Shown in pieces: positions 1-64,000 of a stretch of 64,000 nt of DNA (position 1 is the first letter of the stretch; every line of letters begins with the position of its first letter). The notes beneath the pieces were generated by a model. That model worked only from the letters and a program-made list of their open reading frames with translations. It was not told where the DNA came from and searched no databases. The stretch spans positions 2,558,162 to 2,622,161 of the forward strand of contig AP024674.1 of the NCBI GenBank assembly GCA_025998755.1, read 5' to 3'. Position numbers and translations under genes: made by a program. The stretch comes from Armatimonadota bacterium (GTDB lineage: Bacteria > Armatimonadota > UBA5829 > DSUL01).

Positions 1-1
1 G

Positions 2-724
2 GACGAGACGGCACGCCAGAGGCTGGTGGAAGCCAACCTCAGGCTTGTGGTCAGCGTCGCCCGCCACTACGCCCGATGCGGAATCCCTTTCAGCGACCTG
101 ATCCAGGAAGGCAACATCGGCCTGATGCGGGCCGTGGAGGCTTATGACTGGAAGCGGGGCTTCCGCTTCAGCACTTACGCGGTCTCCTGGATCCGGCAGT
201 CCATCGCGCGCGCGGTGGAGAAGCAGGCTCGCGCCATCCGGCTCCCGGCCTATGTCCTGCAGACGCTCAGGCGGCTGGCGCGTCTGCGGGAGGAGCTTGC
301 CCAGGAGCTGGGACGTGAACCCTCCAACGACGAGCTCGCGGAGCGCAGCGGTTTCGCTCCGGAGCAGATCGCCCGGCTGATGAGCGCCCAGGAGCTGGTG
401 CTCTCACTCGACGACTCCCCCGCCGACGGCGACGACCATCTCCCCATTGCAGAGACTATCCAGGGAGGCGAAGACCCGGCAGCCATCGCGCTTCAGACGG
501 AATCGCTGGATGTGCTGGGGCGTCTTCTGGATGTGTTGAACGAAAAGGAGAGATCCGTCATCGAGCGTCGTTACGGGCTGGCGGGCAACCGCCGCATGAC
601 TTTGCGCGAAGTGGGGGAGGTTCTGGAGCTCACGCGAGAGCGGGTGCGCCAGATCGAGATCAGGGCGCTGAACAAACTGCGCGCGGCGGCGGAACGGCAA
701 CCGTTCCAGCCATATTATCATTGA
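2..724 (+). CDS. RNA polymerase sigma-70 family factor (primary/SigA type), 5' truncated
   Basis: Directs core RNA polymerase to promoters. The open frame enters from the window edge: residues encoded by bases 2-25 already match sigma region 2, so the GTG at 26 is an internal valine and not the start. Region 2.1-2.4 is clear ([19 protein letters not shown], then [13 protein letters not shown]), and region 3 follows. Region 4.2 near the C-terminus has the helix-turn-helix [17 protein letters not shown]. The spacing and the region 4 ending are those of group 1/2 sigma factors rather than ECF factors. Whether it is the essential housekeeping sigma or a paralogue cannot be told because region 1 is outside the window. 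The next gene downstream is a small LuxR-type regulator 47 bases away. Confidence 0.93.
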
Positions 725-771
725 TCTCTTTCCAGTCTTTGCTTTTTCGGATCTGAACGGGCAAGGAAAAA

Positions 772-1053
772 ATGTCTAGCGAAGCTGAGGGAACCAAGAG
801 CAGACCCGCCACGGAGGCTGCGGGCAAGAGGCAGGAAGCCCGGGAGCAGGGACCGGAGGCGTTGACCTCCCGGGAGATCGAGATTCTCAACCTGATCTTT
901 TCCGGCCGCGCATCCAGCGAAGTGGCCGAGCTTCTGTGCGTTTCGAAGCGCACCATAGACTTCCATCTGGGAAAGGCCTATGCCAAGCTTGGCGTGCGCA
1001 ACAGGGTGCAGGCCTTCAAGAAGGCATCAGAACTTGGGATCATCCAGTCCTGA
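772..1053 (+). CDS. Small LuxR/GerE-type HTH regulator
   Basis: A 93-residue protein with a basic, polar, probably disordered first 30 residues, followed by one LuxR C-terminal helix-turn-helix domain (about residues 30-92). The domain shows LTSREIEILNLIFSGRASSE and VSKRTIDFHLGKAYAKLGV, the usual recognition-helix pattern. There is no receiver, autoinducer or PAS domain, so it is a stand-alone DNA-binding module. An AAGGA Shine-Dalgarno lies just upstream of the ATG. It sits 47 bases after the sigma gene in the same direction and could be cotranscribed with it. Target genes are unknown. Confidence 0.85.
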   Translation: MSSEAEGTKSRPATEAAGKRQEAREQGPEALTSREIEILNLIFSGRASSEVAELLCVSKRTIDFHLGKAYAKLGVRNRVQAFKKASELGIIQS

Positions 1054-1122
1054 CGTGTGAGGGGACTCACCTTTGCCAGGACGGAAGACGTGGTTCAATC
1101 TTGACGGACCGGTACGGGAAAA

Positions 1123-1149
1123 GGCCGGGGCTCTCAAGGAGCTCCGGCC
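1123..1149 (+). terminator. Probable terminator hairpin after the LuxR-type gene
   Basis: GGCCGGGGCTC (1123-1133) can pair with GAGCTCCGGCC (1139-1149), with one mismatch and a 5-base loop. A T-rich stretch (ATTCCTTTT) follows. It lies 70 bases after the stop codon of the LuxR-type gene and before the convergent PEP-CTERM gene. Confidence 0.5.
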
Positions 1150-1180
1150 ATTCCTTTTGCGGAAGAAGACTGGTGTCGCG

Positions 1181-1220
1181 GGTCCGCCGGGCTGCCCTTC
1201 CAGAGAGCGTCCGGCGGACC
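1181..1220. terminator. Perfect 10-bp inverted repeat between convergent genes
   Basis: GGTCCGCCGG (1181-1190) pairs perfectly with CCGGCGGACC (1211-1220) around a 20-base loop. The hairpin lies 20 bases beyond the stop codon of the minus-strand PEP-CTERM gene and faces the LuxR-type gene from the other side. Only TTT follows on the plus strand and no T-run on the minus strand, so it may act as an mRNA 3' end stabiliser rather than a strong terminator. Confidence 0.4.
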
Positions 1221-1239
1221 TTTGAGACCAAGGAAGGAA

Positions 1240-1662
1240 CTAACGCTTCCTCTTGAAAACCAGCGTGCCGGCGCCGGCGGCCAGCACAAGCAGTGAGGCC
1301 GGTTCCGGGACCATCGGAGCGATCGAAGGGGACACTCCTCCCGCCGGAAGTGAGGAGAAGCCGGCAAACGTGGGCGGCGCGGGGGGCAGTCCCGCACCCT
1401 GCCCGAAGCTGCTGAGCGACAGCGACGCCGGAGCTGTTCCGCCACCGCTACCGGAAGAGCCCGTCGGGAAGAGCACGGTGAAACCGTTGCCGGAGTTGTA
1501 GGTGGCCAGGACGACAGCGTCCATCTGATCCATTGTCATGCCCTCCGCGCCCTCCACGGGGAACGGCAGAGTGGAAGGATCCAGGACGCTGGCGTGGGCG
1601 GAGGCGGTGGCCAGAGCGGCGAGAGCCATAATTGCGAAAATGAGGGTGGATTTGCGGATCAT
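1240..1662 (-). CDS. PEP-CTERM sorting domain protein
   Basis: A 140-residue exported protein. It has an N-terminal signal peptide (MIRKSTLIFAIMALAALATA, cut probably after ASAHA), a Gly/Ser/Pro-rich middle without a recognisable domain, and a C-terminal PEP-CTERM signal: VPEPASLL, then a hydrophobic stretch, then FKRKR at the end. Such tails are recognised by exosortase, so the protein is expected at the cell surface or in exopolymer. No exosortase gene lies in this window. AAGGAG precedes the ATG at a slightly long spacing. The mature part is unlike any family I know, which is usual for PEP-CTERM proteins. Confidence 0.85.
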   Translation of the reverse strand: MIRKSTLIFAIMALAALATASAHASVLDPSTLPFPVEGAEGMTMDQMDAVVLATYNSGNGFTVLFPTGSSGSGGGTAPASLSLSSFGQGAGLPPAPPTFAGFSSLPAGGVSPSIAPMVPEPASLLVLAAGAGTLVFKRKR

Positions 1663-1880
1663 CGGTTTTATGATTATCTCCTTGGAGGACTGCCTGCGGA
1701 CCGGAAAGCCCGCATTCGGCCCCGTCGGTCCGGGATAAGAAAGTCTGTTTCTGTGCAGTTCGGCTCCCTCCCAGGGAGCCCCGGGGCGGCTTCTGTCTTC
1801 AGTGCGCCGTCACCCTTCATGGGTGCAAGGCGTGTGCCACAGGGGACTGTGCGTTTTGCGGGTTTTGGACGCCCAGAGTC

Positions 1881-2159
1881 TCAGACAGGCTCGATGGCGA
1901 CGCGCAGACCGATTTCCTCCAGGACTGAGGCCACCCGGTTGCAGTCCTCCAGATCTCCGCAGTAGACCACAGCCTGCCCGCGCGTGTGGGCTTCCCACAT
2001 GATGGCCTCCGACTTCTCCAGGCTGTATCCCGTGGCTTTCTGGATCTGAAGCACCACCTCGTCCATCGTATGGTAGTCGTCGTTGAAGAGGATGACCCGG
2101 TGGGAGGGCTGACGGACGGGTTCCAGCTCCTGGATCTGGCGGATGATGGGATCCGCCAC
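1881..2159 (-). CDS. clpS: ATP-dependent Clp protease adaptor ClpS
   Basis: Adaptor that delivers N-degron substrates to ClpAP/ClpCP. The core has the family pattern VILFNDDYHTMDEVV and, later, the AHTRGQAVVYCG segment. The N-end-binding pocket residues (the NDD motif, M of the TMDEVV stretch, and H of AHTRG) are all present. I chose the GTG at 2157-2159: GGAGG lies 5 bases upstream, and this gives 92 residues, normal for ClpS. An upstream ATG at 2216 would add 19 residues with no family similarity. No clpA or clpC is nearby. The gene is alone between the PEP-CTERM gene and a divergent membrane protein. Confidence 0.92.
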   Translation of the reverse strand: MADPIIRQIQELEPVRQPSHRVILFNDDYHTMDEVVLQIQKATGYSLEKSEAIMWEAHTRGQAVVYCGDLEDCNRVASVLEEIGLRVAIEPV

Positions 2160-2327
2160 AGGAGCCTCCGAAAGACGGGAAAGACTCACGACCGCAACGG
2201 AAACGCATGCCAACATACCACCTCCGATTATAGCTGTACGATCAACGCCGGAGGCCCGGGCAGCACCTGAACAAACACGCAGAGGCTGCCGAAAACATCA
2301 CTGGCAGGCAACACCCGGCTGCGATCC

Positions 2328-3728
2328 ATGACACGACCCTGGCTCGACGAGAACCCATCGGACTCCGGCTCCAGCGCCGGCCGGACGGCCACGCACCAGG
2401 CCATCTGGCCCGCCGCCATTGTTATCCTCTCGCTCACGGTCTTCCTGGCGGCTCAGGCAGGCCTCTTGGCCGAACCGGCAGCAGCCGCCCTTGCCTACCT
2501 ACCTCCCGCCATCGCATCCACGATGGCCGCCATCTATTGCTGGATGCGCTTCCGCCACGAAGCCAGCGGGTGGTGGCTCGGATGCACGGCCAGCTTCGTG
2601 CTGTTCCTGATGCTCACGGGGCAGCAGATCCTGCTGGAAGCCTTTCCCTTGCCAGGGATCCCTCCTGCTTCCGCGGACGGGTGGCGTCCGCTGCCGTGGC
2701 AACCCTGGGTGGCGGGCCGGCTGGTTCTTGCTCTTGGAATCCTGTCCGCCTACAGCGCCACACGGGGTCTTCAGGCTCAGGCTGGCATTGCGGCCCGCCA
2801 CAGCGCAGTCACGATCACGGCGCTGGCGATTTTCTTCTGTCCTGTATGGGCAGTGCTGCTTCCCGCTCAGACCTATTTCCCGGCGGCGAACGGTCTGTCC
2901 GCCATAGATTCCGTCCTTCTGGTGCTGAGCGGACTCGCCCTGGTCTTCGCCTACGTTCGCACTCGGGCAGAGATGCGCCGGGGAGACCCGTTCCACAGAC
3001 TGCTTTGCAACTGGTTTCTGGCCCTGGCGTGGAGCGCAGCGTGCCGGGCGTTTCCTTTCGGCGAGGTGCGAACAGCCATCTGGGTGGAGCTGATGGCCGT
3101 TGGCGTTTCCAGCACGGTGCTGTGCGCCCAGCTTGTGTGGCATCTCGCGGGCTCCGGGGGACGGCTGGCGTGCCGGATGGCATGCGTGACGGCCGCGCGG
3201 GACGTCCTGGCCAGGTGCGCAAGCGTCCCGGATGCACGGCTGGCTGAGACGTTCGTCGAGGAGACCGCCCGGGCCGTGCAAAGCGCCCGGGCGATGCTGC
3301 TGACGGTTGTCCCCGACGAAGATGCCGTGGTGGTTTCAGCAGCCGCGCCGCCCCTAAAGACCGGCATCCAGACGGGAGCAAAGCTCAGCCTGACACCCGG
3401 ACGCCGGAACGGTTTTGCGGGCGGACCTGCCGCCCGATGCCTGAAGGAGCGCCGGACTCTGGTGGTGCCCGACGCTTCCTCCGACGTGGAATTCGTCCAC
3501 TGGACCGAGTTCACCGACGAGGGCGCCTATCAATTGTGCATCCCGGTGGTCTGCCGCAAAGAATGCGCCGGTGTTCTGCTGCTGTGGTTCCCGGGAGAAA
3601 AATGGCGTCCCTGGGCGTGCGCGCCGATGGCGGAAGAGATTGTGCGCAGCTGCGCGCCGCTGCTGACGCGTCTCCCCTCGCTTCACGTCTGCATCGAGCT
3701 ACAGAGCGCGACTCCCGATGCAGCATGA
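2328..3728 (+). CDS. Multi-pass membrane protein with C-terminal GAF-like domain
   Basis: A 466-residue protein. About seven or eight hydrophobic segments occupy residues 25-290 (for example IWPAAIVILSLTVFLAAQAG and the stretch around 180-195). A cytoplasmic region (about 300-455) follows that looks like a GAF fold: an N-terminal helix with VTAARDVLARCASV, alternating strands, and the closing strand AGVLLLWFPGEKWRPW. No kinase, GGDEF or phosphatase output domain is attached, so it would be a sensor or a regulatory partner acting through another protein. No good Shine-Dalgarno precedes the ATG. The ligand is unknown, and the GAF assignment rests on pattern only. Confidence 0.6.
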   Translation: MTRPWLDENPSDSGSSAGRTATHQAIWPAAIVILSLTVFLAAQAGLLAEPAAAALAYLPPAIASTMAAIYCWMRFRHEASGWWLGCTASFVLFLMLTGQQILLEAFPLPGIPPASADGWRPLPWQPWVAGRLVLALGILSAYSATRGLQAQAGIAARHSAVTITALAIFFCPVWAVLLPAQTYFPAANGLSAIDSVLLVLSGLALVFAYVRTRAEMRRGDPFHRLLCNWFLALAWSAACRAFPFGEVRTAIWVELMAVGVSSTVLCAQLVWHLAGSGGRLACRMACVTAARDVLARCASVPDARLAETFVEETARAVQSARAMLLTVVPDEDAVVVSAAAPPLKTGIQTGAKLSLTPGRRNGFAGGPAARCLKERRTLVVPDASSDVEFVHWTEFTDEGAYQLCIPVVCRKECAGVLLLWFPGEKWRPWACAPMAEEIVRSCAPLLTRLPSLHVCIELQSATPDAA

Positions 3729-4051
3729 AACGCGCGGCGATGTCGCCGCTTTCTCCGACCTCCCCTTGGTTGCGCAGCAGATTTAGATCGCCCGGGGAGA
3801 AGCAGCATTTTTCTGCCGCCCGTGCGCCATGGCCACGGCCGAACCCGCTCCGGCCAGTTGCATGAAGCGGCGTCTCGACAGGTATGTGTCCCTCACTGTC
3901 GCCGTCCCTCCTCCGGGTGTTTCAGATAATCGCGATCCGCTCCCTTCAGACGCGCAAAGCTTCGGCGCTTAACATCAAGCGCACAAGAGGAACTCCTCTG
4001 ACGCCAGTTCACCAGCGAGACTACGGAAGGTCTTGGTGGCCGAAGCCTTCC
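3729..4051. other. Non-coding spacer
   Basis: The 390 bases between the membrane-GAF gene and the GH2 gene contain no convincing reading frame, repeat or RNA fold on either strand. The only signal I can support is the sigma-70 promoter at the downstream end, listed separately. Confidence 0.5.
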
Positions 4052-4080
4052 TTGCGGAAGGGTAAGGCGGCCGTTATACT
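4052..4080 (+). promoter_or_regulatory. Sigma-70 promoter for the GH2 gene
   Basis: TTGCGG (4052-4057) and TATACT (4075-4080) are separated by 17 bases. This predicts transcription from about 4087 and a 32-base leader. The leader carries GGAG at 4104-4107, 11 bases before the GH2 ATG. Confidence 0.6.
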
Positions 4081-4118
4081 CCTCCGCGGCACAATGCCGG
4101 ACACCGGAGCATCTGCAA

Positions 4119-5873
4119 ATGAACGTCCCTGGGCTTCCCCGTCCCGAACATCCCCGGCCCACCCTGTTTCGCGACCACTGGCACAACCTGAACGGCGTCT
4201 GGACGTTCGCCTTCGACGCGGACTGCAGCGCCGAGGACAGCGGGTGGTTTCTGGAGCCTCACGGCGACAGGACCATCGTGGTGCCCTTCGTGCATCAGGC
4301 GCCGCTCTCCGGTATCGGCGATCCTGCTCAGGTGGACTGCGTCTGGTACTGGCGCTTTTTCCAGGTTCCCGCCGAATGGCTGACCGGCAGGCTGCTGCTC
4401 CATTTCGGAGCAGTGGACTATGAAGCCACAGTCTGGGTGAACGGCCAGCAGCAGGGCTCGCATCGCGGCGGTTTCACTCCTTTCACACTGGATATCACGG
4501 ACGCCTGCCGCCCGGGTGAGAATCTCCTCGCGGTCCGGGCCTTTGATCCCATATCTCCGGCCATCCCCAGCGGAAAGCAGTCGGAGCGCGAATCCTACGG
4601 GTGCAAATACACCCGCTCCACGGGCATATGGCAGACGGTGTGGCTGGAGCCGGTGCCCCTCCTCTCTGTCCGGGAGCCTGCGGTCCTTGCGTCCCTGAAG
4701 GAGGCAACAGTGCGCGTCACGGCGCCCGTTCACGGCGATCCATCTCGTGCGCGAGTGCGGGCCACGATCTCCCGCGGCGGTCAACAGATCGCCCGTGCGG
4801 AGGCGGATGCGTCGTCGGGATCGGCACGTTTGGAGATTACTATCCCGCGTCCGGTGGCGTGGGGGCCGGGAAGCCCCGAGCTTTATTACCTTACCCTGGA
4901 AGCGCTGCGCGGCAACGAGGCGCTGGACCGCGCCGTCAGCTACTTCGGAATGCGAGACGTCGAGGTTTCCGGCGGCCATTTTCTGATCAACGGAAGACCC
5001 CATGTCTTCCGGGGCGTTCTGGACCAGGGCTACTGGCCGGATGGCATCTACACAGCCCCTTCCGACCGGGAGCTGCGCCTGGATATCGAGCGCGCAATGC
5101 TATACGGCTTTGACAGTGCACGCCTCCATCAAAAGGTGTTTGAACCCCGCACGCTCTACTGGGCCGACCGGCTGGGCTACCTCGTGTGGGCCGAGTTTCC
5201 GGACTGGGGGACGGACCTTGCGCTGCCGGAGGCCCGGGAGAACATCCGCAGGGAGTGGTTGGAGGCCGTGCGGCGCGACCTCAGCCACCCCTGCATCGTC
5301 ATCTGGACGCCATTCAACGAGCGGGAGTGCTTCGAGCAAGACGCCGAGCAGAGGGATTTCCTGAAGGAGGTTGTGCGGCTGACCCACCAGGCGGATCCCT
5401 CAAGGCCGGTCTGTAGCTCCAGCGGATGGGCGCACGTCTCCGAGACAGACATCGTGGACATTCACGACTATGACTCAAGCGGAAATGCTCTCCGGGAACG
5501 CTACTTGCGGCCTCCCGGTCCGGAGGGGCCGGCAAGTAAGCACCGCGCTGCAATGGCGAAGGGTGAGCCTTACCGTGGGCAACCCATCATCGCCAGCGAG
5601 GTGGGCGGCATCTGGTGGGATCCCGCCCGGGACGCGTCCGATGCGGGATGGGGATACGGCGAACGTCCTGCCAGCGAGGAGGAGTTCCTGAACCGCTACC
5701 GGGACTGTGTCCTTTCGCTGCTGGACTGCCGGCCGCTATCGGGTTTCGTCTACACTCAGCTAACGGACGTGGAGCAGGAGGTCAACGGGCTTTACACCTA
5801 TGGCCGTTCAGCCAAGTTCGACCCGGCCGTTATCAGGGAGATCAACACAGCCCGCGCAGCCGCTGAGGAATAG
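4119..5873 (+). CDS. Glycoside hydrolase family 2 protein (beta-glycosidase)
   Basis: A 584-residue enzyme with the GH2 order: N-terminal sugar-binding jelly roll (about 10-185; GVWTFAFDADC and the FGAVDYEATVWVNG block), an immunoglobulin-like domain (about 190-285), and a TIM barrel (about 290-580). The barrel shows the acid/base glutamate in WTPFNEREC and the likely nucleophile in IASEVGG. There is no signal peptide, so it probably acts in the cytoplasm on imported oligosaccharides. Family members hydrolyse beta-galactosides, -glucuronides or -mannosides, and the sequence alone does not decide which. The gene has its own promoter and stands alone on the plus strand before pdxS. Confidence 0.88.
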   Translation: MNVPGLPRPEHPRPTLFRDHWHNLNGVWTFAFDADCSAEDSGWFLEPHGDRTIVVPFVHQAPLSGIGDPAQVDCVWYWRFFQVPAEWLTGRLLLHFGAVDYEATVWVNGQQQGSHRGGFTPFTLDITDACRPGENLLAVRAFDPISPAIPSGKQSERESYGCKYTRSTGIWQTVWLEPVPLLSVREPAVLASLKEATVRVTAPVHGDPSRARVRATISRGGQQIARAEADASSGSARLEITIPRPVAWGPGSPELYYLTLEALRGNEALDRAVSYFGMRDVEVSGGHFLINGRPHVFRGVLDQGYWPDGIYTAPSDRELRLDIERAMLYGFDSARLHQKVFEPRTLYWADRLGYLVWAEFPDWGTDLALPEARENIRREWLEAVRRDLSHPCIVIWTPFNERECFEQDAEQRDFLKEVVRLTHQADPSRPVCSSSGWAHVSETDIVDIHDYDSSGNALRERYLRPPGPEGPASKHRAAMAKGEPYRGQPIIASEVGGIWWDPARDASDAGWGYGERPASEEEFLNRYRDCVLSLLDCRPLSGFVYTQLTDVEQEVNGLYTYGRSAKFDPAVIREINTARAAAEE

Positions 5874-5904
5874 GGCGGGCAGGCGGCCCGGCAGCCGACT
5901 GACG

Positions 5905-5910
5905 TATAAT
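5905..5910 (+). promoter_or_regulatory. -10 element upstream of pdxS
   Basis: A perfect TATAAT lies 141 bases before the pdxS ATG. No good -35 hexamer is seen at 16-18 bases. If it is used, the leader would be about 135 nt and would contain a 16-codon open frame (5970-6020). Confidence 0.4.
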
Positions 5911-6050
5911 GTGTTTGAGTCAGCTTGCGGCGATGGAACCGTTTCCATAACCGGAACTCCGGAAGGGCAATGAGCGTCAGCCTTTCTGTATGGACGCCGC
6001 GCAAGGCGCGCTTCAACTAACCGATAAACCATAGAGCGGGGAACCAGAAG

Positions 6051-6947
6051 ATGTTTGCACAGGAATCTACCTGGAGGACCAAGGTCGGCCTTGCCGAGAT
6101 GCTCCGAGGCGGCGTGATCATGGACGTGACCGACGCGGAGCAGGCCCGCATCGCCGAAGAGGCCGGAGCGGTGGCAGTCATGGCCCTGGAACGGGTGCCC
6201 GCGCAGATCCGGGCGGAGGGGGGAGTGGCGCGGATGAGCGACCCCCGGAAGATCCGAGAGATTATGGATGCCGTCACTATCCCGGTGATGGCAAAGGCCC
6301 GCATTGGCCACTTCGCGGAGGCGCAGGTTCTGGAGGCTCTGGGAGTTGATTTCATAGACGAGTCCGAAGTGTTGACGCCGGCAGACGAGGAGCATCACAT
6401 TGACAAGCACGCGTTCAAGGTGCCCTTCGTCTGCGGATGCCGGGACCTTGGCGAGGCCCTACGGCGGATTGGGGAAGGCGCGGCGATGATCCGCACCAAA
6501 GGCGAGGCGGGGTCCGGCAACATCGTGGAGGCCGTGCGTCACATGCGGGCCGTCATGAAAGAGATCCGGCGCATCCAGAACATGCGCGGCGACGAGCTGA
6601 TGGCGCTGGCCAAGCAGCTGGGCGCGCCCTTCGAGCAGATCCGTTTCATTCACGAAAACGGCCGGCTACCTGTCCCCAACTTCAGCGCAGGCGGAATAGC
6701 GACTCCGGCCGACGCGGCGCTGATGATGCAGCTTGGAGCCGAGGCTGTGTTCGTTGGCAGCGGCATCTTCACCAGCTCTCCTGATCCTGAGGATCAGCTG
6801 CGCCTTGCGAAGGCGATCGTGCTTGCCACCGCCCACTATGATGATCCGAAACTGATCGCCGAGGTCTCCTACGACCTGCCGAAGATGCGCGGCGTTGACG
6901 TGCGCAAGCTGGACGAAAGCGAGCTTATGGCAACACGCGGGTGGTGA
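6051..6947 (+). CDS. pdxS: Pyridoxal 5'-phosphate synthase, PdxS subunit
   Basis: Synthase subunit of the DXP-independent vitamin B6 pathway. It makes PLP from ribose 5-phosphate, glyceraldehyde 3-phosphate and ammonia. At 298 residues it is full length. Family landmarks are all present: [20 protein letters not shown] at the N-terminus (the D of MDV is an active-site residue), the first Schiff-base lysine in [10 protein letters not shown], the second in [11 protein letters not shown], and the phosphate loop [12 protein letters not shown] with GSGIF. The glutaminase partner pdxT, usually adjacent, is not in this window. PLP is needed by several enzymes encoded nearby (trpB, alanine racemase), but there is no operon link. 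Confidence 0.97.
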
Positions 6948-6975
6948 CGCACACTGCCAGCTTCACAGAGACTTG

Positions 6976-7001
6976 TGGCCGCGCTCACGTGGGCGCGGCC
7001 A
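6976..7001 (+). terminator. Hairpin after pdxS
   Basis: TGGCCGCGC (6976-6984) pairs perfectly with GCGCGGCCA (6993-7001) around an 8-base loop, 29 bases after the pdxS stop. Only a weak T-rich tail follows, so efficiency as an intrinsic terminator is uncertain. It separates pdxS from the DnaA-box region. Confidence 0.5.
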
Positions 7002-7146
7002 TCCACATATTTCCACACCCTGTTGAAGCCACGAACGATCCAGCCCCCTCACGTGTCCCAAATCGCCGCCGGCCCAACAGACCCTGCGGGCGCGCCTGCA
7101 CATCTCCACAGAACGCCCAGCGGCCATCCCCCGGGTTTGCCGGATA

Positions 7147-7155
7147 TTATCCACA
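7147..7155 (+). promoter_or_regulatory. DnaA box, perfect match
   Basis: TTATCCACA, an exact match to the strong bacterial DnaA consensus TTATNCACA. Confidence 0.75.
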
Positions 7156-7189
7156 GGGATCTTCCGCTCACTCTAAGCTCACGTCCACA

Positions 7190-7198
7190 TTATCCACA
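7190..7198 (+). promoter_or_regulatory. DnaA box, perfect match
   Basis: A second exact TTATCCACA, in the same orientation as the one at 7147 and directly beside the AT-rich stretch. Confidence 0.75.
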
Positions 7199-7290
7199 GA
7201 GCATATTACCATTACTTCTGGTCCGTATATAAAGAACTAAGTTATAACGGAGCGTCGGAACGTGGATGCTCATCCCCACAGAACCGCACC

Positions 7291-8406
7291 ATGCACATTC
7301 GGCGGATCACCATACTCAACTTCAGAAACCTGGAGCCCACCAACCTGGAGCTGACGGCGGGGTTCTGGGCGGTTCTGGGGGACAATGCCCAGGGCAAGTC
7401 TAACTTCCTGGAGGCCTGCTCCGTCCTCTGCAGGGGACAGTCCCATCGGACCGAGCGCGAAAGGGAGCTCGCCAGACGGGGGGACCGGTGGTTCACCATC
7501 GAAGGGAGGATCTGGCGGGAACAGCGAGGCGGCGTGGACCTCGCTGTTCGGCTGAATCCTGAAGGGAAAAAGGAGCTCCTCACTAATGGCTCGCGCGCCT
7601 CATCTCTGACCAAGTATGCCCAGGAGGCGGCCAGTGTACACTTTTCCTCCGATGATGTGGAGGTCGTTCGAGGCGAGCCTTCGCTGCGCCGGGACTTCCT
7701 AAATGAGGTCGCCTCTCTGGTGAGCCAGGGCTACGTCTATGACTACAGCCGTTTCCGAAGGGCGCTGGAACAGAAGAGCCGGGCGCTCAAGGATATTCGT
7801 GACAGACTGGCACCACTCTCATCGCTGGACGTCTGGGATCACCAGCTGGCGGACTACGCCGGCAGAGTATGCGCTCGCAGGGAGCGGCTGGTGCGAGAGC
7901 TTGCTCCTCTGGTGAGGGATCTGTATGGGCATCTTTCGGGCGGACTGGAGGATCTCGTTCTATCATATGCCCCCGATGTGCCGGCTCCCCCATCTCTGGA
8001 AGGTTGGCCGTCAGCGATTGCGTCTGCGCTTGCTGCCCGGCGCGGCGAAGAGCTGGAACGCGGGATTCCGCTGACGGGTCCGCAGCGTGACGACGTATCC
8101 ATCACCATTGGGGGGATGGACGCGAGGGCGTTCGCGTCGCGGGGGCAGTGCCGGACGGCGGCCCTGGCACTCAGGCTTGCGCAGGCCAGACTGGTCCGCG
8201 AACAGACGGGGGAGTGGCCGGTTCTACTGATGGATGATGTGTTCGCGGAGCTGGATGAAAGGCGCCGCGGACTGCTGATGCAGGCCGCATCGGAGGCGGA
8301 GCAGACGCTTGCGGCAGCCGCCAGCGAGTCGGACCTTCCCGGCCAGGACGGCGTATTCGCGGGACGCCTCCGGGTTTCAAAGGGTATGCTGTCTTTCGAG
8401 GGATGA
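7291..8406 (+). CDS. recF: DNA replication and repair protein RecF
   Basis: ABC-type ATPase that with RecO and RecR loads RecA at gapped DNA. It has 371 residues, the normal length. The Walker A motif is GDNAQGKSN (about residues 30-38). The ABC signature region is SRGQCRTAALALRLA, and the Walker B is VLLMDDVFAELD. It begins 93 bases after the second perfect DnaA box, and its stop overlaps the start of the DUF721 gene (ATGA), so the two are one operon. In many bacteria recF follows dnaA-dnaN; here those two genes are missing from the neighbourhood. recO is 13 kb away in the trp operon. Confidence 0.96.
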   Translation: MHIRRITILNFRNLEPTNLELTAGFWAVLGDNAQGKSNFLEACSVLCRGQSHRTERERELARRGDRWFTIEGRIWREQRGGVDLAVRLNPEGKKELLTNGSRASSLTKYAQEAASVHFSSDDVEVVRGEPSLRRDFLNEVASLVSQGYVYDYSRFRRALEQKSRALKDIRDRLAPLSSLDVWDHQLADYAGRVCARRERLVRELAPLVRDLYGHLSGGLEDLVLSYAPDVPAPPSLEGWPSAIASALAARRGEELERGIPLTGPQRDDVSITIGGMDARAFASRGQCRTAALALRLAQARLVREQTGEWPVLLMDDVFAELDERRRGLLMQAASEAEQTLAAAASESDLPGQDGVFAGRLRVSKGMLSFEG

Positions 8407-8726
8407 GAGGGATGCAGGACAGCAAATGGGAAAGCGTGGGAAGCGTCATGGGCAGGCTGATGGAAAGCCTGGGCTTGACGGACGCGCTCAGGGAGCAGAA
8501 GACGCTGCTCTATTGGGAGGAGGCCGCCGGCAGGAAGCTCGCTGCAAAAGTTCACCCGGTCCGCATTCAGAAGGGGATCCTGTGGGTGCATGCCGCGGCG
8601 TCCACCTGGGCGGCGGAGCTGAGCCTTCGCCGGCAAGAGATCATGGACCGCCTCAACGGGATGGCGGGTGCGCAGGTCGTGCGGGAGATCCGGCTCGTGG
8701 GCAGCACCGGCCGGGAGCGGCGATAG
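8403..8726 (+). CDS. dciA: DUF721 protein, DciA-like replicative helicase operator
   Basis: A 107-residue DUF721 protein. The family includes DciA, which helps load the DnaB helicase at the origin in bacteria that lack DnaC/DnaI loaders. The family core is visible: LGLTDALREQKTLLYWEEAAG, then KVHPVRIQKGILWVHAAAST and WAAELSLRRQEIMDRLN. It overlaps the recF stop by 4 bases (ATGA) and must be translationally coupled to it. The recF-DUF721 pairing is conserved near origins in several phyla. The helicase-loading role is carried over from characterised family members, not shown here. Confidence 0.85.
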   Translation: MRGMQDSKWESVGSVMGRLMESLGLTDALREQKTLLYWEEAAGRKLAAKVHPVRIQKGILWVHAAASTWAAELSLRRQEIMDRLNGMAGAQVVREIRLVGSTGRERR

Positions 8727-8857
8727 TCCCAGGCAGGAGTCCGTAGGCGCTGCGTTGAAGACTTTCTTGCCGCCATCGCCGCCGCTCATCCCCCTAATCT
8801 TGAAAACATCGCGCGGTAATCTCTCTTTTCATCGAGGATGGATCAGGAGGACAGGGT

Positions 8858-9949
8858 ATGGCAGTCATTGACGAAAAGATCAGGCGGGTCCGCGGGTTAC
8901 TGGAAGAGCAGAAACTGGCAGGAGTCGCGTTTTCCACCCAGGCAAACTTCGCTTGGCTGACGGGTGGCGCCGACAACCACGTGGGCCTAGCCACGGAGCT
9001 GGGCGGCTCCACCGCTGTCGTCACCCGCGACCGGGCATTCGTGGTCTGCGACAACATCGAAGAGCCCCGCATGCGCGAGGAGGAGCTGTGGGATCTGGGG
9101 CTGGATGTCATCCCCTTTCCCTGGTGGCAAGGAGGGCTTCAGGAGCGCATCACGGCTCTTGTTGGGACAGACGAGTGGGGGTCCGACGTTCCGCTGCCGG
9201 ACCGTATCTGCATCGAGCCACTGATGTATCCTCTTCGGGCCGCTCTGACGGAAGAGGAGGTGGAAAACTACCGCACGCTGGGTAAGATCGTCGGCATTGT
9301 GGTGCAGGAGGTGGCCGACCGCCTGGAGGTGGGCCAGACGGAGCATGAGGTGGCCGGCATGCTTTCTTTGCTGCTCATGTCCCAGGGAGTCATCCCTCAG
9401 ACGATCCTGGTGGCGGCGGACGATCGCATTATACGATTTCGCCATCCTGTTCCCACGGATAAGCGGATCGAGAAGATGTGCCTGATGTCGTGCGGGGCGC
9501 GATGGAAGGGTCTGATCTGCTCCCTGACGCGAATTGTGCATTTCGGGAAATCCTCTGCGGAGCTGATCGCCAGGCACCAGGCAGCGTGCACCGTAGACGC
9601 GGCCCTGATGGCCCACACGGTTCCCGGTGTCACCGTGGGAGAGGCGTTCCGGGCCGGTCTCAAGGCTTATGAGGAGCAGGGCTATCCGGAGGAGTGGAAG
9701 TTGCACCACCAGGGCGGACCGACGGGCTACAAGGCCCGCGAGTTCCGCGCCACGGCGGAGCGGACAGAGGTCATCGCTCCGTTCCAGGCTTTCGCGTGGA
9801 ATCCCACCGTCACCGGAGCGAAGTCAGAGGACACCATTCTGGCCGTGGAGCCGCATCCGGAGGTGCTGACCATCACGCCAGACTGGCCGCTGCGGAAGGT
9901 GCAGGGACCGGCAGGACCGGTGTTTCGACCGGGAATCCTGGTGAAGTAA
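8858..9949 (+). CDS. M24 (creatinase/aminopeptidase P) fold protein lacking the metal ligands
   Basis: A 363-residue protein with an N-terminal creatinase-like domain (about 1-125) and a C-terminal pita-bread domain (about 130-355). AGGAGG lies 7 bases before the ATG. The five dimetal ligands of M24 peptidases (D, D, H, E, E) do not appear at their usual places. GARWKGLICSLTRIVHFG stands where the two aspartates of the GxYxGYxxDxTRT block belong, LHHQGGPTGY replaces the GHGIG histidine block, and AVEPHPEVLT replaces the glutamate block. It is therefore probably not a metallopeptidase. It could be a metal-independent hydrolase like creatinase, or a binding protein. Confidence 0.75.
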   Translation: MAVIDEKIRRVRGLLEEQKLAGVAFSTQANFAWLTGGADNHVGLATELGGSTAVVTRDRAFVVCDNIEEPRMREEELWDLGLDVIPFPWWQGGLQERITALVGTDEWGSDVPLPDRICIEPLMYPLRAALTEEEVENYRTLGKIVGIVVQEVADRLEVGQTEHEVAGMLSLLLMSQGVIPQTILVAADDRIIRFRHPVPTDKRIEKMCLMSCGARWKGLICSLTRIVHFGKSSAELIARHQAACTVDAALMAHTVPGVTVGEAFRAGLKAYEEQGYPEEWKLHHQGGPTGYKAREFRATAERTEVIAPFQAFAWNPTVTGAKSEDTILAVEPHPEVLTITPDWPLRKVQGPAGPVFRPGILVK

Positions 9950-9977
9950 ACGACGGCCTTCAAAGCGGGCCCGGCCA

Positions 9978-9986
9978 TGCTACAAT
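9978..9986 (+). promoter_or_regulatory. Extended -10 promoter
   Basis: TGC-TACAAT, an extended -10. A weak -35 (TTCAAA, 9959-9964) lies 16 bases upstream. It predicts a start near 9993 and rules out translation from the upstream in-frame ATG at 9977. Confidence 0.5.
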
Positions 9987-10036
9987 TGCGCAAGCGCGGG
10001 ACCGCCGCACCGGCCGGCGCCAGATGGAGACCGCCC

Positions 10037-10693
10037 ATGTCGCTGAACGTTGAACTGCTGAACTGCCGCCGTCTGACGACCGGCATCCTGTTTCCGACGC
10101 GTCAGTTCACGCCGGGTGAGCTAAATCGCCTGTATGCCACCGTCACAGAGCATCACCCCTTCCAGACGCTCCTGCATCTGCCGGACGGCATCCGGATGGC
10201 CAACCCGGAGAACGATTGCGTGGTGCAGGGTGGACAGATTCCCCAGCCCGGGCGGATCCAGGTCAACGATAATAACATCTTCCATTTCGAGCCAGCCAAG
10301 GAGCGGACCCTGGATCTGTTCGACCTTGTCTGCACGCATCTGAACATCCAGCAGTTCCTGACGTTTGGAGTGAAGCTGACCGCTTTTCTGCCAAGCGAGG
10401 GCGAGACGGCGGCGGAGGTGCTGGAGAACAGTGTTTTTGCGGGATTCCGGGGTCATCTGAGGCTGCTTGGAGAGGGGCGTCAGGGGACAGGATTCCGGGT
10501 GGTGCTGCGGACAGACGGAGCTTACGACCTGCGCATCGAGCCGTTCTTTACGGATCTCACCCAGCTTTACATTGAGCTGGACGTGCAGTATCCTGAGCCG
10601 TTTTCCGGGCTTGCGCCGGTGGAAGAGAAGATGAACCGGGCGTACCGTTTCCTGAACGAGGACGTCCGTGAGCTGCTTCGACAGCTGAGTTGA
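10037..10693 (+). CDS. Conserved-looking protein of unknown function
   Basis: I do not recognise this 218-residue protein. It has no signal peptide or membrane segment. It looks like a soluble alpha/beta protein with many strands (VELLNCRRLTTGILF, then RIQVNDNNIFHFEPAKERT), ending in a helix VEEKMNRAYRFLNEDVRELL. The pattern recalls small proteins of the TIGR04255 kind, but I cannot confirm this. The ATG at 10037 is preceded by GGAGA and lies about 45 bases after the extended -10 promoter. An in-frame ATG at 9977 lies inside that promoter and is unlikely. The gene is monocistronic between the M24 protein and the GGDEF gene. Confidence 0.6.
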   Translation: MSLNVELLNCRRLTTGILFPTRQFTPGELNRLYATVTEHHPFQTLLHLPDGIRMANPENDCVVQGGQIPQPGRIQVNDNNIFHFEPAKERTLDLFDLVCTHLNIQQFLTFGVKLTAFLPSEGETAAEVLENSVFAGFRGHLRLLGEGRQGTGFRVVLRTDGAYDLRIEPFFTDLTQLYIELDVQYPEPFSGLAPVEEKMNRAYRFLNEDVRELLRQLS

Positions 10694-10788
10694 GAAGAGC
10701 AGAGAAAGAGGTGTGCCTGGCTTGACTCTCGGGCGCGAGAGGACTGAAAAACCCGTACTTTTCTCCGTTCAAGGGCGGGAGGAGCGCG

Positions 10789-10797
10789 TGCTATACT
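10789..10797 (+). promoter_or_regulatory. Extended -10 promoter for the GGDEF gene
   Basis: TGC-TATACT, extended -10, with a poor -35 (TTCAAG, 10768-10773, 18-base spacer). It lies inside the open frame that begins at 10713, so translation must start later, most simply at 10887. Confidence 0.5.
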
Positions 10798-10886
10798 CGA
10801 TTGACGGTCCCAGAGAGGGGTCCGGTGGATCGGAGCGCTCGCTCACCCTACTGGCGAGCGGCGGGCAAGAAAGGGTTCCTCAGTTG

Positions 10887-12209
10887 ATGAAGAGCGTCCG
10901 GGAAGTCATGTCCCTGGACATCATCACCATCCATCCCTCCAGCAGCGTCAAGTCGGCCATCATCCTGATGCAGGGCCACGGAATCGGCGCTCTTCCTGTC
11001 GTCACGGACGAAGCACTCGTGGGCCTGGTGGAAGAGCGCGACCTGCTGGGACGGGACCCTTCCGAGCGCATCAGCGCCGTCATGCGGCGCGACTTCCAGA
11101 GTATCTCCCCCGACACCGGCATCCGTGCGGCCGCCGATCTGATGGCGCGGACGGGCGAGCGCCGGCTGATTGTGGAGGAGAACGGCGCGCTGGTGGGCAT
11201 CGTCACTGTCGGGGATCTCCTGCCGGACCTGGGCAAGTTCACAGACCCCGTCACCGGACTTCCGTGGTCGGATACACTCCGCGAGTGGTGCACCACGGCC
11301 CTGGCGGGCGGCTCCGAGGTGTCCATCATCTTCTTCGATGTGGACCGGTTCGGGAGCTTCAACAAGAAGTACGGCCACGTCATTGGCGATCTGGTTCTGA
11401 AGGGCATCGCTTCTCTCTTGCAGGGGGTGGTGGACCCCGAGCTGGACCTGCTCTGCCGTGTGGGAGGGGATGAGTTCGTGATCAGCAGCCTCAGGCGCCG
11501 GGATGACGCGCTGGACCTGGCGAAGCGGGCTCAGGAGAGGGTGGCCCGGCTTCGCGTGGAGGATGTGGAGGATCCGATCAGCGTGAGCTACGGCGTCTCC
11601 GGGGGACGCCGGACTCGGGAGCGGGAGGCCACCCACTACGCGGCCACAATTGACGATCTGCTGAACCGCGCCAGCCGCGAATGCACAGCCATGAAGATGA
11701 TGGAGCGTAGCGCCCGGGCGGCCGGTGAGGCCGCAGCCCCATCCGAAACGCCGCGGGCGGAGCCGCTCCCCGCCCCGCAGGCCACCCAAGGAGCGCGCAT
11801 CCGGATCGAGCAGATCAGCTACAGCGCCTCAGACCTGGAGTGCTCTGTGGAGGTGCGCCTGTCTTACGCCGGACGCGCTTTCTCGAAGACTCTGCAGCGA
11901 TTTGCGGGGCTGGGTTCCTTGGTGCGGCTGGCGGCGGATGCGTGCGCAGCGTCCGCTCAGGAATGCCTTCCGGCGGGTTACCGAATCGCCGTCGAAGACG
12001 TCCGCGAATTCCGGGCGCCAAATGCCGAGACCCTGATGATCTCCACCGTGGCGATCGCCACTCCCCGGGAGGCCAGCGTCTACTACGGCGTGGCCGCCGT
12101 GAGGCGGGGCGACGCCTACCGGGCCGCTGCGGCGAGCGTGCTTTCCGCCCTGAATCGCCCTCTGGGGCTGATCCTCTCCGAATCAGCCGGCTCTGTGGCT
12201 GCCTCCTGA
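10887..12209 (+). CDS. CBS-pair diguanylate cyclase (GGDEF) with an extra C-terminal domain
   Basis: A 440-residue signalling protein. Two CBS motifs (about 1-115; VREVMSLDIITIHPSSSVKS and the second repeat SAVMRRDFQSISPDTGI) probably bind an adenine nucleotide. A GGDEF domain follows (about 130-275), with DVDRFGSFNKKYGH and an intact RVGGDEF, so it should make cyclic di-GMP. No RxxD inhibitory site is seen upstream of GGDEF. A Pro/Ala linker leads to a C-terminal domain (about 310-430) with two similar beta-alpha halves that I cannot name. I place the start at the ATG at 10887, because the promoter at 10789-10797 lies downstream of the earlier in-frame starts. A TTG directly before it is an alternative. 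Confidence 0.85.
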   Translation: MKSVREVMSLDIITIHPSSSVKSAIILMQGHGIGALPVVTDEALVGLVEERDLLGRDPSERISAVMRRDFQSISPDTGIRAAADLMARTGERRLIVEENGALVGIVTVGDLLPDLGKFTDPVTGLPWSDTLREWCTTALAGGSEVSIIFFDVDRFGSFNKKYGHVIGDLVLKGIASLLQGVVDPELDLLCRVGGDEFVISSLRRRDDALDLAKRAQERVARLRVEDVEDPISVSYGVSGGRRTREREATHYAATIDDLLNRASRECTAMKMMERSARAAGEAAAPSETPRAEPLPAPQATQGARIRIEQISYSASDLECSVEVRLSYAGRAFSKTLQRFAGLGSLVRLAADACAASAQECLPAGYRIAVEDVREFRAPNAETLMISTVAIATPREASVYYGVAAVRRGDAYRAAAASVLSALNRPLGLILSESAGSVAAS

Positions 12210-12225
12210 GGTTCGTCAGCCGCTT

Positions 12226-13290
12226 TCAGCCGGCGTTTTCCAGGCTCTCTTGCAGAAAATCCTGCACGTCCACTGCCTGGCCCGTGTGAGCGCTTTTCAC
12301 GGCTGCAAACAGCAGGGCGCAGCACTGGATGTTGTCCTGCACGGTGCAGGGCGGTTCCGGTCCTCCGTTCAGCCAGTTAACAAACATCTCCGCCAACCAG
12401 GGGTTCATCCATACCTCCCGCTGCGCCAGCGGAATCTCCCTCGTTACCGAGTCCACGCCGACCGTCCCCCTGATCTCCAGGAGCCGGCGGTTGTCCAGCA
12501 CCAGGGTGGCGTCCCGGCATTCGGCCCGCCAGTAGTCTCTTGTCCATCCATTCAGGCAGGAAGCGTTGTTCTTGGCGCCTTCATAAAGGACCCGCACGCC
12601 GTTCTCCATCACCACCGTGACCAGCGCCTGCGCGTCGCCCGTGAATTCCGACCACGGCGGGTTCCACGTTGAGGCGTAGACGGTGCGCGCATTGGATCCG
12701 GCAAGCGAACGCATGATGTCAAAATGGTGGACCGTGCCTTCGATCAGGAGCGGATCCTCCATCTCGTAACGGAATGTACCCCAAGCGCCGTATGCGCGGC
12801 ACATCCAGGTGTTTCGTCCGATCAGGTAGTCCAGCTCACCGTATTCCCGGGAATGGATGGCGCGCTGGAGGGTCTGCTTGTCCTGGTCGAAGCGGTGGCT
12901 CATGGTGACCATCATTTTGCGGCCAGCGGAGGTTACCTTGCGGTAGACCCTGGCGCATCCTTCCATGGTGTCCGCGATGGGCTTCTCGCACAGGATGTCC
13001 ATTCCGTATTCCAGCGCCAGGTCCACGTAACGCTCGTGCCAGGCCGGCGGCGCCACAATGATGACGAAGTCCGCCGGGTTATCGCGGAACGCCTCCGCGG
13101 CGTCTGTGTAGCAGCGCTCCGGCGGGATCCCCAGTAAGCGCTGCGCGTTCTGGAACGTATCGGGATTGGTGTCCACGCAGGCGGCGGGCGCGGCCAGCCC
13201 GGCCGAGCACAGACGGGGCAAGACCTCCCGCAGCCAATACAGCCCCCAGCCGCCAAGTCCCACCTGTATGAATCGTTTCGGTTCCATCAT
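12226..13290 (-). CDS. Gfo/Idh/MocA family NAD(P)-dependent oxidoreductase
   Basis: A 354-residue oxidoreductase. It has an N-terminal Rossmann fold (VGLGGWGLYWLREVLP is the dinucleotide loop) and the family motif ILCEKPIADTMEGC, whose lysine is the usual catalytic residue. The C-terminal beta-sheet domain has TVHHFDIMRSLAG. Members oxidise or reduce sugars, inositols or bilins, and the substrate is not evident. GGGGGAG precedes the ATG at 13290; a second ATG follows directly. The open frame continues upstream only because it runs antisense through the PEP/pyruvate-binding gene. The gene is alone on the minus strand, divergent from that gene across about 100 bases. Confidence 0.88.
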   Translation of the reverse strand: MMEPKRFIQVGLGGWGLYWLREVLPRLCSAGLAAPAACVDTNPDTFQNAQRLLGIPPERCYTDAAEAFRDNPADFVIIVAPPAWHERYVDLALEYGMDILCEKPIADTMEGCARVYRKVTSAGRKMMVTMSHRFDQDKQTLQRAIHSREYGELDYLIGRNTWMCRAYGAWGTFRYEMEDPLLIEGTVHHFDIMRSLAGSNARTVYASTWNPPWSEFTGDAQALVTVVMENGVRVLYEGAKNNASCLNGWTRDYWRAECRDATLVLDNRRLLEIRGTVGVDSVTREIPLAQREVWMNPWLAEMFVNWLNGGPEPPCTVQDNIQCCALLFAAVKSAHTGQAVDVQDFLQESLENAG

Positions 13291-13376
13291 CTGACGCAGT
13301 CTCCCCCGGCGTCCTTGCGGGACGCCTCTGGCGGGAGGGTTCCCCTGCGGTCCGGCCGCCTCCTGCCGCGCTGAGC

Positions 13377-13382
13377 TATCAT
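13377..13382 (+). promoter_or_regulatory. -10 element implying a leaderless mRNA
   Basis: TATCAT ends 7 bases before the GTG start at 13390, so a transcript from it would begin at or next to the start codon. No -35 hexamer is obvious, and there is no Shine-Dalgarno before the GTG. Confidence 0.35.
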
Positions 13383-13389
13383 AGACAGG

Positions 13390-16017
13390 GTGAGAACCGT
13401 GTATCCGCCGCCCTCCACAGGGATTCCGTCCATAGACCGTGTGCTGAGCGCCATCATCCCGGGCGACAATATCGTCTGGCAGGTGGACGATCTGGCCGTA
13501 TACCGGCGCCTGGCGGAGCGTTTCGCCCGGGCCTCGCTTCAGTCGGGAAGAAAGCTGGTCTATTTCCGTTTCGCGGAGCACGATCCGGTTTTGCCTCCAA
13601 TGGACGGAGTGGATGTCAGCACGCTGGACCCGTCCATCGGGTTCGACGCGTTCGCGCAGGAAGCACACACTCGAATCGGGCGCTACGGGCGGGACGTCTT
13701 CTATGTTTTCGACAACCTCTCGGATCTGGTCTCCCGCTGGGGGACCGATGAGTCCATCGCCAACTTCTTCCGTGTGGCCTGTCCGTATCTCTACGAGCTG
13801 GACACTGTGACCTACTTCGCCCTTAAGCGCGGGATGCACCTGGACCGCACCGTGGCGCGGATCCGGGATACCACGCAGGTGCTGGTGGACGTGTTCCAGC
13901 GCGGCGGGCAGACCTTTCTTCATCCTCTGAAGGCTCTGGACCGCTACTCACCCACCATGTTCCTGCCGCACGTGTTCCGGGACGACGAATGCGTTCCGGT
14001 GTTCGAAAGCGGCCAGGCGGCGGAGATCCTGTCGTCCCTGCGCTCCACGCCTCTGCGCGGGTCCCCGGCGGCCGGCACTGCTCCGTGGGACAGGCTTTTC
14101 GGGCGTGTGGGGCAGTTGCGGGAGGCCGGGAGGGATCTGCGGGATCTCTCGGACCCCGAGATTCGGGCTTTGCGTGACGAACTGCTGCGGATGGTGTTCG
14201 GGGAGCGTCCCGCGCTGCTGCAGGTGGCGGAGCGCTTCATAGACCCTGCCGATCTGCTGGAGGTCCGGGAGCGGATGATCGGCAGCGGGCGCATCGGCGG
14301 CAAGGCGGCCGGCATGATCCTGGCCCGCAAGATCCTGTCCTCCCGCCCGGAGATTGCCGATGTCCTGGAGCCGCACGATTCGTTCTACATCGGGTCGGAC
14401 ATTTTCTTCAGCTTCCTGGTGGATAATGATCTGTTCAGTCTGCGCCTGCGGCAGAGCAGGGATGTCCACACCGCGGCCGAGACGTTTCCTGCGCTTCGCG
14501 AACGCTTCCTGGCGGGGCGCTTTCCGCCCGATGTGGTGGAGCAGTTCTCCCGGATGCTGGACTATTTCGGCCAGGCGCCGATCATCGTGCGCTCCTCCAG
14601 CCTGCTGGAGGACGATTTCGGCAACGCCTTCGCCGGGAAGTATGAGAGCGTTTTCTGTCCAAACCAGGGGCACCTGCCGGACCGGCTGGAAGCGTTCATG
14701 AACGCGGTCAAGCAGGTGTACGCCAGCGCGCTCAGCCCGGATGCGCTGGCGTATCGCCTGAAGCACAATCTGGCGGACTCCGATGAGCAGATGGCCATCC
14801 TGGTTCAGCGGGTTGCCGGCCGGCCCGTGGGTCGGCTTTTCCTGCCGCTGGTGGCGGGCGTGGGGTTCTCTCACAGTCCATACGTCTGGAGCGATGAACT
14901 AGACGCCTCGCAGGGGATGCTGCGGGTGGTGGTGGGCCTCGGGACCCGGGCTGTGGACCGGGTGGGCGGAGACTATCCACGCACGATCTTTCTGAGCCAT
15001 CCCACGCTGCGCCCGGAAGTGGACGCAGCGCGTATTCTGAAATACTCCCAGCACAGCGTGGATGCGCTGGATATCGTCAGTAATCAGTTTGTCACCGTGC
15101 CGGTGGTGGAACTGGCAGCAGGTGAGTATTTCTTCCCCGAGGGGCATCTCCTTTTCTCCTGGCTGCAGGACGGGCACCTGGCCGATCCCGTGTCCGCAGG
15201 AAGAGGGCCTCGCGGCGCCCGTCCGGTGGTCACCCTGAACAACCTGCTCCGGCGCACGGACTTCACGGCGGTTCTCAGGACGATGCTTTCCGCCTTGCAG
15301 GAGGCCTATGGCCATCCGGTGGACACGGAGTTCACGGTCTCCCTCCGGGAAGACGGGCGGGTGCGCGTTAATCTGCTGCAATGCCGGACGCTTTCCCTTC
15401 CCGGCGGGGCGGAGGGTGCGGAGATCCCGGCGGATCTACCTGCGGAGCGGGTGCTGTTCGAGGCGCGCCGCTGCGCGGCTCCAGGCGTGGTCCGGGGAAT
15501 CACTCACATCGTTTACATAGATCCAGACTGGTATACGGGGCTGAGTCTCGACCTCAAGCGCCAGGTGGGAAGGGTTGTAGGGCGGCTGAACCGCCACCCT
15601 GCGCTGGACGGCGCTCGGCTGATGCTTATGGGTCCTGGAAGGTGGGGAAGCAGCAACATCGATCTGGGCGTCAATGTCACCTATGCGGATATCAACAACG
15701 CCGCAGTCCTGGTGGAGGTGGCGCGCTCGCGCGGCGGGCACACGCCCGAAGTGTCCTACGGCACCCATTTCTTCCAGGATCTGGTGGAGGATGGTATCCT
15801 CTATGTCCCGTTGTATCCCGACCGGCCGGAGAGCCGGTTCGCTGCGGAGTTCTTTATGGAAGGGCCGAACGCTCTGGAGAATCTGCTTCCGGAATGGGCG
15901 GTGCTTCACAGCGCGGTGAGGCTGATTGATGTGCGCGGGGTCGCCGGCACGACGGCGGCCCTGGTGGTGGACGCGGCGGAGCGCAGGGCGGTCTGCTATC
16001 TGGAAGAGGCTAAATAA
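13390..16017 (+). CDS. RecA/KaiC-like domain fused to PPDK-type PEP/pyruvate-binding ATP-grasp
   Basis: An 875-residue protein. Residues 1-200 resemble a KaiC/RecA fold: STGIPSIDRVLSAIIPGDNI opens like a KaiC domain and VFYVFDNLSDLVSRW looks like Walker B. The Walker A loop is degenerate (PGDNIVWQVDD, with no GKT). Residues 285-690 are the nucleotide-binding domain of pyruvate phosphate dikinase/PEP synthase: GSGRIGGKAAGM, IIVRSSSLLEDD and AGKYESVF, closing with LLQCRTLS. A further domain (about 700-875) has GPGRWGSSNIDLG and THFFQDLVEDGI. The phosphohistidine swivel and the PEP-synthesis TIM barrel are absent, so it is not a complete PPDK. Function unknown; it may phosphorylate a partner from ATP. 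It starts at a GTG without a Shine-Dalgarno. Confidence 0.8.
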   Translation: MRTVYPPPSTGIPSIDRVLSAIIPGDNIVWQVDDLAVYRRLAERFARASLQSGRKLVYFRFAEHDPVLPPMDGVDVSTLDPSIGFDAFAQEAHTRIGRYGRDVFYVFDNLSDLVSRWGTDESIANFFRVACPYLYELDTVTYFALKRGMHLDRTVARIRDTTQVLVDVFQRGGQTFLHPLKALDRYSPTMFLPHVFRDDECVPVFESGQAAEILSSLRSTPLRGSPAAGTAPWDRLFGRVGQLREAGRDLRDLSDPEIRALRDELLRMVFGERPALLQVAERFIDPADLLEVRERMIGSGRIGGKAAGMILARKILSSRPEIADVLEPHDSFYIGSDIFFSFLVDNDLFSLRLRQSRDVHTAAETFPALRERFLAGRFPPDVVEQFSRMLDYFGQAPIIVRSSSLLEDDFGNAFAGKYESVFCPNQGHLPDRLEAFMNAVKQVYASALSPDALAYRLKHNLADSDEQMAILVQRVAGRPVGRLFLPLVAGVGFSHSPYVWSDELDASQGMLRVVVGLGTRAVDRVGGDYPRTIFLSHPTLRPEVDAARILKYSQHSVDALDIVSNQFVTVPVVELAAGEYFFPEGHLLFSWLQDGHLADPVSAGRGPRGARPVVTLNNLLRRTDFTAVLRTMLSALQEAYGHPVDTEFTVSLREDGRVRVNLLQCRTLSLPGGAEGAEIPADLPAERVLFEARRCAAPGVVRGITHIVYIDPDWYTGLSLDLKRQVGRVVGRLNRHPALDGARLMLMGPGRWGSSNIDLGVNVTYADINNAAVLVEVARSRGGHTPEVSYGTHFFQDLVEDGILYVPLYPDRPESRFAAEFFMEGPNALENLLPEWAVLHSAVRLIDVRGVAGTTAALVVDAAERRAVCYLEEAK

Positions 16018-16094
16018 TCTTGAATCTTGCCTGAATGCTGGCCTCCACGAGCCATCGTGGCGCATTCATCAGAACGCCCTCTTGCCGGCCGCTC

Positions 16095-16124
16095 TTGACG
16101 CACCGGCAGGCAGCGTGTTACAAT
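16095..16124 (+). promoter_or_regulatory. Strong sigma-70 promoter for gdhA
   Basis: TTGACG (16095-16100) and TACAAT (16119-16124) are spaced by 18 bases, with an extended TGT before the -10. It predicts a start near 16131, about 266 bases before the gdhA ATG. Confidence 0.65.
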
Positions 16125-16130
16125 GCCAAG

Positions 16131-16396
16131 TTGGGAAGGCAGCAACGAAGCTGCCGCAAATCCCCGCTTGCGTCGCTCCGGCCGGGTCATACTCGCGCGG
16201 GTGTGCCTCCTGGAGCAGACGGCGCGGTTATGGACTGCGCCGTCCCAATCGCATAGCAGATTGACAGGGGCGTCAATGGCCGGACCGGCACGATGATGTG
16301 CGTGGACCCTCGCGACAGCCCTCTCTGCCACTTCCTGCAAACGGCAGCGTGAGCCGTTGTGGCTGCGGGAAACCGGATCGAGGAGGTTCAACGCAC
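16131..16396 (+). promoter_or_regulatory. Long structured 5' leader of gdhA
   Basis: The predicted leader has no open frame of note but several local hairpins. GGCAGC pairs with GCTGCC around AACGAA near its start. GACGGCGC (16218-16225) pairs perfectly with GCGCCGTC (16237-16244). ATTGAC (16260-16265) pairs with GTCAAT (16272-16277). AGGAGG for gdhA lies at 16381-16386. The length and folding suggest cis-regulation, but I could not match it to the glutamine, cobalamin, cyclic di-GMP or cyclic di-AMP riboswitch cores. Confidence 0.4.
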
Positions 16397-17665
16397 ATGT
16401 CGCTCACAGCGGAGCGGGTCCAGCACGACAACCCGTTCGAGATCGCTCAACAGCAGCTGGACAAGGCTGCAGCCAAACTGCAGCTTGATCCTGCCATTCA
16501 TCAGGCTCTCCGCGAACCCATGCGGGAGCTGCACGTTACCATCCCCGTCAAGATGGACGACGGGTCCGTCAAGGTCTTCAAGGGATTCCGGGTGCAGTAC
16601 AACGACGCCCGGGGCCCCAACAAAGGCGGTATCCGCTTCCATCCGGACGAGACCATTGACACGGTCCGGGCGCTGGCCGCCTGGATGACGTGGAAGACCG
16701 CCGTTGTGGACATCCCTCTGGGCGGGGGCAAGGGCGGAGTCATATGCGACCCCAAGAAGATGTCGCTGGCTGAGCTGGAGAGGCTGAGCCGCGGCTACAT
16801 CCGGGCTCTGGGGCGCTTTATCGGGCCGGACCGGGATATCCCGGCGCCGGATGTGTATACCACGCCTCAGATCATGGCGTGGATGATGGACGAATACAGC
16901 ATCATCACGGGCCATAACACGCCGGGAGTCATTACGGGTAAGCCCCTGTCGGTGGGCGGATCCGAGGGTCGAGGCGACGCGACCGCACGGGGAGGCGCCT
17001 ACACCGTCCGCGAGGCTGCGAAGTATCTGGACATTGACCTGACGAAGGCCACACTGGCGATTCAGGGTTTCGGCAATGCCGGCCAGTATGCCGCCACCTT
17101 GTTCCAGGATCTTCTGGGGTGCAAGGTGGTGGCTGTCAGCGATAGCCGGGGCGGAATCTATCTTCCGGACGGAGCGGACGCGCATGATCTGGTCCGTTAT
17201 AAGCTGACCAACGGATCGTTGGAGGGATACCCGGGCGCTCAGCCCATCTCGAACGAGGCGCTGCTGGAGCTGGATGTGGATGTCCTTGCGCCGTCCGCTC
17301 TGGAGGATGTCATCACCGAGCGGAACGCGGAGAACATCCGGGCGAAGATCGTCGCGGAGCTGGCCAACGGGCCCACCAATCCCGGCGCGGATGAGATCCT
17401 TTACCGCAAGGGGGTTTTCGTCATTCCCGACTTCCTGTGCAACGCGGGCGGGGTGACCGTCTCCTATTTCGAGTGGGTCCAGAACGAGACCGGCTACTAC
17501 TGGGAAGAGGAGCTGGTGCACGAGAGGCTGGACAAGAAGATGACCACGGCGTTCGCCTCCGTGCTGGATATGTCTCTGGAGTACCAGACGGACATGCGGA
17601 CCGCGGCCTATATGGTGGCCATCCAGCGGGTGGCCGAGGCCATGCGCGCTCGCGGGTGGGTCTGA
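16397..17665 (+). CDS. gdhA: Glutamate dehydrogenase (Glu/Leu/Phe/Val family)
   Basis: Interconverts glutamate with 2-oxoglutarate and ammonia. It has 422 residues, the length of the hexameric short-type enzymes. Landmarks: [20 protein letters not shown] (substrate-binding lysine), the catalytic lysine in [29 protein letters not shown], and the nucleotide loop [12 protein letters not shown] in the Rossmann domain. AGGAGG lies 10 bases before this ATG; an in-frame ATG 99 bases upstream lies in the leader and lacks support. The following genes encode a reductase and a glutamate-synthase-like subunit, so this is a nitrogen assimilation neighbourhood. Cofactor preference (NAD or NADP) is not decided here. 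Confidence 0.95.
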
Positions 17666-17828
17666 GGTTCGTCGCGCCTCACTTCACCGGCCGGAGGCCG
17701 GAGCTATTAGGTCGGTAAAAATGGCAGGTTGGGCTGCGGCCCGGCGTGGCCGCAGCCTCTGCCCGCTTTGCGGCCGCCTGATCTCCGGTTCTTCGGCCGC
17801 GCAAGATTCTGATTCTGAAAGAGAGACA

Positions 17829-20163
<2,335 letters not shown>

Positions 20164-20192
20164 TCGCGGCGCCTGAGTGGTGCGCAGAGAAT

Positions 20193-20227
20193 GCGGGCCG
20201 GGGCTGTCTGCCCCGGCCCGGGCGTTT
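20193..20227 (+). terminator. Intrinsic terminator after gltA
   Basis: GGGCCGGGGC (20195-20204) pairs with GCCCCGGCCC (20210-20219) around a short TGTCT loop. The hairpin is followed by GGGCG and six Ts, 30 bases after the stop codon. Confidence 0.9.
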
Positions 20228-20339
20228 TTTATTCCGGTTTTTTGCCCGGCAACTGTTAAAGCCGGAGGCCGGGCCGCGTCTAACAGGGTGGAAATCGGTT
20301 AGTCCGCGAAGTCTTTGGATGGTCGCAGGAGGCAGCAAG

Positions 20340-20846
20340 ATGCGAATAAGCAGGATTCTTATGCTGGCGGCGCTGCCCGCCGTAATGCTCGCCTGGCAGG
20401 TTACGGGCCTCGAAGCCCAGTCCGGCGCTTCTAAAGCTCCGGCTAAGAGCCGGAGCGGGCAGGCGGTCTCCAAACCGGCGCCGGGGCAGCGGCCCGGTCC
20501 GGGAATGCGCGACTGGGGAGCTCGCCGTGAGGAGATGTACAAGGCCATCGGCGTGACCGCGCAGCAGAGGAAGCAGTTGGAGGCCATAGACGAGAAATAC
20601 CGCAATAAGGCGAAGGAGCTGCGCGGCGCCGATCTGACCCCCGAGCAGCGCCGCGCCAAGATGAAGAACCTCATTGAGGCCCGTCAGGCCGAGGTGGACA
20701 AGGTGCTGACTCCGGAGCAGAAAAAGAAGCGGCAGCAGTGGATGGAGGAGCAGCGCAAGAAACGCCAGGCCGAGATGGGCCAGCGGCGTGAGCGGCCAGC
20801 CGGAGCGCAGGGCAGGCCGGAAAAGCCGGCGGCTCCCCGCAGGTAA
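20340..20846 (+). CDS. Secreted basic helical protein (Spy/LTXXQ-like)
   Basis: A 168-residue exported protein. The signal peptide MRISRILMLAALPAVMLAW is followed by a Pro/Ser/Lys-rich linker. A highly charged helical region (about 55-150) has an LTPEQRRAKMKNLIEARQAE repeat-like pattern and VLTPEQKKKRQQ, the LTxxQ type of motif seen in the periplasmic chaperone Spy and its metal-sensing relatives. The tail is Arg/Pro-rich. AGGAGG lies 7 bases before this ATG, which I prefer to the one at 20319. It may bind unfolded proteins or the envelope, but the assignment to Spy-like proteins is weak because low-complexity charged helices look alike. Confidence 0.7.
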   Translation: MRISRILMLAALPAVMLAWQVTGLEAQSGASKAPAKSRSGQAVSKPAPGQRPGPGMRDWGARREEMYKAIGVTAQQRKQLEAIDEKYRNKAKELRGADLTPEQRRAKMKNLIEARQAEVDKVLTPEQKKKRQQWMEEQRKKRQAEMGQRRERPAGAQGRPEKPAAPRR

Positions 20847-20887
20847 GCAGTTTCCGCACGCACGACGGACCCCTGGGTAAGCAAGAC

Positions 20888-20913
20888 GGGCTCCGGAGCC
20901 TCTTCCGGAGCCC
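20888..20913. terminator. Hairpin between convergent genes
   Basis: GGGCTCCGGA (20888-20897) pairs perfectly with TCCGGAGCCC (20904-20913) around a 6-base loop. It lies between the Spy-like gene and the convergent end of recO. There is no T-run on either side, so it may serve as a 3' stabiliser or weak bidirectional terminator. Confidence 0.5.
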
Positions 20914-20949
20914 GAACCCACGTACGGAGAAGCTCCAAAGCGCCGGGCT

Positions 20950-21681
20950 TCAGGGAGCGGAGGACCGGATCTGCCGCTCGACGTGGTGTTCCAGATGAGC
21001 GCGCAGAATCCTCCTGACGCGCTCATCCTCTCCCGGTGGGATCTGGAAGGCCGCCACTGCGTGCGCGGGAAGCCGTAGAAGCTTCTCCAGAATATTTAGG
21101 GAATCCGCCGTCGCGGCGATGAGCTCCTCCCGCCCGGTACGGCAGCGCGAGCAGAGAATGCCTCCCAGACTGGCGCAGAACACCGCCCCGCGGTCCGGGG
21201 GCCGTCCCGCGCGGCAGGCCACGCAGCGGCGCAGCTCCGGAGTGTAGCCCGCAGCATCCAGCGCCTGCGCCTCGAATCGCCGAACCACCACGGAGGGCGG
21301 TGCGGCTCCTTCCAGCAGATACAGAGTGGAAAGGAGCAGGTCGAAGAGCTCCGGGGCGCTCTGGCGCTCGTCTAGAAGGGCATCGGTCACCTCGGCGGCA
21401 TACAGCGCTCCCTCGATGAGCTCCGGGCTTTCCCTGAGGCCGCTGAAGGGGTGCTTGAGCGAGGCTTCAGTCAGGATGTCCAGATTCCGGCCGGTGGCGA
21501 GCTGGGCTCTCAGATACACCAGCGGTTCGGTGGCTCCAACCAGCCGGCTCTGCGCCCGGCGCGCCCCTTTGGCGATGGCGGAGATCTTCCCGAACTCTCG
21601 AGTGAAGAGGGTCAGGAGCTTGTCGGTCTCCTGAAAACTGCGGCGTCTGAGGACGATGGCGGTTGCGCGGTAGAGGGGAAT
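20950..21681 (-). CDS. recO: DNA repair protein RecO, probable AUU start
   Basis: Recombination mediator that works with RecF and RecR. I extend the gene beyond the first conventional start (GTG at 21519). In the same frame, codons from 21681 downward read MPLYRATAIVLRRRSF, then TLFTREFGKISAIAKGARR, which is the RecO N-terminal OB fold. Between these and the in-frame stop of deoC (TAG at 21688-21690) there is no ATG, GTG or TTG. ATT at 21679-21681 fits the usual RecO start and has AAGGA 9 bases upstream. The full protein would be 243 residues, normal for RecO. The C-terminal part has the zinc cysteines (CVACRAG, then FCASLGGILCSRC). It is the last gene of the trp operon. Confidence 0.85.
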   Translation of the reverse strand: MPLYRATAIVLRRRSFQETDKLLTLFTREFGKISAIAKGARRAQSRLVGATEPLVYLRAQLATGRNLDILTEASLKHPFSGLRESPELIEGALYAAEVTDALLDERQSAPELFDLLLSTLYLLEGAAPPSVVVRRFEAQALDAAGYTPELRRCVACRAGRPPDRGAVFCASLGGILCSRCRTGREELIAATADSLNILEKLLRLPAHAVAAFQIPPGEDERVRRILRAHLEHHVERQIRSSAP

Positions 21682-21687
21682 GCCGGT

Positions 21688-22410
21688 CTATCCTTGCTCG
21701 CGCGCCTGGGCGATGATCTGCTCCGGGTCGTAGGCTTCCAGAAGCTGCACGGCGGCGCTGGTGCCGATCCGGTTCGCCCCCGCATCCAGCAGCTCCAGCG
21801 TCTGCTCCACTGTCCTGATTCCGCCCGCGGCTTTCACACCCATTGAAGGGCCCACCACGCGGCGGATGAGGCGGATATCATCCACACTGGCTCCCGCGGA
21901 GCCCATTCCCGTGGATGTCTTGATAAAGTCCGCCCCCGCGTCGCGGATGATCTCGCAGGCGATGCGCTTCTCCTGGTCGGTGAGGAAGCAGGTTTCGATG
22001 ATGAATTTGATCTGCGCCCGTTTGTCTTCATCCACCATCTCGGAGAGTCGCACGGTCTGCACCAGATCCCGGACCTCGCGCTCCACCATATCCCATTCGC
22101 CGCTTTTGACGGCGGAGATGTTGATGACGACATCCAGCTCCTGAGCGCCACGCTGCAGGCATACACGGGCCGCAGCCACCTTGGCCGGCCGGCTGTCCGC
22201 TCCCAGGGGGAAGCTTACCACAGTCCCCACCTTCACATCGGAGCCTTCCAGGTGCCGGGCTGCGGTGGCCACCCAGCAGGGCAGGATACACACGCTGGCA
22301 AAGTGATGCCGCGCCGCTTCCCCGCAGAGCCGGACCACGTCCTCACGCGTCGAGGTGGCGCGCAGGAGCGTGTAGTCCATCATCTTGGCGAACTGTTCTC
22401 TGGTATACAC
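21688..22410 (-). CDS. deoC: Deoxyribose-phosphate aldolase
   Basis: Cleaves 2-deoxyribose 5-phosphate to glyceraldehyde 3-phosphate and acetaldehyde. A 240-residue TIM barrel. The Schiff-base lysine is in ADFIKTSTGMG, the second lysine in GVKAAGGIRT, and the proton-relay aspartate in ELDVVINI. It follows trpA by 66 bases and its stop is 6 bases before the proposed recO start, so it is probably the eighth gene of this operon. A link to tryptophan synthesis is not obvious; both trpB and nucleoside salvage feed on glyceraldehyde 3-phosphate chemistry, but the grouping may be accidental. Confidence 0.95.
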   Translation of the reverse strand: MYTREQFAKMMDYTLLRATSTREDVVRLCGEAARHHFASVCILPCWVATAARHLEGSDVKVGTVVSFPLGADSRPAKVAAARVCLQRGAQELDVVINISAVKSGEWDMVEREVRDLVQTVRLSEMVDEDKRAQIKFIIETCFLTDQEKRIACEIIRDAGADFIKTSTGMGSAGASVDDIRLIRRVVGPSMGVKAAGGIRTVEQTLELLDAGANRIGTSAAVQLLEAYDPEQIIAQAREQG

Positions 22411-22476
22411 GAGTCCTCTCTCCTGCCAGCAAGAGCGGCCTCGCCGGGAGCGGAGCGGCAGTCCGGACTGCCTCCC

Positions 22477-23292
22477 CTAACGCGCTCCAACCGCCGCAGG
22501 GCGGGTTCCGGCTTTCAACTCTCGTACGAAAGCCCCCACCTGCGGCAGGAAGTCGTCGTGGCGGTGCCTGGAGTGGATGAAGTCCACCAGTGCGCTGCCC
22601 ACCACGGCGCCGTCAGCGATGGCGCATACCTGCTGCACCTGCTCCCGGCTGGAGATTCCGAATCCAACCACAACAGGTTTATCGGTATGCGAGCGGATTT
22701 TCATAACCAGTTCACCGAGTTCTTCAGGAACGTTCGCCTGCGCCCCGGTGATTCCCACCCGCGACACGCAGTAGACAAAGCCTGTGCTAAGCTCGCATAC
22801 GCGGGCGATGCGCTCTTCGGTGCTGGTGGGGGCCAGCAGAAAGATGGTGTCCAACCCGGCCCTTCGGGCCTCCCGGATCCAGGCTCCGGCCTCCTCCGGT
22901 GTCAGGTCCGTGGCGATGATGCCGTCCACGCCCGCCTCCGCGGCATCGTCCGCGAAGCGGTCCATCCCGTAGCGGATGACGGGATTGAAGTAGGTCATCA
23001 GGACGATCGGGATCTGGCTCACCCGCCTGATCCGGGCCACCGCGTCAAGCACGTCGCGAGGGCGGACTCCCCGCTCCAGAGCGCGGGTGTAAGCAGCCTG
23101 GTTGCTTCGTCCGTCCGCCAGCGGGTCGGAGAACGGGATGCCAATCTCCACGATGTCCGCCCCGGCCTCCTCCATCTCCAACACAAGCGGATCCGTGGCC
23201 AGAATGCCGGGGTCTCCACCCGTAATGAACGGCACAAGCGCCTTCTCCCCACGCTCTTTGAGCTCAGAAAAGCGAAGGCTGATCCGGCTCAT
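22477..23292 (-). CDS. trpA: Tryptophan synthase alpha chain
   Basis: Retro-aldol cleavage of indole-3-glycerol phosphate to indole and glyceraldehyde 3-phosphate; the indole is channelled to TrpB. It has 271 residues. The catalytic glutamate and aspartate are in [17 protein letters not shown], and the phosphate loop is [10 protein letters not shown]. Loop 6 ([13 protein letters not shown]) is intact. The start overlaps the end of trpB by 29 bases. Confidence 0.97.
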
Positions 23293-24505
23293 CTCTCTTC
23301 TCCATCAATCGGGAAACGGTCTCCACGTCTTTGTCTCCGCGGCCCGACAGGTTGACCACAATGATCTTGTCCTGGGACAGAGTGGGAGCCAGTTTGATGG
23401 CGTGCGCCACCGCGTGGGCCGATTCCAGCGCCGGGATGATACCCTCCAGCGCAGCCAGCGTGCGGAAGGCGTCCAGCGCCTCGGCGTCCGATGCCGCCAC
23501 ATACTCGGCCCGGCCGGTTTCCTTCAGCCAGCTGTGCTCCGGGCCCACTCCGGGATAATCCAGCCCGGCCGAGACGGAGTGTGTCTCCGCCACCTGCCCG
23601 TTCTCGTCCTGCAGAATGTAACTGTAATACCCGTGCAGCACACCCGGGGAGCCCGCCGAGAGCGTGGCGGCATGCTTGCCCGTCTCGATGCCCGACCCCG
23701 CCGCCTCGACACCGATCAACCTGACCTCCTCATCCTCAAGGAACGGATGGAAGATCCCGATGGCGTTGGAGCCGCCGCCGACACACGCCACAACGTAGTC
23801 CGGCACCCGCCCGCACAGATTCAGCATCTGCTCCCGCGTCTCCCGTCCGATGACCGACTGAAAGTCGCGAACCATGCGAGGATACGGATAGGGCCCCATA
23901 CAGGTCCCGATGACATAATGCGTGGTGCGCACGTTGGTCACCCAGTCCCGCATGGCTTCGTTGATGGCGTCTTTCAACGTGCGGGAGCCGGATGTCACGG
24001 GGATACACTTCGCTCCCAAAAGCTCCATCCGGAAGACGTTCAGCGCCTGACGCCGCACGTCTTCCTCACCCATGTACACCACGCATTCCAGGCCGAACAG
24101 GGCGCAGACCGTGGCAGTGGCGACGCCGTGCTGACCGGCCCCTGTCTCGGCGATGACCCGCGGCTTTCCCATCCGGCGCGCTACCAGAAGCTGTCCCATC
24201 ACGTTGTTCAGCTTGTGCGAGCCCGTGTGACAGAGGTCCTCACGCTTCAGGAAGATGCGTGCTCCGCCCAGATGCTCGGTCAGCTTGCGGGCATAGTATA
24301 GCAGGGTTGGCCGCCCCACATAGTCGCGCAGATAAAGGGAGAGTTCGGCGGCGAAGGAGGGATCCGCCAGGCAGGACTCGTAGGCCTCCGCAAGCTCGTC
24401 CAGCGCCGGGACCAGCGTCTCCGGGACATAGCGACCCCCGAACGGTCCGAAGTGCCACTCGGCCGGGGGCTCAAGAAGATGGCTCTGCTGATTTTGCCCG
24501 CTCAA
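23264..24505 (-). CDS. trpB: Tryptophan synthase beta chain
   Basis: PLP enzyme that joins indole and serine to make tryptophan. It has 413 residues. [13 protein letters not shown] opens the protein. The PLP lysine is in [10 protein letters not shown], the catalytic glutamate in [10 protein letters not shown], and the phosphate loop is [10 protein letters not shown]. This is the TrpB1 type that pairs with TrpA. The 3' end overlaps trpA and the 5' end overlaps trpF by 35 bases, so these genes are likely translationally coupled. Confidence 0.97.
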
Positions 24506-25103
24506 TGAACCGCCTCACTTTGTCCGGGTCTTTGCGGCCCGGAGCCATTTCCACCCCGCTCGATACATCCACCGCGTAGGGACGGACCGTTCGCACCGCA
24601 TCCGCCACATTCTCAGGTGTCAGTCCACCCGACAGGATGACCGGCAGGCCCGTATGCTCCGCGAGAGAACACAGCCGCCAGTCAAACGTCGCTCCCGTCC
24701 CGCCGGCCGCTCCGGGAACCCAGGAATCCAGCAAGATTGCGCTGGCGGACTCGATGCCGGGCACATCTTTCAGCGAATCCTCGTCCCTAACGCGCACTCC
24801 CAGGATCAGGGAGCGTCCCTGCCGCCGGAGAGACCGGACATACTCTTCCGAGTATCCAGTATGAAGCTGCAACGCATGCAGCCCGCACTCGTCGGCGATC
24901 GCTCCCGCCGCGGGATCATCGCCTACAAATACCCCCGTGGCGGTCACGAAAGGCGGAAGCTGCCGGATGATGTCGCGAGCGGCGGCGGGCGTCACCCGCC
25001 TGGGGCTGTCTGCGAAAACGAATCCCAGGGCGTCCGCCCCGGCGCCCACGGCGCACAGGGCATCCTCAAGAGTCCTGATACCACAAATCTTAACCCGGGT
25101 CAA
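24471..25103 (-). CDS. trpF: Phosphoribosylanthranilate isomerase
   Basis: Amadori rearrangement of phosphoribosylanthranilate. A 210-residue TIM barrel. The opening [12 protein letters not shown] contains the catalytic cysteine. The catalytic aspartate is expected in [15 protein letters not shown], and the C-terminal phosphate loops are [11 protein letters not shown] and [15 protein letters not shown]. It is a stand-alone gene here, not fused to trpC. It overlaps both neighbours (ATGA with trpC). Confidence 0.96.
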
Positions 25104-25930
25104 CCGAACAGCTCCCGCACCTTTGCGGGGATGTCCGGCGCGCTCATGAGCGCTTCGCCCACCAGAACGCCGTCAACACTGGCCTGCGCCAGACGCTCCA
25201 CATCCTGCCGCGTAAAGATGCCGCTCTCGCCGATCAGCACACGGTCCCCGGGGACCATCTTCGCAAGCAGCTCCGTCGTATTCAGGGAGACTTCGAAAGT
25301 CTGCAAGTTGCGGTTGTTCACTCCGATCAATCTGGCCCCGGCCTCCAGCGCCGTCTCCATCTCTTCAGCGGTGTGGGTCTCCACCAGCGCATCCAGTCCC
25401 AGCTCGCCCGCCAGTGCCAGCAGCTCCCGCAGCAAGGTCTCGGGGAGGGCGGCGACGATCAGCAGGATACAGTCCGCACCAATGCAGCGGGCCTCATAGA
25501 CCTGGTAGGGGTCTATGATGAAGTCCTTCTGCAGGACGGGCAGATCCACGGCGTCCCGAACTTCCGGGATGCGCTCCAGCGCACCCGCGAAGAAGCGGGT
25601 ATCTGTCAGCACCGAGATGCACGCCGCCCCGGCGGAGGCGTACTGCTCTGCGATGGCGGCGGCGTCCACCGTCTTGCGGATGGTGCCACGGCTTGGCGAG
25701 CGTCCCTTGATCTCCGCGATCAGACGGGGGATCGCGGGTGCTATGGAAGGTTCACGCCCGGCGGCGACCTCGGCCCGGCGCTGGCCCTGAGACGGCTGGC
25801 GCAGGGCTTCTGCGAAAGGGCGGGCAGCGGGGGCATGCGCGGCTTCGCGGGCTAGCTCCTCCAGCGGGGTCTCCTCTTTTCGCCCCGCTACCTCCTCGCG
25901 CTTGTGCTCCAGAATCTCGTCCAGAATCAT
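25100..25930 (-). CDS. trpC: Indole-3-glycerol phosphate synthase
   Basis: Ring closure of CdRP to indole-3-glycerol phosphate. It has 276 residues. Opening [19 protein letters not shown], then the catalytic lysine in LIAEIKGRSPSRG and the second lysine in VLQKDFIIDPYQVYEA. LIGVNNRNLQTFEV and VLIGESGIFTRQDV complete the active site. A short Ala/Arg/Gln-rich insertion sits at about residues 45-60. It overlaps trpD and trpF by 4 bases each. Confidence 0.97.
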   Translation of the reverse strand: MILDEILEHKREEVAGRKEETPLEELAREAAHAPAARPFAEALRQPSQGQRRAEVAAGREPSIAPAIPRLIAEIKGRSPSRGTIRKTVDAAAIAEQYASAGAACISVLTDTRFFAGALERIPEVRDAVDLPVLQKDFIIDPYQVYEARCIGADCILLIVAALPETLLRELLALAGELGLDALVETHTAEEMETALEAGARLIGVNNRNLQTFEVSLNTTELLAKMVPGDRVLIGESGIFTRQDVERLAQASVDGVLVGEALMSAPDIPAKVRELFG

Positions 25931-26949
25931 GGCGTGCCAGCCGCGAGCGTCCGGGCCCGGTAGGCCTCAAAGACGTTCTTTGCGCTCCCGTCGCTCACGG
26001 CGCGATCCGCAAGGCCGAGCCCTTCCTCAAGAGACTGCGCCAGGCCGCTCACATAAAGCGCGGCCCCCGCGTTCAGGCAGGCGATCTCCCTGGCCGCGGG
26101 CGCTCCGCCGGCCATCACTTCCCGGAAGAGCTCCGCGTTATGTGCGGGATCTCCACCGGCGATCTCCTCGGGACGGCGCGGCTTCAGCCCGACGTCCTGC
26201 GGGCGCAGGGTCCACATACGGACCTCGCCGTCCTTCACCTCGCCGATCAGGGTCTCACCGAACGTGGCGATCTCGTCAATGCCGTCCCGCCCGTGCGCCA
26301 CCAGGGCGTGTTCCGCCCCGAGCTGCAGCAGCGCTCCGGCCAGCAGCTCACATCCCCACTCCTCGAACACGCCCACCACCTGCCGCTTTGCTCCGGCGGG
26401 GTTGGTCAGCGGCCCCAGTATGTTGAACACAGTCCGGATGCCGATCTCCCGGCGCGGAGCCGCCGCGTGCTTCATGGCAGGATGGAAAGTGCGGGCGAAC
26501 AGGAAGCCGATGCCCACCTCGTCAATGATGGCTCCCACCTGTTCTGGCTGCAGGTCTATCTCCACACCCAGCGCCTCCAAGACGTCTGCGCTCCCGCAGC
26601 TGCTTGAGGCAGCGCGGTTGCCGTGCTTGGCCACCGCGGCTCCCGCTCCCGCCGCGATAAACGCCGCGGTGGTGGAGATGTTGAATGCCTTCAATCTGGC
26701 GCCGCCCGTCCCGCAGGTGTCCACCACCGACGGACGGGTCACCGGAACCTTGAGGGAGTGCTCCCGCATGGCCTGCGCCAGACCGCAGACCTCTTCGCTG
26801 GTCTCCCCTTTCATCCGCAGGGCCGTGACGAATGCGGCGATCTGGGCGGGTGTAGCCTCCCCCTCCATGATCGCCGACATCACGGCGAACGCCTCCTCGC
26901 GGCTCAGGCTCTCCGCTGAAGCCAGACGCCGGATGGCCTCGACGATCAC
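25927..26949 (-). CDS. trpD: Anthranilate phosphoribosyltransferase
   Basis: Transfers phosphoribose from PRPP to anthranilate. It has 340 residues. The PRPP loop is [17 protein letters not shown]; the aspartate usual after GTGG is alanine here, a variant also found in some homologues as far as I recall. [20 protein letters not shown] and the metal-binding DEI stretch ([10 protein letters not shown]) are present. Both ends overlap the neighbouring trp genes by 4 bases. Confidence 0.96.
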
Positions 26950-27548
26950 CGGACGGCCTCCGCGGCGTTCGCCTCAGGCTCCCACGTGCCCGCCACGAAG
27001 TTGCGCAGCAGCTCCTTGCCGGCCCGGGTCAGGATGGACTCCGGATGGAACTGCACCCCTTCCACCGGGAATTCCCGATGCCTGACTCCCATGATCTCGC
27101 CGTCCTCCGTCCAGGCGCTGATCTTCAGGCACTCTGGAATGGTCTCCCTGCGGATCACAAGGGAATGATAGCGGGTTGCCACGAAAGGGTTCTCCAGACC
27201 GGTGAACACTCCTCTGCCGTCGTGGTGGATCAGTGATGTCTTCCCGTGCATCGGCGCCTTCGCGCGTACGATCTCTCCCCCGAACGCCGCTCCGATGGAC
27301 TGGTGCCCCAGACAGACGCCCAGGAGGGGAATCTTGCCGGCCAGTCGGCGGATGGTCTCCACCGAGACGCCGGCTTCATTCGGGGTGCAGGGGCCGGGCG
27401 AGATGACAATGCGGTCCGGAGCCATGCGTTCGATTTCGTCCACCGTTATCTCGTCGTTGCGGTAGACCACCAGCTCCTCTCCCATCTCTCCCAGATACTG
27501 CACCAGGTTGTATGTGAAGCTGTCGTAGTTGTCTATGACAAGGATCAT
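26946..27548 (-). CDS. trpG: Anthranilate synthase component II (glutamine amidotransferase)
   Basis: Supplies ammonia from glutamine to TrpE. A 200-residue class I amidotransferase: opening [20 protein letters not shown], oxyanion loop [11 protein letters not shown], catalytic cysteine in [12 protein letters not shown], and catalytic His-Glu in [12 protein letters not shown]. No pab genes are visible, so it may also serve 4-aminobenzoate synthesis, as shared TrpG/PabA proteins do. It lies 55 bases after trpE. Confidence 0.96.
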
Positions 27549-27603
27549 CGTCTACGGATCCCTTCCCGGGCAGGCGGCCCGGAGCGGCAGACGGAGAGCG
27601 GCG

Positions 27604-29094
27604 CTACTCCAGCCCGCCCTCCGCGATCTCCAGTGCGCGGACAAGCGCCCGCGCTTTGTTCATGCACTCCTGATGCTCTCTGTCCTCCACAGAGTCTGCG
27701 ACGATGCCGGCTCCGGCCTGCACGGTGGCCACTCCATCCTTCACCAGGATGGTTCGGATGGTGATGGCCATGTCCAGATCACCGGAGAAGGACACATAGC
27801 CCAGGGCTCCGGCGTACGGGCCCCGCCGGGTGGTCTCCAGCTCGTCTATGATCTCCATGGCCCGGATCTTGGGAGCACCGGAGACGGTCCCGGCCGGGAA
27901 TGTGGCCCGCAGCACGTCAAATGCGTCCTTCCCGGGGGCAAGGCGGCCGGTGACGTTGCTGACGATGTGCATGACGTGCGAGTAGCGCTCGATGGTCATC
28001 AGGTCGTCCACGCGGACGGTGCCGTATTCGCACACGCGGCCCAGGTCGTTACGCCCCAGGTCTACCAGCATGATGTGCTCGGCCTTCTCCTTCTCGTCGG
28101 CCAGCAGTTCCTGCTCCAGCGCCGCATCCTCCTCGCTGGAGCGCCCGCGCGGCCGCGTCCCGGCAATGGGACGCGTGGTGACGACGCCGTCTTCCAGCCG
28201 GACCAGGATCTCAGGCGAGCTGCCCACGATATGCAGCCCGTCCAGGCTCAGGTAATACATGTACGGAGACGGGTTCACGGAGCGCAGGGCGCGGTAGATG
28301 TCGAACGGGTGGGAACGCACGGGCACGGCCTGACGCTGCGAGAGCACCACCTGGATGACGTCTCCGGCAACGATGTACTCCTTGCATCTGCGGACCGCTT
28401 CCCGATACTGCTCCGGCGTGATATTGGGAGTCACGCTCAGAGGCTCCCCCCCGCTGCCTCCCGATGGCTTGACCGGCTCCAGTGGCTGCCGGAGCCGTTC
28501 GATCAGCTGCTCGATGCGCTGTACGGCGCGGTCGTAAGCTGCGTCCGGGTCACCCTCCACGCGAGCGTTCACCAGCACCTTCACGCGGTGCCGGACGTGG
28601 TCGAAGATGAGGATGCTGTCCGTCAGCAGGAAGACACAGTCGTCCAGTCCCGCATCATCCACGGGTATGCCGGGAAGGGACTCGAAGTGGCGGACCGTAT
28701 CGTAGCCGATATATCCCACCGCCCCGCCGCAGAACGCCGGAAGATCCTCTCCGCCCACCCAACGGTAGCGGCCCAGGTGATCCTTCAGCACGTGGAGTGG
28801 GTCCTGTCCGCTCTGGAGGCTAAACGCCCGCTCCTGCCCGTCCTCCAGCACGCGGACCTCTTCCCCGCGGGTGCGGATGACACAGAAAGGCTCGCTTCCC
28901 AGGAACGAATAGCGGCCGATGCGCTCGCCGCCTTCCACGGACTCAAGAAGAAAAGCGTAGCTGCCTGCGGCCGCCTTCCGGAAGGCGGATACGGGCGTCT
29001 CCATGTCCGCCAGAATCTCCCGGTATACGGCCACAAGGTTGCCGCGCCGGGCACGCTGTGCGAATTCCTGTCTGTCAGGTGTATATTTGCTCAC
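27604..29094 (-). CDS. trpE: Anthranilate synthase component I
   Basis: Converts chorismate to anthranilate with ammonia from TrpG. About 496 residues. The N-terminal domain carries the tryptophan feedback site (ending LLESVEGGERIGRYSF). The catalytic domain has GAPKIRAMEIIDELE, the IAGTRPRG block and the C-terminal YAGALGYVSFSGDLD. I use GTG at 29092-29094, giving MSKYTPDRQEFAQRARRGN, which matches where homologues begin. The ATG at 29109 overlaps the -10 element on this strand, and upstream extension to 29274 gives unrelated sequence. First gene of the operon. Confidence 0.94.
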   Translation of the reverse strand: MSKYTPDRQEFAQRARRGNLVAVYREILADMETPVSAFRKAAAGSYAFLLESVEGGERIGRYSFLGSEPFCVIRTRGEEVRVLEDGQERAFSLQSGQDPLHVLKDHLGRYRWVGGEDLPAFCGGAVGYIGYDTVRHFESLPGIPVDDAGLDDCVFLLTDSILIFDHVRHRVKVLVNARVEGDPDAAYDRAVQRIEQLIERLRQPLEPVKPSGGSGGEPLSVTPNITPEQYREAVRRCKEYIVAGDVIQVVLSQRQAVPVRSHPFDIYRALRSVNPSPYMYYLSLDGLHIVGSSPEILVRLEDGVVTTRPIAGTRPRGRSSEEDAALEQELLADEKEKAEHIMLVDLGRNDLGRVCEYGTVRVDDLMTIERYSHVMHIVSNVTGRLAPGKDAFDVLRATFPAGTVSGAPKIRAMEIIDELETTRRGPYAGALGYVSFSGDLDMAITIRTILVKDGVATVQAGAGIVADSVEDREHQECMNKARALVRALEIAEGGLE

Positions 29095-29107
29095 TGGACT
29101 GAGACGC

Positions 29108-29137
29108 ATTGTAGCCCGAACAGCGCCCCAGAAACAA
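29108..29137 (-). promoter_or_regulatory. Promoter of the trp operon, nearly leaderless
   Basis: On the minus strand, TTGTTT (29132-29137) and TACAAT (29108-29113) are 18 bases apart. The predicted start, near 29101, leaves only about 7 nt before the trpE GTG and no room for a Shine-Dalgarno or a leader peptide. This argues against attenuation control. Confidence 0.5.
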
Positions 29138-29201
29138 CAGGCGCGCCTTGTGTGCTCCGTTGAACACGGGGAGGGGCGACATACGGAAAGAGAGCTCCGC
29201 G

Positions 29202-30761
29202 ATGAAAGACCGGGCCCGAACCGGCAAGGTTTATCTGGTAGGAGCAGGTCCTGGGGATCCGGGCCTGCTGACACTGAAGGCCGCGAAGGCCATCGCGGCT
29301 GCCGATGTCATCGTTTACGACCGTCTGATCCATCCCGCCGTGCTCCGCCACGCGCGGGAGGATGCGGAGCTTATCTACGCCGGCAAGACCCCGGAGCGCC
29401 ACACCCTGAAACAAGAGGAGATCAACAGCCTGCTGGTGAGCCGCGGCAGGGAGGGCAAAGTCGTCGCGCGCGTCAAGGGTGGGGACCCGTTCGTCTTCGG
29501 GCGTGGGGGCGAGGAAGCCGAGGCCCTCGCGGCGGCCGGCGTGCCGTTTGAAGTGATTCCCGGCATCTCTTCGGCCATAGCCGTTCCGGCCTATGCGGGG
29601 ATTCCTGTCACTCACAGGCACTGCGCCAGCTCGCTGGCCATCGCCACCGGTCACGAGGATCCCGACAAGGAGGAGTCTTCTCTGGACTGGCAGGCTCTGG
29701 CGCGCGGCGTGGACACGCTGGTCTTCCTGATGGGGGTCGGCAACCTGATGCAGATCGCGGAGCGGCTAATCGCGAATGGCCGTCCGGGGGGCACCCCGGC
29801 AGCGGTTATCGAGTGGGGAACGCGGCCGGAGCAGCACACGGTCACGGCTCCGCTGGAATCCATTGCGCGGGCTGCGGAGGAAGATGCGGTGAAGCCGCCC
29901 GCCATCCTGGTGGTTGGTGAGGTTGTGCGGCTGAGGGATAAGCTGCGGTGGTTCGATATCCGCCCGCTTTCCGGGCGAAACGTCGTCGTCACGCGCTCGC
30001 GTGAGCAGGCAAGCGAGCTGACGGAGGCCCTGGAGGCGCTGGGCGCCGGGGTCGTCGAGTTTCCCGTAATCTCGTGCCGGCCGCTGGAGGATGGGGCTTC
30101 GCTGGAGCGGCTGGACCGCGCCATCGAGGAGCTGGAGAGCTATGACTGGGTGGTCTTCACCAGCGTGAACGGCGTGCGCTTCTTCCTGGACAGGATCTTC
30201 CGGCTGGGGGGTGATGTCCGGGCGCTTGCCGGCATTCAGATCGGCGTCATGGGCGAGGGAACGCGCCGCGCAGTGGAGGAGCGCTCGCTGAGGGTGGACT
30301 TCGTGCCGGGACGTTTCGTGGGAGAGTCCTTTGTGGAGGAGTTCCCCGAGAAGCGCCCGGGTGTGCGGGTGTTGATCCCCCGGGCAGAGGATGCGCGGGA
30401 GTTGATCCCGGAGCAGCTCCGCAGGCACGGCTGCGAGGTGGATGTGGTCCCCTGCTACCGGACCGTGGCCGCAGACACCGAAGCGACGGAACTGCGCTTG
30501 ATGCTGGCCGCCGGGACAGTGGACGCCGTGACGTTCACCAGCTCCTCCACCGTCCGCAACTTCGTGAAGCTGGCCGGTCTGGACGCGCCCGATTTCCGGC
30601 TTCCGGACACGGTGAAGGTGGTTTCTATCGGCCCCGTCACCAGCCGGACGGCGCGCGATCTGGGACTGCCGGTCCACGCGGAGGCGGACCCGCATACCAT
30701 CGGCGGGGTGGTGCAGGCGTTGCTTGAGCTGTTGGCCAGGCCTGCGTCCGGAGAGAGTTGA
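29202..30761 (+). CDS. cobA-hemD: Fused uroporphyrinogen-III C-methyltransferase / uroporphyrinogen-III synthase
   Basis: Residues 1-250 are the SAM-dependent methyltransferase that makes precorrin-2: [37 protein letters not shown], and [20 protein letters not shown]. Residues 265-510 are uroporphyrinogen-III synthase (HemD) with [17 protein letters not shown] and [11 protein letters not shown]. The fusion is common in several phyla and serves siroheme, cobalamin or heme synthesis from one locus. I start at the ATG at 29202, directly before the methyltransferase; an upstream ATG at 29148 would add 18 residues without similarity. Divergent from trpE across about 100 bases. No other tetrapyrrole genes are in the window. 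Confidence 0.95.
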
Positions 30762-30769
30762 ATCCAGAT

Positions 30770-32206
30770 CTAGCCCTCTTTCAACCAGACCAGCAGATGC
30801 TCCGGGTCCAGGTCCTTCTCCCGCAGTTGCGCCAGCTTTTCGGGTGAGGGATAGGGGAGAGCGCCCACCAGCTGGAAGAACTTGTTCCGCCGCTTGCGGG
30901 CCGCGCCGAACGCTTCTTGTACGCGATGGCTGAAATACCCGTAGTCCGCATGGCGCGCAAGCATGGTGTGTCCCCAGAAGAAGTGCGCGCCGTCCAGGAA
31001 GTCCTGCACATACGGGCGCAGCTCCGGAGCGGAGAAGTCATCCACGAAGGGCAGCCCGGCCCGGTTCATCTCTGTGCCCACGGCGATAGGCAGCCCCTGG
31101 TCTCGGCAGGCGTGGATGAACTCGTCCAGTTTGCGCAGCTTCAGAGCTTTTTCGTCCGGGTCGGCGATGTTCCAGTTGCGGTCCGGGATGATGTTGGCGC
31201 AGACGCAGCCCTTGGCAATCATCAGCTCCACCAGCTCACCCGCGTTCTCCTCGCCGGGGTTCGTTCCGTCCAGCCAGGTGAGGCAGGGCAGAGCTCCGAT
31301 GTCGCGCGCGAACTCCGAAACGGTCTCCACAGCCGGAAAAGAACCCGCGTCCGGCTGCACATAACCCACCCCGCCTTTTTTCATCAGCTTGCCGCGAATG
31401 GTCTCCTGCAGCCGGACCGGCTGACGGACCAGCTCGCACGTGTCCGGATACGGTATCCCCAGCTTGTCCGACCAGAACCGGCACAGGTCCCCCTCGTCCG
31501 GGAACACTTCCCGCGCTTTCTGGTTATAGGCGGCCAGCAGATGGCGCTCGGTGGCGTTCTTCGCGGGGGTCAGGGAGAGCACGTCCCGCCGGTAGTCCAG
31601 CTGCACGTCGCCAAGGTAGGCGTTCACGCGCGCCATGAGCTCCTCGTTGCGAGCTCTTGCCGTGCGGTAGAACCCGGCGAGTGTTCCCGCCGCCTGCGTG
31701 CCCGGCTCCGGCCGGCGGGTGCATCCGGCAGCCATGAAGTAGGCGATTCCGGGCTCGCCCGGCGAGTTGATGACCCTGTCCGCCAGCTCCCGTATGAAGA
31801 CGCGCGTCTCCAGCCCGCAGACCGTCTTCAGACGGAGGATCTCACCGGCTTCCAGAAACTCCTCCATCCCTTCCAGCACATCGAAATCCACCTTGCCCGC
31901 CACTTCGAGCCCATACTTGCGCGCCTCCCAGGCGACGCGGGTGGGCGACCAGCCCTCGCAATTGAAGCTGAAGAAGGTGTGGATGTGCAGGTTGACCTCC
32001 GGACGCGGATCCGGAAGGCCGATCTGGCCCTGCCGGGCGAGTTCGACAAGCTGCAGAAGGGCGGCCCTGCGCTCCTGAGGGTCGAAGGAGCTCAGGTGAG
32101 CCTCCAGTATCTCAACGGGCGGAGCTATCTCGGACAACGGTGCTACTCCTGAAATGTACCGAAAGGATGCTCGCGGCTGCGGCATCCGCTCGCCGTAGGG
32201 TTCCAC
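30770..32206 (-). CDS. PHP-domain hydrolase-like protein
   Basis: A 478-residue protein. An N-terminal segment of about 65 residues precedes a PHP metal-binding domain opening with NLHIHTFFSFNCEGWSP (the HxH pair) and continuing with GLEVAGKVDFDVLEGMEEFLEA. Here VDFDV stands at the usual HDxxS motif, so the histidine is missing. Later blocks include LPCLTWLDGTNPGEEN and GLPIAVGTEMNR. PHP enzymes are phosphoesterases, but this long form resembles uncharacterised proteins of sugar-rich gene neighbourhoods. The GTG at 32206 is used; the ATG at 32185 is an alternative. It converges on cobA-hemD with an 8-base gap. Confidence 0.75.
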   Translation of the reverse strand: MEPYGERMPQPRASFRYISGVAPLSEIAPPVEILEAHLSSFDPQERRAALLQLVELARQGQIGLPDPRPEVNLHIHTFFSFNCEGWSPTRVAWEARKYGLEVAGKVDFDVLEGMEEFLEAGEILRLKTVCGLETRVFIRELADRVINSPGEPGIAYFMAAGCTRRPEPGTQAAGTLAGFYRTARARNEELMARVNAYLGDVQLDYRRDVLSLTPAKNATERHLLAAYNQKAREVFPDEGDLCRFWSDKLGIPYPDTCELVRQPVRLQETIRGKLMKKGGVGYVQPDAGSFPAVETVSEFARDIGALPCLTWLDGTNPGEENAGELVELMIAKGCVCANIIPDRNWNIADPDEKALKLRKLDEFIHACRDQGLPIAVGTEMNRAGLPFVDDFSAPELRPYVQDFLDGAHFFWGHTMLARHADYGYFSHRVQEAFGAARKRRNKFFQLVGALPYPSPEKLAQLREKDLDPEHLLVWLKEG

Positions 32207-32294
32207 CCTGACGGGTCTGTCTCCTGCCCGGAGGGTGTGCGCCTCTTGCGCGCGACGGCCCCCGGGTGTTCAATTGCAGGGGGCGCTGAAGCCA

Positions 32295-32537
32295 GTGGGA
32301 ATCCTGAACAACCCGACCGCTCTTGCCATTGTCACCACAGCAGTGCTTCTGCTGTGCGCTCTGGTTCTCTGGGCCGCGGTGGAAGCCTTCCGGGCGTTTG
32401 CGCGCTTTACACGGACGGCTGGAGAGACCGCGCGGGAGCTGGAGCGTCTGTCGCGGCGGCTGGATGAAATCTCTGGCCGGGTGAGGTCTCAGGAGCCGGC
32501 AGGCCCAGGCGATGAGCCCTCTAGCCCTCGGGAATGA
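32295..32537 (+). CDS. Small single-pass membrane protein with coiled coil
   Basis: About 80 residues. It has one transmembrane helix near the N-terminus (ALAIVTTAVLLLCALVLWAA) followed by an amphipathic, coiled-coil-like stretch (RTAGETARELERLSRRLDEI) and a disordered tail. The layout resembles DUF948-type proteins. I prefer the GTG at 32295, which places the helix close to the start after a GGGGG stretch; a GTG at 32235 would give 100 residues. Function unknown. Confidence 0.5.
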   Translation: MGILNNPTALAIVTTAVLLLCALVLWAAVEAFRAFARFTRTAGETARELERLSRRLDEISGRVRSQEPAGPGDEPSSPRE

Positions 32538-32757
32538 AGTCCCGCTGGCCGGAGTCGTAGGCCACGATCATATCCGCGTCCTCTTCCCCGATGCTCTCCG
32601 CATTGTGAAAGACGCCCGGCGGGACGATGAGCGTGTCCCCCGGCTCCAGGATGACCTCTTCGCTGCCCACCGTGTGCCGCAACCCGCCTCCGAAGGCGAT
32701 ACGGCGCCTAGCGGCAACCGGTATGAGCGCGGTGAGGAGAAGCCCATGGAGGCTCCT
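32521..32757 (-). pseudogene. Cupin-domain gene, disrupted
   Basis: The last 55 codons read as the second half of a small cupin: GLRHTVGSEEVILEPGDTLI, then PPGVFHNAE and the end QRDFIPEG. The first half, with the HxH metal motif, is not in the same frame. In the preceding frame HRAHTG appears about ten codons earlier, consistent with one more +1 frameshift. An ATG with AGGAG five bases upstream opens in the third frame near 32757. The gene follows GH51 in the minus-strand sugar operon, and a GGGGCCT/AGGCCCC hairpin lies between them. Probably a sugar-binding or isomerase-type cupin originally. Confidence 0.5.
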
Positions 32758-32802
32758 GCTGCGCCTCGTGTGGGGCCTCAGGGGAAAGGCAGGCCCCTCG
32801 TT

Positions 32803-35111
32803 TCAATGTTTCACCGCGCTAAAGCGCATCACCGTGACCGAATGCGCCGGAAACACCATCTCTGAGGCTGCGGGGATCTCGCGGATGCGGATCTTTTCCG
32901 GCTCCTGCAGACTGTTGCGGTCGTCTATAGCGGGGGACCAGACCTGCCATGCCTTTGCCGGCCCATATGGCAGGCCGCCTCCGATCTCGATGCGCGCACG
33001 TATCTCCTCCGACGCCGAAGGGTTCACCACTTTCAGGATGATGCCGCCGGATCCGGGATCCCGGGTGGCCACAGCGTTCAGCCCTTCAGGCACGTCGCAC
33101 CGGAGCCTCTCCGGCGCGAAGTTCTCCCGGTAGAGCTTCATGACCAGGTAGTTCGGGGCGGTGAACACATTGAGGGAGTCGTGGTTGATGAATGCGTTGT
33201 CCCACGCGGGAGCGTCTGTCTTGCGGATGAACAGAGCCGGGCAGCTCATCTCCACCACATCCGAAAGGCGCTCGAAGCCATTCAGCAGCATTCCCGCGTA
33301 GAGTCCGGTGCGCAGGGCAGTGGACTGCTGGTTCCATTCGGTCACGGCTATCTTTATGGCCGGGTTGGCGCTTGCGGCGATCAGCTCCCCGGTGGCCCGG
33401 CAGAACTGCGCGTAGGCCACGGCGTCCTCGCATCTCTTCCTCGAACGAGCCCTGCATATAGTGGTGCACGCTCAGGTAGTCCATATGTGTGGCGGCTAGC
33501 TCCAGCATCCGGCGATTCCATTCCAGATCGTGACCGCCGCTGCCGCACAGCAGGAACTTCAGGGAGGGGTCCTTAGCCCGCAGGGCGTCCACAAAACGGA
33601 CGGCGCGCGCCGCATACGCCTCCACACCCTATCGGCCATGTCTCGTTGCCGATCTCCCAGTAGCGCACGTTGTACGGCTCGGGGTGGCCGTTCGCGGCCC
33701 GGAGCGCTCCCATCGGGGTATCGGGGCTGCCGTTGCAGTATTCCACCCAGTCCAGCGCCTCGCGGATATAGTCTGGCTCCCGTTCCGGCGTGTCGTGGTG
33801 GCCCACATTCAGCACGATGACCGGCTCCGCTCCCAGCTCGCGGCACAACCGGATGAATTCGTCCGTGCCGAAGTGGTTCGGGTCCAGACCGCCCCAGGAG
33901 TAGTTCGGCTTGGTCACACGCCAGCGCCGGGGCCCCACCCCGTCGCGCCAGCGGTAGTATTCCGCATAGCACCCCCCTGGCCAGCGGATGAAGGCTGGCC
34001 GGATGTCCCGCACCTTCTCGAAGATGGACGGCCTCCAGGGAGTGTCCTCCCGCTCCAGGGTGCAAAGATCCACCCAGACCGTGCCCGGGCCGTCCAGCGT
34101 CAGACGGAAGACGGCGTCCGCGGTGGTCTTTCCTGCTGTGAACCGGAAGGGATACTCCTTCCACTCCGTGCCGCAGAGCTTCAGGGTCACGGGCGGGCTG
34201 GCGTCGCAGTTCTCAAGAGACACTGTCACGGACGGAGCCGAGCCCCGCAGCCCCACGGACCCTGTGAGCGGCGCGCCAGTCTCCACCGGGACGCCGGTCT
34301 GCAGGATGCCCTGCCCTGCCCGCAGCGCGGTCACCTCCTGGCAGCGGAGCGACTCCAGCGGCCGATGGCCGGTCCAGCGGGTGCGGGGAGGATCGTGCTC
34401 GGGGAACGCCTTCCAGAAGCGGGAAACGGTGTTCGCCGGAGGGAGTGTGTCCATCGTGAACAGAGTCTGTCCCCCGCCGGTCACCTTCAGGTCGCGGTAG
34501 CGCACAGTTGTATGCCAGTTGCCGAGCCCGATGCGTCCCCGCCCGTTGGTCTGGTCCCGGAACTCTGTGACCTTCTCACCGTCCAGCCAGCACTGCACCA
34601 GTGGCCCCTGCAGCACGATGCGGATATCGTACCACCGGCCGGAATGGATGGTGTGAGGGGTCTGCGTCCCGGGCACGCTGGAGCGCACCCCGTCCACCTC
34701 CTGCTCCACCGACGATCGGGTGTTGCCCCAGCCGCCCAGGTTCCACCAGTAGAAGTTGTTCTCGTCCAGGGCGCGGAACAGGATCAGGAACCCTTCGGCG
34801 CCGCTGTCTTTGCGGGCTTTCAGGGAGATCTCAATGTCCTGCCAGCCGGGATCGCCGGTGAACAGGTGGTTGTCCGCGCCGCTTCCCTCTCCGATCAGTT
34901 CGCCGTCGCTTACGCGCCAGGATCCCTGCTTCACCTGCCAGCCCTCGCCGGGCTGATCCGGCGGTTCTTCGAAGCAGCAACCACGCAGACGTTGCCCCCA
35001 GAGCCCGTCCACTACGGAATCGTAGATGTGCTCCAGGAACTGCCCGTAGATCATCGGGCTGATCCGGCCGCAGGGCTCCTGCGGTTCGATGCGGATGACA
35101 TTGTCAGCCAT
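32803..35111 (-). pseudogene. GH51-like alpha-L-arabinofuranosidase, two frameshifts
   Basis: Read through two +1 shifts (near 33628 and 33430), this is one enzyme of about 760 residues. It begins MADNVIRIEPQEP and has the GH51 opening MIYGQFLEHIYDSVVDGLW. A laminin/DUF1080-like sandwich follows (about 70-240; FLILFRALDENNFYWWN). The TIM barrel contains FIRWPGGCYAEYY and the acid/base glutamate in YWEIGNET, just before the first shift. The nucleophile is in IAVTEWNQQS, after the second shift. A C-terminal beta domain ends SVTVMRFSAVKH. As written, the three pieces cannot give an active enzyme. The quality of all three pieces suggests the breaks are recent or artefactual. There is no signal peptide. 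Confidence 0.75.
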
Positions 35112-35128
35112 AGCCGGCCTCCCCGGCG

Positions 35129-37352
35129 TCAGGAGCCGCCGCCAGAACAACGCAAGCGGCCAGCCCCGCCCGTCCGATGCGCTGCGCCACCGTCCTCTTC
35201 TCCCCCCGTGCGCTTTCCGGAGGAATTTCCGCAGAGGACAGCGAGCTCTCCTTCCTGTGAACGCTTGTTCCCTACCGAGGCCAGCAGCGCCCGGACGTTG
35301 GCGGCGAAGCTGCGCTCATAGTCCGTCTGGAGCTTCTGCCGCAGACCGGCATCCCGGGTGATGATGATCGCCCGGGTCACCTCCACCGTCCCGGGCTCCA
35401 CGTGCAGGGTCCGCCCCTCCAGCCGTTGCGCGCTGACAGTCGGCCGTGCCCAGATGATTGACCTCGAACACGGAAGCCTCATCCAGCCAGTCCGGCAAGC
35501 GCAGGGAGAGCCTGGCATCCTGCACCGGACGGATGACCGTGCCCGTCCGGTCGTTGATGTAATCGTCGTTCACCACCACCAGCAGGATCGAGTCGTCCCC
35601 GCAGGCCAGCGCGCGCACCCAGATCCGCGGTGCGTGCTGCACGGGAATGTCCAGAGGCGCGCTGCGGGTGATGAGTGGATCCCATGGTGCGGATCTCCGC
35701 GCCCATCAGCCCCACTTCCCGCCGGAGAGCCTGTGTGCCCGGATCCTCCGCTGCCAGGCCGCGCGCCGGCTTGCCCGGCAGGAACCACCAGTAGGAGAAG
35801 CCCTTGGCTCCCGCAGCCAGCGCATAATACAGCTCGATGCGCTTCTCCGCCGGCGTGGGGCCCCGGAAGGAGCCGTCCTCCCCGTCGTAGCTGTTGGCGT
35901 ACAGGATGATGTGCAGGGGGCGCGGCTCGCTTGCCAGTTTGCAGATGTGGGTCTCCGCATACACGAAGCCCGCCTTCGCATATAGCGGATACCGGCCCGG
36001 CCCATCCTCATAGGCCTGCCGGAGGCGCGGCTGGTAGTACGGATCGGCGCAGAAGATGTCCGGCACCTGGCCGTAGATATACCAGTTCTGCGGAGTAAAG
36101 GTGAGATTCAGGTTCAGCATGGAAGGGGTCGCCGGCTCCCGCAAACGCAGCTCTTGCGCCCGCTGGACCAGTCCCTGCGCCAGACAGCCGATCTGCTTTC
36201 CCGGCGGCACTCCCTGGACACGGTAATCCCCCGTGTCCGGCTCATCCGCCAGGTAGTAGGCGTGCGGCGTTGCGGAGCCCTGCTTCCCCGGCTCCTCGAC
36301 CACTCGGCGGATGTCGAGGTCTTTCAGGGCCTGCTGGCCCTCGGGGCTCTTGAAGTAATCCTGCACGGCTGCAGAGCCTATGCTCACCATATGCAGGTTC
36401 ATATTCAGCGCGGCCATCTCCCGGACGAACTGCCGCCCCACCTCCAGCTGTCCCTCCGCGCCGGGGCGGGATCCCCAGGTTCCGTAGCGCATAGTCCTGC
36501 GGGAACGCCCGGCGCGCGGCGGCTGCGACGGCTCCGTCAGCTGAACACCGCCTGGAAACTGTACAGCTTCGTCTCTCTCCAGAGGCTGCGGTTCGGGCGG
36601 AACACGACGGGTGTCAGGTCTCAGGCCGGGGTCGCGGGCGATGCGGCAGGCGGCGGTGACATCGGTTCCATCCATCAGGATGCGGGAAGGGCTTCTGCCC
36701 GCGGCCGCCGAGCGCACGTAGAGCCACACGGTGGAGAGATCTACCGAGAACGCGATGTCGGTGATACGGTCCCGGACGTCCGCTCCCGGGACGCTGAACT
36801 TCCTGAGCCCCTGCCTCCGGCTTCAGTTTCAGGGTCACGGCGGGCTCCCTGAGCGGCCAGATCCCGCCGGAGCCGCACCGTCACCTCCACGGCGTCTCCC
36901 GGCTCAGCCCGCGCTGGATCCACTCGCCACCATATGGGTTCGCCCAGCGCCACCAGGCGGTCCCTCTGTTGCTGGGGCAAGTCGGAGAAATAGATGCTGG
37001 CCGCATACACGTGCCGTTTGAACTTCCGCTGATCCGAGAATGCGACGGCTCGCTTGAGGGATATGCCTTCCAGCAGCACGTCCTCCACCTCAACGGCCGA
37101 CCGTGACGCGTTGCGAAGGTAGACGTGGATGTTACCGCCCAGCGCGGGGCGCGCAAAAGTCCGCTCAGGGTGAAGGACAGGGTCTATGGCTCCGCTGGAC
37201 ACAGATGCCCAGAGCGCGTCGGACTCGGGATGAGCAATGTCCGCCCGGTATTGCGCTGCCAGCACCTGCAGCGCCCCCGGCTGAGCCTGCGCCGCCGCAC
37301 AGAGTGCTCCTCCTGCCGTCAGGGATGCGAGGATGATCGCTGCCGCCCTCAT
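35129..37352 (-). pseudogene. Secreted TIM-barrel-like glycosidase-type protein, seven or more frameshifts
   Basis: It starts with a good Shine-Dalgarno (AGGAGG) and a signal peptide (MRAAAIILASLTAGGALCAA). I can follow one protein of about 740 residues only by shifting frame +1 near 36838, 36801, 36605, 36540, 36475, 35680 and 35440. Recovered order: a beta-rich N-terminal domain (IHVYLRNASRSAVEVEDVLL), then a barrel-like middle (MAALNMNLHMVSIG, AYYLADEPDTGDY, FSYWWFLPGK), then a C-terminal beta domain (DDSILLVVVNDDYINDR). LADEPD may carry a catalytic acid. It resembles uncharacterised secreted hydrolases of polysaccharide loci. I do not know the substrate, and the last 40 codons are uncertain. 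Confidence 0.6.
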
Positions 37353-37387
37353 CACTTCGTCCTCCTTTCCTCCCTGCCATTTGCAGC

Positions 37388-38631
37388 TCAGTGTTTGTAC
37401 CACGATTCCAGATCTTCGTCCGGAGCCTTCATCAGCGGCGAGAGCCGCTGGCGTGGCTCGCCGTCGCACTGGATCTCGAAGACGGTGGCCAGATGGTCCG
37501 GCGCTTCCATCGGAAGGCCTTTCAGGATGAGTCGTTCGGCGCGTCTGCTCGAATTCCACGGTCGGCCCTCCCAGATACCGGACCGAGATCACCCTTGTTT
37601 CCAGCCCTCCTATGACCAGCGAGCTGCCTGGCCACCGGTTGCAATGGAAGTAGGCCGTGTTGCCCTTGCGGGTGAAGTCTCCAGTGGCCTGCCAGTCCTG
37701 CACCATGGGGTCGCTCGCGTCGTAGATGGCCGGTCCGTTCTTCTGCAGCCAGCGGCCCACCTGCCCGAACACCTCCCGGTAGACCGGCGGAATGCTCCCG
37801 TCCGGCGCGGGGCCGATGTTCAGCAGCAGGTTGCCTCCGTGCGACGCCACCTGCCGGAGCATGCGCACCACGTGCCAGGCGGTCTTGTAGTTGCGGTCTA
37901 TCGGCGTGTAGCCCCAGCTGTCGTTCAGCGTCATGCACGACTCCCACGCGCGTCCGCCCTTCGCGGGGGTGATGTGCTGCTCCGGCGTCTCGAAATCCTC
38001 GGGAATGCGGGAGCGGTTGTTGATGAGGATATCCGGCTGCAGGGAGCGCACCATGGCGTTCAAGCGCTCCGATTCCCACCCTTCCGCACTCAGAGGATAC
38101 GGGCAGTCGTACCAGAGGATGTCAATCTTGCCATAGTTGGAGCACAGTTCCCGGACCAGTCCGTGTGTGTACTCCACAAAGCGCTTCCGAGCGCCCTCGT
38201 CATAGAGGCATTCTCGGCCGTCCGGGTGGTGCCAGTCGTTCAGGCTGTAATACAGGCCCACGCGCAGCCCTGCCTGACGTGCGGCTTCCACGAACTCCGC
38301 CACCAGATCCCGCCCGGGGCCACGCTTCACAGCAGTTGTAGTCTGTCAGCTTCGTGTCCCACAGGCAGTATCCTTCGTGATGCTTTGTGGTCATCACGAT
38401 GTAGCGCATGCCGGTCTCGACGGCCAGCTCCGCCCACATTCTGGCGGGGCAGGGCAGCGGCCGGAAGGTATCCGCCAGCTTCTCGTACTCCTCCAGCGGG
38501 ATGCGCTCCCGGTTCATCGCCCATTCGTGCCGGCCGATCTGGGAATACAGCCCCCAGTGCACGAACATTCCGAAGCGCGCGGCGCGGAACCATTCCAGGC
38601 GTCTGTGTCTGTCCTGTTCTTCGGCGGTCAT
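37388..38631 (-). pseudogene. GH29-like alpha-L-fucosidase, two frameshifts
   Basis: Opening WFRAARFGMFVHWGLYSQ, then YIVMTTKHHEGYCLWDTKLT, are the GH29 N-terminal blocks. Shift +1 near 38332 (TGCTGTG, where homologues read Asn-Cys-Val-Lys) and the frame continues GRDLVAEFVEAARQAGL, YSLNDWHHPDGR and the nucleophile region KIDILWYDCPYPL. A C-terminal beta domain follows. A second +1 near 37540 restores ERLILKGLPMEAPDHLATVF and a stop at 37388. The rebuilt protein has about 413 residues and no signal peptide. It should release L-fucose from glycans. It lies 61 bases downstream of the GH172 gene in the same operon. Confidence 0.8.
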
Positions 38632-38658
38632 CGAGTCCCGGGTCTCCTTGTGTCGGGA

Positions 38659-38682
38659 GGGGCCGCTCCTGCGAGCGGCCCC
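38659..38682. repeat. Perfect inverted repeat between GH172 and fucosidase genes
   Basis: GGGGCCGCTC (38659-38668) pairs with GAGCGGCCCC (38673-38682) around a 4-base loop. On the minus strand, the direction of the operon, no T-run follows, so it may be an mRNA processing or stabilising hairpin rather than a terminator. Confidence 0.55.
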
Positions 38683-38691
38683 CGGCTTTTG

Positions 38692-39783
38692 TCACCAGTT
38701 CGGCAGTCTGAGCTCCGCCGGCAGCATCGGCGGGAACGGCCGGTGCGGCTCGGTCTGATACCAGTAAGCCACGCTGCACCAATCGTCGCTGCGGTCGTTT
38801 GCGTGCCCGTGCTCAATGGACACGCGGATATTCTTCTGGAACGGGATGGGATCCAGGATGTGATAGCGGTAGACGCACACCTTTCCCCAGTCGTTGAACT
38901 GATCCTCCAGCTCGCACCAGCTCATGCCATTGTAGAGGTAGGCGTTCTTCTGCATTCCCCAGGCCTGAGCCAGATAGTCCTCGCTGCCGGTTCCGTGCAT
39001 ATCGGGCGGCCAGGCGCGCTCGCCGTCGCGGTCCACGAAGATCATGTCGTCGCCTTCTCCCCACCAGCCCCGCGCCTGATGGTCAATGGAGAAGTTCACG
39101 CCCACGTAGTGGCCGCGGCCTTCGGCTTCCAGGATCAGGTAGTTGCCTTCGTCGCTCAGGTTCACGCCGTCCGGGCCCTGCTCCCGCTGACGATGGCTTG
39201 CCGAGCCCCAGAAGCTGCCCTCTCCCGTCCATCCGTCGCAGGGGTTCTCACGACGCCACTGGGCGTGGAAGTATACGATGTCGTCCGGCAGCGACGCGTG
39301 CTTCTGGTAGTCAATGTAGAAGTAGAACGAGCGCACCGGCTCCGTCTGCTCGTTGACGATCTCGATGCGGGCGCTCTTGCGGAATGGCATCTGGAACCAG
39401 CAGTTCATGGCGCACCCGCCTCCGAGCTGCCCCCGCTGGTGGCAGCTGGTGTTGAACGGCGCGCACTGGTAGCTGTAGGTGCGGGCATGCCCCAGGCCGA
39501 AGAAGTCACCCACCGGCGTTTCCACGGACGGATGCTCCTCCCCGTCCCAGAACATCCGCAGCAGAAGCTTGCGAAGATACATGTTGTCCGGGGAGTTGAT
39601 GGTGAACCAGATGTGGCTGATCACCCCCGGACCCTTCAGGTCGGCCAGGACTTTCGTCTCGCCGGGCTCGATGCGCCAGGCGTCCCCGTTACGGCCCGTC
39701 CTGTCCCAGCTGCTCTCCCGCGCCGGGATGAAGTCCTTCGCGAACATCAGGCCGCCAAGCGGCCCCGCGGGCAGAATGCTCAT
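38692..39783 (-). CDS. DUF2961 / GH172 family glycoside hydrolase
   Basis: A 363-residue protein of the DUF2961 family, now GH172, whose members act on difructose dianhydrides and on arabinofuranosides. Typical blocks: PGVISHIWFTI, the WDGEEHPSVETPVGDFFG segment, YFYIDYQKHASLPDDIVYFH, and HGTGSEDYLAQAWG, whose glutamate is part of the active site. There is no signal peptide. It is intact, unlike the next three genes downstream, and is the third gene of the sulfatase-headed minus-strand operon. Confidence 0.9.
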   Translation of the reverse strand: MSILPAGPLGGLMFAKDFIPARESSWDRTGRNGDAWRIEPGETKVLADLKGPGVISHIWFTINSPDNMYLRKLLLRMFWDGEEHPSVETPVGDFFGLGHARTYSYQCAPFNTSCHQRGQLGGGCAMNCWFQMPFRKSARIEIVNEQTEPVRSFYFYIDYQKHASLPDDIVYFHAQWRRENPCDGWTGEGSFWGSASHRQREQGPDGVNLSDEGNYLILEAEGRGHYVGVNFSIDHQARGWWGEGDDMIFVDRDGERAWPPDMHGTGSEDYLAQAWGMQKNAYLYNGMSWCELEDQFNDWGKVCVYRYHILDPIPFQKNIRVSIEHGHANDRSDDWCSVAYWYQTEPHRPFPPMLPAELRLPNW

Positions 39784-39856
39784 CTCGTCACTCGTGTCCT
39801 TTCCTCAAACGATGTGGTTCCAACGCCCCGGAGTGCGGTGCGTCTCCCCCGGAGGC

Positions 39857-41248
39857 TCAACCGTTGATCTCCCGCCACTGGCGGTGCGCGGTTCCCAGCA
39901 GGAACTCCAGCAGCTCCTCCCGCAGCCGGGCCGCGGTCCCGACATGATCCGGGTGGCCGGCAAGGTTCAGGGATTCGGCCGGGTCTTCCTGCAGGTCGAA
40001 CAGCTTCAGCGTCCGCCCGTGGCTATCGCAGACCAGTTTGAAGCGGCCGTCAAAGGCCATGGTCCTCTCGCCAACTTCGCTGAATACGGTCCGTCTGCCT
40101 TCCCATCCTTGCGCATCTGCGGCCAGCGAATACCCGAACATGTTCGGGATGTCACGGCCGCACCCGGCGGCGTCCAGAATGGTGGCGGTCAGGTCCAGTA
40201 GAGAGGTCAGCCCGGAGAAGACGGCGGGCGCGGAGCCTTCGGGCGGCCGGATGATGGCGGGCACCCGCGCGCTTGCCTCGTAAAACACGCTCTTGGAGCA
40301 GCGCCCTTTGTCTCCGGCCATCTCGCCGTGGTCGCTCCAGAAGATGATCCAGGTCTCCGTTCCCCGGCGCGCTGTCCAGGCTTCCAGCACCCGGCCCATC
40401 AGTGAGTCCACATGCTCAACGCGCGCGCTGTAGAGGCTGCGCACCCGCAGCCACTGCTCCGTGGAGATCCCGGGGTTATGGCTCATCATCTCCCGGTGGT
40501 GCTCCAGTGCTGCCCCGCGGAGCCACTCCGGCGCAGGGTCGCGCGGCAGCGGAGGTGGCATCGCGGCCGGGTCGTAGGTGTCGAAGCGTTCAGGCGGATC
40601 CCACGGGCTGTGCGGGCCGCCCAGTCCCACAAAGAGATAGAGCGGGCGTCCGGGGTCGGACCGGTCAATATAGTCCACGGCCAGCTGCGCGATGAAGTCA
40701 TCCGGGTGCCGTCCATCCGGCAGCGGCGACGGCCACAGGGCCCGGTGCATTCCCACCTCCGCGCGCCTCCGGTAATCCTGCAGGAACAGTTCGTAGACCC
40801 CCTGCTCCTTCATCCAGTCAGTCAAAATGGAGGTGGTGGTCTGCGTGGACAGCGGCCCGGTGCATTCCAGGATGTCATCCCACCCGAGCGCCCGCATGAA
40901 CGGTTCTTCCTCCCTCAGATCCCGTCCGCCACCGTGAGGATACAGGTGGCTTTTGCCGACGTGGCAGGTCCGGTATCCGGCCTCCTTTAGGCGATGCAGA
41001 ATGCTGTCCCGCGGATCGGGAATGCGCCCGACGTTGTCCCACATCCCGTGGTTGTGCGGATACATCCCTGTGATGAAGGACGCCCGCGCGGGCATACACA
41101 AAGGGGACGGAGTGTAGCACCGCGTGAGGACCGTCCCCTGAGCGGCCAGCGCATCCAGAGTGGGTGTGCGGACGTGGGTCGCACCCAGCGCGCCCACCCA
41201 GTCCGCCCGGTGCTGGTCGGTCATCAACATCAGAATGTCAGCGGGCAT
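39857..41248 (-). CDS. Type I sulfatase
   Basis: A 463-residue alkaline-phosphatase-superfamily sulfatase. The metal site opens LMLMTDQHRADW. The modification site SPLCMPARASFITGMYPHN has the CxPxR consensus, so the cysteine would become formylglycine. GKSHLYPHGG and the SDHGEMAGDKG block complete the metal site. No signal peptide, so a cytoplasmic role on imported sulfated sugars is likely. Its start overlaps the end of the preceding sulfatase gene by 11 bases. No sulfatase-maturing enzyme is in the window. Confidence 0.93.
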   Translation of the reverse strand: MPADILMLMTDQHRADWVGALGATHVRTPTLDALAAQGTVLTRCYTPSPLCMPARASFITGMYPHNHGMWDNVGRIPDPRDSILHRLKEAGYRTCHVGKSHLYPHGGGRDLREEEPFMRALGWDDILECTGPLSTQTTTSILTDWMKEQGVYELFLQDYRRRAEVGMHRALWPSPLPDGRHPDDFIAQLAVDYIDRSDPGRPLYLFVGLGGPHSPWDPPERFDTYDPAAMPPPLPRDPAPEWLRGAALEHHREMMSHNPGISTEQWLRVRSLYSARVEHVDSLMGRVLEAWTARRGTETWIIFWSDHGEMAGDKGRCSKSVFYEASARVPAIIRPPEGSAPAVFSGLTSLLDLTATILDAAGCGRDIPNMFGYSLAADAQGWEGRRTVFSEVGERTMAFDGRFKLVCDSHGRTLKLFDLQEDPAESLNLAGHPDHVGTAARLREELLEFLLGTAHRQWREING

Positions 41249-42710
41249 CGCCTTGCTCCTCCAGGCGGCGCAGACGTTCTCGCAAGACGGTGGTCTCCAT
41301 CGGGGTGTCGCGCGGATCGGCCCCTTCCGGCCAGCATATCACCTTGGCATCACGCACTCCGGCTCCCAGCAAACGGCGGCAGAGCTCCAGTGTCAGGCGA
41401 TCCCGCACATCCTTCAGCAGTGGATCCTCGAACCGGTTGTTCAGCTCCTTCGGGTCGGTCTGCAGATCATACAGCTCGGGGGTGTCATCGTGGTACAGGC
41501 TCAGCTTGTATCTGCCGTCCGTGATCATCGCCCCCGGTCCGAAGCTGTGCGGCGGGAAGGGGGCTTTCTGGGGTTCCGGCCAGGGTTCCGGCCACGTGGG
41601 GGCCTTGATCCCGGCCTCCACCAGCGCGGACGGGCGTCCTTCGGAGTCGTCCAACCGCCGTGACACAAGGCGATCATGCAGGCTCTTCCCGGTGAAAGCC
41701 AGGGGAATGGGAATGCCACACGCCTCCAGCAGGGTCGGGGCCAGGTCAACCTCCTCCACCAGTCCGCGGAACCGTCCGCGATATGCGCCCTCCGGATGGC
41801 GCAGGATGACAGGGATGCGCGTGAGGCACTCATAAAACACCGGGATCTTGTGGAAGCATCCCTGATCTCCCAGAAGCTCGCCGTGGTCCGCAAAGAAGGC
41901 CACCAGCGTGGAGCCGTCCTGCCCGGATTCCGAAAGGGCGTCCAGGATCTGGCCGGCCAGTTGATCCACCCAGCGCACCTGTCCCATATAGGCCGCGATG
42001 GCGCGGCGGATGTCCTCGTCCGAGGCATCCTGCGCCTGACTGGCGATACGCCAGTTCAGCACGCGCCGGGGCTTGGCGGAGGCTGGGTTTCGGTAGCCTT
42101 CCGGCAGGATCATCTCATCGGGCCGGAACATCGAGAAGAACGGCTCCGGGCAGGTGAACGCTGGATGCGGACTCTGCCAGTTGACCCAGCACAGCCACGG
42201 CTCGCCACCGCGCTGGCGGCTGATGAACTCCACAGCATCCTGAGTGATGCGGGCGTCCGAAGCGAACGAACTGTCCGGGTCCATCGGGAAGGCTTCGAAA
42301 GAGCGGCGGTAGAGCGGATGGCTGTCGTAGTTGCCCTGACAGATTTCATCCAGCTCGTCCCAGATTTCAGGCAACTGGTCCTGCTCGAAGCAGTGGTTCT
42401 TTCCGAACATCGCAGTCCGGTAGCCGGCCTCTTTCAGGCTTCGTACCAGGTTGGGGACGCCGAAGTCCACCGTGGACCCGTAGTTTCGGTGGTTGTGCTC
42501 GGAGAGACGCGTGCTGGTGACGAAGCTGATGCGGCTGGGCCCACAGAGCGGAGCGGCGCAGTAGGCGCGCTCCAGCAGCGCTCCTTCGGCAGCCAGCGCA
42601 TCAAGCCGGCACGTCCCGATCCGCGGGTGCCCGTAGCAGCCCAGATAGTCCGCCCGGAGCTGGTCCGGGCACAGGATCAACAGGTTCCATCGTCGCGCGT
42701 TCCCTGGCAT
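41238..42710 (-). CDS. Type I sulfatase
   Basis: About 490 residues. LILCPDQLRADYLGCYG carries the first metal ligands, and AAPLCGPSRISFVTS is the CxPxR formylglycine site. The metal-site block FFADHGELLGDQG and a C-terminal LYDLQTDPKELNN segment are typical. I take the ATG at 42710, at the start of similarity; an upstream ATG at 42770 adds 20 unrelated residues. It is the first gene of the minus-strand sugar operon and is divergent from a third sulfatase. Confidence 0.92.
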   Translation of the reverse strand: MPGNARRWNLLILCPDQLRADYLGCYGHPRIGTCRLDALAAEGALLERAYCAAPLCGPSRISFVTSTRLSEHNHRNYGSTVDFGVPNLVRSLKEAGYRTAMFGKNHCFEQDQLPEIWDELDEICQGNYDSHPLYRRSFEAFPMDPDSSFASDARITQDAVEFISRQRGGEPWLCWVNWQSPHPAFTCPEPFFSMFRPDEMILPEGYRNPASAKPRRVLNWRIASQAQDASDEDIRRAIAAYMGQVRWVDQLAGQILDALSESGQDGSTLVAFFADHGELLGDQGCFHKIPVFYECLTRIPVILRHPEGAYRGRFRGLVEEVDLAPTLLEACGIPIPLAFTGKSLHDRLVSRRLDDSEGRPSALVEAGIKAPTWPEPWPEPQKAPFPPHSFGPGAMITDGRYKLSLYHDDTPELYDLQTDPKELNNRFEDPLLKDVRDRLTLELCRRLLGAGVRDAKVICWPEGADPRDTPMETTVLRERLRRLEEQGDAR

Positions 42711-42878
42711 GGCAATGTTCCGCCAGTTTCTTTCGTTCCTTCCCGACAGGGCTCCTGCGTGCTGCAGCACAAAGATGGGATAATATGATGACTGACGCGC
42801 ATCAAGCTCCCTTCTGCCCGGAGGAAATCACGATAACGCCGCCGCATTCTGCAAAAGACTGGAAGAGAGACGTGCCAA

Positions 42879-44369
42879 GTGAAACGTCCGAACATTCTGA
42901 TCATCCAGACCGACCAACATAATCCCAAGATCGCCGGATACGCCGGGGATCCTCTCGCGCGCACTCAGGCGCTGGACGCTCTGGCGGAGCGCTCCACGAT
43001 CTTCGATGCTGCCTACTGTCAGTCTCCCCTCTGCGTTCCCAGTCGGCTCTCCATGCTGACAGGCCGGTATGTGGGCGCACTGAAAGCCTGGAACAACAGT
43101 TGCGAGCTACGTCCCGATCACCTCACATTCGCGGAGCACTTGGGTAAGCACGGTTATACCACCGCGCTGGTCGGCAAGATGCACCTGGCCGGTCCCCGCT
43201 GGATGGGCGGTTTCCAGCATCGTCCTTACGGGGACCTGTGCGTTGACCGTTTCTGTTTCCATCAGCCGGACCCCGTGGAGACATGGGACGGCCGCTGGTG
43301 CAATCACGCCGTGGGACGCTTCCCCTGGGCAGGCGAGACGGAAATTCCCGAGAGTCTTCTGGCTGATGCCAACGTCACCCGGGAGTCGTTGGCGTTCCTC
43401 CTGGAGCACGCGGACACCGCGCCACAGCAGCCGTGGTTGCTGGTGGCCGGCTACAGCCGCCCGCACTTTCCGCTAACCGTTCCCGGCCGCTACTTTCGCC
43501 GGGCCGCACGCGCGGTGACCAGCCTGCCTCCGAAGCCGGTCGGATACCCGGATTGCCTGCATCCGCACGACCGCTACATCGTGGAGGACTTTCATCTGCT
43601 GGACTTCCCGGAGGAAGATCACATCCGGGCGCTGGCGGCCTATTATGCCTGCGTTGACTATGTGGACGACTGCATCGGCGAGCTGCTGGACGGCCTTCGA
43701 AAGGCCGGACTGCTGGAGAATACTTACATCATCTATCTGAGCGATCACGGCGATATGTGCGCAGAGAAGGGCCTGTGGTGCAAGCGCACCTATTATGATG
43801 CCTCCGCCCGTGTGCCGCTGATGATCTCTGGCCCGGATATCCCGGCAGGGGTTCGCATCCCGCGGCCGGTGGAGCTTGCGGATCTGTTCCCTACCCTGTG
43901 CGAGCTTGCCGGAGCTCCCGTCCCGGACGCTCTGGACGGCGTGAGCCTTACTCCTCTGCTGGGTGGGGACACAGCCGCCTACAGCCGCCGGTTCGCGCGC
44001 TCGGAACTGCTGACTCCACTGAAGCAGACCGCGTTCCGCATGGCGAGGGACGAACGCTGGAAGTATGTCGAGTTCCCGCAGTCCCCACCGAGGCTATTCG
44101 ACTTGCAATCCGACCCGGAGGAGACGAGCGACCTTCTGGCGCGCGGCGCGCCTCCGCCGGACTGTCCGTTGGCCGATCTGGAGGCGGCTTCCCGGCAGGG
44201 TCTCGGCTGGGACGACATCGCCCGGCTGCAGGAGGAAGACCTGAGCTCCCGCCCGCCCCGCACCCGGCATCCGGGCAGGGGGCCGGTGCAGTATCTCTTC
44301 CGCGGCGAGCGCGTGGACGGGGATGCGTTCCTGTATCCGGGGCTTGCCGAGGCGGGGGACGAAGACTAG
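42879..44369 (+). CDS. Type I sulfatase
   Basis: A 496-residue sulfatase starting at GTG with a GGAAGAGAGA stretch upstream. PNILIIQTDQHNPKIAGYAG and QSPLCVPSRLSMLTGRYVG (CxPxR) mark the metal and formylglycine sites. LSDHGDMCAEKGLW is the second metal block. Three non-identical sulfatases in 4.5 kb point to use of a polysaccharide sulfated at several positions. A GATAAT (42779-42784) may be the -10, but the -35 is poor. Confidence 0.93.
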   Translation: MKRPNILIIQTDQHNPKIAGYAGDPLARTQALDALAERSTIFDAAYCQSPLCVPSRLSMLTGRYVGALKAWNNSCELRPDHLTFAEHLGKHGYTTALVGKMHLAGPRWMGGFQHRPYGDLCVDRFCFHQPDPVETWDGRWCNHAVGRFPWAGETEIPESLLADANVTRESLAFLLEHADTAPQQPWLLVAGYSRPHFPLTVPGRYFRRAARAVTSLPPKPVGYPDCLHPHDRYIVEDFHLLDFPEEDHIRALAAYYACVDYVDDCIGELLDGLRKAGLLENTYIIYLSDHGDMCAEKGLWCKRTYYDASARVPLMISGPDIPAGVRIPRPVELADLFPTLCELAGAPVPDALDGVSLTPLLGGDTAAYSRRFARSELLTPLKQTAFRMARDERWKYVEFPQSPPRLFDLQSDPEETSDLLARGAPPPDCPLADLEAASRQGLGWDDIARLQEEDLSSRPPRTRHPGRGPVQYLFRGERVDGDAFLYPGLAEAGDED

Positions 44370-44420
44370 GCGCGAGGGCGCAGGTCCCAGGGGCGAAAGA
44401 AGACCGGGCCACTGTGGCCT

Positions 44421-44603
44421 TCACGGCCGCAAAGGGGTGAGCGTGCAGCACCTTGACCCAAGGGCTCCCTTCGCCCAGGCGGCCACCTGAGGAGTCCACT
44501 CGTTGGCGTGAGGACAGATGGGCGGCCCGCCGGCGGCCACGGAAGGGGCCGCAATGATCAGAGAGGCGGCGCAGAGCGCCGCCGCGATGCGCAGGCTTTT
44601 CAT
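44421..44603 (-). CDS. Small secreted peptide of unknown function
   Basis: A 60-residue product. The signal peptide MKSLRIAAALCAASLIIAA is followed by a short mature part containing ICPHANEWTPQVAAWAKG and three cysteines. AGGAGG lies upstream at a longish spacing (about 13 bases). It is too short for a family assignment. It converges on the third sulfatase gene and lies 77 bases after the next upstream gene start region. Confidence 0.4.
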   Translation of the reverse strand: MKSLRIAAALCAASLIIAAPSVAAGGPPICPHANEWTPQVAAWAKGALGSRCCTLTPLRP

Positions 44604-44680
44604 CGCAGATCGGTATCCTCCTGCAGGAGCGATGGTTTCACTCCCTCTCCGCAGATGTGACGTCCCCACGCCTGCCGCGG

Positions 44681-45964
44681 TCACGCGGATTCTTCCGGGT
44701 CGCAGGCAGCCAGAAACTCATCCGTAAGCCGTTTCGCCAGAAGATAGGTCTTCCGGTCGGGATAGAAGAGCAGGCGCTCGTCCCCAGTCTCCACCAGGCT
44801 GCAGTAAGAGGCCACCTGTGTGCGGTTGGTTCCCGGCGCCGGTGCCCACCCGGTGTCCGCGAAGATCTGCGGCGCTCCGAAAATCAGAGGATGCTCCTTC
44901 TCCCCAGGTAGGAAGCGGCCCACAGTGATCCAGGCGGGATTGCGCACGTTGGCAGCGTCCGTCGGGCCGCATCCGCCGTGGCCGGTTCCGTCGTTGTTGA
45001 AGAATACCAGCAGATACCGTCCGTCGCGCAGCCGGTAGAGGGGAGGAGGGGCCAGAGGGTTCTTCAGGGGTTCCCCGTCCGGAGCGTATCGCAGGGGACG
45101 CGGCTCGTCCCAGCTCCTGCCGCCATCCTCTGAGAGCGCAAAGTAGATCATTCCCCGCAGTGTCCTCATGACACAGATGAGGCGTCCGTCCGGCAGGGGC
45201 TGAACGGAGGGTTCCTGCGCCACGCTCACGCCCGGGCGCTCCGGACTCTCCACCCGCAGGCCGTGGGGTCCTGCAGGCCACGTGGTCACCACCAGCTTTG
45301 CCGGGTCGGACTCGGACAGGATATTCTCGAAGCGCAGGAAGCAGCATTCCGACATCCGGTGAAGCATGTCCGCGCCGGGGTCCACAGCATCGCTGGCCCA
45401 CCGGGTGAAGCCAGCGATGACGCTCCCATCCGGCAGGGCAGTGGGATTCTGGTAGACGATCCAGACGCGAGGCACGGAGGGGTCCGGGTTGCTGATGGCG
45501 TTTGGCGCGATCGGATAGTCGAACGTCTCGCGGCTCCAGGAGATGCCGTCATCGTCCGAGAAGCGACCACGCAGCACACCCGTGTCGGCCGCGCGCCCGT
45601 CATCCACGCCCACGTTCTTGGTGTAGAAGCACCAGATGCGCGACCCGCCCCCCGGCAGCACACCGGGACAGGGGATCAGGAACTGCCAGCTTGCCATCCC
45701 TGTGCCGGGAGCATCCTCCGGGCCGGCCCCATCCAGTATTTGGGGATGGGACCAGGTCTTGCCGCCGTCAGCGGAGCGGCTGAACACGACGCGCTGGTTG
45801 TCCGCACCCTCCACGCTGGCCGACGTCCAGGTGGCCAGGAGCGCTCCGCCCGGAGTGGCGATGGCGTTCAGGTGCTGGTTCTGCCCGTCCGGTCCGCACG
45901 GGTCGTCCGGGGCGAAGATGACGATATCGGGCTGAGTCCGGAGATGTTCCTCTGAAGCCGTCAA
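44681..45964 (-). CDS. Sialidase-like BNR-repeat beta-propeller protein
   Basis: A 427-residue six-bladed propeller. Three Asp-box motifs are visible: SRSADGGKTWS, FSDDDGISWS and LSEDGGRSWD. Other strands include IWCFYTKNVGVDDG and RYLLVFFNNDGTGHGG. There is no signal peptide. Similar proteins are annotated exo-alpha-sialidase, but the arginine triad is not obvious to me, so it may act on other glycans or only bind them. I use the TTG at 45962-45964, with GGAGG 8 bases upstream. It is divergent from the SIS gene. Confidence 0.8.
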   Translation of the reverse strand: MTASEEHLRTQPDIVIFAPDDPCGPDGQNQHLNAIATPGGALLATWTSASVEGADNQRVVFSRSADGGKTWSHPQILDGAGPEDAPGTGMASWQFLIPCPGVLPGGGSRIWCFYTKNVGVDDGRAADTGVLRGRFSDDDGISWSRETFDYPIAPNAISNPDPSVPRVWIVYQNPTALPDGSVIAGFTRWASDAVDPGADMLHRMSECCFLRFENILSESDPAKLVVTTWPAGPHGLRVESPERPGVSVAQEPSVQPLPDGRLICVMRTLRGMIYFALSEDGGRSWDEPRPLRYAPDGEPLKNPLAPPPLYRLRDGRYLLVFFNNDGTGHGGCGPTDAANVRNPAWITVGRFLPGEKEHPLIFGAPQIFADTGWAPAPGTNRTQVASYCSLVETGDERLLFYPDRKTYLLAKRLTDEFLAACDPEESA

Positions 45965-45974
45965 GGCGTTGTCC

Positions 45975-46000
45975 TCCGTTTTTATAGTATTATCCTACGA
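45975..46000. promoter_or_regulatory. AT-rich divergent promoter region
   Basis: This AT-rich patch between the divergent sialidase-like and SIS genes contains candidate -10 hexamers on both strands: TATTAT at 45988-45993 on plus; GATAAT within GGATAATACTATAAAA on minus. A direct GGATAA repeat on the minus strand may be an operator. -35 elements are not clear. Confidence 0.35.
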
Positions 46001-46112
46001 TTTTGTTATCCCTTCCCTGTGTCCGCATCGGAAAGCGCCGGAGGAAGGCGTCCGGCCGTTGTGCCCCTGTGTCGGGCGCGGCAAAGTACTGAAGGTTAGG
46101 GAGGAGAGGATG

Positions 46113-46871
46113 ATGGGTACATCCCCCGTGACACTGCAGTATCTGCAGAGGCTGCAGGAGCTGATGGACTGGATCGCCGCGAATCAGCTGGAGGCGATCG
46201 AACGCGCCGCTGCGATCATTGCAGAGGCGACGAAAGAAGACCGTCTGGTTCACATCATCGGCACCGGCGTTCACTCCCGCCTGGCCACGGAGGACGGTTT
46301 CTTCCGCGCGGGTGGTCTGGCGAATGTCAACCCCATCCTGGCCCTCCCGATGGAGAGCGGCGTGCGCTATATCACGGCGCAGGAGCAGCGCGCGGAGCCG
46401 GTGGCGGCGCTTCTGGATATGCATCCCCTGAATGCGGGGGATCCGTTGATCGTTGCGAACCTGTACGGGATGAACGCTTTCACTATTGAGACGCTCCTGC
46501 AGGCAGAGCGCAGGGGGCTTCGCACCATCCTCCTGACCTCGCGGCAGTGCGCCCGAGAGATCCCGAAGGACCACCCAAGCCGTCACCCCTCCCGGATGGA
46601 CGCGGAGGAGGCTCCTTCGGAGGTTCTGATCGACGTGCCGATGCCGATGGGGGATGCGCTGCTGACGTTCGAGGGGTGTCCTTTCCCCGTCGGGCCCAGC
46701 AGCTGTGTCCTGTTGAGCTTCACCCTGCATTCTATGATGTCCACAGCGGTGGCCCGACTGCTGGAGGAGGGGTTCGACCCTCCTGTGATCCGCAGCATCA
46801 ATACTCCGGATTTCGGCGTAGCGAACGAGCGCCTCTGGAAGCGTTACGGGGGACGGGTCAAGCACCTGTGA
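46113..46871 (+). CDS. SIS-domain sugar-phosphate isomerase-like protein
   Basis: About 252 residues with one SIS domain: RLVHIIGTGVHSRLATEDGF, then DPLIVANLYGMNAFTIETLL and GLRTILLTSRQCA. SIS domains bind phosphosugars, and the protein resembles the sugar-isomerase type found with amino-sugar or sialic acid catabolism, which fits the divergent sialidase-like gene. GGAGAGG lies just upstream. The ATG at 46113 gives better spacing than the one at 46110. The frame upstream to 45969 crosses the promoter region and is not coding. Confidence 0.8.
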   Translation: MGTSPVTLQYLQRLQELMDWIAANQLEAIERAAAIIAEATKEDRLVHIIGTGVHSRLATEDGFFRAGGLANVNPILALPMESGVRYITAQEQRAEPVAALLDMHPLNAGDPLIVANLYGMNAFTIETLLQAERRGLRTILLTSRQCAREIPKDHPSRHPSRMDAEEAPSEVLIDVPMPMGDALLTFEGCPFPVGPSSCVLLSFTLHSMMSTAVARLLEEGFDPPVIRSINTPDFGVANERLWKRYGGRVKHL

Positions 46872-46971
46872 AGCAAGACCTGGGATGAACAACCGGCCAT
46901 TTGAGCAATCGTGAGCAGGGATCTGCGCCGCGCACGCGAGCTTGCTGCCCTCGCCGCCTGAGCTGCCGCCG

Positions 46972-46980
46972 TGCTACAAT
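46972..46980 (+). promoter_or_regulatory. Extended -10 promoter of femAB-alr
   Basis: TGC-TACAAT, identical to the extended -10 at 9978-9986. No -35 is seen. AGGAGG at 46994-46999 and the GTG start at 47007 follow. Confidence 0.5.
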
Positions 46981-47006
46981 GCCGTTCGAAGGCAGGAGGC
47001 TGGCGA

Positions 47007-48089
47007 GTGCAGGTTCATCTGATGCGCCCGGAGGAAGCGGGCGATTATCACGCGTTCGTCCGCGACCATCCTTACGGGGACGTTCTGCAGACGGCGGCTT
47101 GGGCGCGGCTCAAGGCGGCTTCCGGCTGGAAGCCGCACTTTCTGCTGGGTCGCTCGCCGGATGGTATGGTCCGCGCGGCATGCCTCGCTCTGGAGCGCAA
47201 GCTTCCCCGCCTTCCTTTCGCCCTCCTCTACTGTCCCCGCGGCCCTGTGCTGGACTGGGACGATCCTGGCGCGTTCAGGGCAATGTCGGAGGAACTGAAG
47301 TCTCTGGCCTCCCGCCAGCGCGCTATTCTGGTAAAGATTGACCCTCCGGTGCCGGCCACGCATCCAGAGGCGGCCAGAGTCATTGACGCTTGCGGCTTTG
47401 TGCCCGTCCGCGACGGGGGTTTTGGAGGGGTGCAGCCGCGCTGCGTGATGAAGCTGGATCTATCTCCCGGGCTCGACGCCGTTTTTGAGAGCTTCAAGCC
47501 CAAATGGCGCTACAACATCCGCCTGGCCCAGCGCAAGGGGGTGCGTATCCGCGAAGGAAACGGGCAGGACGTGGACAGGTTCTACGACATCCTACTGGAA
47601 ACCGCCCGGCGGGACCGGTTCCTTGTGCGGGGACGGAGCTATTTTCACGCTATGTGGCGAGAGCTCTCACAAGACGGCCTTATCCGCCTGTTTCTGGCCG
47701 AATACGAGGGGAACACCATCGCGGGGGCGCTCCTGTTCGTAATGGGCCGTCAGGCGTGGTACACATACGGCGCCAGCTCAAACGAGCATCGGAACGTCAT
47801 GCCGAACCATCTGCTGCAGTGGACCATGATGCAGGAGGCATCAGCTGCCGGCTGCACGGTCTATGATTTCCGGGGAGTCTCCTGCAGCGGCGAGGATCCG
47901 GCAAGCGAGCATTTGCAGGGGTTGAACCGATTCAAGGCGGGGTTCAACGCCACGCTGGTGGAATACGTGGGGGAGTTCGACCTTCCGGTTTCGAAAGGCC
48001 TGTACGTCGGTTGGACTAAGGTGGCGCCCGCCATCGCCAGTCTGGTGCGCCGCAAGGCGGCCGCGCAGGGGGGCGAGCAGCCGCTGTGA
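47007..48089 (+). CDS. FemAB-like aminoacyl/peptidoglycan-bridge transferase (GNAT fold)
   Basis: A 360-residue protein of the FemAB/FmhB family, with two GNAT-like halves. WARLKAASGWKPHFLLG and LPRLPFALLYCPRGPVLDW are in the first half. KPKWRYNIRLAQRKGVRIR and HAMWRELSQDGLIRLFLAEY are in the second, ending with YDFRGVSCSGEDPASEHLQG. Such enzymes add amino acids to lipid II from aminoacyl-tRNA; related proteins act in exopolysaccharide or PEP-CTERM systems. GTG start with AGGAGG 7 bases upstream. Its stop overlaps the alanine racemase start (GTGA), so a role in cell-wall synthesis is supported by context. Confidence 0.85.
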   Translation: MQVHLMRPEEAGDYHAFVRDHPYGDVLQTAAWARLKAASGWKPHFLLGRSPDGMVRAACLALERKLPRLPFALLYCPRGPVLDWDDPGAFRAMSEELKSLASRQRAILVKIDPPVPATHPEAARVIDACGFVPVRDGGFGGVQPRCVMKLDLSPGLDAVFESFKPKWRYNIRLAQRKGVRIREGNGQDVDRFYDILLETARRDRFLVRGRSYFHAMWRELSQDGLIRLFLAEYEGNTIAGALLFVMGRQAWYTYGASSNEHRNVMPNHLLQWTMMQEASAAGCTVYDFRGVSCSGEDPASEHLQGLNRFKAGFNATLVEYVGEFDLPVSKGLYVGWTKVAPAIASLVRRKAAAQGGEQPL

Positions 48090-49198
48090 GCGGGCACGCC
48101 TGGATCCGGGTGGATCTGGGGGCCATCCGGCACAACTACCGTCAGCTGCGGTCATTTTTCGGAGAGAGTGTCCTGCTCATCCCGGTCGTCAAGGGCAACG
48201 CTTACGGTCACGGGTTGCAGGCGGTGGGCAGGACGCTCGACCGGGAGGGGGCGCCGATGCTGGCGGTCACGCACGTGAAGGAGGCCCGCCTGCTGCGCGA
48301 TGCGGGCGTGGAGTGCCCCGTCCTGCTTCTGGCTCCCCCGCGCGGAGAGGATGCAGCCAAGGCGGTCGAGCTGGGGGCGCACTCTTGTTTGATGGATGAA
48401 TCCGGTTTGGAGGAGCTGGGGAAGGCTGCCTCGCGGGTGGGCCGTAAAGTGAGCGTGCATCTGAAGGTGGATACCGGGATGGGGAGGCTGGGAGTCCGGC
48501 CCGCGGAGGCTGCTCCGCTGGCGCGCCGCGTGGCCGCGTCCGAATGGCTTTCGCTGGAAGGGGTGTTCAGCCACTGCGCGGAAGGGTGGCGGGAGCCCGC
48601 CGTCGCCCGGCAGCTCCGGGTGTTCCGGGATTGCTGCAATGCTGTTCAGGCGGAGGGCATCCCGGTGGGCACACGCCATCTGGCGGCCAGCGCAGCGGCT
48701 TTGACCCTGCCGGATGCCCGGCTGGATGCGGTGCGGATCGGCACCCTGATCTTCGGGCAGTATCCTTCCCCTTCTCTCCGGCAGCGGCTTCAGAAGGAAC
48801 TGGATCTTCGGGATACCTGGCGCTTCTGCAGCCGCGTGATCGCCGTGCGCACGCTGATGCCGGGAACGTCGGTGGGCTACGGTGCGGAGTTCCAGACATC
48901 GCGCGTTTCGCGGATCGCCGTGGTGCCGGTGGGGCTGGCCGACGGGTTGGGGATGGTCCCCGAAAGCCTGAACCGCGGCAGGATCCGAGGAGCCGTAAAA
49001 AGCCTTCTGCGGCCCCGGTTCACGCTGTGGGCCGCCGTCCGGGGCCAGAAAGCCCCCGTGGTGGGTAGAGTGGCGATGCAAATGGCCACTCTGGATGTGA
49101 CGGATATCCCCGGCGTTGAGATCGGCGACGAGGTGGAACTGCCGGTCCGGAGACTTGCCGCCGACAGCTCCCTCGAGCGCATCTTTGTGGACGGGTAG
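48086..49198 (+). CDS. alr: Alanine racemase
   Basis: Makes D-alanine for peptidoglycan. A 370-residue fold-type III PLP enzyme. The PLP lysine is in PVVKGNAYGHG and the catalytic tyrosine in SVGYGAEFQTS. HLKVDTGMGRLGVRP and the APVVGRVAMQMATLDVTDI block are present; the last has Gln where MDM is usual. The C-terminus is slightly short. It is translationally coupled to the FemAB-like gene by a 4-base overlap. Confidence 0.94.
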   Translation: MSGHAWIRVDLGAIRHNYRQLRSFFGESVLLIPVVKGNAYGHGLQAVGRTLDREGAPMLAVTHVKEARLLRDAGVECPVLLLAPPRGEDAAKAVELGAHSCLMDESGLEELGKAASRVGRKVSVHLKVDTGMGRLGVRPAEAAPLARRVAASEWLSLEGVFSHCAEGWREPAVARQLRVFRDCCNAVQAEGIPVGTRHLAASAAALTLPDARLDAVRIGTLIFGQYPSPSLRQRLQKELDLRDTWRFCSRVIAVRTLMPGTSVGYGAEFQTSRVSRIAVVPVGLADGLGMVPESLNRGRIRGAVKSLLRPRFTLWAAVRGQKAPVVGRVAMQMATLDVTDIPGVEIGDEVELPVRRLAADSSLERIFVDG

Positions 49199-49209
49199 AT
49201 CGCTCCAGG

Positions 49210-51423
49210 CTAGGCAGCCCGCCGCTGCGACTGCTTCAGGGGGACGGTGAAATAGAACAGGGATCCCTTTCCCGGCTCGCTCTTCACTCCCACTTCGCCG
49301 CCCCAGAACTCCACCAGTTTCCTGACGATCGCCAGCCCGAGGCCCGTGCCGCGGAACCGGCGCGTGGTGAACTCTTCCGCCTGGTGGAAGGGCTCGAAGA
49401 TGCAAGCCAGCTGGTCGGTCGGAATGCCGACGCCCGTGTCCGCGACTTCGAACCTGAGAACCGGGCCGCTTTGCCTATCTTCCAGAGAAACCCTGATAGC
49501 CGCCTCGCCTTCCACGGTGAACTTGACGGCATTCCGGCAGAGCTGATCCAGCGCCTGAAGCAGCTTTTGCCGGTCCACGTTCACGATGGCGGGGACTCCT
49601 TCCTCCACCGCCACAGAAAGCCGGATGCCCTTCTGCGCGGCCTCCTCCCGGCAGGAGTCCCAGGCTTCCTCCAGCACCTCCGGCAGGACGATCTCCTCCT
49701 CGGAGAGCTCCAGGGTCTCGGACTCCAGGCGGGAGAACTCAATGATGTCCGTCAGAATGGTCAGCAGCTTTTTCGCACTGTCCAGTGCGGCCTCGGCGCA
49801 CTCACGCTGCTCCCCGGAGAGCCCGGTCAGCATCATGACGTCCAACATCCCGATGACGCCGTTCAAAGGGGTGCGTAGCTCGTGGCTGATGCGAGCCAGG
49901 AACTCGGAGCGCGCCTTTACGGCCTCCATGGCCCGGTCTCGGGCGATGGTCAGCTCTCTGGCCTGGGCGACCAGTTGGTCCCGCGCTTGCTCCAACTCTT
50001 TGGCGTGGCGGCGCAGCTCGAACTCCGCGCGCTTGCGGTCCGTGATGTCCGTCTTGACTGCGACAAAGCCGATCGGCTCTCCATCCGGGCCATGGATTCG
50101 GCTGATGTCGGCATGTTCGATGTAGAGCGAGCCGTCTTTGCGACGGTTGGTCATCTCGCCGCTCCAGCATCCCTCACCGAAGAGGCTTGCCCACATATTC
50201 CTGTAAAAGTCGCGGCTGTGCAGGCCGCTCTTGAGGATGCGGGGGTTCTTGCCCAGAGCTTCTTCTCGTGTGTAGCCGGTGACCTTCTCGAAGGCGGGAT
50301 TGGCGTAGAGGATGCGCGCATTGAGGTCTGTTATGACGATTGTGTCCTGGGTGTGCTCGATGGCAGCGTAAAGTCGTAGTAGCTCCTCGCGGGATTGATG
50401 CAGCCGGTCTGTTTCCGAGTGCAGTTCGGCCTCTTTGCGGAAGAAATCCTGGACCAGGCGGGCGAGCTCGCCCATATCAGTCTGCCTGCTGGCCAGCGGG
50501 TTCAGCGTTGCGGGCTTGCCCTGCCGGAGGGCTTCGAGGATCAGAGACACCGGGCGGCAAACCATCCTCTGCAGCAGTAGAGCAAGGAGCACAATTCCCC
50601 CTGCAGCGAAAAGCCCGAAAAGAACCGAGTTACGCGCCGCTGCGGCTCGGTGGGCCGCAAGCCGTGGGCGTGCCACCTCGACAACCAGCTTGCCGAGGCT
50701 TTCTCCTTTTGCGCTGGGTAGGATGTTCCCGATCTCGACGCGGTCGATTCCCGGACGCGGGGCAGGTAGGCGCTCATCCGGCCCAGCAAGTCGGACACGT
50801 CCCCCGATCAGTGTTTCCAGTCTGGTAAGCTCGGCATAATCCCACCGGCGTGCGGAGACCACCCATCCGTTGATTTCAGCTTCGGGCCGCTCCCGCAAAG
50901 GGAGCACCATCACACGGATCAGGGAGTCTTTGTGCCGCACGAAGAACGTCTTTCTGTCCTGGCTATCCCAGTTTCGACCGGGGTCGGCAGCGACAATCTC
51001 TTCCATCGGCGGCAGAAGGTTTGGATCTCCCCGGATGGCGGCCGGACTTCCCGCACGGTCGAGGATGGCGACGGCTTGTTCCGTGAGGATGGCTCTGGTG
51101 GGGGCCGTCGGCAGAGTGAGGCGGCCTGTACTTGCGTCACCCCCTGTGTGACCGGCGCGAAGGTCATCAACAAGCAATGCGGCGTGCGCAAAAAGATCTT
51201 CTTCCTCCAGAGCCAGGATCCTGCGGGCCCTCTCCTCCAGCTCCCTTAAGCTCAGTGTGTCCATTTCGGACAGGTGCCGTTCCGTGCGTGCCCACCAGAT
51301 GGCGGCAAGAGTAGCCCAGAAAGCCGTGAAAGCGGTCATCAGCAGGAAGATTCTCCTGCCCGTGGACGCCAGAAAACCCTGGGCGCGTGGTCCGGGTCTT
51401 GCCCTTGCGGTCTTACCTGGCAT
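49210..51423 (-). CDS. PAS sensor histidine kinase
   Basis: A 737-residue membrane kinase. TM1 is at about 25-44 and TM2 at about 268-290, bounding an extracytoplasmic sensor of about 220 residues (CHASE4-like in size). A HAMP-like linker, one PAS domain (about 350-470; NPAFEKVTGYTREEALGKNP) and a coiled coil follow. HisKA has the phospho-acceptor histidine in RISHELRTPLNGVIG. HATPase_c has LCRNAVKFT, DTGVGIPTD and GTGLGLAIV. No receiver is fused or adjacent, so the partner regulator is elsewhere. Its start is 8 bases after the stop of the next upstream kinase gene, so the two kinases form one operon. Confidence 0.92.
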   Translation of the reverse strand: MPGKTARARPGPRAQGFLASTGRRIFLLMTAFTAFWATLAAIWWARTERHLSEMDTLSLRELEERARRILALEEEDLFAHAALLVDDLRAGHTGGDASTGRLTLPTAPTRAILTEQAVAILDRAGSPAAIRGDPNLLPPMEEIVAADPGRNWDSQDRKTFFVRHKDSLIRVMVLPLRERPEAEINGWVVSARRWDYAELTRLETLIGGRVRLAGPDERLPAPRPGIDRVEIGNILPSAKGESLGKLVVEVARPRLAAHRAAAARNSVLFGLFAAGGIVLLALLLQRMVCRPVSLILEALRQGKPATLNPLASRQTDMGELARLVQDFFRKEAELHSETDRLHQSREELLRLYAAIEHTQDTIVITDLNARILYANPAFEKVTGYTREEALGKNPRILKSGLHSRDFYRNMWASLFGEGCWSGEMTNRRKDGSLYIEHADISRIHGPDGEPIGFVAVKTDITDRKRAEFELRRHAKELEQARDQLVAQARELTIARDRAMEAVKARSEFLARISHELRTPLNGVIGMLDVMMLTGLSGEQRECAEAALDSAKKLLTILTDIIEFSRLESETLELSEEEIVLPEVLEEAWDSCREEAAQKGIRLSVAVEEGVPAIVNVDRQKLLQALDQLCRNAVKFTVEGEAAIRVSLEDRQSGPVLRFEVADTGVGIPTDQLACIFEPFHQAEEFTTRRFRGTGLGLAIVRKLVEFWGGEVGVKSEPGKGSLFYFTVPLKQSQRRAA

Positions 51424-51430
51424 GTCCGTC

Positions 51431-54337
51431 TCAGGCCGCCTCCCCCACGGCCTCGGCTGCGGAGCGCTCCTCAGACGGAGCTGTCCGGAGCTTCACAGTG
51501 AACCAGAACGTTGTGCCCTTGCCGACCTCGCTTTCGACTCCAATCTCACCCCCCATCATCTCTGACAGCTTCCGGCTGATCGCCAGCCCCAGTCCCGTGC
51601 CTCCATACTTTCTCTTTGTGGAGGCGTTCACCTGGGAGAACGATTGGAACAGCTTGTTCATCCCTTCCGGAGGGATGCCAGGACCGGTGTCACGGACCTC
51701 GAAGCGAAGGAGCATCTCATCTCCTCCCGTGGATTGGCGGGACACCGTTACCTCGACGAAGCCCTCCTCCGTAAACTTCACCGCGTTGCCCACCAGATTG
51801 AGCAGGATCTGCCGCAGCTTGCCCTCGTCTCCCCACAGAGGGCGGGGCACATCCTCGGGAACCAGGCTCCTGAGTTCAAGGCCCTTCTGGGCCGCCTGTA
51901 CCGAGACTACCTCGAAGCAGTCGTCCACCACTGCAGCGACGTCCAGCTGCAGCTCCTCCATTTCTGCGCGCCCGGACTCCAGGCGTGAGAGGTCAAGGAT
52001 GTCGTTGATGATCGAAAGCAGCCGCACCGCGCACGAGTGCACCGTCTCTGCGAAATCGCGCTGGTCAGGCTGAAGTTCGGTATCGAGCAGAAGACCGCTC
52101 ATTCCGATGATGCCGTTCAGCGGAGTGCGTATCTCGTGACTCATGACGGCCAGAAACTCCGACTTCGCCTTTGCCGCCTCCAGGGCCGCGTCGCGGGCGC
52201 GGACCAGGTCATCCGCCTGTTTCTGGAGCAACTGAGCCTGTTTTTCCAGCCGCCTGTGGGCCTGTTCCAGCCTTTTCGTGTGGTCCTGCAGCTCCTTTTC
52301 GGCGTTCTTGCGAGCCGTGATGTCCGTCACCATCGCAAGCGCGCCGAGGTATTCGCCGTTTTTCCCGAAGATGGGGTTGGTGGCGATGAGCGTCCAAACT
52401 TCCGAGCCATCCTTCCGGCGGAAGCAGTAGTCGCGTTGGTCTCGGAAGCCCTCGGGCCCCTCCTCCTTGTCCACTCCGGTGTCAGAGGCCTGCTCCTCCA
52501 TGAACTCACTGACGGGGTGCCCGATCATGTCCGAGGGCTTCAAGCCCAGGATGGCCGCCATCTTGTTGTTGACGAATGTGGTGATGTCGGAGGCGTCCAC
52601 CACCCAGATGCCTTCCTCCGCGGTTTCTACGATGCGTCGGTAGCGCTCCTCGCTCTCCCGCAGCTCCTGCTCGATGGTCTTGAGATGGGTGATATCCAGG
52701 CAGTAGGCGCGTATTCTCCCCAACTCCAACAGATGGGTGATTGACACCGCAAAAGTCCTGCCGTCAACCGTTGCTTCCAGAGTGGCGGTGTCCGTGCCGC
52801 GGACGTGCATCTCCTCGTGCGCGCGCAGGACAGATTTGACCAGCGGGTGTTCCGGAGTCTGCTTCTCAATGCCCGGAAACGCTTCCTGAGCGGCCGGGTT
52901 CTGATATGTCAGCTCGCCGTCTCGGGAGAGCTCCAGAATGGGGACCGGGCTGTGTTCCGGGAAAGATGCCAGCCAGTTCCGCTGCTCCTCCGCGCGTTTG
53001 CGCTCGCTGATGTCCCGGACAAAAGCGCAGTTGAACTCCCGGCCATTGAACTCCACGTGGTTGCAGTAAATCTCCACCGGGATCTGCCGGCCATCCTTCG
53101 CGTACAGTTCAGCTTCAATCCGTAAGCTCTTCTCGCGGCGGAGCCGTTCCCAGAGGAGCTGCGAGCGACTTTCATCCCAAGGTCGGTTTATATCCACCGA
53201 ACGCATGGAGAGGAGTTCCTCCCGGGTGTATCCCAGCACTCGGGAGGTCGCCTCGTTCGCGTAGAGGATGCGGCGGTCCGGCGCCAACCAGATGACAAGG
53301 TCGGCGGAGTGGTCCATAGCGAACTGGGTCATGCGAAGGTCCTCCTCCACGCGCTTGCGCTCCTCGATCTCCCGGAGCAGGCTGTCTCGCTGGAAGAAGA
53401 ATGTCTCCGTCAGGCGGGCCAGCTCTCCGAACTCCGTGTCCTCGGTGACCAGGTCTCCCAGCAGGGCCGGGTCGCCTTCCGCAAGACTCCGGGTCAGCCG
53501 GGAGAGGGGGATGCTCACCCAGCTTATCAGCACCCATGAGAACAGACCGACCACCACGGCGGCAGCCACGATGAGGGCGGCAGCACCTTTCGCCCGGATC
53601 TCGCTCCACGTGGTGGCCGCCACACCCGGGGCGGAAATGGCGAGAGTCGCCAAAGGGCGTCCGTCCCACCCGTGCAGATCCCGGAGCAGGTGGATCTCAG
53701 AATTGGTCGGGATAACAGCGTCTGCCTGCCGGGCAGCAACAGGATCATGCAGGATGGCCTTTGCGCCGAGCATGGTCTCTAGCTGAGACAGCATCGGCCG
53801 GTCCCAGCAGACCCCCATCAGGAGCACACCGTAGAAAGGTCCTTTGCGGGCCGTGTCCTTACTGGGCACGATGGAAGCTCCCCACACTTCGACAGGTCCT
53901 TCCGAGGAGGGGACGAAGAAGTGGAGGGTATGGGCGGGAGCTTTCCGGATGGCCGACGCGATCTCCCGGCCGGGTGGTAGACGGTAGGACGCTCCACTAC
54001 GTCCCGTGTGGTAGCGGATCCTCCCTTCCGTATCAAGGATCCAGACCGCCGCCAGCTCAAAGGTTTTGATTACAGGATTGATATTCTCGTCAGCCCACTG
54101 CCTGTCATTCGACCTGAGGAACTCGACAGTCTCGTCCCAGTTCGCGTAGTCTCTTGCAAGAGTCTTTGCTTTTGCGCTATGCGCCTCTAGAAGACTGTCC
54201 AGCAGAAGTCCCTTGTTCCCCCGCTCCCTGAAATGCGCGGCCCGGACATGCCGGGATTCCTGAGACATCCATGAGAAGACAAGACCTCCAAATGTGACCG
54301 CAAGCAACAGCAGTAGCAGCGCGAGCCGCCTGCCCAT
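51431..54337 (-). CDS. Multi-PAS sensor histidine kinase
   Basis: A 968-residue membrane kinase. TM1 is at 3-23; then a CHASE4-like periplasmic domain of about 220 residues ([20 protein letters not shown] is the CHASE4-type opening); TM2 and HAMP at about 245-320. Three PAS domains follow ([50 protein letters not shown]). HisKA has [15 protein letters not shown] and HATPase_c has [22 protein letters not shown] and [10 protein letters not shown] start at [13 protein letters not shown] (54337); the longer frame upstream has no similarity. Two CHASE4-type kinases in tandem probably arose by duplication. Confidence 0.92.
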
Positions 54338-54720
54338 GGTGCGGGAAGGTTTGAAATTTAGCTGACTCGACAATACCGGTCTCCGTGGACATCGCGGGCC
54401 GCCGGCGGGACACCCATGCCGGAATCTTCTCGCCGCTTGCGCTTCGGCCCGTACCGGTATTATCGGCAGCCGCTCCTGCAGGAAAAAGACCGCAAAGCAT
54501 CTGCCTGCACGATTCTGGCCCGGGGATGTTAAAGAAAACCTGCGCTTCACACCTCCGCTTCGCGTCCATTCTCTTTTTGGGGGAAGATGGCCGGAGGAAT
54601 TCGCCGGCTTTTCGCAAAGCCGTCAACTGACGGTCCGGCCCGCGTCCACCTGAGCGGGCCGGCCGGAGCAGCACATCCCCCGCCGGCGGGAGATACGCCG
54701 GCGCCCGAAAGAAGGTAGAG
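54338..54720. other. Divergent regulatory spacer
   Basis: 383 bases between the multi-PAS kinase and the divergent oxidoreductase. I see no coding frame with support. It contains the AATACCGGT/ACCGGTATT inverted pair listed separately, and a purine-rich GAAGGTAGAG Shine-Dalgarno just before the oxidoreductase ATG. Clear -35/-10 pairs were not found. Confidence 0.5.
54372..54461. promoter_or_regulatory. Paired inverted ACCGGTATT motifs in a divergent spacer
   Basis: AATACCGGT (54372-54380) and its exact reverse complement ACCGGTATT (54453-54461) flank 72 bases between divergent genes. Each contains the palindrome ACCGGT. On the reverse complement the second copy also shares an upstream A (A-N-AATACCGGT). 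They could be two binding sites for one regulator that controls both genes. Confidence 0.4.
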
Positions 54721-55707
54721 ATGGCAGAGACGGTCAGGATCGGCATCATCGGCTGCGGAGGCATCGCACGCGGCCACATTCAACGGCTTCTGGGCTACGG
54801 GGCGGAGATTTGCGCCCTTGTGGACACGGTGGAAGCGAACATCGAGCGTTACCGGAACGATTTCCCCCAGCTCAAGGCGGCGGCCACCTTCTCGGACTAC
54901 CGCGACATGCTTGCGAGTGTCGAACTGGACGCCGTGCAGATCAACACCCCGCACGCGTTCCACTATCCGCAGATCATGGATTCGCTGGAGGCCGGGCTTC
55001 ACGTGCTGACGGAGAAGCCGATGGTCTGCACCGTGCGCCAGGCGAAGGACGTCATAGCGAAAGCCGAGGAGACCGGGCGGACGGTGCTGATCAGCTACCA
55101 GCGCCACTATCAGCCGCAGTTCAAGTACATCAAACAGAAGATCGAGGAAGGCCTTATCGGCAAAGTCACCGCCATCGCCGCGCTGCAGGGGCAGAACTGG
55201 CTCCGCGGGACGGCGGGCACCTGGCGTCAGAAGATGGAGCTCTCCTGCGGGGGACAGTTGAATGATTCGGGAAGCCACCTGCTGGACATCCTGCTCTGGA
55301 CCACCGGTCTGTCCGTGGACCGGGTGATGTCCTTCATAGACAACCGGGGCTCCGAAGTGGACATCAACTCCGGTACCACCATCTACTTCACGAACGGGGC
55401 GCTCGGGACCATCACGGTTATCGGCGATTGCCCGGTCTGGTGGGAGGATTTCACCGTGTGGGGCGAGAACGGCGCCATCTTCTCACGCAACGGTCAGATG
55501 ACCGTCGCGCTGCAGGGAGAGAAGCCTTTCGAGCCCACGGACCTGCCGGAAGGCTCGGATCCGGACCGCAACTTCCTGGACGTTCTGGCCGGTCGGGATG
55601 TGAATCACACCCCGCCCGTGTGCGGGCTGCGGGGCATTGAACTCTGTGAGGCCGCCTGGAGATCCGCCGAACTGGGCCGGCCGGTAACCGTCGCGGAGCT
55701 TGGCTGA
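54721..55707 (+). CDS. Gfo/Idh/MocA family oxidoreductase
   Basis: 328 residues: Rossmann loop IGIIGCGGIARGHIQ, catalytic lysine motif VLTEKPMVCTVRQAKD, and the substrate-side block CGGQLNDSGSHLLDILLW. LLISYQRHYQP is also typical. Substrate unknown. It shares only family-level similarity with the one at 12226-13290. The next gene in the same direction is a UROD/MtaA-like protein after a terminator-like hairpin. The pairing of these families recurs in sugar-rich genomes. Confidence 0.9.
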   Translation: MAETVRIGIIGCGGIARGHIQRLLGYGAEICALVDTVEANIERYRNDFPQLKAAATFSDYRDMLASVELDAVQINTPHAFHYPQIMDSLEAGLHVLTEKPMVCTVRQAKDVIAKAEETGRTVLISYQRHYQPQFKYIKQKIEEGLIGKVTAIAALQGQNWLRGTAGTWRQKMELSCGGQLNDSGSHLLDILLWTTGLSVDRVMSFIDNRGSEVDINSGTTIYFTNGALGTITVIGDCPVWWEDFTVWGENGAIFSRNGQMTVALQGEKPFEPTDLPEGSDPDRNFLDVLAGRDVNHTPPVCGLRGIELCEAAWRSAELGRPVTVAELG

Positions 55708-55795
55708 CACCCCGAACCACCCGCCATCCTGCAAATTTCCTGTGCGGATGATGCAGGAGAGTTGCGAATCGGCAATCAAACCTGGAGAATGAGAA

Positions 55796-55824
55796 AGGGC
55801 CGTCGCTTCGGCGGCCCTGTCTTT
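55796..55824 (+). terminator. Terminator-like hairpin after the oxidoreductase
   Basis: AGGGCCG (55796-55802) pairs with CGGCCCT (55812-55818), followed by GTCTTT. It lies 89 bases after the oxidoreductase stop and only 21 bases before the next start, so it might instead fold in the leader of the next gene. Confidence 0.4.
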
Positions 55825-55844
55825 ACGCAGGGGGACGAGAGACA

Positions 55845-56906
55845 TTGGACAGACAGTTCTACATAGACCTGGCTCGCTCGGGTCTGCGGATGCCCATCGG
55901 CACGGACCTGGTCCTCAGAGAGCATCCGGACCATGAAGAGATCGTGCTGGATGCGGAAAAGCTCGGGAAGGTGGTCGCGGAGGCCGCCGCGCGCTTCCGG
56001 ACGCCGCTTGCTTTTCCGCTGATGGACCTGATGATCGAGAAGGCGGTGCTTCTGGAGGCGCTGGAGATCCCGGAAGCTGACATCAACACCTACCACTTCA
56101 GCGAGTGCCCGCCGAAGGAGGCGCTGGAGACCGTCCGCCAGAAGCTGCCCGCAACCCGCAACAGGCGTTTTCATGCCACGGTCGGCGCCGTGAAGTATGT
56201 CGCGGAGCAGACAGACCTGGTGCCCGTGGGGATGACCATCGGCCCGTTCTCTCTGATGACGAAGTTGCTGGCCGACCCCATCACACCGGTGTATCTTGCG
56301 GGCACCGGCCTGACCGGGGAGGACGATCCGGAAGTGGCGCTGGTGGAGATGGCCCTGGAGCTTTCCATCACGGTGATCCTGCATTCTCTGCGGGAGCAGC
56401 TGAAGGCGGGGGCAAAGGCGGTGTGCATCGCCGAGCCGGCTGCCAACAGGGTGTATATCTCCCCGAACCAGCTGGAGGAGGGATCCGATATCTTCGACCG
56501 CTACGTCCTCCGCTACAACCGGATGATCCGCGACCTTCTGGGAGAGCACGGCGCTGACCTCATCTTCCACTGCTGCGGCGAGCTGACGGATCAGATGGTG
56601 CAGGGATACGCCTCGCTGGACCCGGCCATCCTGAGCCTGGGGAGCTCCCGGAAGCTGTGGGAGGATGCGCGTCTTGTGCCGGATAATGTCGTGCTCTTCG
56701 GCAATCTGCCCACCAAGAAGTTCTTCTCGGACCAGGAGGTCAGCCCGGAGGAGGTGGAGCGCCTGGCGTGTGAGACCCTGCAGAAGATGCAGGAGACCGG
56801 GCATCCGTTCATCCTGGGCAGCGAGTGCGACGTGCTGAGCGTGCCGGGAAGCGAAGAGGTCATCAAGCGAAAGGTGGATCTTTTCCTGACCTGCTCCTGC
56901 CACTGA
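55845..56906 (+). CDS. Uroporphyrinogen decarboxylase-fold methyltransferase (MtaA-like)
   Basis: A 353-residue UROD-superfamily barrel. The UROD arginine/aspartate signature is not obvious. The zinc ligands of corrinoid:coenzyme M-type methyltransferases are plausible: HCCGEL (about residue 246) and the later SECDV cysteine (about 326). It is therefore more likely a methyltransferase acting on a corrinoid protein or demethylating a substrate than a heme enzyme. No corrinoid protein is adjacent. It starts at TTG (55845), with GGGGGA upstream. Confidence 0.75.
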   Translation: MDRQFYIDLARSGLRMPIGTDLVLREHPDHEEIVLDAEKLGKVVAEAAARFRTPLAFPLMDLMIEKAVLLEALEIPEADINTYHFSECPPKEALETVRQKLPATRNRRFHATVGAVKYVAEQTDLVPVGMTIGPFSLMTKLLADPITPVYLAGTGLTGEDDPEVALVEMALELSITVILHSLREQLKAGAKAVCIAEPAANRVYISPNQLEEGSDIFDRYVLRYNRMIRDLLGEHGADLIFHCCGELTDQMVQGYASLDPAILSLGSSRKLWEDARLVPDNVVLFGNLPTKKFFSDQEVSPEEVERLACETLQKMQETGHPFILGSECDVLSVPGSEEVIKRKVDLFLTCSCH

Positions 56907-57016
56907 AAGGACTGTCTGGGGGTGACCTGAGGTCCGCCGGCCGGTTTGCCGATGATTCCTGCAAACAGATGTCCGGCAATCTGCGGCCGGCGGATAGTCC
57001 ATCGGTACCTTACACC
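56907..57016. other. Spacer before the pilin promoter
   Basis: The first part of the 366-base gap between the UROD-like and pilin genes holds no gene I can support. The rest is the promoter and leader listed below. Confidence 0.5.
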
Positions 57017-57045
57017 TTGACACGGCGCGGACCCGGTGGGATAAT
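57017..57045 (+). promoter_or_regulatory. Consensus sigma-70 promoter of the pilin gene
   Basis: TTGACA (57017-57022, perfect) and GATAAT (57040-57045), spaced by 17 bases. It is the closest to consensus of any promoter found in this window and predicts a start near 57052. Confidence 0.8.
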
Positions 57046-57051
57046 GAAGAT

Positions 57052-57272
57052 GAGCTAACTTCCGTGTTTCGCGCAGGTTGCCGGATGCGTGGGTGCGCGC
57101 GCACGGAAAGCGCTGGTCCCCCGAGAGCGTGGACAGGTGGGAGCTGCGTCCGCTGCGATTCCTGTCAGAGTTTTCCCTCCCGCGCCAGGAGCCGCAAGAG
57201 AGGTCCGGAGTCAGCACCTCCGCCGTGGGCGGGGCGCTCCCCCGGGGGTCTAAAAGAAAAGAGAAGGTTGCC
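57052..57272 (+). promoter_or_regulatory. Long 5' leader of the pilin gene
   Basis: About 220 nt of predicted untranslated leader. A bulged hairpin near its 5' end pairs CCGTG (57062-57066) and CGCGC (57070-57074) with GCGCG (57097-57101) and CACGG (57102-57106), enclosing part of a GTGCGCGCGCAC palindrome. A purine-rich GAGAAGG precedes the ATG. It is not a match to the cyclic di-GMP riboswitch core that often precedes pilins. Confidence 0.4.
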
Positions 57273-58019
57273 ATGAGAACCATCAGAGAAAGCAGACTGG
57301 GCTTCACGCTCATTGAGCTTCTGGTCGTGATCGCGATCATCGCCATCCTGGCGGCGATCCTGTTCCCTGTGTTCTCGCGCGCCCGTCAGCGCGCGAACAT
57401 GCTCAGCTGTCTCAGCAACCTGAAGCAGCTGAGCCTTGCGTTCAAGATGTATGCGGATGACCACGGCGGCCGGATGCCGAACAGTGGTGATTCCACAGCC
57501 GGCGGTCTGAGGCGTGCCGCAAACGTCCCGAACTTCTGCGGATCGTTCGGCGCCTATCAGAAGGCGGACGTCACACAGGGCAGCATTTTCCCCTATGTGA
57601 AGGCGGAGAAGATGTTCCTCTGTCCGTCCGACCGCAATCGCGAAGCGTCCAACATCATCGGGACTCCTGAGGAGAAGCGCAAATACCCGCTCTCCTACTC
57701 GATGAACAACTCGCTGTCGCTGATGAAGCCGGAGGCTCTGGCTATCCGGGTCAACGGCGTGGTCACGGACCTGCAGCCGACGCGGATGCTGCTTCTCATC
57801 CACGAGGCGCGCAATGGCCGGGACAATACCCAGAACCCGAACGCGGGCATCAACGACGGCATCTTTGTGCCCAACCCGGGCTATGCTCAGGACCTGCCGG
57901 ACCGGGTGCATTACGACGGCACCACCATCGTCTATCTGGATGGCCACGCGGTCTGGAAGCGCTACGAGGAGCTGGTGCAGGAGCGTGACGCCGGCTACTG
58001 GCAGGCCATCCTCCCGTAA
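57273..58019 (+). CDS. Prepilin-type N-terminal cleavage/methylation domain protein (DUF1559-like)
   Basis: A 248-residue type II/IV pseudopilin. A short basic leader ending in Gly ([10 protein letters not shown]) is cut before [20 protein letters not shown], the classic class III signal and membrane helix with Glu at +5. The following [20 protein letters not shown] is the block typical of the DUF1559-like pilins abundant in Planctomycetes and Armatimonadota. The C-terminal half has [18 protein letters not shown]. The start is placed at the ATG at 57273, because the longer frame (from 57078) covers the leader. It is monocistronic, with its own strong promoter and terminator. No secretion ATPase is nearby. 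Confidence 0.92.
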
Positions 58020-58055
58020 GCTTAAGGGATTCCAATCCCCTGACACAGTGTGGAA

Positions 58056-58095
58056 AAGGCCCCTGCTCTAATGAGAGCAGGGGCCTTGATTTTTT
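58056..58095 (+). terminator. Intrinsic terminator after the pilin gene
   Basis: A perfect 14-bp stem (58056-58069 with 58074-58087) with an AATG loop, followed by GA and six Ts (58090-58095). It lies between the convergent pilin and serS genes, and a TTTT follows on the minus strand too, so it may work in both directions. Confidence 0.95.
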
Positions 58096-58144
58096 AACAT
58101 CCGGTCTAAAGGCGCTTCCCGCTTTTGCACTAGACAGGTCTGAT

Positions 58145-59425
58145 TTAACCTTCGGGCCTCAGCTCCTCCATTCCACCCATATACGGGCGGAGAGCATTGG
58201 GGATGGTGACCGAGCCGTCCTCGCGCTGGCCGTTCTCAAGGATGGCGATCACCGTGCGGGGCAGCGCGATGCCGCTTCCGTTCAGCGTGTGCACCAGCTC
58301 CGGCTTTGCGCCCGCCTCACGCCGGAAGCGGATGTTGGACCGCCGCGCCTGATAGTCCGTGCAGTTGGAGACGCTTGAGACCTCCAGCCAGCGCTCCAGC
58401 CCTGGCGCCCAGACCTCCACGTCGTACATCTTGCTGGCCGCCTGGCCGATGTCCCCGGCGCAGCAGTTCAGCACTCTGTACGGCAGCTCCAGCGCCTCCA
58501 GCACGGCCCTTGCGTGCCGAAGCATCTCCTCCAGGGCATCGTAGCTTTTCTCCGGCTCTGTGAACTGGAACAGCTCCACCTTATCGAACTGATGCAGCCG
58601 GATGAGCCCCCGTGTGTCCTTGCCGGCCGCGCCGGCCTCCCGCCGGAAGCTGGCGCAGTAGGCCACGTACTTCAGCGGCAGAGAACCGGGCGGCAGGATC
58701 TCATCCACATGGATGCCCGTGATGGGCACCTCCGCCGTCGGATTCAGCCACAGGTCGTCCAGCTGGACGTGATACATGTCGTCCGCGAACTTCGGCAGCT
58801 TGCCGCTCCCGTATAACACCTCGGACCGGGTCAGGAAGGGCGGATACATCTCCACGTAGCCGTGCCGCGAGATGTGCATGTCCAGCATGAAGTTGATCAG
58901 CGCCCGCTCCAGACGCGCGCCGCCCTTCTTGTAAAGCACGAATCCCGATCCAGCGATGCGCGCCCCGCGCTCGAAGTCCAGGATGTCCAGGGCTTCCGCA
59001 ATCTCCCAGTGCGGGCGGGGTGCAAAGTCGAACCTGCGCGGTTCGCCCCAGTGGTCCACAGGGACATTACACTCTTCGGACAGCCCGTCCGGGACGCTCT
59101 CGTGCGGGATGTTCGGCAGCTTCGCCAGCATGGCTTCCATTTCGGATTCCACAGAGCGGCACTCCGCGTCCAGTCCCTTGACGCGGGCGCTGATGTCCTT
59201 CATCTCCGCGATGATGGCCGTGGCGTCGCCGCCTTCCCGCTTGATGCGGCTGATCTCTTCGGAAGCCTGGTTCTGCCGGGCCTTGAGCTGCTCGGACTGT
59301 GTGATCAGCTCCCGTCGGCGTGCATCCAGCGCCAGCAGTTCGTCTATGGCCGCCGCCTCGCCCCGCCGGCTCAACGCCTGGCGTACAGCCTCGGGCTCGG
59401 ACCTGATGAGCCTAATGTCAAGCAT
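58145..59425 (-). CDS. serS: Seryl-tRNA synthetase
   Basis: Charges tRNA-Ser. It has 426 residues. The N-terminal coiled-coil arm (about 25-105; EQLKARQNQASEEISRIKRE) binds the tRNA. The class II core has motif 2 (CASFRREAGAAGKDTRGLIR, followed by HQFDKVELF) and motif 3 (NGSGIALPRTVIAILEN). It has no T-box-like leader: the gene upstream ends only 48 bases away, so the two may be cotranscribed. Confidence 0.97.
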   Translation of the reverse strand: MLDIRLIRSEPEAVRQALSRRGEAAAIDELLALDARRRELITQSEQLKARQNQASEEISRIKREGGDATAIIAEMKDISARVKGLDAECRSVESEMEAMLAKLPNIPHESVPDGLSEECNVPVDHWGEPRRFDFAPRPHWEIAEALDILDFERGARIAGSGFVLYKKGGARLERALINFMLDMHISRHGYVEMYPPFLTRSEVLYGSGKLPKFADDMYHVQLDDLWLNPTAEVPITGIHVDEILPPGSLPLKYVAYCASFRREAGAAGKDTRGLIRLHQFDKVELFQFTEPEKSYDALEEMLRHARAVLEALELPYRVLNCCAGDIGQAASKMYDVEVWAPGLERWLEVSSVSNCTDYQARRSNIRFRREAGAKPELVHTLNGSGIALPRTVIAILENGQREDGSVTIPNALRPYMGGMEELRPEG

Positions 59426-59473
59426 TCCGCCCTCCGGCGACCGGGGTCATTGTATGCTTCTGCCGGAGTCCTT

Positions 59474-60826
59474 TCACGAGCGGATCACCTTCAGCAGCTC
59501 GTCGCGGTAGGCCGCCATCTGCTCTTGTGTGGGAGCCTCCAGCGTCAGTCTCAGAAGCGGCTCCGTGTTGGACGGCCGCACGTTGAACCACCAGTCCTCG
59601 AACTCCACCGTCAGGCCGTCCAGATGCAGCACGGATTTGCCTTTCGGCCCGTACAGATCCTCAAGCTCCTTCAGCTTGCCGGGCACGTCCTCCACCTCGG
59701 AGTTGATCTCTCCGGAGTGGAAGTAGCGCTTGATGGGGCGCCACAGTTCGGAGAGCCTGCTGCCGGTCTCCTTCAGCAGACCCACCAGGTGAAGCATGGC
59801 CAGGTCGCCGTTGTCAGTGATGTAGAAGTTCCTGAAATAGTAATGGCAGGAAAGCTCCCCGGCGAAGATGCCGCCCTCCTCACGCATCTGGCGCTTGATG
59901 AGTCCGTGCCCCACGCGGCACATCACCGGTTCTCCGCCCGCCTTCTCGATCTCCTCGCGCACCGCCCGGCTGGAGCGCAGATCGTAGAGGATCTTCTCTC
60001 CCGGATGATGCCGCAGGATCTGCCGCGCCAGGAGCGCGGTGATCATATCGCCCGGAACGCTTTCGCCTTTTTCATCCACAAAGCGCACGCGGTCCGCGTC
60101 GCCGTCGTAAGCCACTCCCAGATCGGCCCCCACCTCCACCACCTTCTTCTTCAGGTCTTCCATGGTGGACTCATCCAGCGGGTTGGCCTCGTGGTTCGGG
60201 AAGGTGCCGTCCAGGTCCCAGTAGAGCGGCACCACGTCCGCGCGCAGCCGCTCCGTCAGCTTCGGGACCACATAACCGCCCATGCCGTTGCCGGTGTCTA
60301 TGACCAGCTTCAGTCCACTGAAGTCGTCAACGCCGGCCGCCTGGATGACAGCCTCGATGTAATCGTCCAGCAGGTCGCGCTGGCCCAGCACTTGACCGGG
60401 CTTCTCCGGCGTCTCGAACTGTGCCTCGTTGGCCAGCCGGCAGATCTCCTGGTTCGAGACGAAGCTGATGCTGGGAATGGCCTGTGGACCAGTGGGCTTG
60501 AAGCCGTTATACTTCGCGGGGTTATGCGAGGCGGTAAGCTGCAGCCCGATGTCCCCTCCCAGCGCGTTCACGCTGTAATAGAAAAGGGGAGTGCTGGCCA
60601 GCCCGATGTCCCACACGTCCACGCCCGAATCGTTCAGACCCTTGATGACAGCTGGGATCAGCGTCTTCCACGATTCGCGCATATCATGGCCCACGACGGC
60701 CGTCTTGCCCTTCAGCGCTTTCGCGAAGGCGCGGGCGATGTTGTAAGCCGCCTCTTCGTTGAACTGGTCCGGGTATGTGCCCCTGATGTCGTAAGCCTTG
60801 AAGATCTCCGGAGTGATGTTCGGCAA
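59474..60826 (-). CDS. Phosphomannomutase/phosphoglucomutase
   Basis: An alpha-D-phosphohexomutase of about 450 residues that interconverts hexose 1- and 6-phosphates for polysaccharide precursors. IFKAYDIRGTYPDQFNEE opens the fold. The phosphoserine is in LTASHNPAKYNGFK, the magnesium loop is AYDGDADRVRF, the sugar loop is FAGELSCHYYFRNF, and the phosphate loop is RPSNTEPLLRL. I use a TTG at 60824-60826, with GAGGGGG upstream, because the family sequence begins there; the frame continues to 61084 without similarity. It precedes serS by 48 bases. Confidence 0.93.
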   Translation of the reverse strand: MPNITPEIFKAYDIRGTYPDQFNEEAAYNIARAFAKALKGKTAVVGHDMRESWKTLIPAVIKGLNDSGVDVWDIGLASTPLFYYSVNALGGDIGLQLTASHNPAKYNGFKPTGPQAIPSISFVSNQEICRLANEAQFETPEKPGQVLGQRDLLDDYIEAVIQAAGVDDFSGLKLVIDTGNGMGGYVVPKLTERLRADVVPLYWDLDGTFPNHEANPLDESTMEDLKKKVVEVGADLGVAYDGDADRVRFVDEKGESVPGDMITALLARQILRHHPGEKILYDLRSSRAVREEIEKAGGEPVMCRVGHGLIKRQMREEGGIFAGELSCHYYFRNFYITDNGDLAMLHLVGLLKETGSRLSELWRPIKRYFHSGEINSEVEDVPGKLKELEDLYGPKGKSVLHLDGLTVEFEDWWFNVRPSNTEPLLRLTLEAPTQEQMAAYRDELLKVIRS

Positions 60827-60992
60827 TGCGGTAAAACCCCCTCGATGGCGCGGACCCCGGGCACGGGCGGCCCGCCGATCCGCTTCAAAACACGGCTGCC
60901 GCCCCGACGGGCGGCCCTGCAAGCATTCGGGATTATAGGAACGCGGAGCACCCCTGTCAAGGACGAAAAGACGCTCCGCGAGTCCCCTTCCG

Positions 60993-62888
60993 TTATACCC
61001 AGCCAACGCCTGGACGCATCGTGCTGCGGCTGATGCGGCTGTGGGCGCGCGAGGAAGGCGGCCGCAGGACCGGCAGGTCCACATCGCGCTCGAAGGCCCG
61101 GATCAGAACGTAGGCCAGATATCCCGCCCCGGCGGCCCAGGCCATTCCTGCTTCCGGCATCCCTGTCCCGTCCAGAGTGTGGCAGGCGATCCCTTCGTCC
61201 AGAGGGGCCTGTGAGAGCTGTTCCAGAGCCTCCGCGTTTCCGGTGAGCAGCTCGTTGGCGAGCTCCAGCAGGCAACCCCCTCCTGTAGCGGTGGAACTGC
61301 GATTCTGGCGGATCCACCGGACAGTATTCACATAAGGCCCGAAATCCGGGCGGCACAACTCCAGGTACGGCAAGAGCAGCAGACTTCCCTCCGGTTCGTC
61401 TCCGGGCTCGGATGTCCCCTCCAGATCGGTCCCAAAGCAGAACATCGGACCATACGGCCCGTCCATGATGCATCGCTCCAGAAGAGCGGAGCGGACCTCG
61501 CGTGCCCAGGTCTCGGTCTCGTGTTCCCGCTCCAGATCCCGGATGCGATGATACAGGTCCGCCAGATCCGAAAGAGCCCGCCACACCAGAGCGTTGCTGT
61601 AGGTGAGATAGGGCAGACGGGCGATGCGCCCGGACGGTGTCTTGCGGGTGTAGTAGAGCGCGGCGGACGGATGCTGGCGGCGGTCCAGAACGTCCAGCAC
61701 GCGGTTGACGCCTTCCTGGATATCCCGGTCAAACAGGATGGTATGGTCGCCGGTGAGGTCCACATACATCCAGAGCGCCCGAAGAGGGGCCACCACCGCG
61801 TCCAGCGCGAGGCCGGGCTCCAGCGGGATGCCGTCCAGATAGCGGCGGAAGGATCCTGCGTTGCGGATCTGCACGCCCAGCGAGTATTCCAGCATCCGTC
61901 TGGCCTGCGGCGGGTCAATCATCAGCACTCCGGGGAAGCTGAATAGGCAGGCGTCCCGGTCCGTGTAAGACCCCGTCAGGTCGTAGCGCGGGGAGCGGCT
62001 GGAGGTGACCACCATCCTTTCCGTGTCCAGGGTCACCCCTGTGCTGTAAAAGTAGTTGTACAGGGCGTTCAGGTTCAGCCGGCCGGCGTGCGGCACGGCC
62101 GTTCCGCGGCACCCCACCACCCTTTCGGCCAGCCATCTCAGAGTGGATTTATAGAGATGGTCCCAACCGTGCTGCGCCAGGTCCTCTGCGCTCGCCATAC
62201 CGCCGTAAGCCTCCAGGCCCAGCCCGACGAAGAGCGTCAGTTCCATCGTCCCACCGGCTTCCAGCGCCTGAGAGCGGACCGCCCGGCAGACCAGCGCTTC
62301 GTTCCGGGACGCTTCCATCTCCATTTTGGAGCCGGACAGCGGCACGCCTCCACTGAAGACGCTCCAGTCTCCTCCCACGCAGTGCAGGCCAAAACCGAAC
62401 AGGGGCCAGAGGGCGCGGAATCCGAGATACGCTGTAGTGGTCGAGCGTTCGCGGATGCCGGCCCGCCTTATTCCTTCCATCGCGTGGAACGAGTCCGAGA
62501 CCTGGTGCGTCCTGCCCCAGCTCACCTCGAAAGCAAGCTGAGCCCTGGTGGCCACTCCGGCCGTGAACTGAAGCTTCACAGCGAACCCCCGCCGGGCCGG
62601 AGGAGCAAGGTACTGGCACCGGATGGTTCCTTCCGGCCGCTCCAGTGTCATCTCCGGCACCCAGTGCCCGGCCATCTCCCAGGAGGCTCCGTCCAGCGCC
62701 AGACGGTGCCCGTCCACCAGCACCACAGGCTCCAGGAAGGCGGCGTCGCTGCCGGACACGCAGATGGCTCCCCGCGCCGACTCCAGCAGGAAGGACACGT
62801 TCTTGAGCGCGGCGGTCTGATGGTCTATGTCATCCAGAGTGACGAACTCGTTGGCGGTGGAGGACCGCCTGCGCGCCTCACCCGTCAA
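60993..62888 (-). CDS. Six-hairpin (alpha/alpha)6 glycosidase-like protein
   Basis: A 631-residue protein. The first 270 residues look like a beta-sandwich (AAFLEPVVLVDGHRLALDG, RALWPLFGFGLHCVGGDWSV). The rest is helical in the manner of GH15/GH125-type barrels: LNALYNYFYSTGVTLD, GSYTDRDACLFSFPGVL, the LDAVVAPLRALWMYVDLTGD segment and MAWAAGAGYLAYVLIRAFE. Acidic residues in TDRDACLF and the GMPEAGMAW glutamate may be catalytic. Exact family uncertain. GAGGAGG abuts the ATG at 62897, so I prefer the TTG at 62888 with a 9-base spacing. It overlaps the DUF1015 gene end by 11 bases, so the two are coupled. Confidence 0.65.
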   Translation of the reverse strand: MTGEARRRSSTANEFVTLDDIDHQTAALKNVSFLLESARGAICVSGSDAAFLEPVVLVDGHRLALDGASWEMAGHWVPEMTLERPEGTIRCQYLAPPARRGFAVKLQFTAGVATRAQLAFEVSWGRTHQVSDSFHAMEGIRRAGIRERSTTTAYLGFRALWPLFGFGLHCVGGDWSVFSGGVPLSGSKMEMEASRNEALVCRAVRSQALEAGGTMELTLFVGLGLEAYGGMASAEDLAQHGWDHLYKSTLRWLAERVVGCRGTAVPHAGRLNLNALYNYFYSTGVTLDTERMVVTSSRSPRYDLTGSYTDRDACLFSFPGVLMIDPPQARRMLEYSLGVQIRNAGSFRRYLDGIPLEPGLALDAVVAPLRALWMYVDLTGDHTILFDRDIQEGVNRVLDVLDRRQHPSAALYYTRKTPSGRIARLPYLTYSNALVWRALSDLADLYHRIRDLEREHETETWAREVRSALLERCIMDGPYGPMFCFGTDLEGTSEPGDEPEGSLLLLPYLELCRPDFGPYVNTVRWIRQNRSSTATGGGCLLELANELLTGNAEALEQLSQAPLDEGIACHTLDGTGMPEAGMAWAAGAGYLAYVLIRAFERDVDLPVLRPPSSRAHSRISRSTMRPGVGWV

Positions 62889-64000
62889 CGGGCACATCCT
62901 CCTCGATGCGCCGGAGCACCAGCCCGCTTGCGAGCTTGGGGTAGAAATAAGTGGATTTCTGGGGCAGGCAGCGGCCCTCGCGGGCGTAGCGTGTGATGGT
63001 GCGCACCGGGATGGGCTTCAGAAGGAATGCCGCCTGATAATCTTGCTGTTGGACCATCTCTGTAGCGGAGTCCGCGTGCTCCACGTAGGCGATCCGCGGG
63101 TCCGTCTTCAGCCGGGCGATGTCGAAACCGAAGCGTTCAGCCAGAACCACCTGCTGGAGCAACTCGGCCCCGGTGGCGTCCACCGGCCACTGCGGCACAG
63201 CCAACCAGGAGCGGTCTTTCTCCACGCAGGCGAATGCCGAAGACGGGGCGGAATCCAGAGCCTCCTTCAGGTTCTCCGGGGCGCACTGCCGGACCGAGAA
63301 ACGCCCGGCCAGCGCTTCCTGAAGGCCGTCCACCAGATCCTGACGGATCCCGCGCACCACCCGATGGGTGGGAAGCACGGTCAGCCCCGGATGGTCCGTC
63401 CAGCAGGCGGTCACCATCACCTGCCCCCACGGGCCGGCGGGCACCGTCCCTCCGCCCATCTCGCGAGCAAGCTCAAGCGCCGTCTCGTAGCGGTGATGGC
63501 CGTCCGCGATGATCAACTGCTCTTCGGCGAATGCCTCCCGGACGGCTGCGATGACTTCCGGCGACGCGCAGGCCTCCAGGGAATAGCGGACGCCGGAGCT
63601 GTCCTGTGCGGCCGGCGCCGCAGGGGTCCAGTTTGCAGCGCTGAGGGCTTCCCTTACGTGCCCGCCGTTGTCTTCGTACAGCATCCAGACGCTGTCCAGG
63701 TTGCAGCCGGTCTCCAGCATCAACCGCCGCAACCCCTCCTTCGGACCCTGCAGGGTTTTCTCGTGCGGGAGGATGACACCCTCATCATAGGGATGCAGGC
63801 GGGCAAGCAGGGTGATGCCTTCCAGCGACCGGCGCCCTTCCGGTATCTCGTAGTCCACCTTCAGACGGTAGATGGCAGGGGCGGGATCCTGGATCAGGAT
63901 GCCCTGCCGCAACCAGTCCCGCAGGTATTCTCCGGCACGGGTGAACCGGTTGGAGGAGTCGTTGTCGCCGGGAAGCTCCTCGCCCAGCACCAGCCGGACG
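62878..64000 (-). CDS. DUF1015 family protein, 5' truncated by the window edge
   Basis: At least 374 residues of a DUF1015 protein, usually about 400-430 long. The open frame reaches the last base of the window: RLVLGEELPGDNDSSNRFTR matches the region that in homologues lies about 50 residues from the start, so the GTG at 63990 is internal. Family blocks include LLARLHPYDEGVILPHEKTL and the characteristic LIIADGHHRYETALELAREMGG. Possible members act in serine metabolism (SerC-like neighbourhoods), but the function is not established. It is the first gene of the run that includes the six-hairpin glycosidase-like gene. Confidence 0.88.
   Translation of the reverse strand, partial: VRLVLGEELPGDNDSSNRFTRAGEYLRDWLRQGILIQDPAPAIYRLKVDYEIPEGRRSLEGITLLARLHPYDEGVILPHEKTLQGPKEGLRRLMLETGCNLDSVWMLYEDNGGHVREALSAANWTPAAPAAQDSSGVRYSLEACASPEVIAAVREAFAEEQLIIADGHHRYETALELAREMGGGTVPAGPWGQVMVTACWTDHPGLTVLPTHRVVRGIRQDLVDGLQEALAGRFSVRQCAPENLKEALDSAPSSAFACVEKDRSWLAVPQWPVDATGAELLQQVVLAERFGFDIARLKTDPRIAYVEHADSATEMVQQQDYQAAFLLKPIPVRTITRYAREGRCLPQKSTYFYPKLASGLVLRRIEEDVPVDG

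Follow-up and report, generated by a model that had tools for sequence, protein, structure and literature searches.

In the replication origin (oriC) of Bacillus subtilis, the basal unwinding system (BUS) is made up of tandem DnaA boxes, a short GC-rich spacer and a run of DnaA-trios. The rule derived for recognizing such a module requires a DnaA box with no more than two mismatches, followed within at most 16 bp by at least three 3'-NAN-5' triplets (PMC8287927). Origins situated apart from the initiator gene are already known: the Escherichia coli origin lies away from dnaA (PMC8287927), and a Caulobacter-like, hemE-type origin has been described (PMC4403523). In Fimbriimonas ginsengisoli Gsoil 348, a member of the Armatimonadetes, dnaA, dnaN, recF and gyrB are scattered and the GC skew is jagged; its authors looked for oriC between dnaA and dnaN and could not fix its position (PMC4072686). 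No specific description of an origin upstream of recF, or between dnaA and recF, turned up in literature searches. The locus described here resembles the E. coli and hemE-type origins in being detached from the initiator gene and differs from them in its neighbours, the recF-dciA pair being a remnant of the ancestral cluster. The scattering of dnaA, dnaN, recF and gyrB and the jagged GC skew are shared with F. ginsengisoli. What sets the present locus apart is that recF and dciA have remained at the origin and that extant relatives still display the steps leading to this arrangement.

The window, by which is meant the whole 64-kb stretch of DNA that was analysed, covers positions 2,558,162-2,622,161 of a genome consisting of a single contig of 3,289,812 bases (3.29 Mb), and a window position p corresponds to genome position p + 2,558,161. 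The non-coding spacer between pdxS and recF is very probably the chromosomal replication origin, of the DnaA type. As an origin it is an ordinary one, set in an unusual neighbourhood. The computed observations comprise a cluster of DnaA boxes, a switch in strand asymmetry, a dif-like site on the opposite side of the chromosome, parABS nearby, no rival box cluster at dnaA, and recurrence in relatives. In window coordinates, the features are as follows.

6051-6947, + strand: pdxS, occupying the place that dnaA holds in same-class relatives; it does likewise in the genus relative
6948-7290, + strand: proposed oriC, the non-coding pdxS-recF spacer (genome 2,565,109-2,565,451), with boxes, AT-rich patch, skew switch and conservation within the genus
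6999-7017, + strand: distal tandem pair of weak DnaA boxes, CCATCCACA and ATTTCCACA, 10 bp apart, with TCCACA cores at 7002 and 7012
7102-7110, + strand: weak DnaA box ATCTCCACA, two mismatches
7147-7155, + strand: perfect DnaA box TTATCCACA, identical in the genus relative and there too at offset -144
7181-7198, + strand: proximal tandem boxes, weak ACGTCCACA (7181-7189) abutting perfect TTATCCACA (7190-7198)
7199-7223, + strand: 4-bp GAGC spacer, then DnaA-trio-like triplets ATA TTA CCA TTA CTT CTG GTC, read by the rules of PMC8287927
7200-7249, + strand: putative AT-rich unwinding element, with the lowest-GC 47 bases in the 64-kb window
7291-8406, + strand: recF (TIGR00611, 298 bits, cut-off 172)
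8403-8726, + strand: dciA, DnaB helicase loader/operator (PF05258, 73 bits, cut-off 24), overlapping the recF stop codon

Both profile matches bear out the original prediction, which had named the downstream genes as recF and a dciA-like gene. Farther along, 2 kb past dciA, positions 10713-12209 of the window encode a protein in which two CBS domains are combined with a GGDEF (diguanylate cyclase) domain; the gene beside it (10043-10693) has no Pfam match, yet the genus relative has a conserved counterpart of it.

The spacer measures 343 bases, from the pdxS stop at 6947 to the recF start at 7291, in agreement with the non-coding interval first proposed. The two perfect boxes that had been reported in it in the same orientation are present on the + strand, and the several near-boxes mentioned alongside them number four, all on the same strand as the perfect pair. 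Together the six boxes form two tandem pairs, one distal (6999, 7009) and one proximal (7181, 7190), with two single boxes between them (7102, 7147), and their TCCACA cores (7002, 7012, 7105, 7150, 7184, 7193) all lie on one strand, the opposite strand of the spacer having none. Only two of the boxes are strong, fewer than in many known origins, which counts against the reading of the spacer as an oriC. Perfect TTATCCACA boxes occur nine times in the whole genome, a modest excess over the five copies of a reversed-pattern control, and on that count the boxes could be chance matches in an ordinary spacer. This explanation is effectively refuted by the six same-strand cores, for which a Poisson expectation of ~4e-5 such clusters was obtained for the 1.69 Mb of genome sampled, by the conservation of box positions within the genus, and by the coincidence of the spacer with the skew switch described below. 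The boxes at 7147 and 7190 are also the only close-set pair of perfect boxes in the entire 3.29 Mb; nine random sites would be expected to yield ~0.001 pairs within 52 bp, which upholds the claim that two exact 9-mers so close together are unlikely by chance. In the 1.69 Mb sampled, the TCCACA cluster of the spacer is the densest and its graded DnaA-box score of 12 is the highest, the runner-up stretch scoring 7, so that the box cluster is the richest found in the chromosome, judged by the sole perfect pair genome-wide and the top score in the sampled part. The convergent TTTTCCACA pair at 1,781,903 was weighed as a possible competing cluster and rejected, having a score of 7 against 12 and lying far from the skew break. 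Its two boxes (1,781,903-1,781,923) are 3 bp apart and perhaps mark a DnaA-regulated site.

From the proximal boxes onward, the spacer carries a putative module similar to the B. subtilis BUS (PMC8287927) in its tandem boxes, its 4-bp GAGC spacer and the middle A in six of seven triplets; it differs in having degenerate trios and, of its two proximal boxes, a weak one. On the complementary strand, the triplets with a middle A (3'-NAN-5') at 7203-7223 include four consecutive ones from 7212. Box 7190-7198, the 4 bp that follow and the triplets at 7203-7223 conform to the BUS rule, which is a lenient one and is here satisfied by a degenerate trio match; with moderate confidence, the layout at 7190-7223 can be said to fit a BUS, a fit that taken alone would argue only weakly for an origin. 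Next to the boxes, where an oriC is expected to have its unwinding element (here 7200-7249), the AT-rich patch at 7201-7247 has 14 G or C bases in 47, the minimum among all 63,954 47-base windows of the 64-kb window, in keeping with its description as AT-rich in the original prediction. The same boxes might instead serve DnaA in controlling a recF-dciA promoter, with the origin some tens of kb away, for example near parAB, and the recF promoter must indeed sit in this spacer. Tandem boxes with a trio and an AT-rich stretch, found also in genomes of the same class, form the layout of an unwinding module and not that of a repressor site, however, and no comparable box cluster was found elsewhere in the sample, which includes most of 2.48-2.64 Mb.

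Strand asymmetry was measured as the skew at the third position of codons, with a correction for the strand of each gene (T3 = T/A, G3 = G/C), using 1,318 predicted gene-like frames in 20-kb stretches that make up about half of the genome. The check suggested at the outset, plain GC skew, was ragged when computed in 20-kb pieces and too noisy to place an origin, and was dropped as a test in favour of the third-position measure, whose T/A component does show the origin. T3 alone has breaks at 2,570 kb (2,570,000) and 945 kb, and T3 and G3 combined have breaks at 2,565 kb (2,565,000) and 960 kb; none of 500 block permutations reached the T3 or combined break. In block bootstraps, 79-81% of replicates (T3, combined) placed the origin within 2.50-2.62 Mb, and in the remaining ~20% the break fell outside this interval, in most cases on the right-hand side of the window. 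G3 alone gave a weaker signal with a break at ~2.885 Mb, which counts against the assignment. When the skews were cumulated gene by gene, the minima were located at 2,567-2,568 kb for T3 and 2,562-2,564 kb for G3, flanking the spacer at 2,565.1-2,565.5 kb. A strand-asymmetry switch is thus found at the site, as expected of an oriC, both in the combined and T3 breaks and in gene-level minima within ~4 kb. Leading strands usually carry an excess of T and G. Because the right-hand arm has its excess of T and G on the + strand, the break at 2.565 Mb corresponds to the origin and that at 0.95 Mb to the terminus. The spread of the bootstrap breaks, tens to hundreds of kb, would accommodate a promoter in the spacer and an origin at some distance from it, but the T3 and G3 minima on either side of the spacer fit such an arrangement poorly.

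Other landmarks of the chromosome were located with respect to the spacer. The sole dif-like site in the genome, AGTTCCGATAAGATATATTATGTTAACT at 965,961-965,984, lies near the skew terminus (945-965 kb); we take it to be dif-like from a match at 23 of 28 positions to the B. subtilis dif sequence. With the contig treated as a circle, this site and the spacer split it into arms measuring 1.60 and 1.69 Mb. The parA and parB genes and a perfect parS at 2,512,908 are 52 kb from the spacer. The terminus is therefore roughly opposite the spacer and parABS is near it, as is expected for an oriC. The 52-kb offset of parABS is also what an origin near parAB would call for; weighed with the skew minima, the box sampling and the module layout, the explanation of the boxes as a DnaA-controlled promoter is improbable. 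The spacer itself remains the preferred site of the origin, a proposal supported by the T3 and T3+G3 breaks, the box cluster and the relatives.

The canonical dnaA-dnaN origin cluster is absent here, neither gene adjoining the spacer. The dnaA gene is located at 1,587 kb (1.587 Mb) beside rpmH and rnpA, 0.98 Mb from the spacer, and its product has both the ATPase and the DNA-binding domain; dnaN is at 123 kb (0.123 Mb), 0.85 Mb from the spacer, and gyrB at 2,452,275. The suggestion that the origin region had lost or moved dnaA, dnaN and gyrB is accordingly correct as to movement for dnaA and dnaN and incorrect as to loss, and the distance to gyrB is just 113 kb. Most known oriCs adjoin dnaA or dnaN (PMC4403523), and boxes follow dnaA in two relatives (G005 and G007, below), so that the true origin might be sought at dnaA or dnaN, the recF spacer being a relic. 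This is extremely improbable: no DnaA box within one mismatch was found in the dnaA locus, none of 500 bootstraps (T3 or combined skew) placed the origin less than 200 kb from dnaA or dnaN, and the dif-like site is opposite the spacer. The original prediction had named, as findings that would overturn it, a GC-skew minimum elsewhere with a richer box cluster near dnaA and a lack of conservation of the boxes in relatives; no box cluster was found near dnaA, the skew switch falls on the spacer, and boxes upstream of recF recur in relatives. With the origin in the spacer, dnaA lies ~61% of the way along the path from origin to dif, and gene and origin therefore differ in copy number and replication time. 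Origin finders take their bearings from dnaA or dnaN, both of which would mislead here by almost 1 Mb.

By analogy with known systems, the spacer is likely to work by the steps of binding, melting, helicase loading and firing. DnaA, supplied from its distant gene, would bind the six same-strand boxes and spread from the proximal tandem boxes at 7181-7198 onto the trio-like strand at 7203-7223, melting the AT-rich stretch at 7200-7249. DciA, encoded just downstream, may then help to load DnaB, after which the origin would fire and two forks would travel to the dif region at ~0.966 Mb.

Forty relatives were searched; most are fragmented draft assemblies, where neighbouring genes may be parted by a contig end. 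The genus relative has the order pdxS, spacer, recF unchanged; its box at -144 is identical to that in the window and its box at -101 has one change, CTATCCACA standing in place of the perfect box at 7190-7198. A similar pair of distal weak boxes is present at the matching place. Identity to this relative is 94% over 7199-7250, 63% over the distal spacer (6948-7140) and 86% over recF. At least two boxes with no more than one mismatch occur within 600 bp upstream of recF in the genus relative and in more than 10 further genomes of the same class, as against none of 15 recF loci tested in other phyla as a control. The arrangement is thus conserved in relatives, as the original prediction had anticipated in proposing a search for boxes upstream of recF; in G002 and G003, the remaining family members, only weak boxes were found there, which counts against the assignment, although the trio-like sequence is kept. 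In one of these (G002:C37:13000-21000, L177), a divergent dnaE-like gene (DNA polymerase III alpha) replaces pdxS upstream of the recF spacer.

At least 13 genomes of the same class have dnaA within ~1 kb upstream of recF on one contig, in most cases with DnaA boxes between the two genes. Several same-class relatives have tandem boxes that run on directly into repeated triplets and AT-rich sequence, as in TTATCCACA-GCATCCACA-cccattacaactaccattaccatattaaatatataat. This gene order suggests that the ancestor of the class had dnaA-oriC-recF-dciA, and that dnaA, together with rpmH and rnpA, later split off in the family of the window. In genus g11 (G014, L176, G014:C257; G015, L175, G015:C138), boxes are found upstream of recF and dnaA is absent there, its place being taken by a serine-hydrolase-like (beta-lactamase-like) gene that is tandemly duplicated in G014; no boxes were found after dnaA in the sequence available for this genus. 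The separation of dnaA from the origin in g11 is apparently independent of that in the window's family, as judged from the family labels of the search tool. In genus g5 (G005 and G007, dnaA loci L171 and L168), recF has a different location and it is dnaA that is followed by boxes and a trio-like layout; in G007, the recF locus (L179) is 31 kb from dnaA, with parAB between them. Four genomes outside the class (G034, G035, G036 and G031) keep the classical order dnaA, dnaN, recF, and in most same-class genomes with dnaA beside recF, dnaN is on a different contig from recF. Since most of the class has dnaN separated from recF, dnaN probably left before dnaA did. These orders could be read as a stepwise breakup of the ancestral cluster, dnaN leaving first and dnaA afterwards at least twice independently, with the origin usually kept with recF and dciA and with selection perhaps preserving linkage to the helicase loader and not to dnaA; we offer this scheme tentatively and consider it rather doubtful.

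The assignment gives a concrete origin to a lineage without one and hints where to look in relatives with unplaced origins; the F. ginsengisoli genome is worth rechecking at recF. The natural series found here, in which dnaA is attached, dnaA is detached twice, or recF is detached, bears on the question of whether an initiator gene needs its origin beside it. Among the remaining genomes, G017 has two full dnaA genes (C251 and C233), one of them directly before dnaN, representing either a true second copy or contamination (~3%). In G039, from another class of the phylum, fifteen perfect TTATCCACA boxes, many at 11-bp spacing, are packed within ~340 bases downstream of dnaA (G039:C1:172136, L160), making this an exceptionally box-rich origin.
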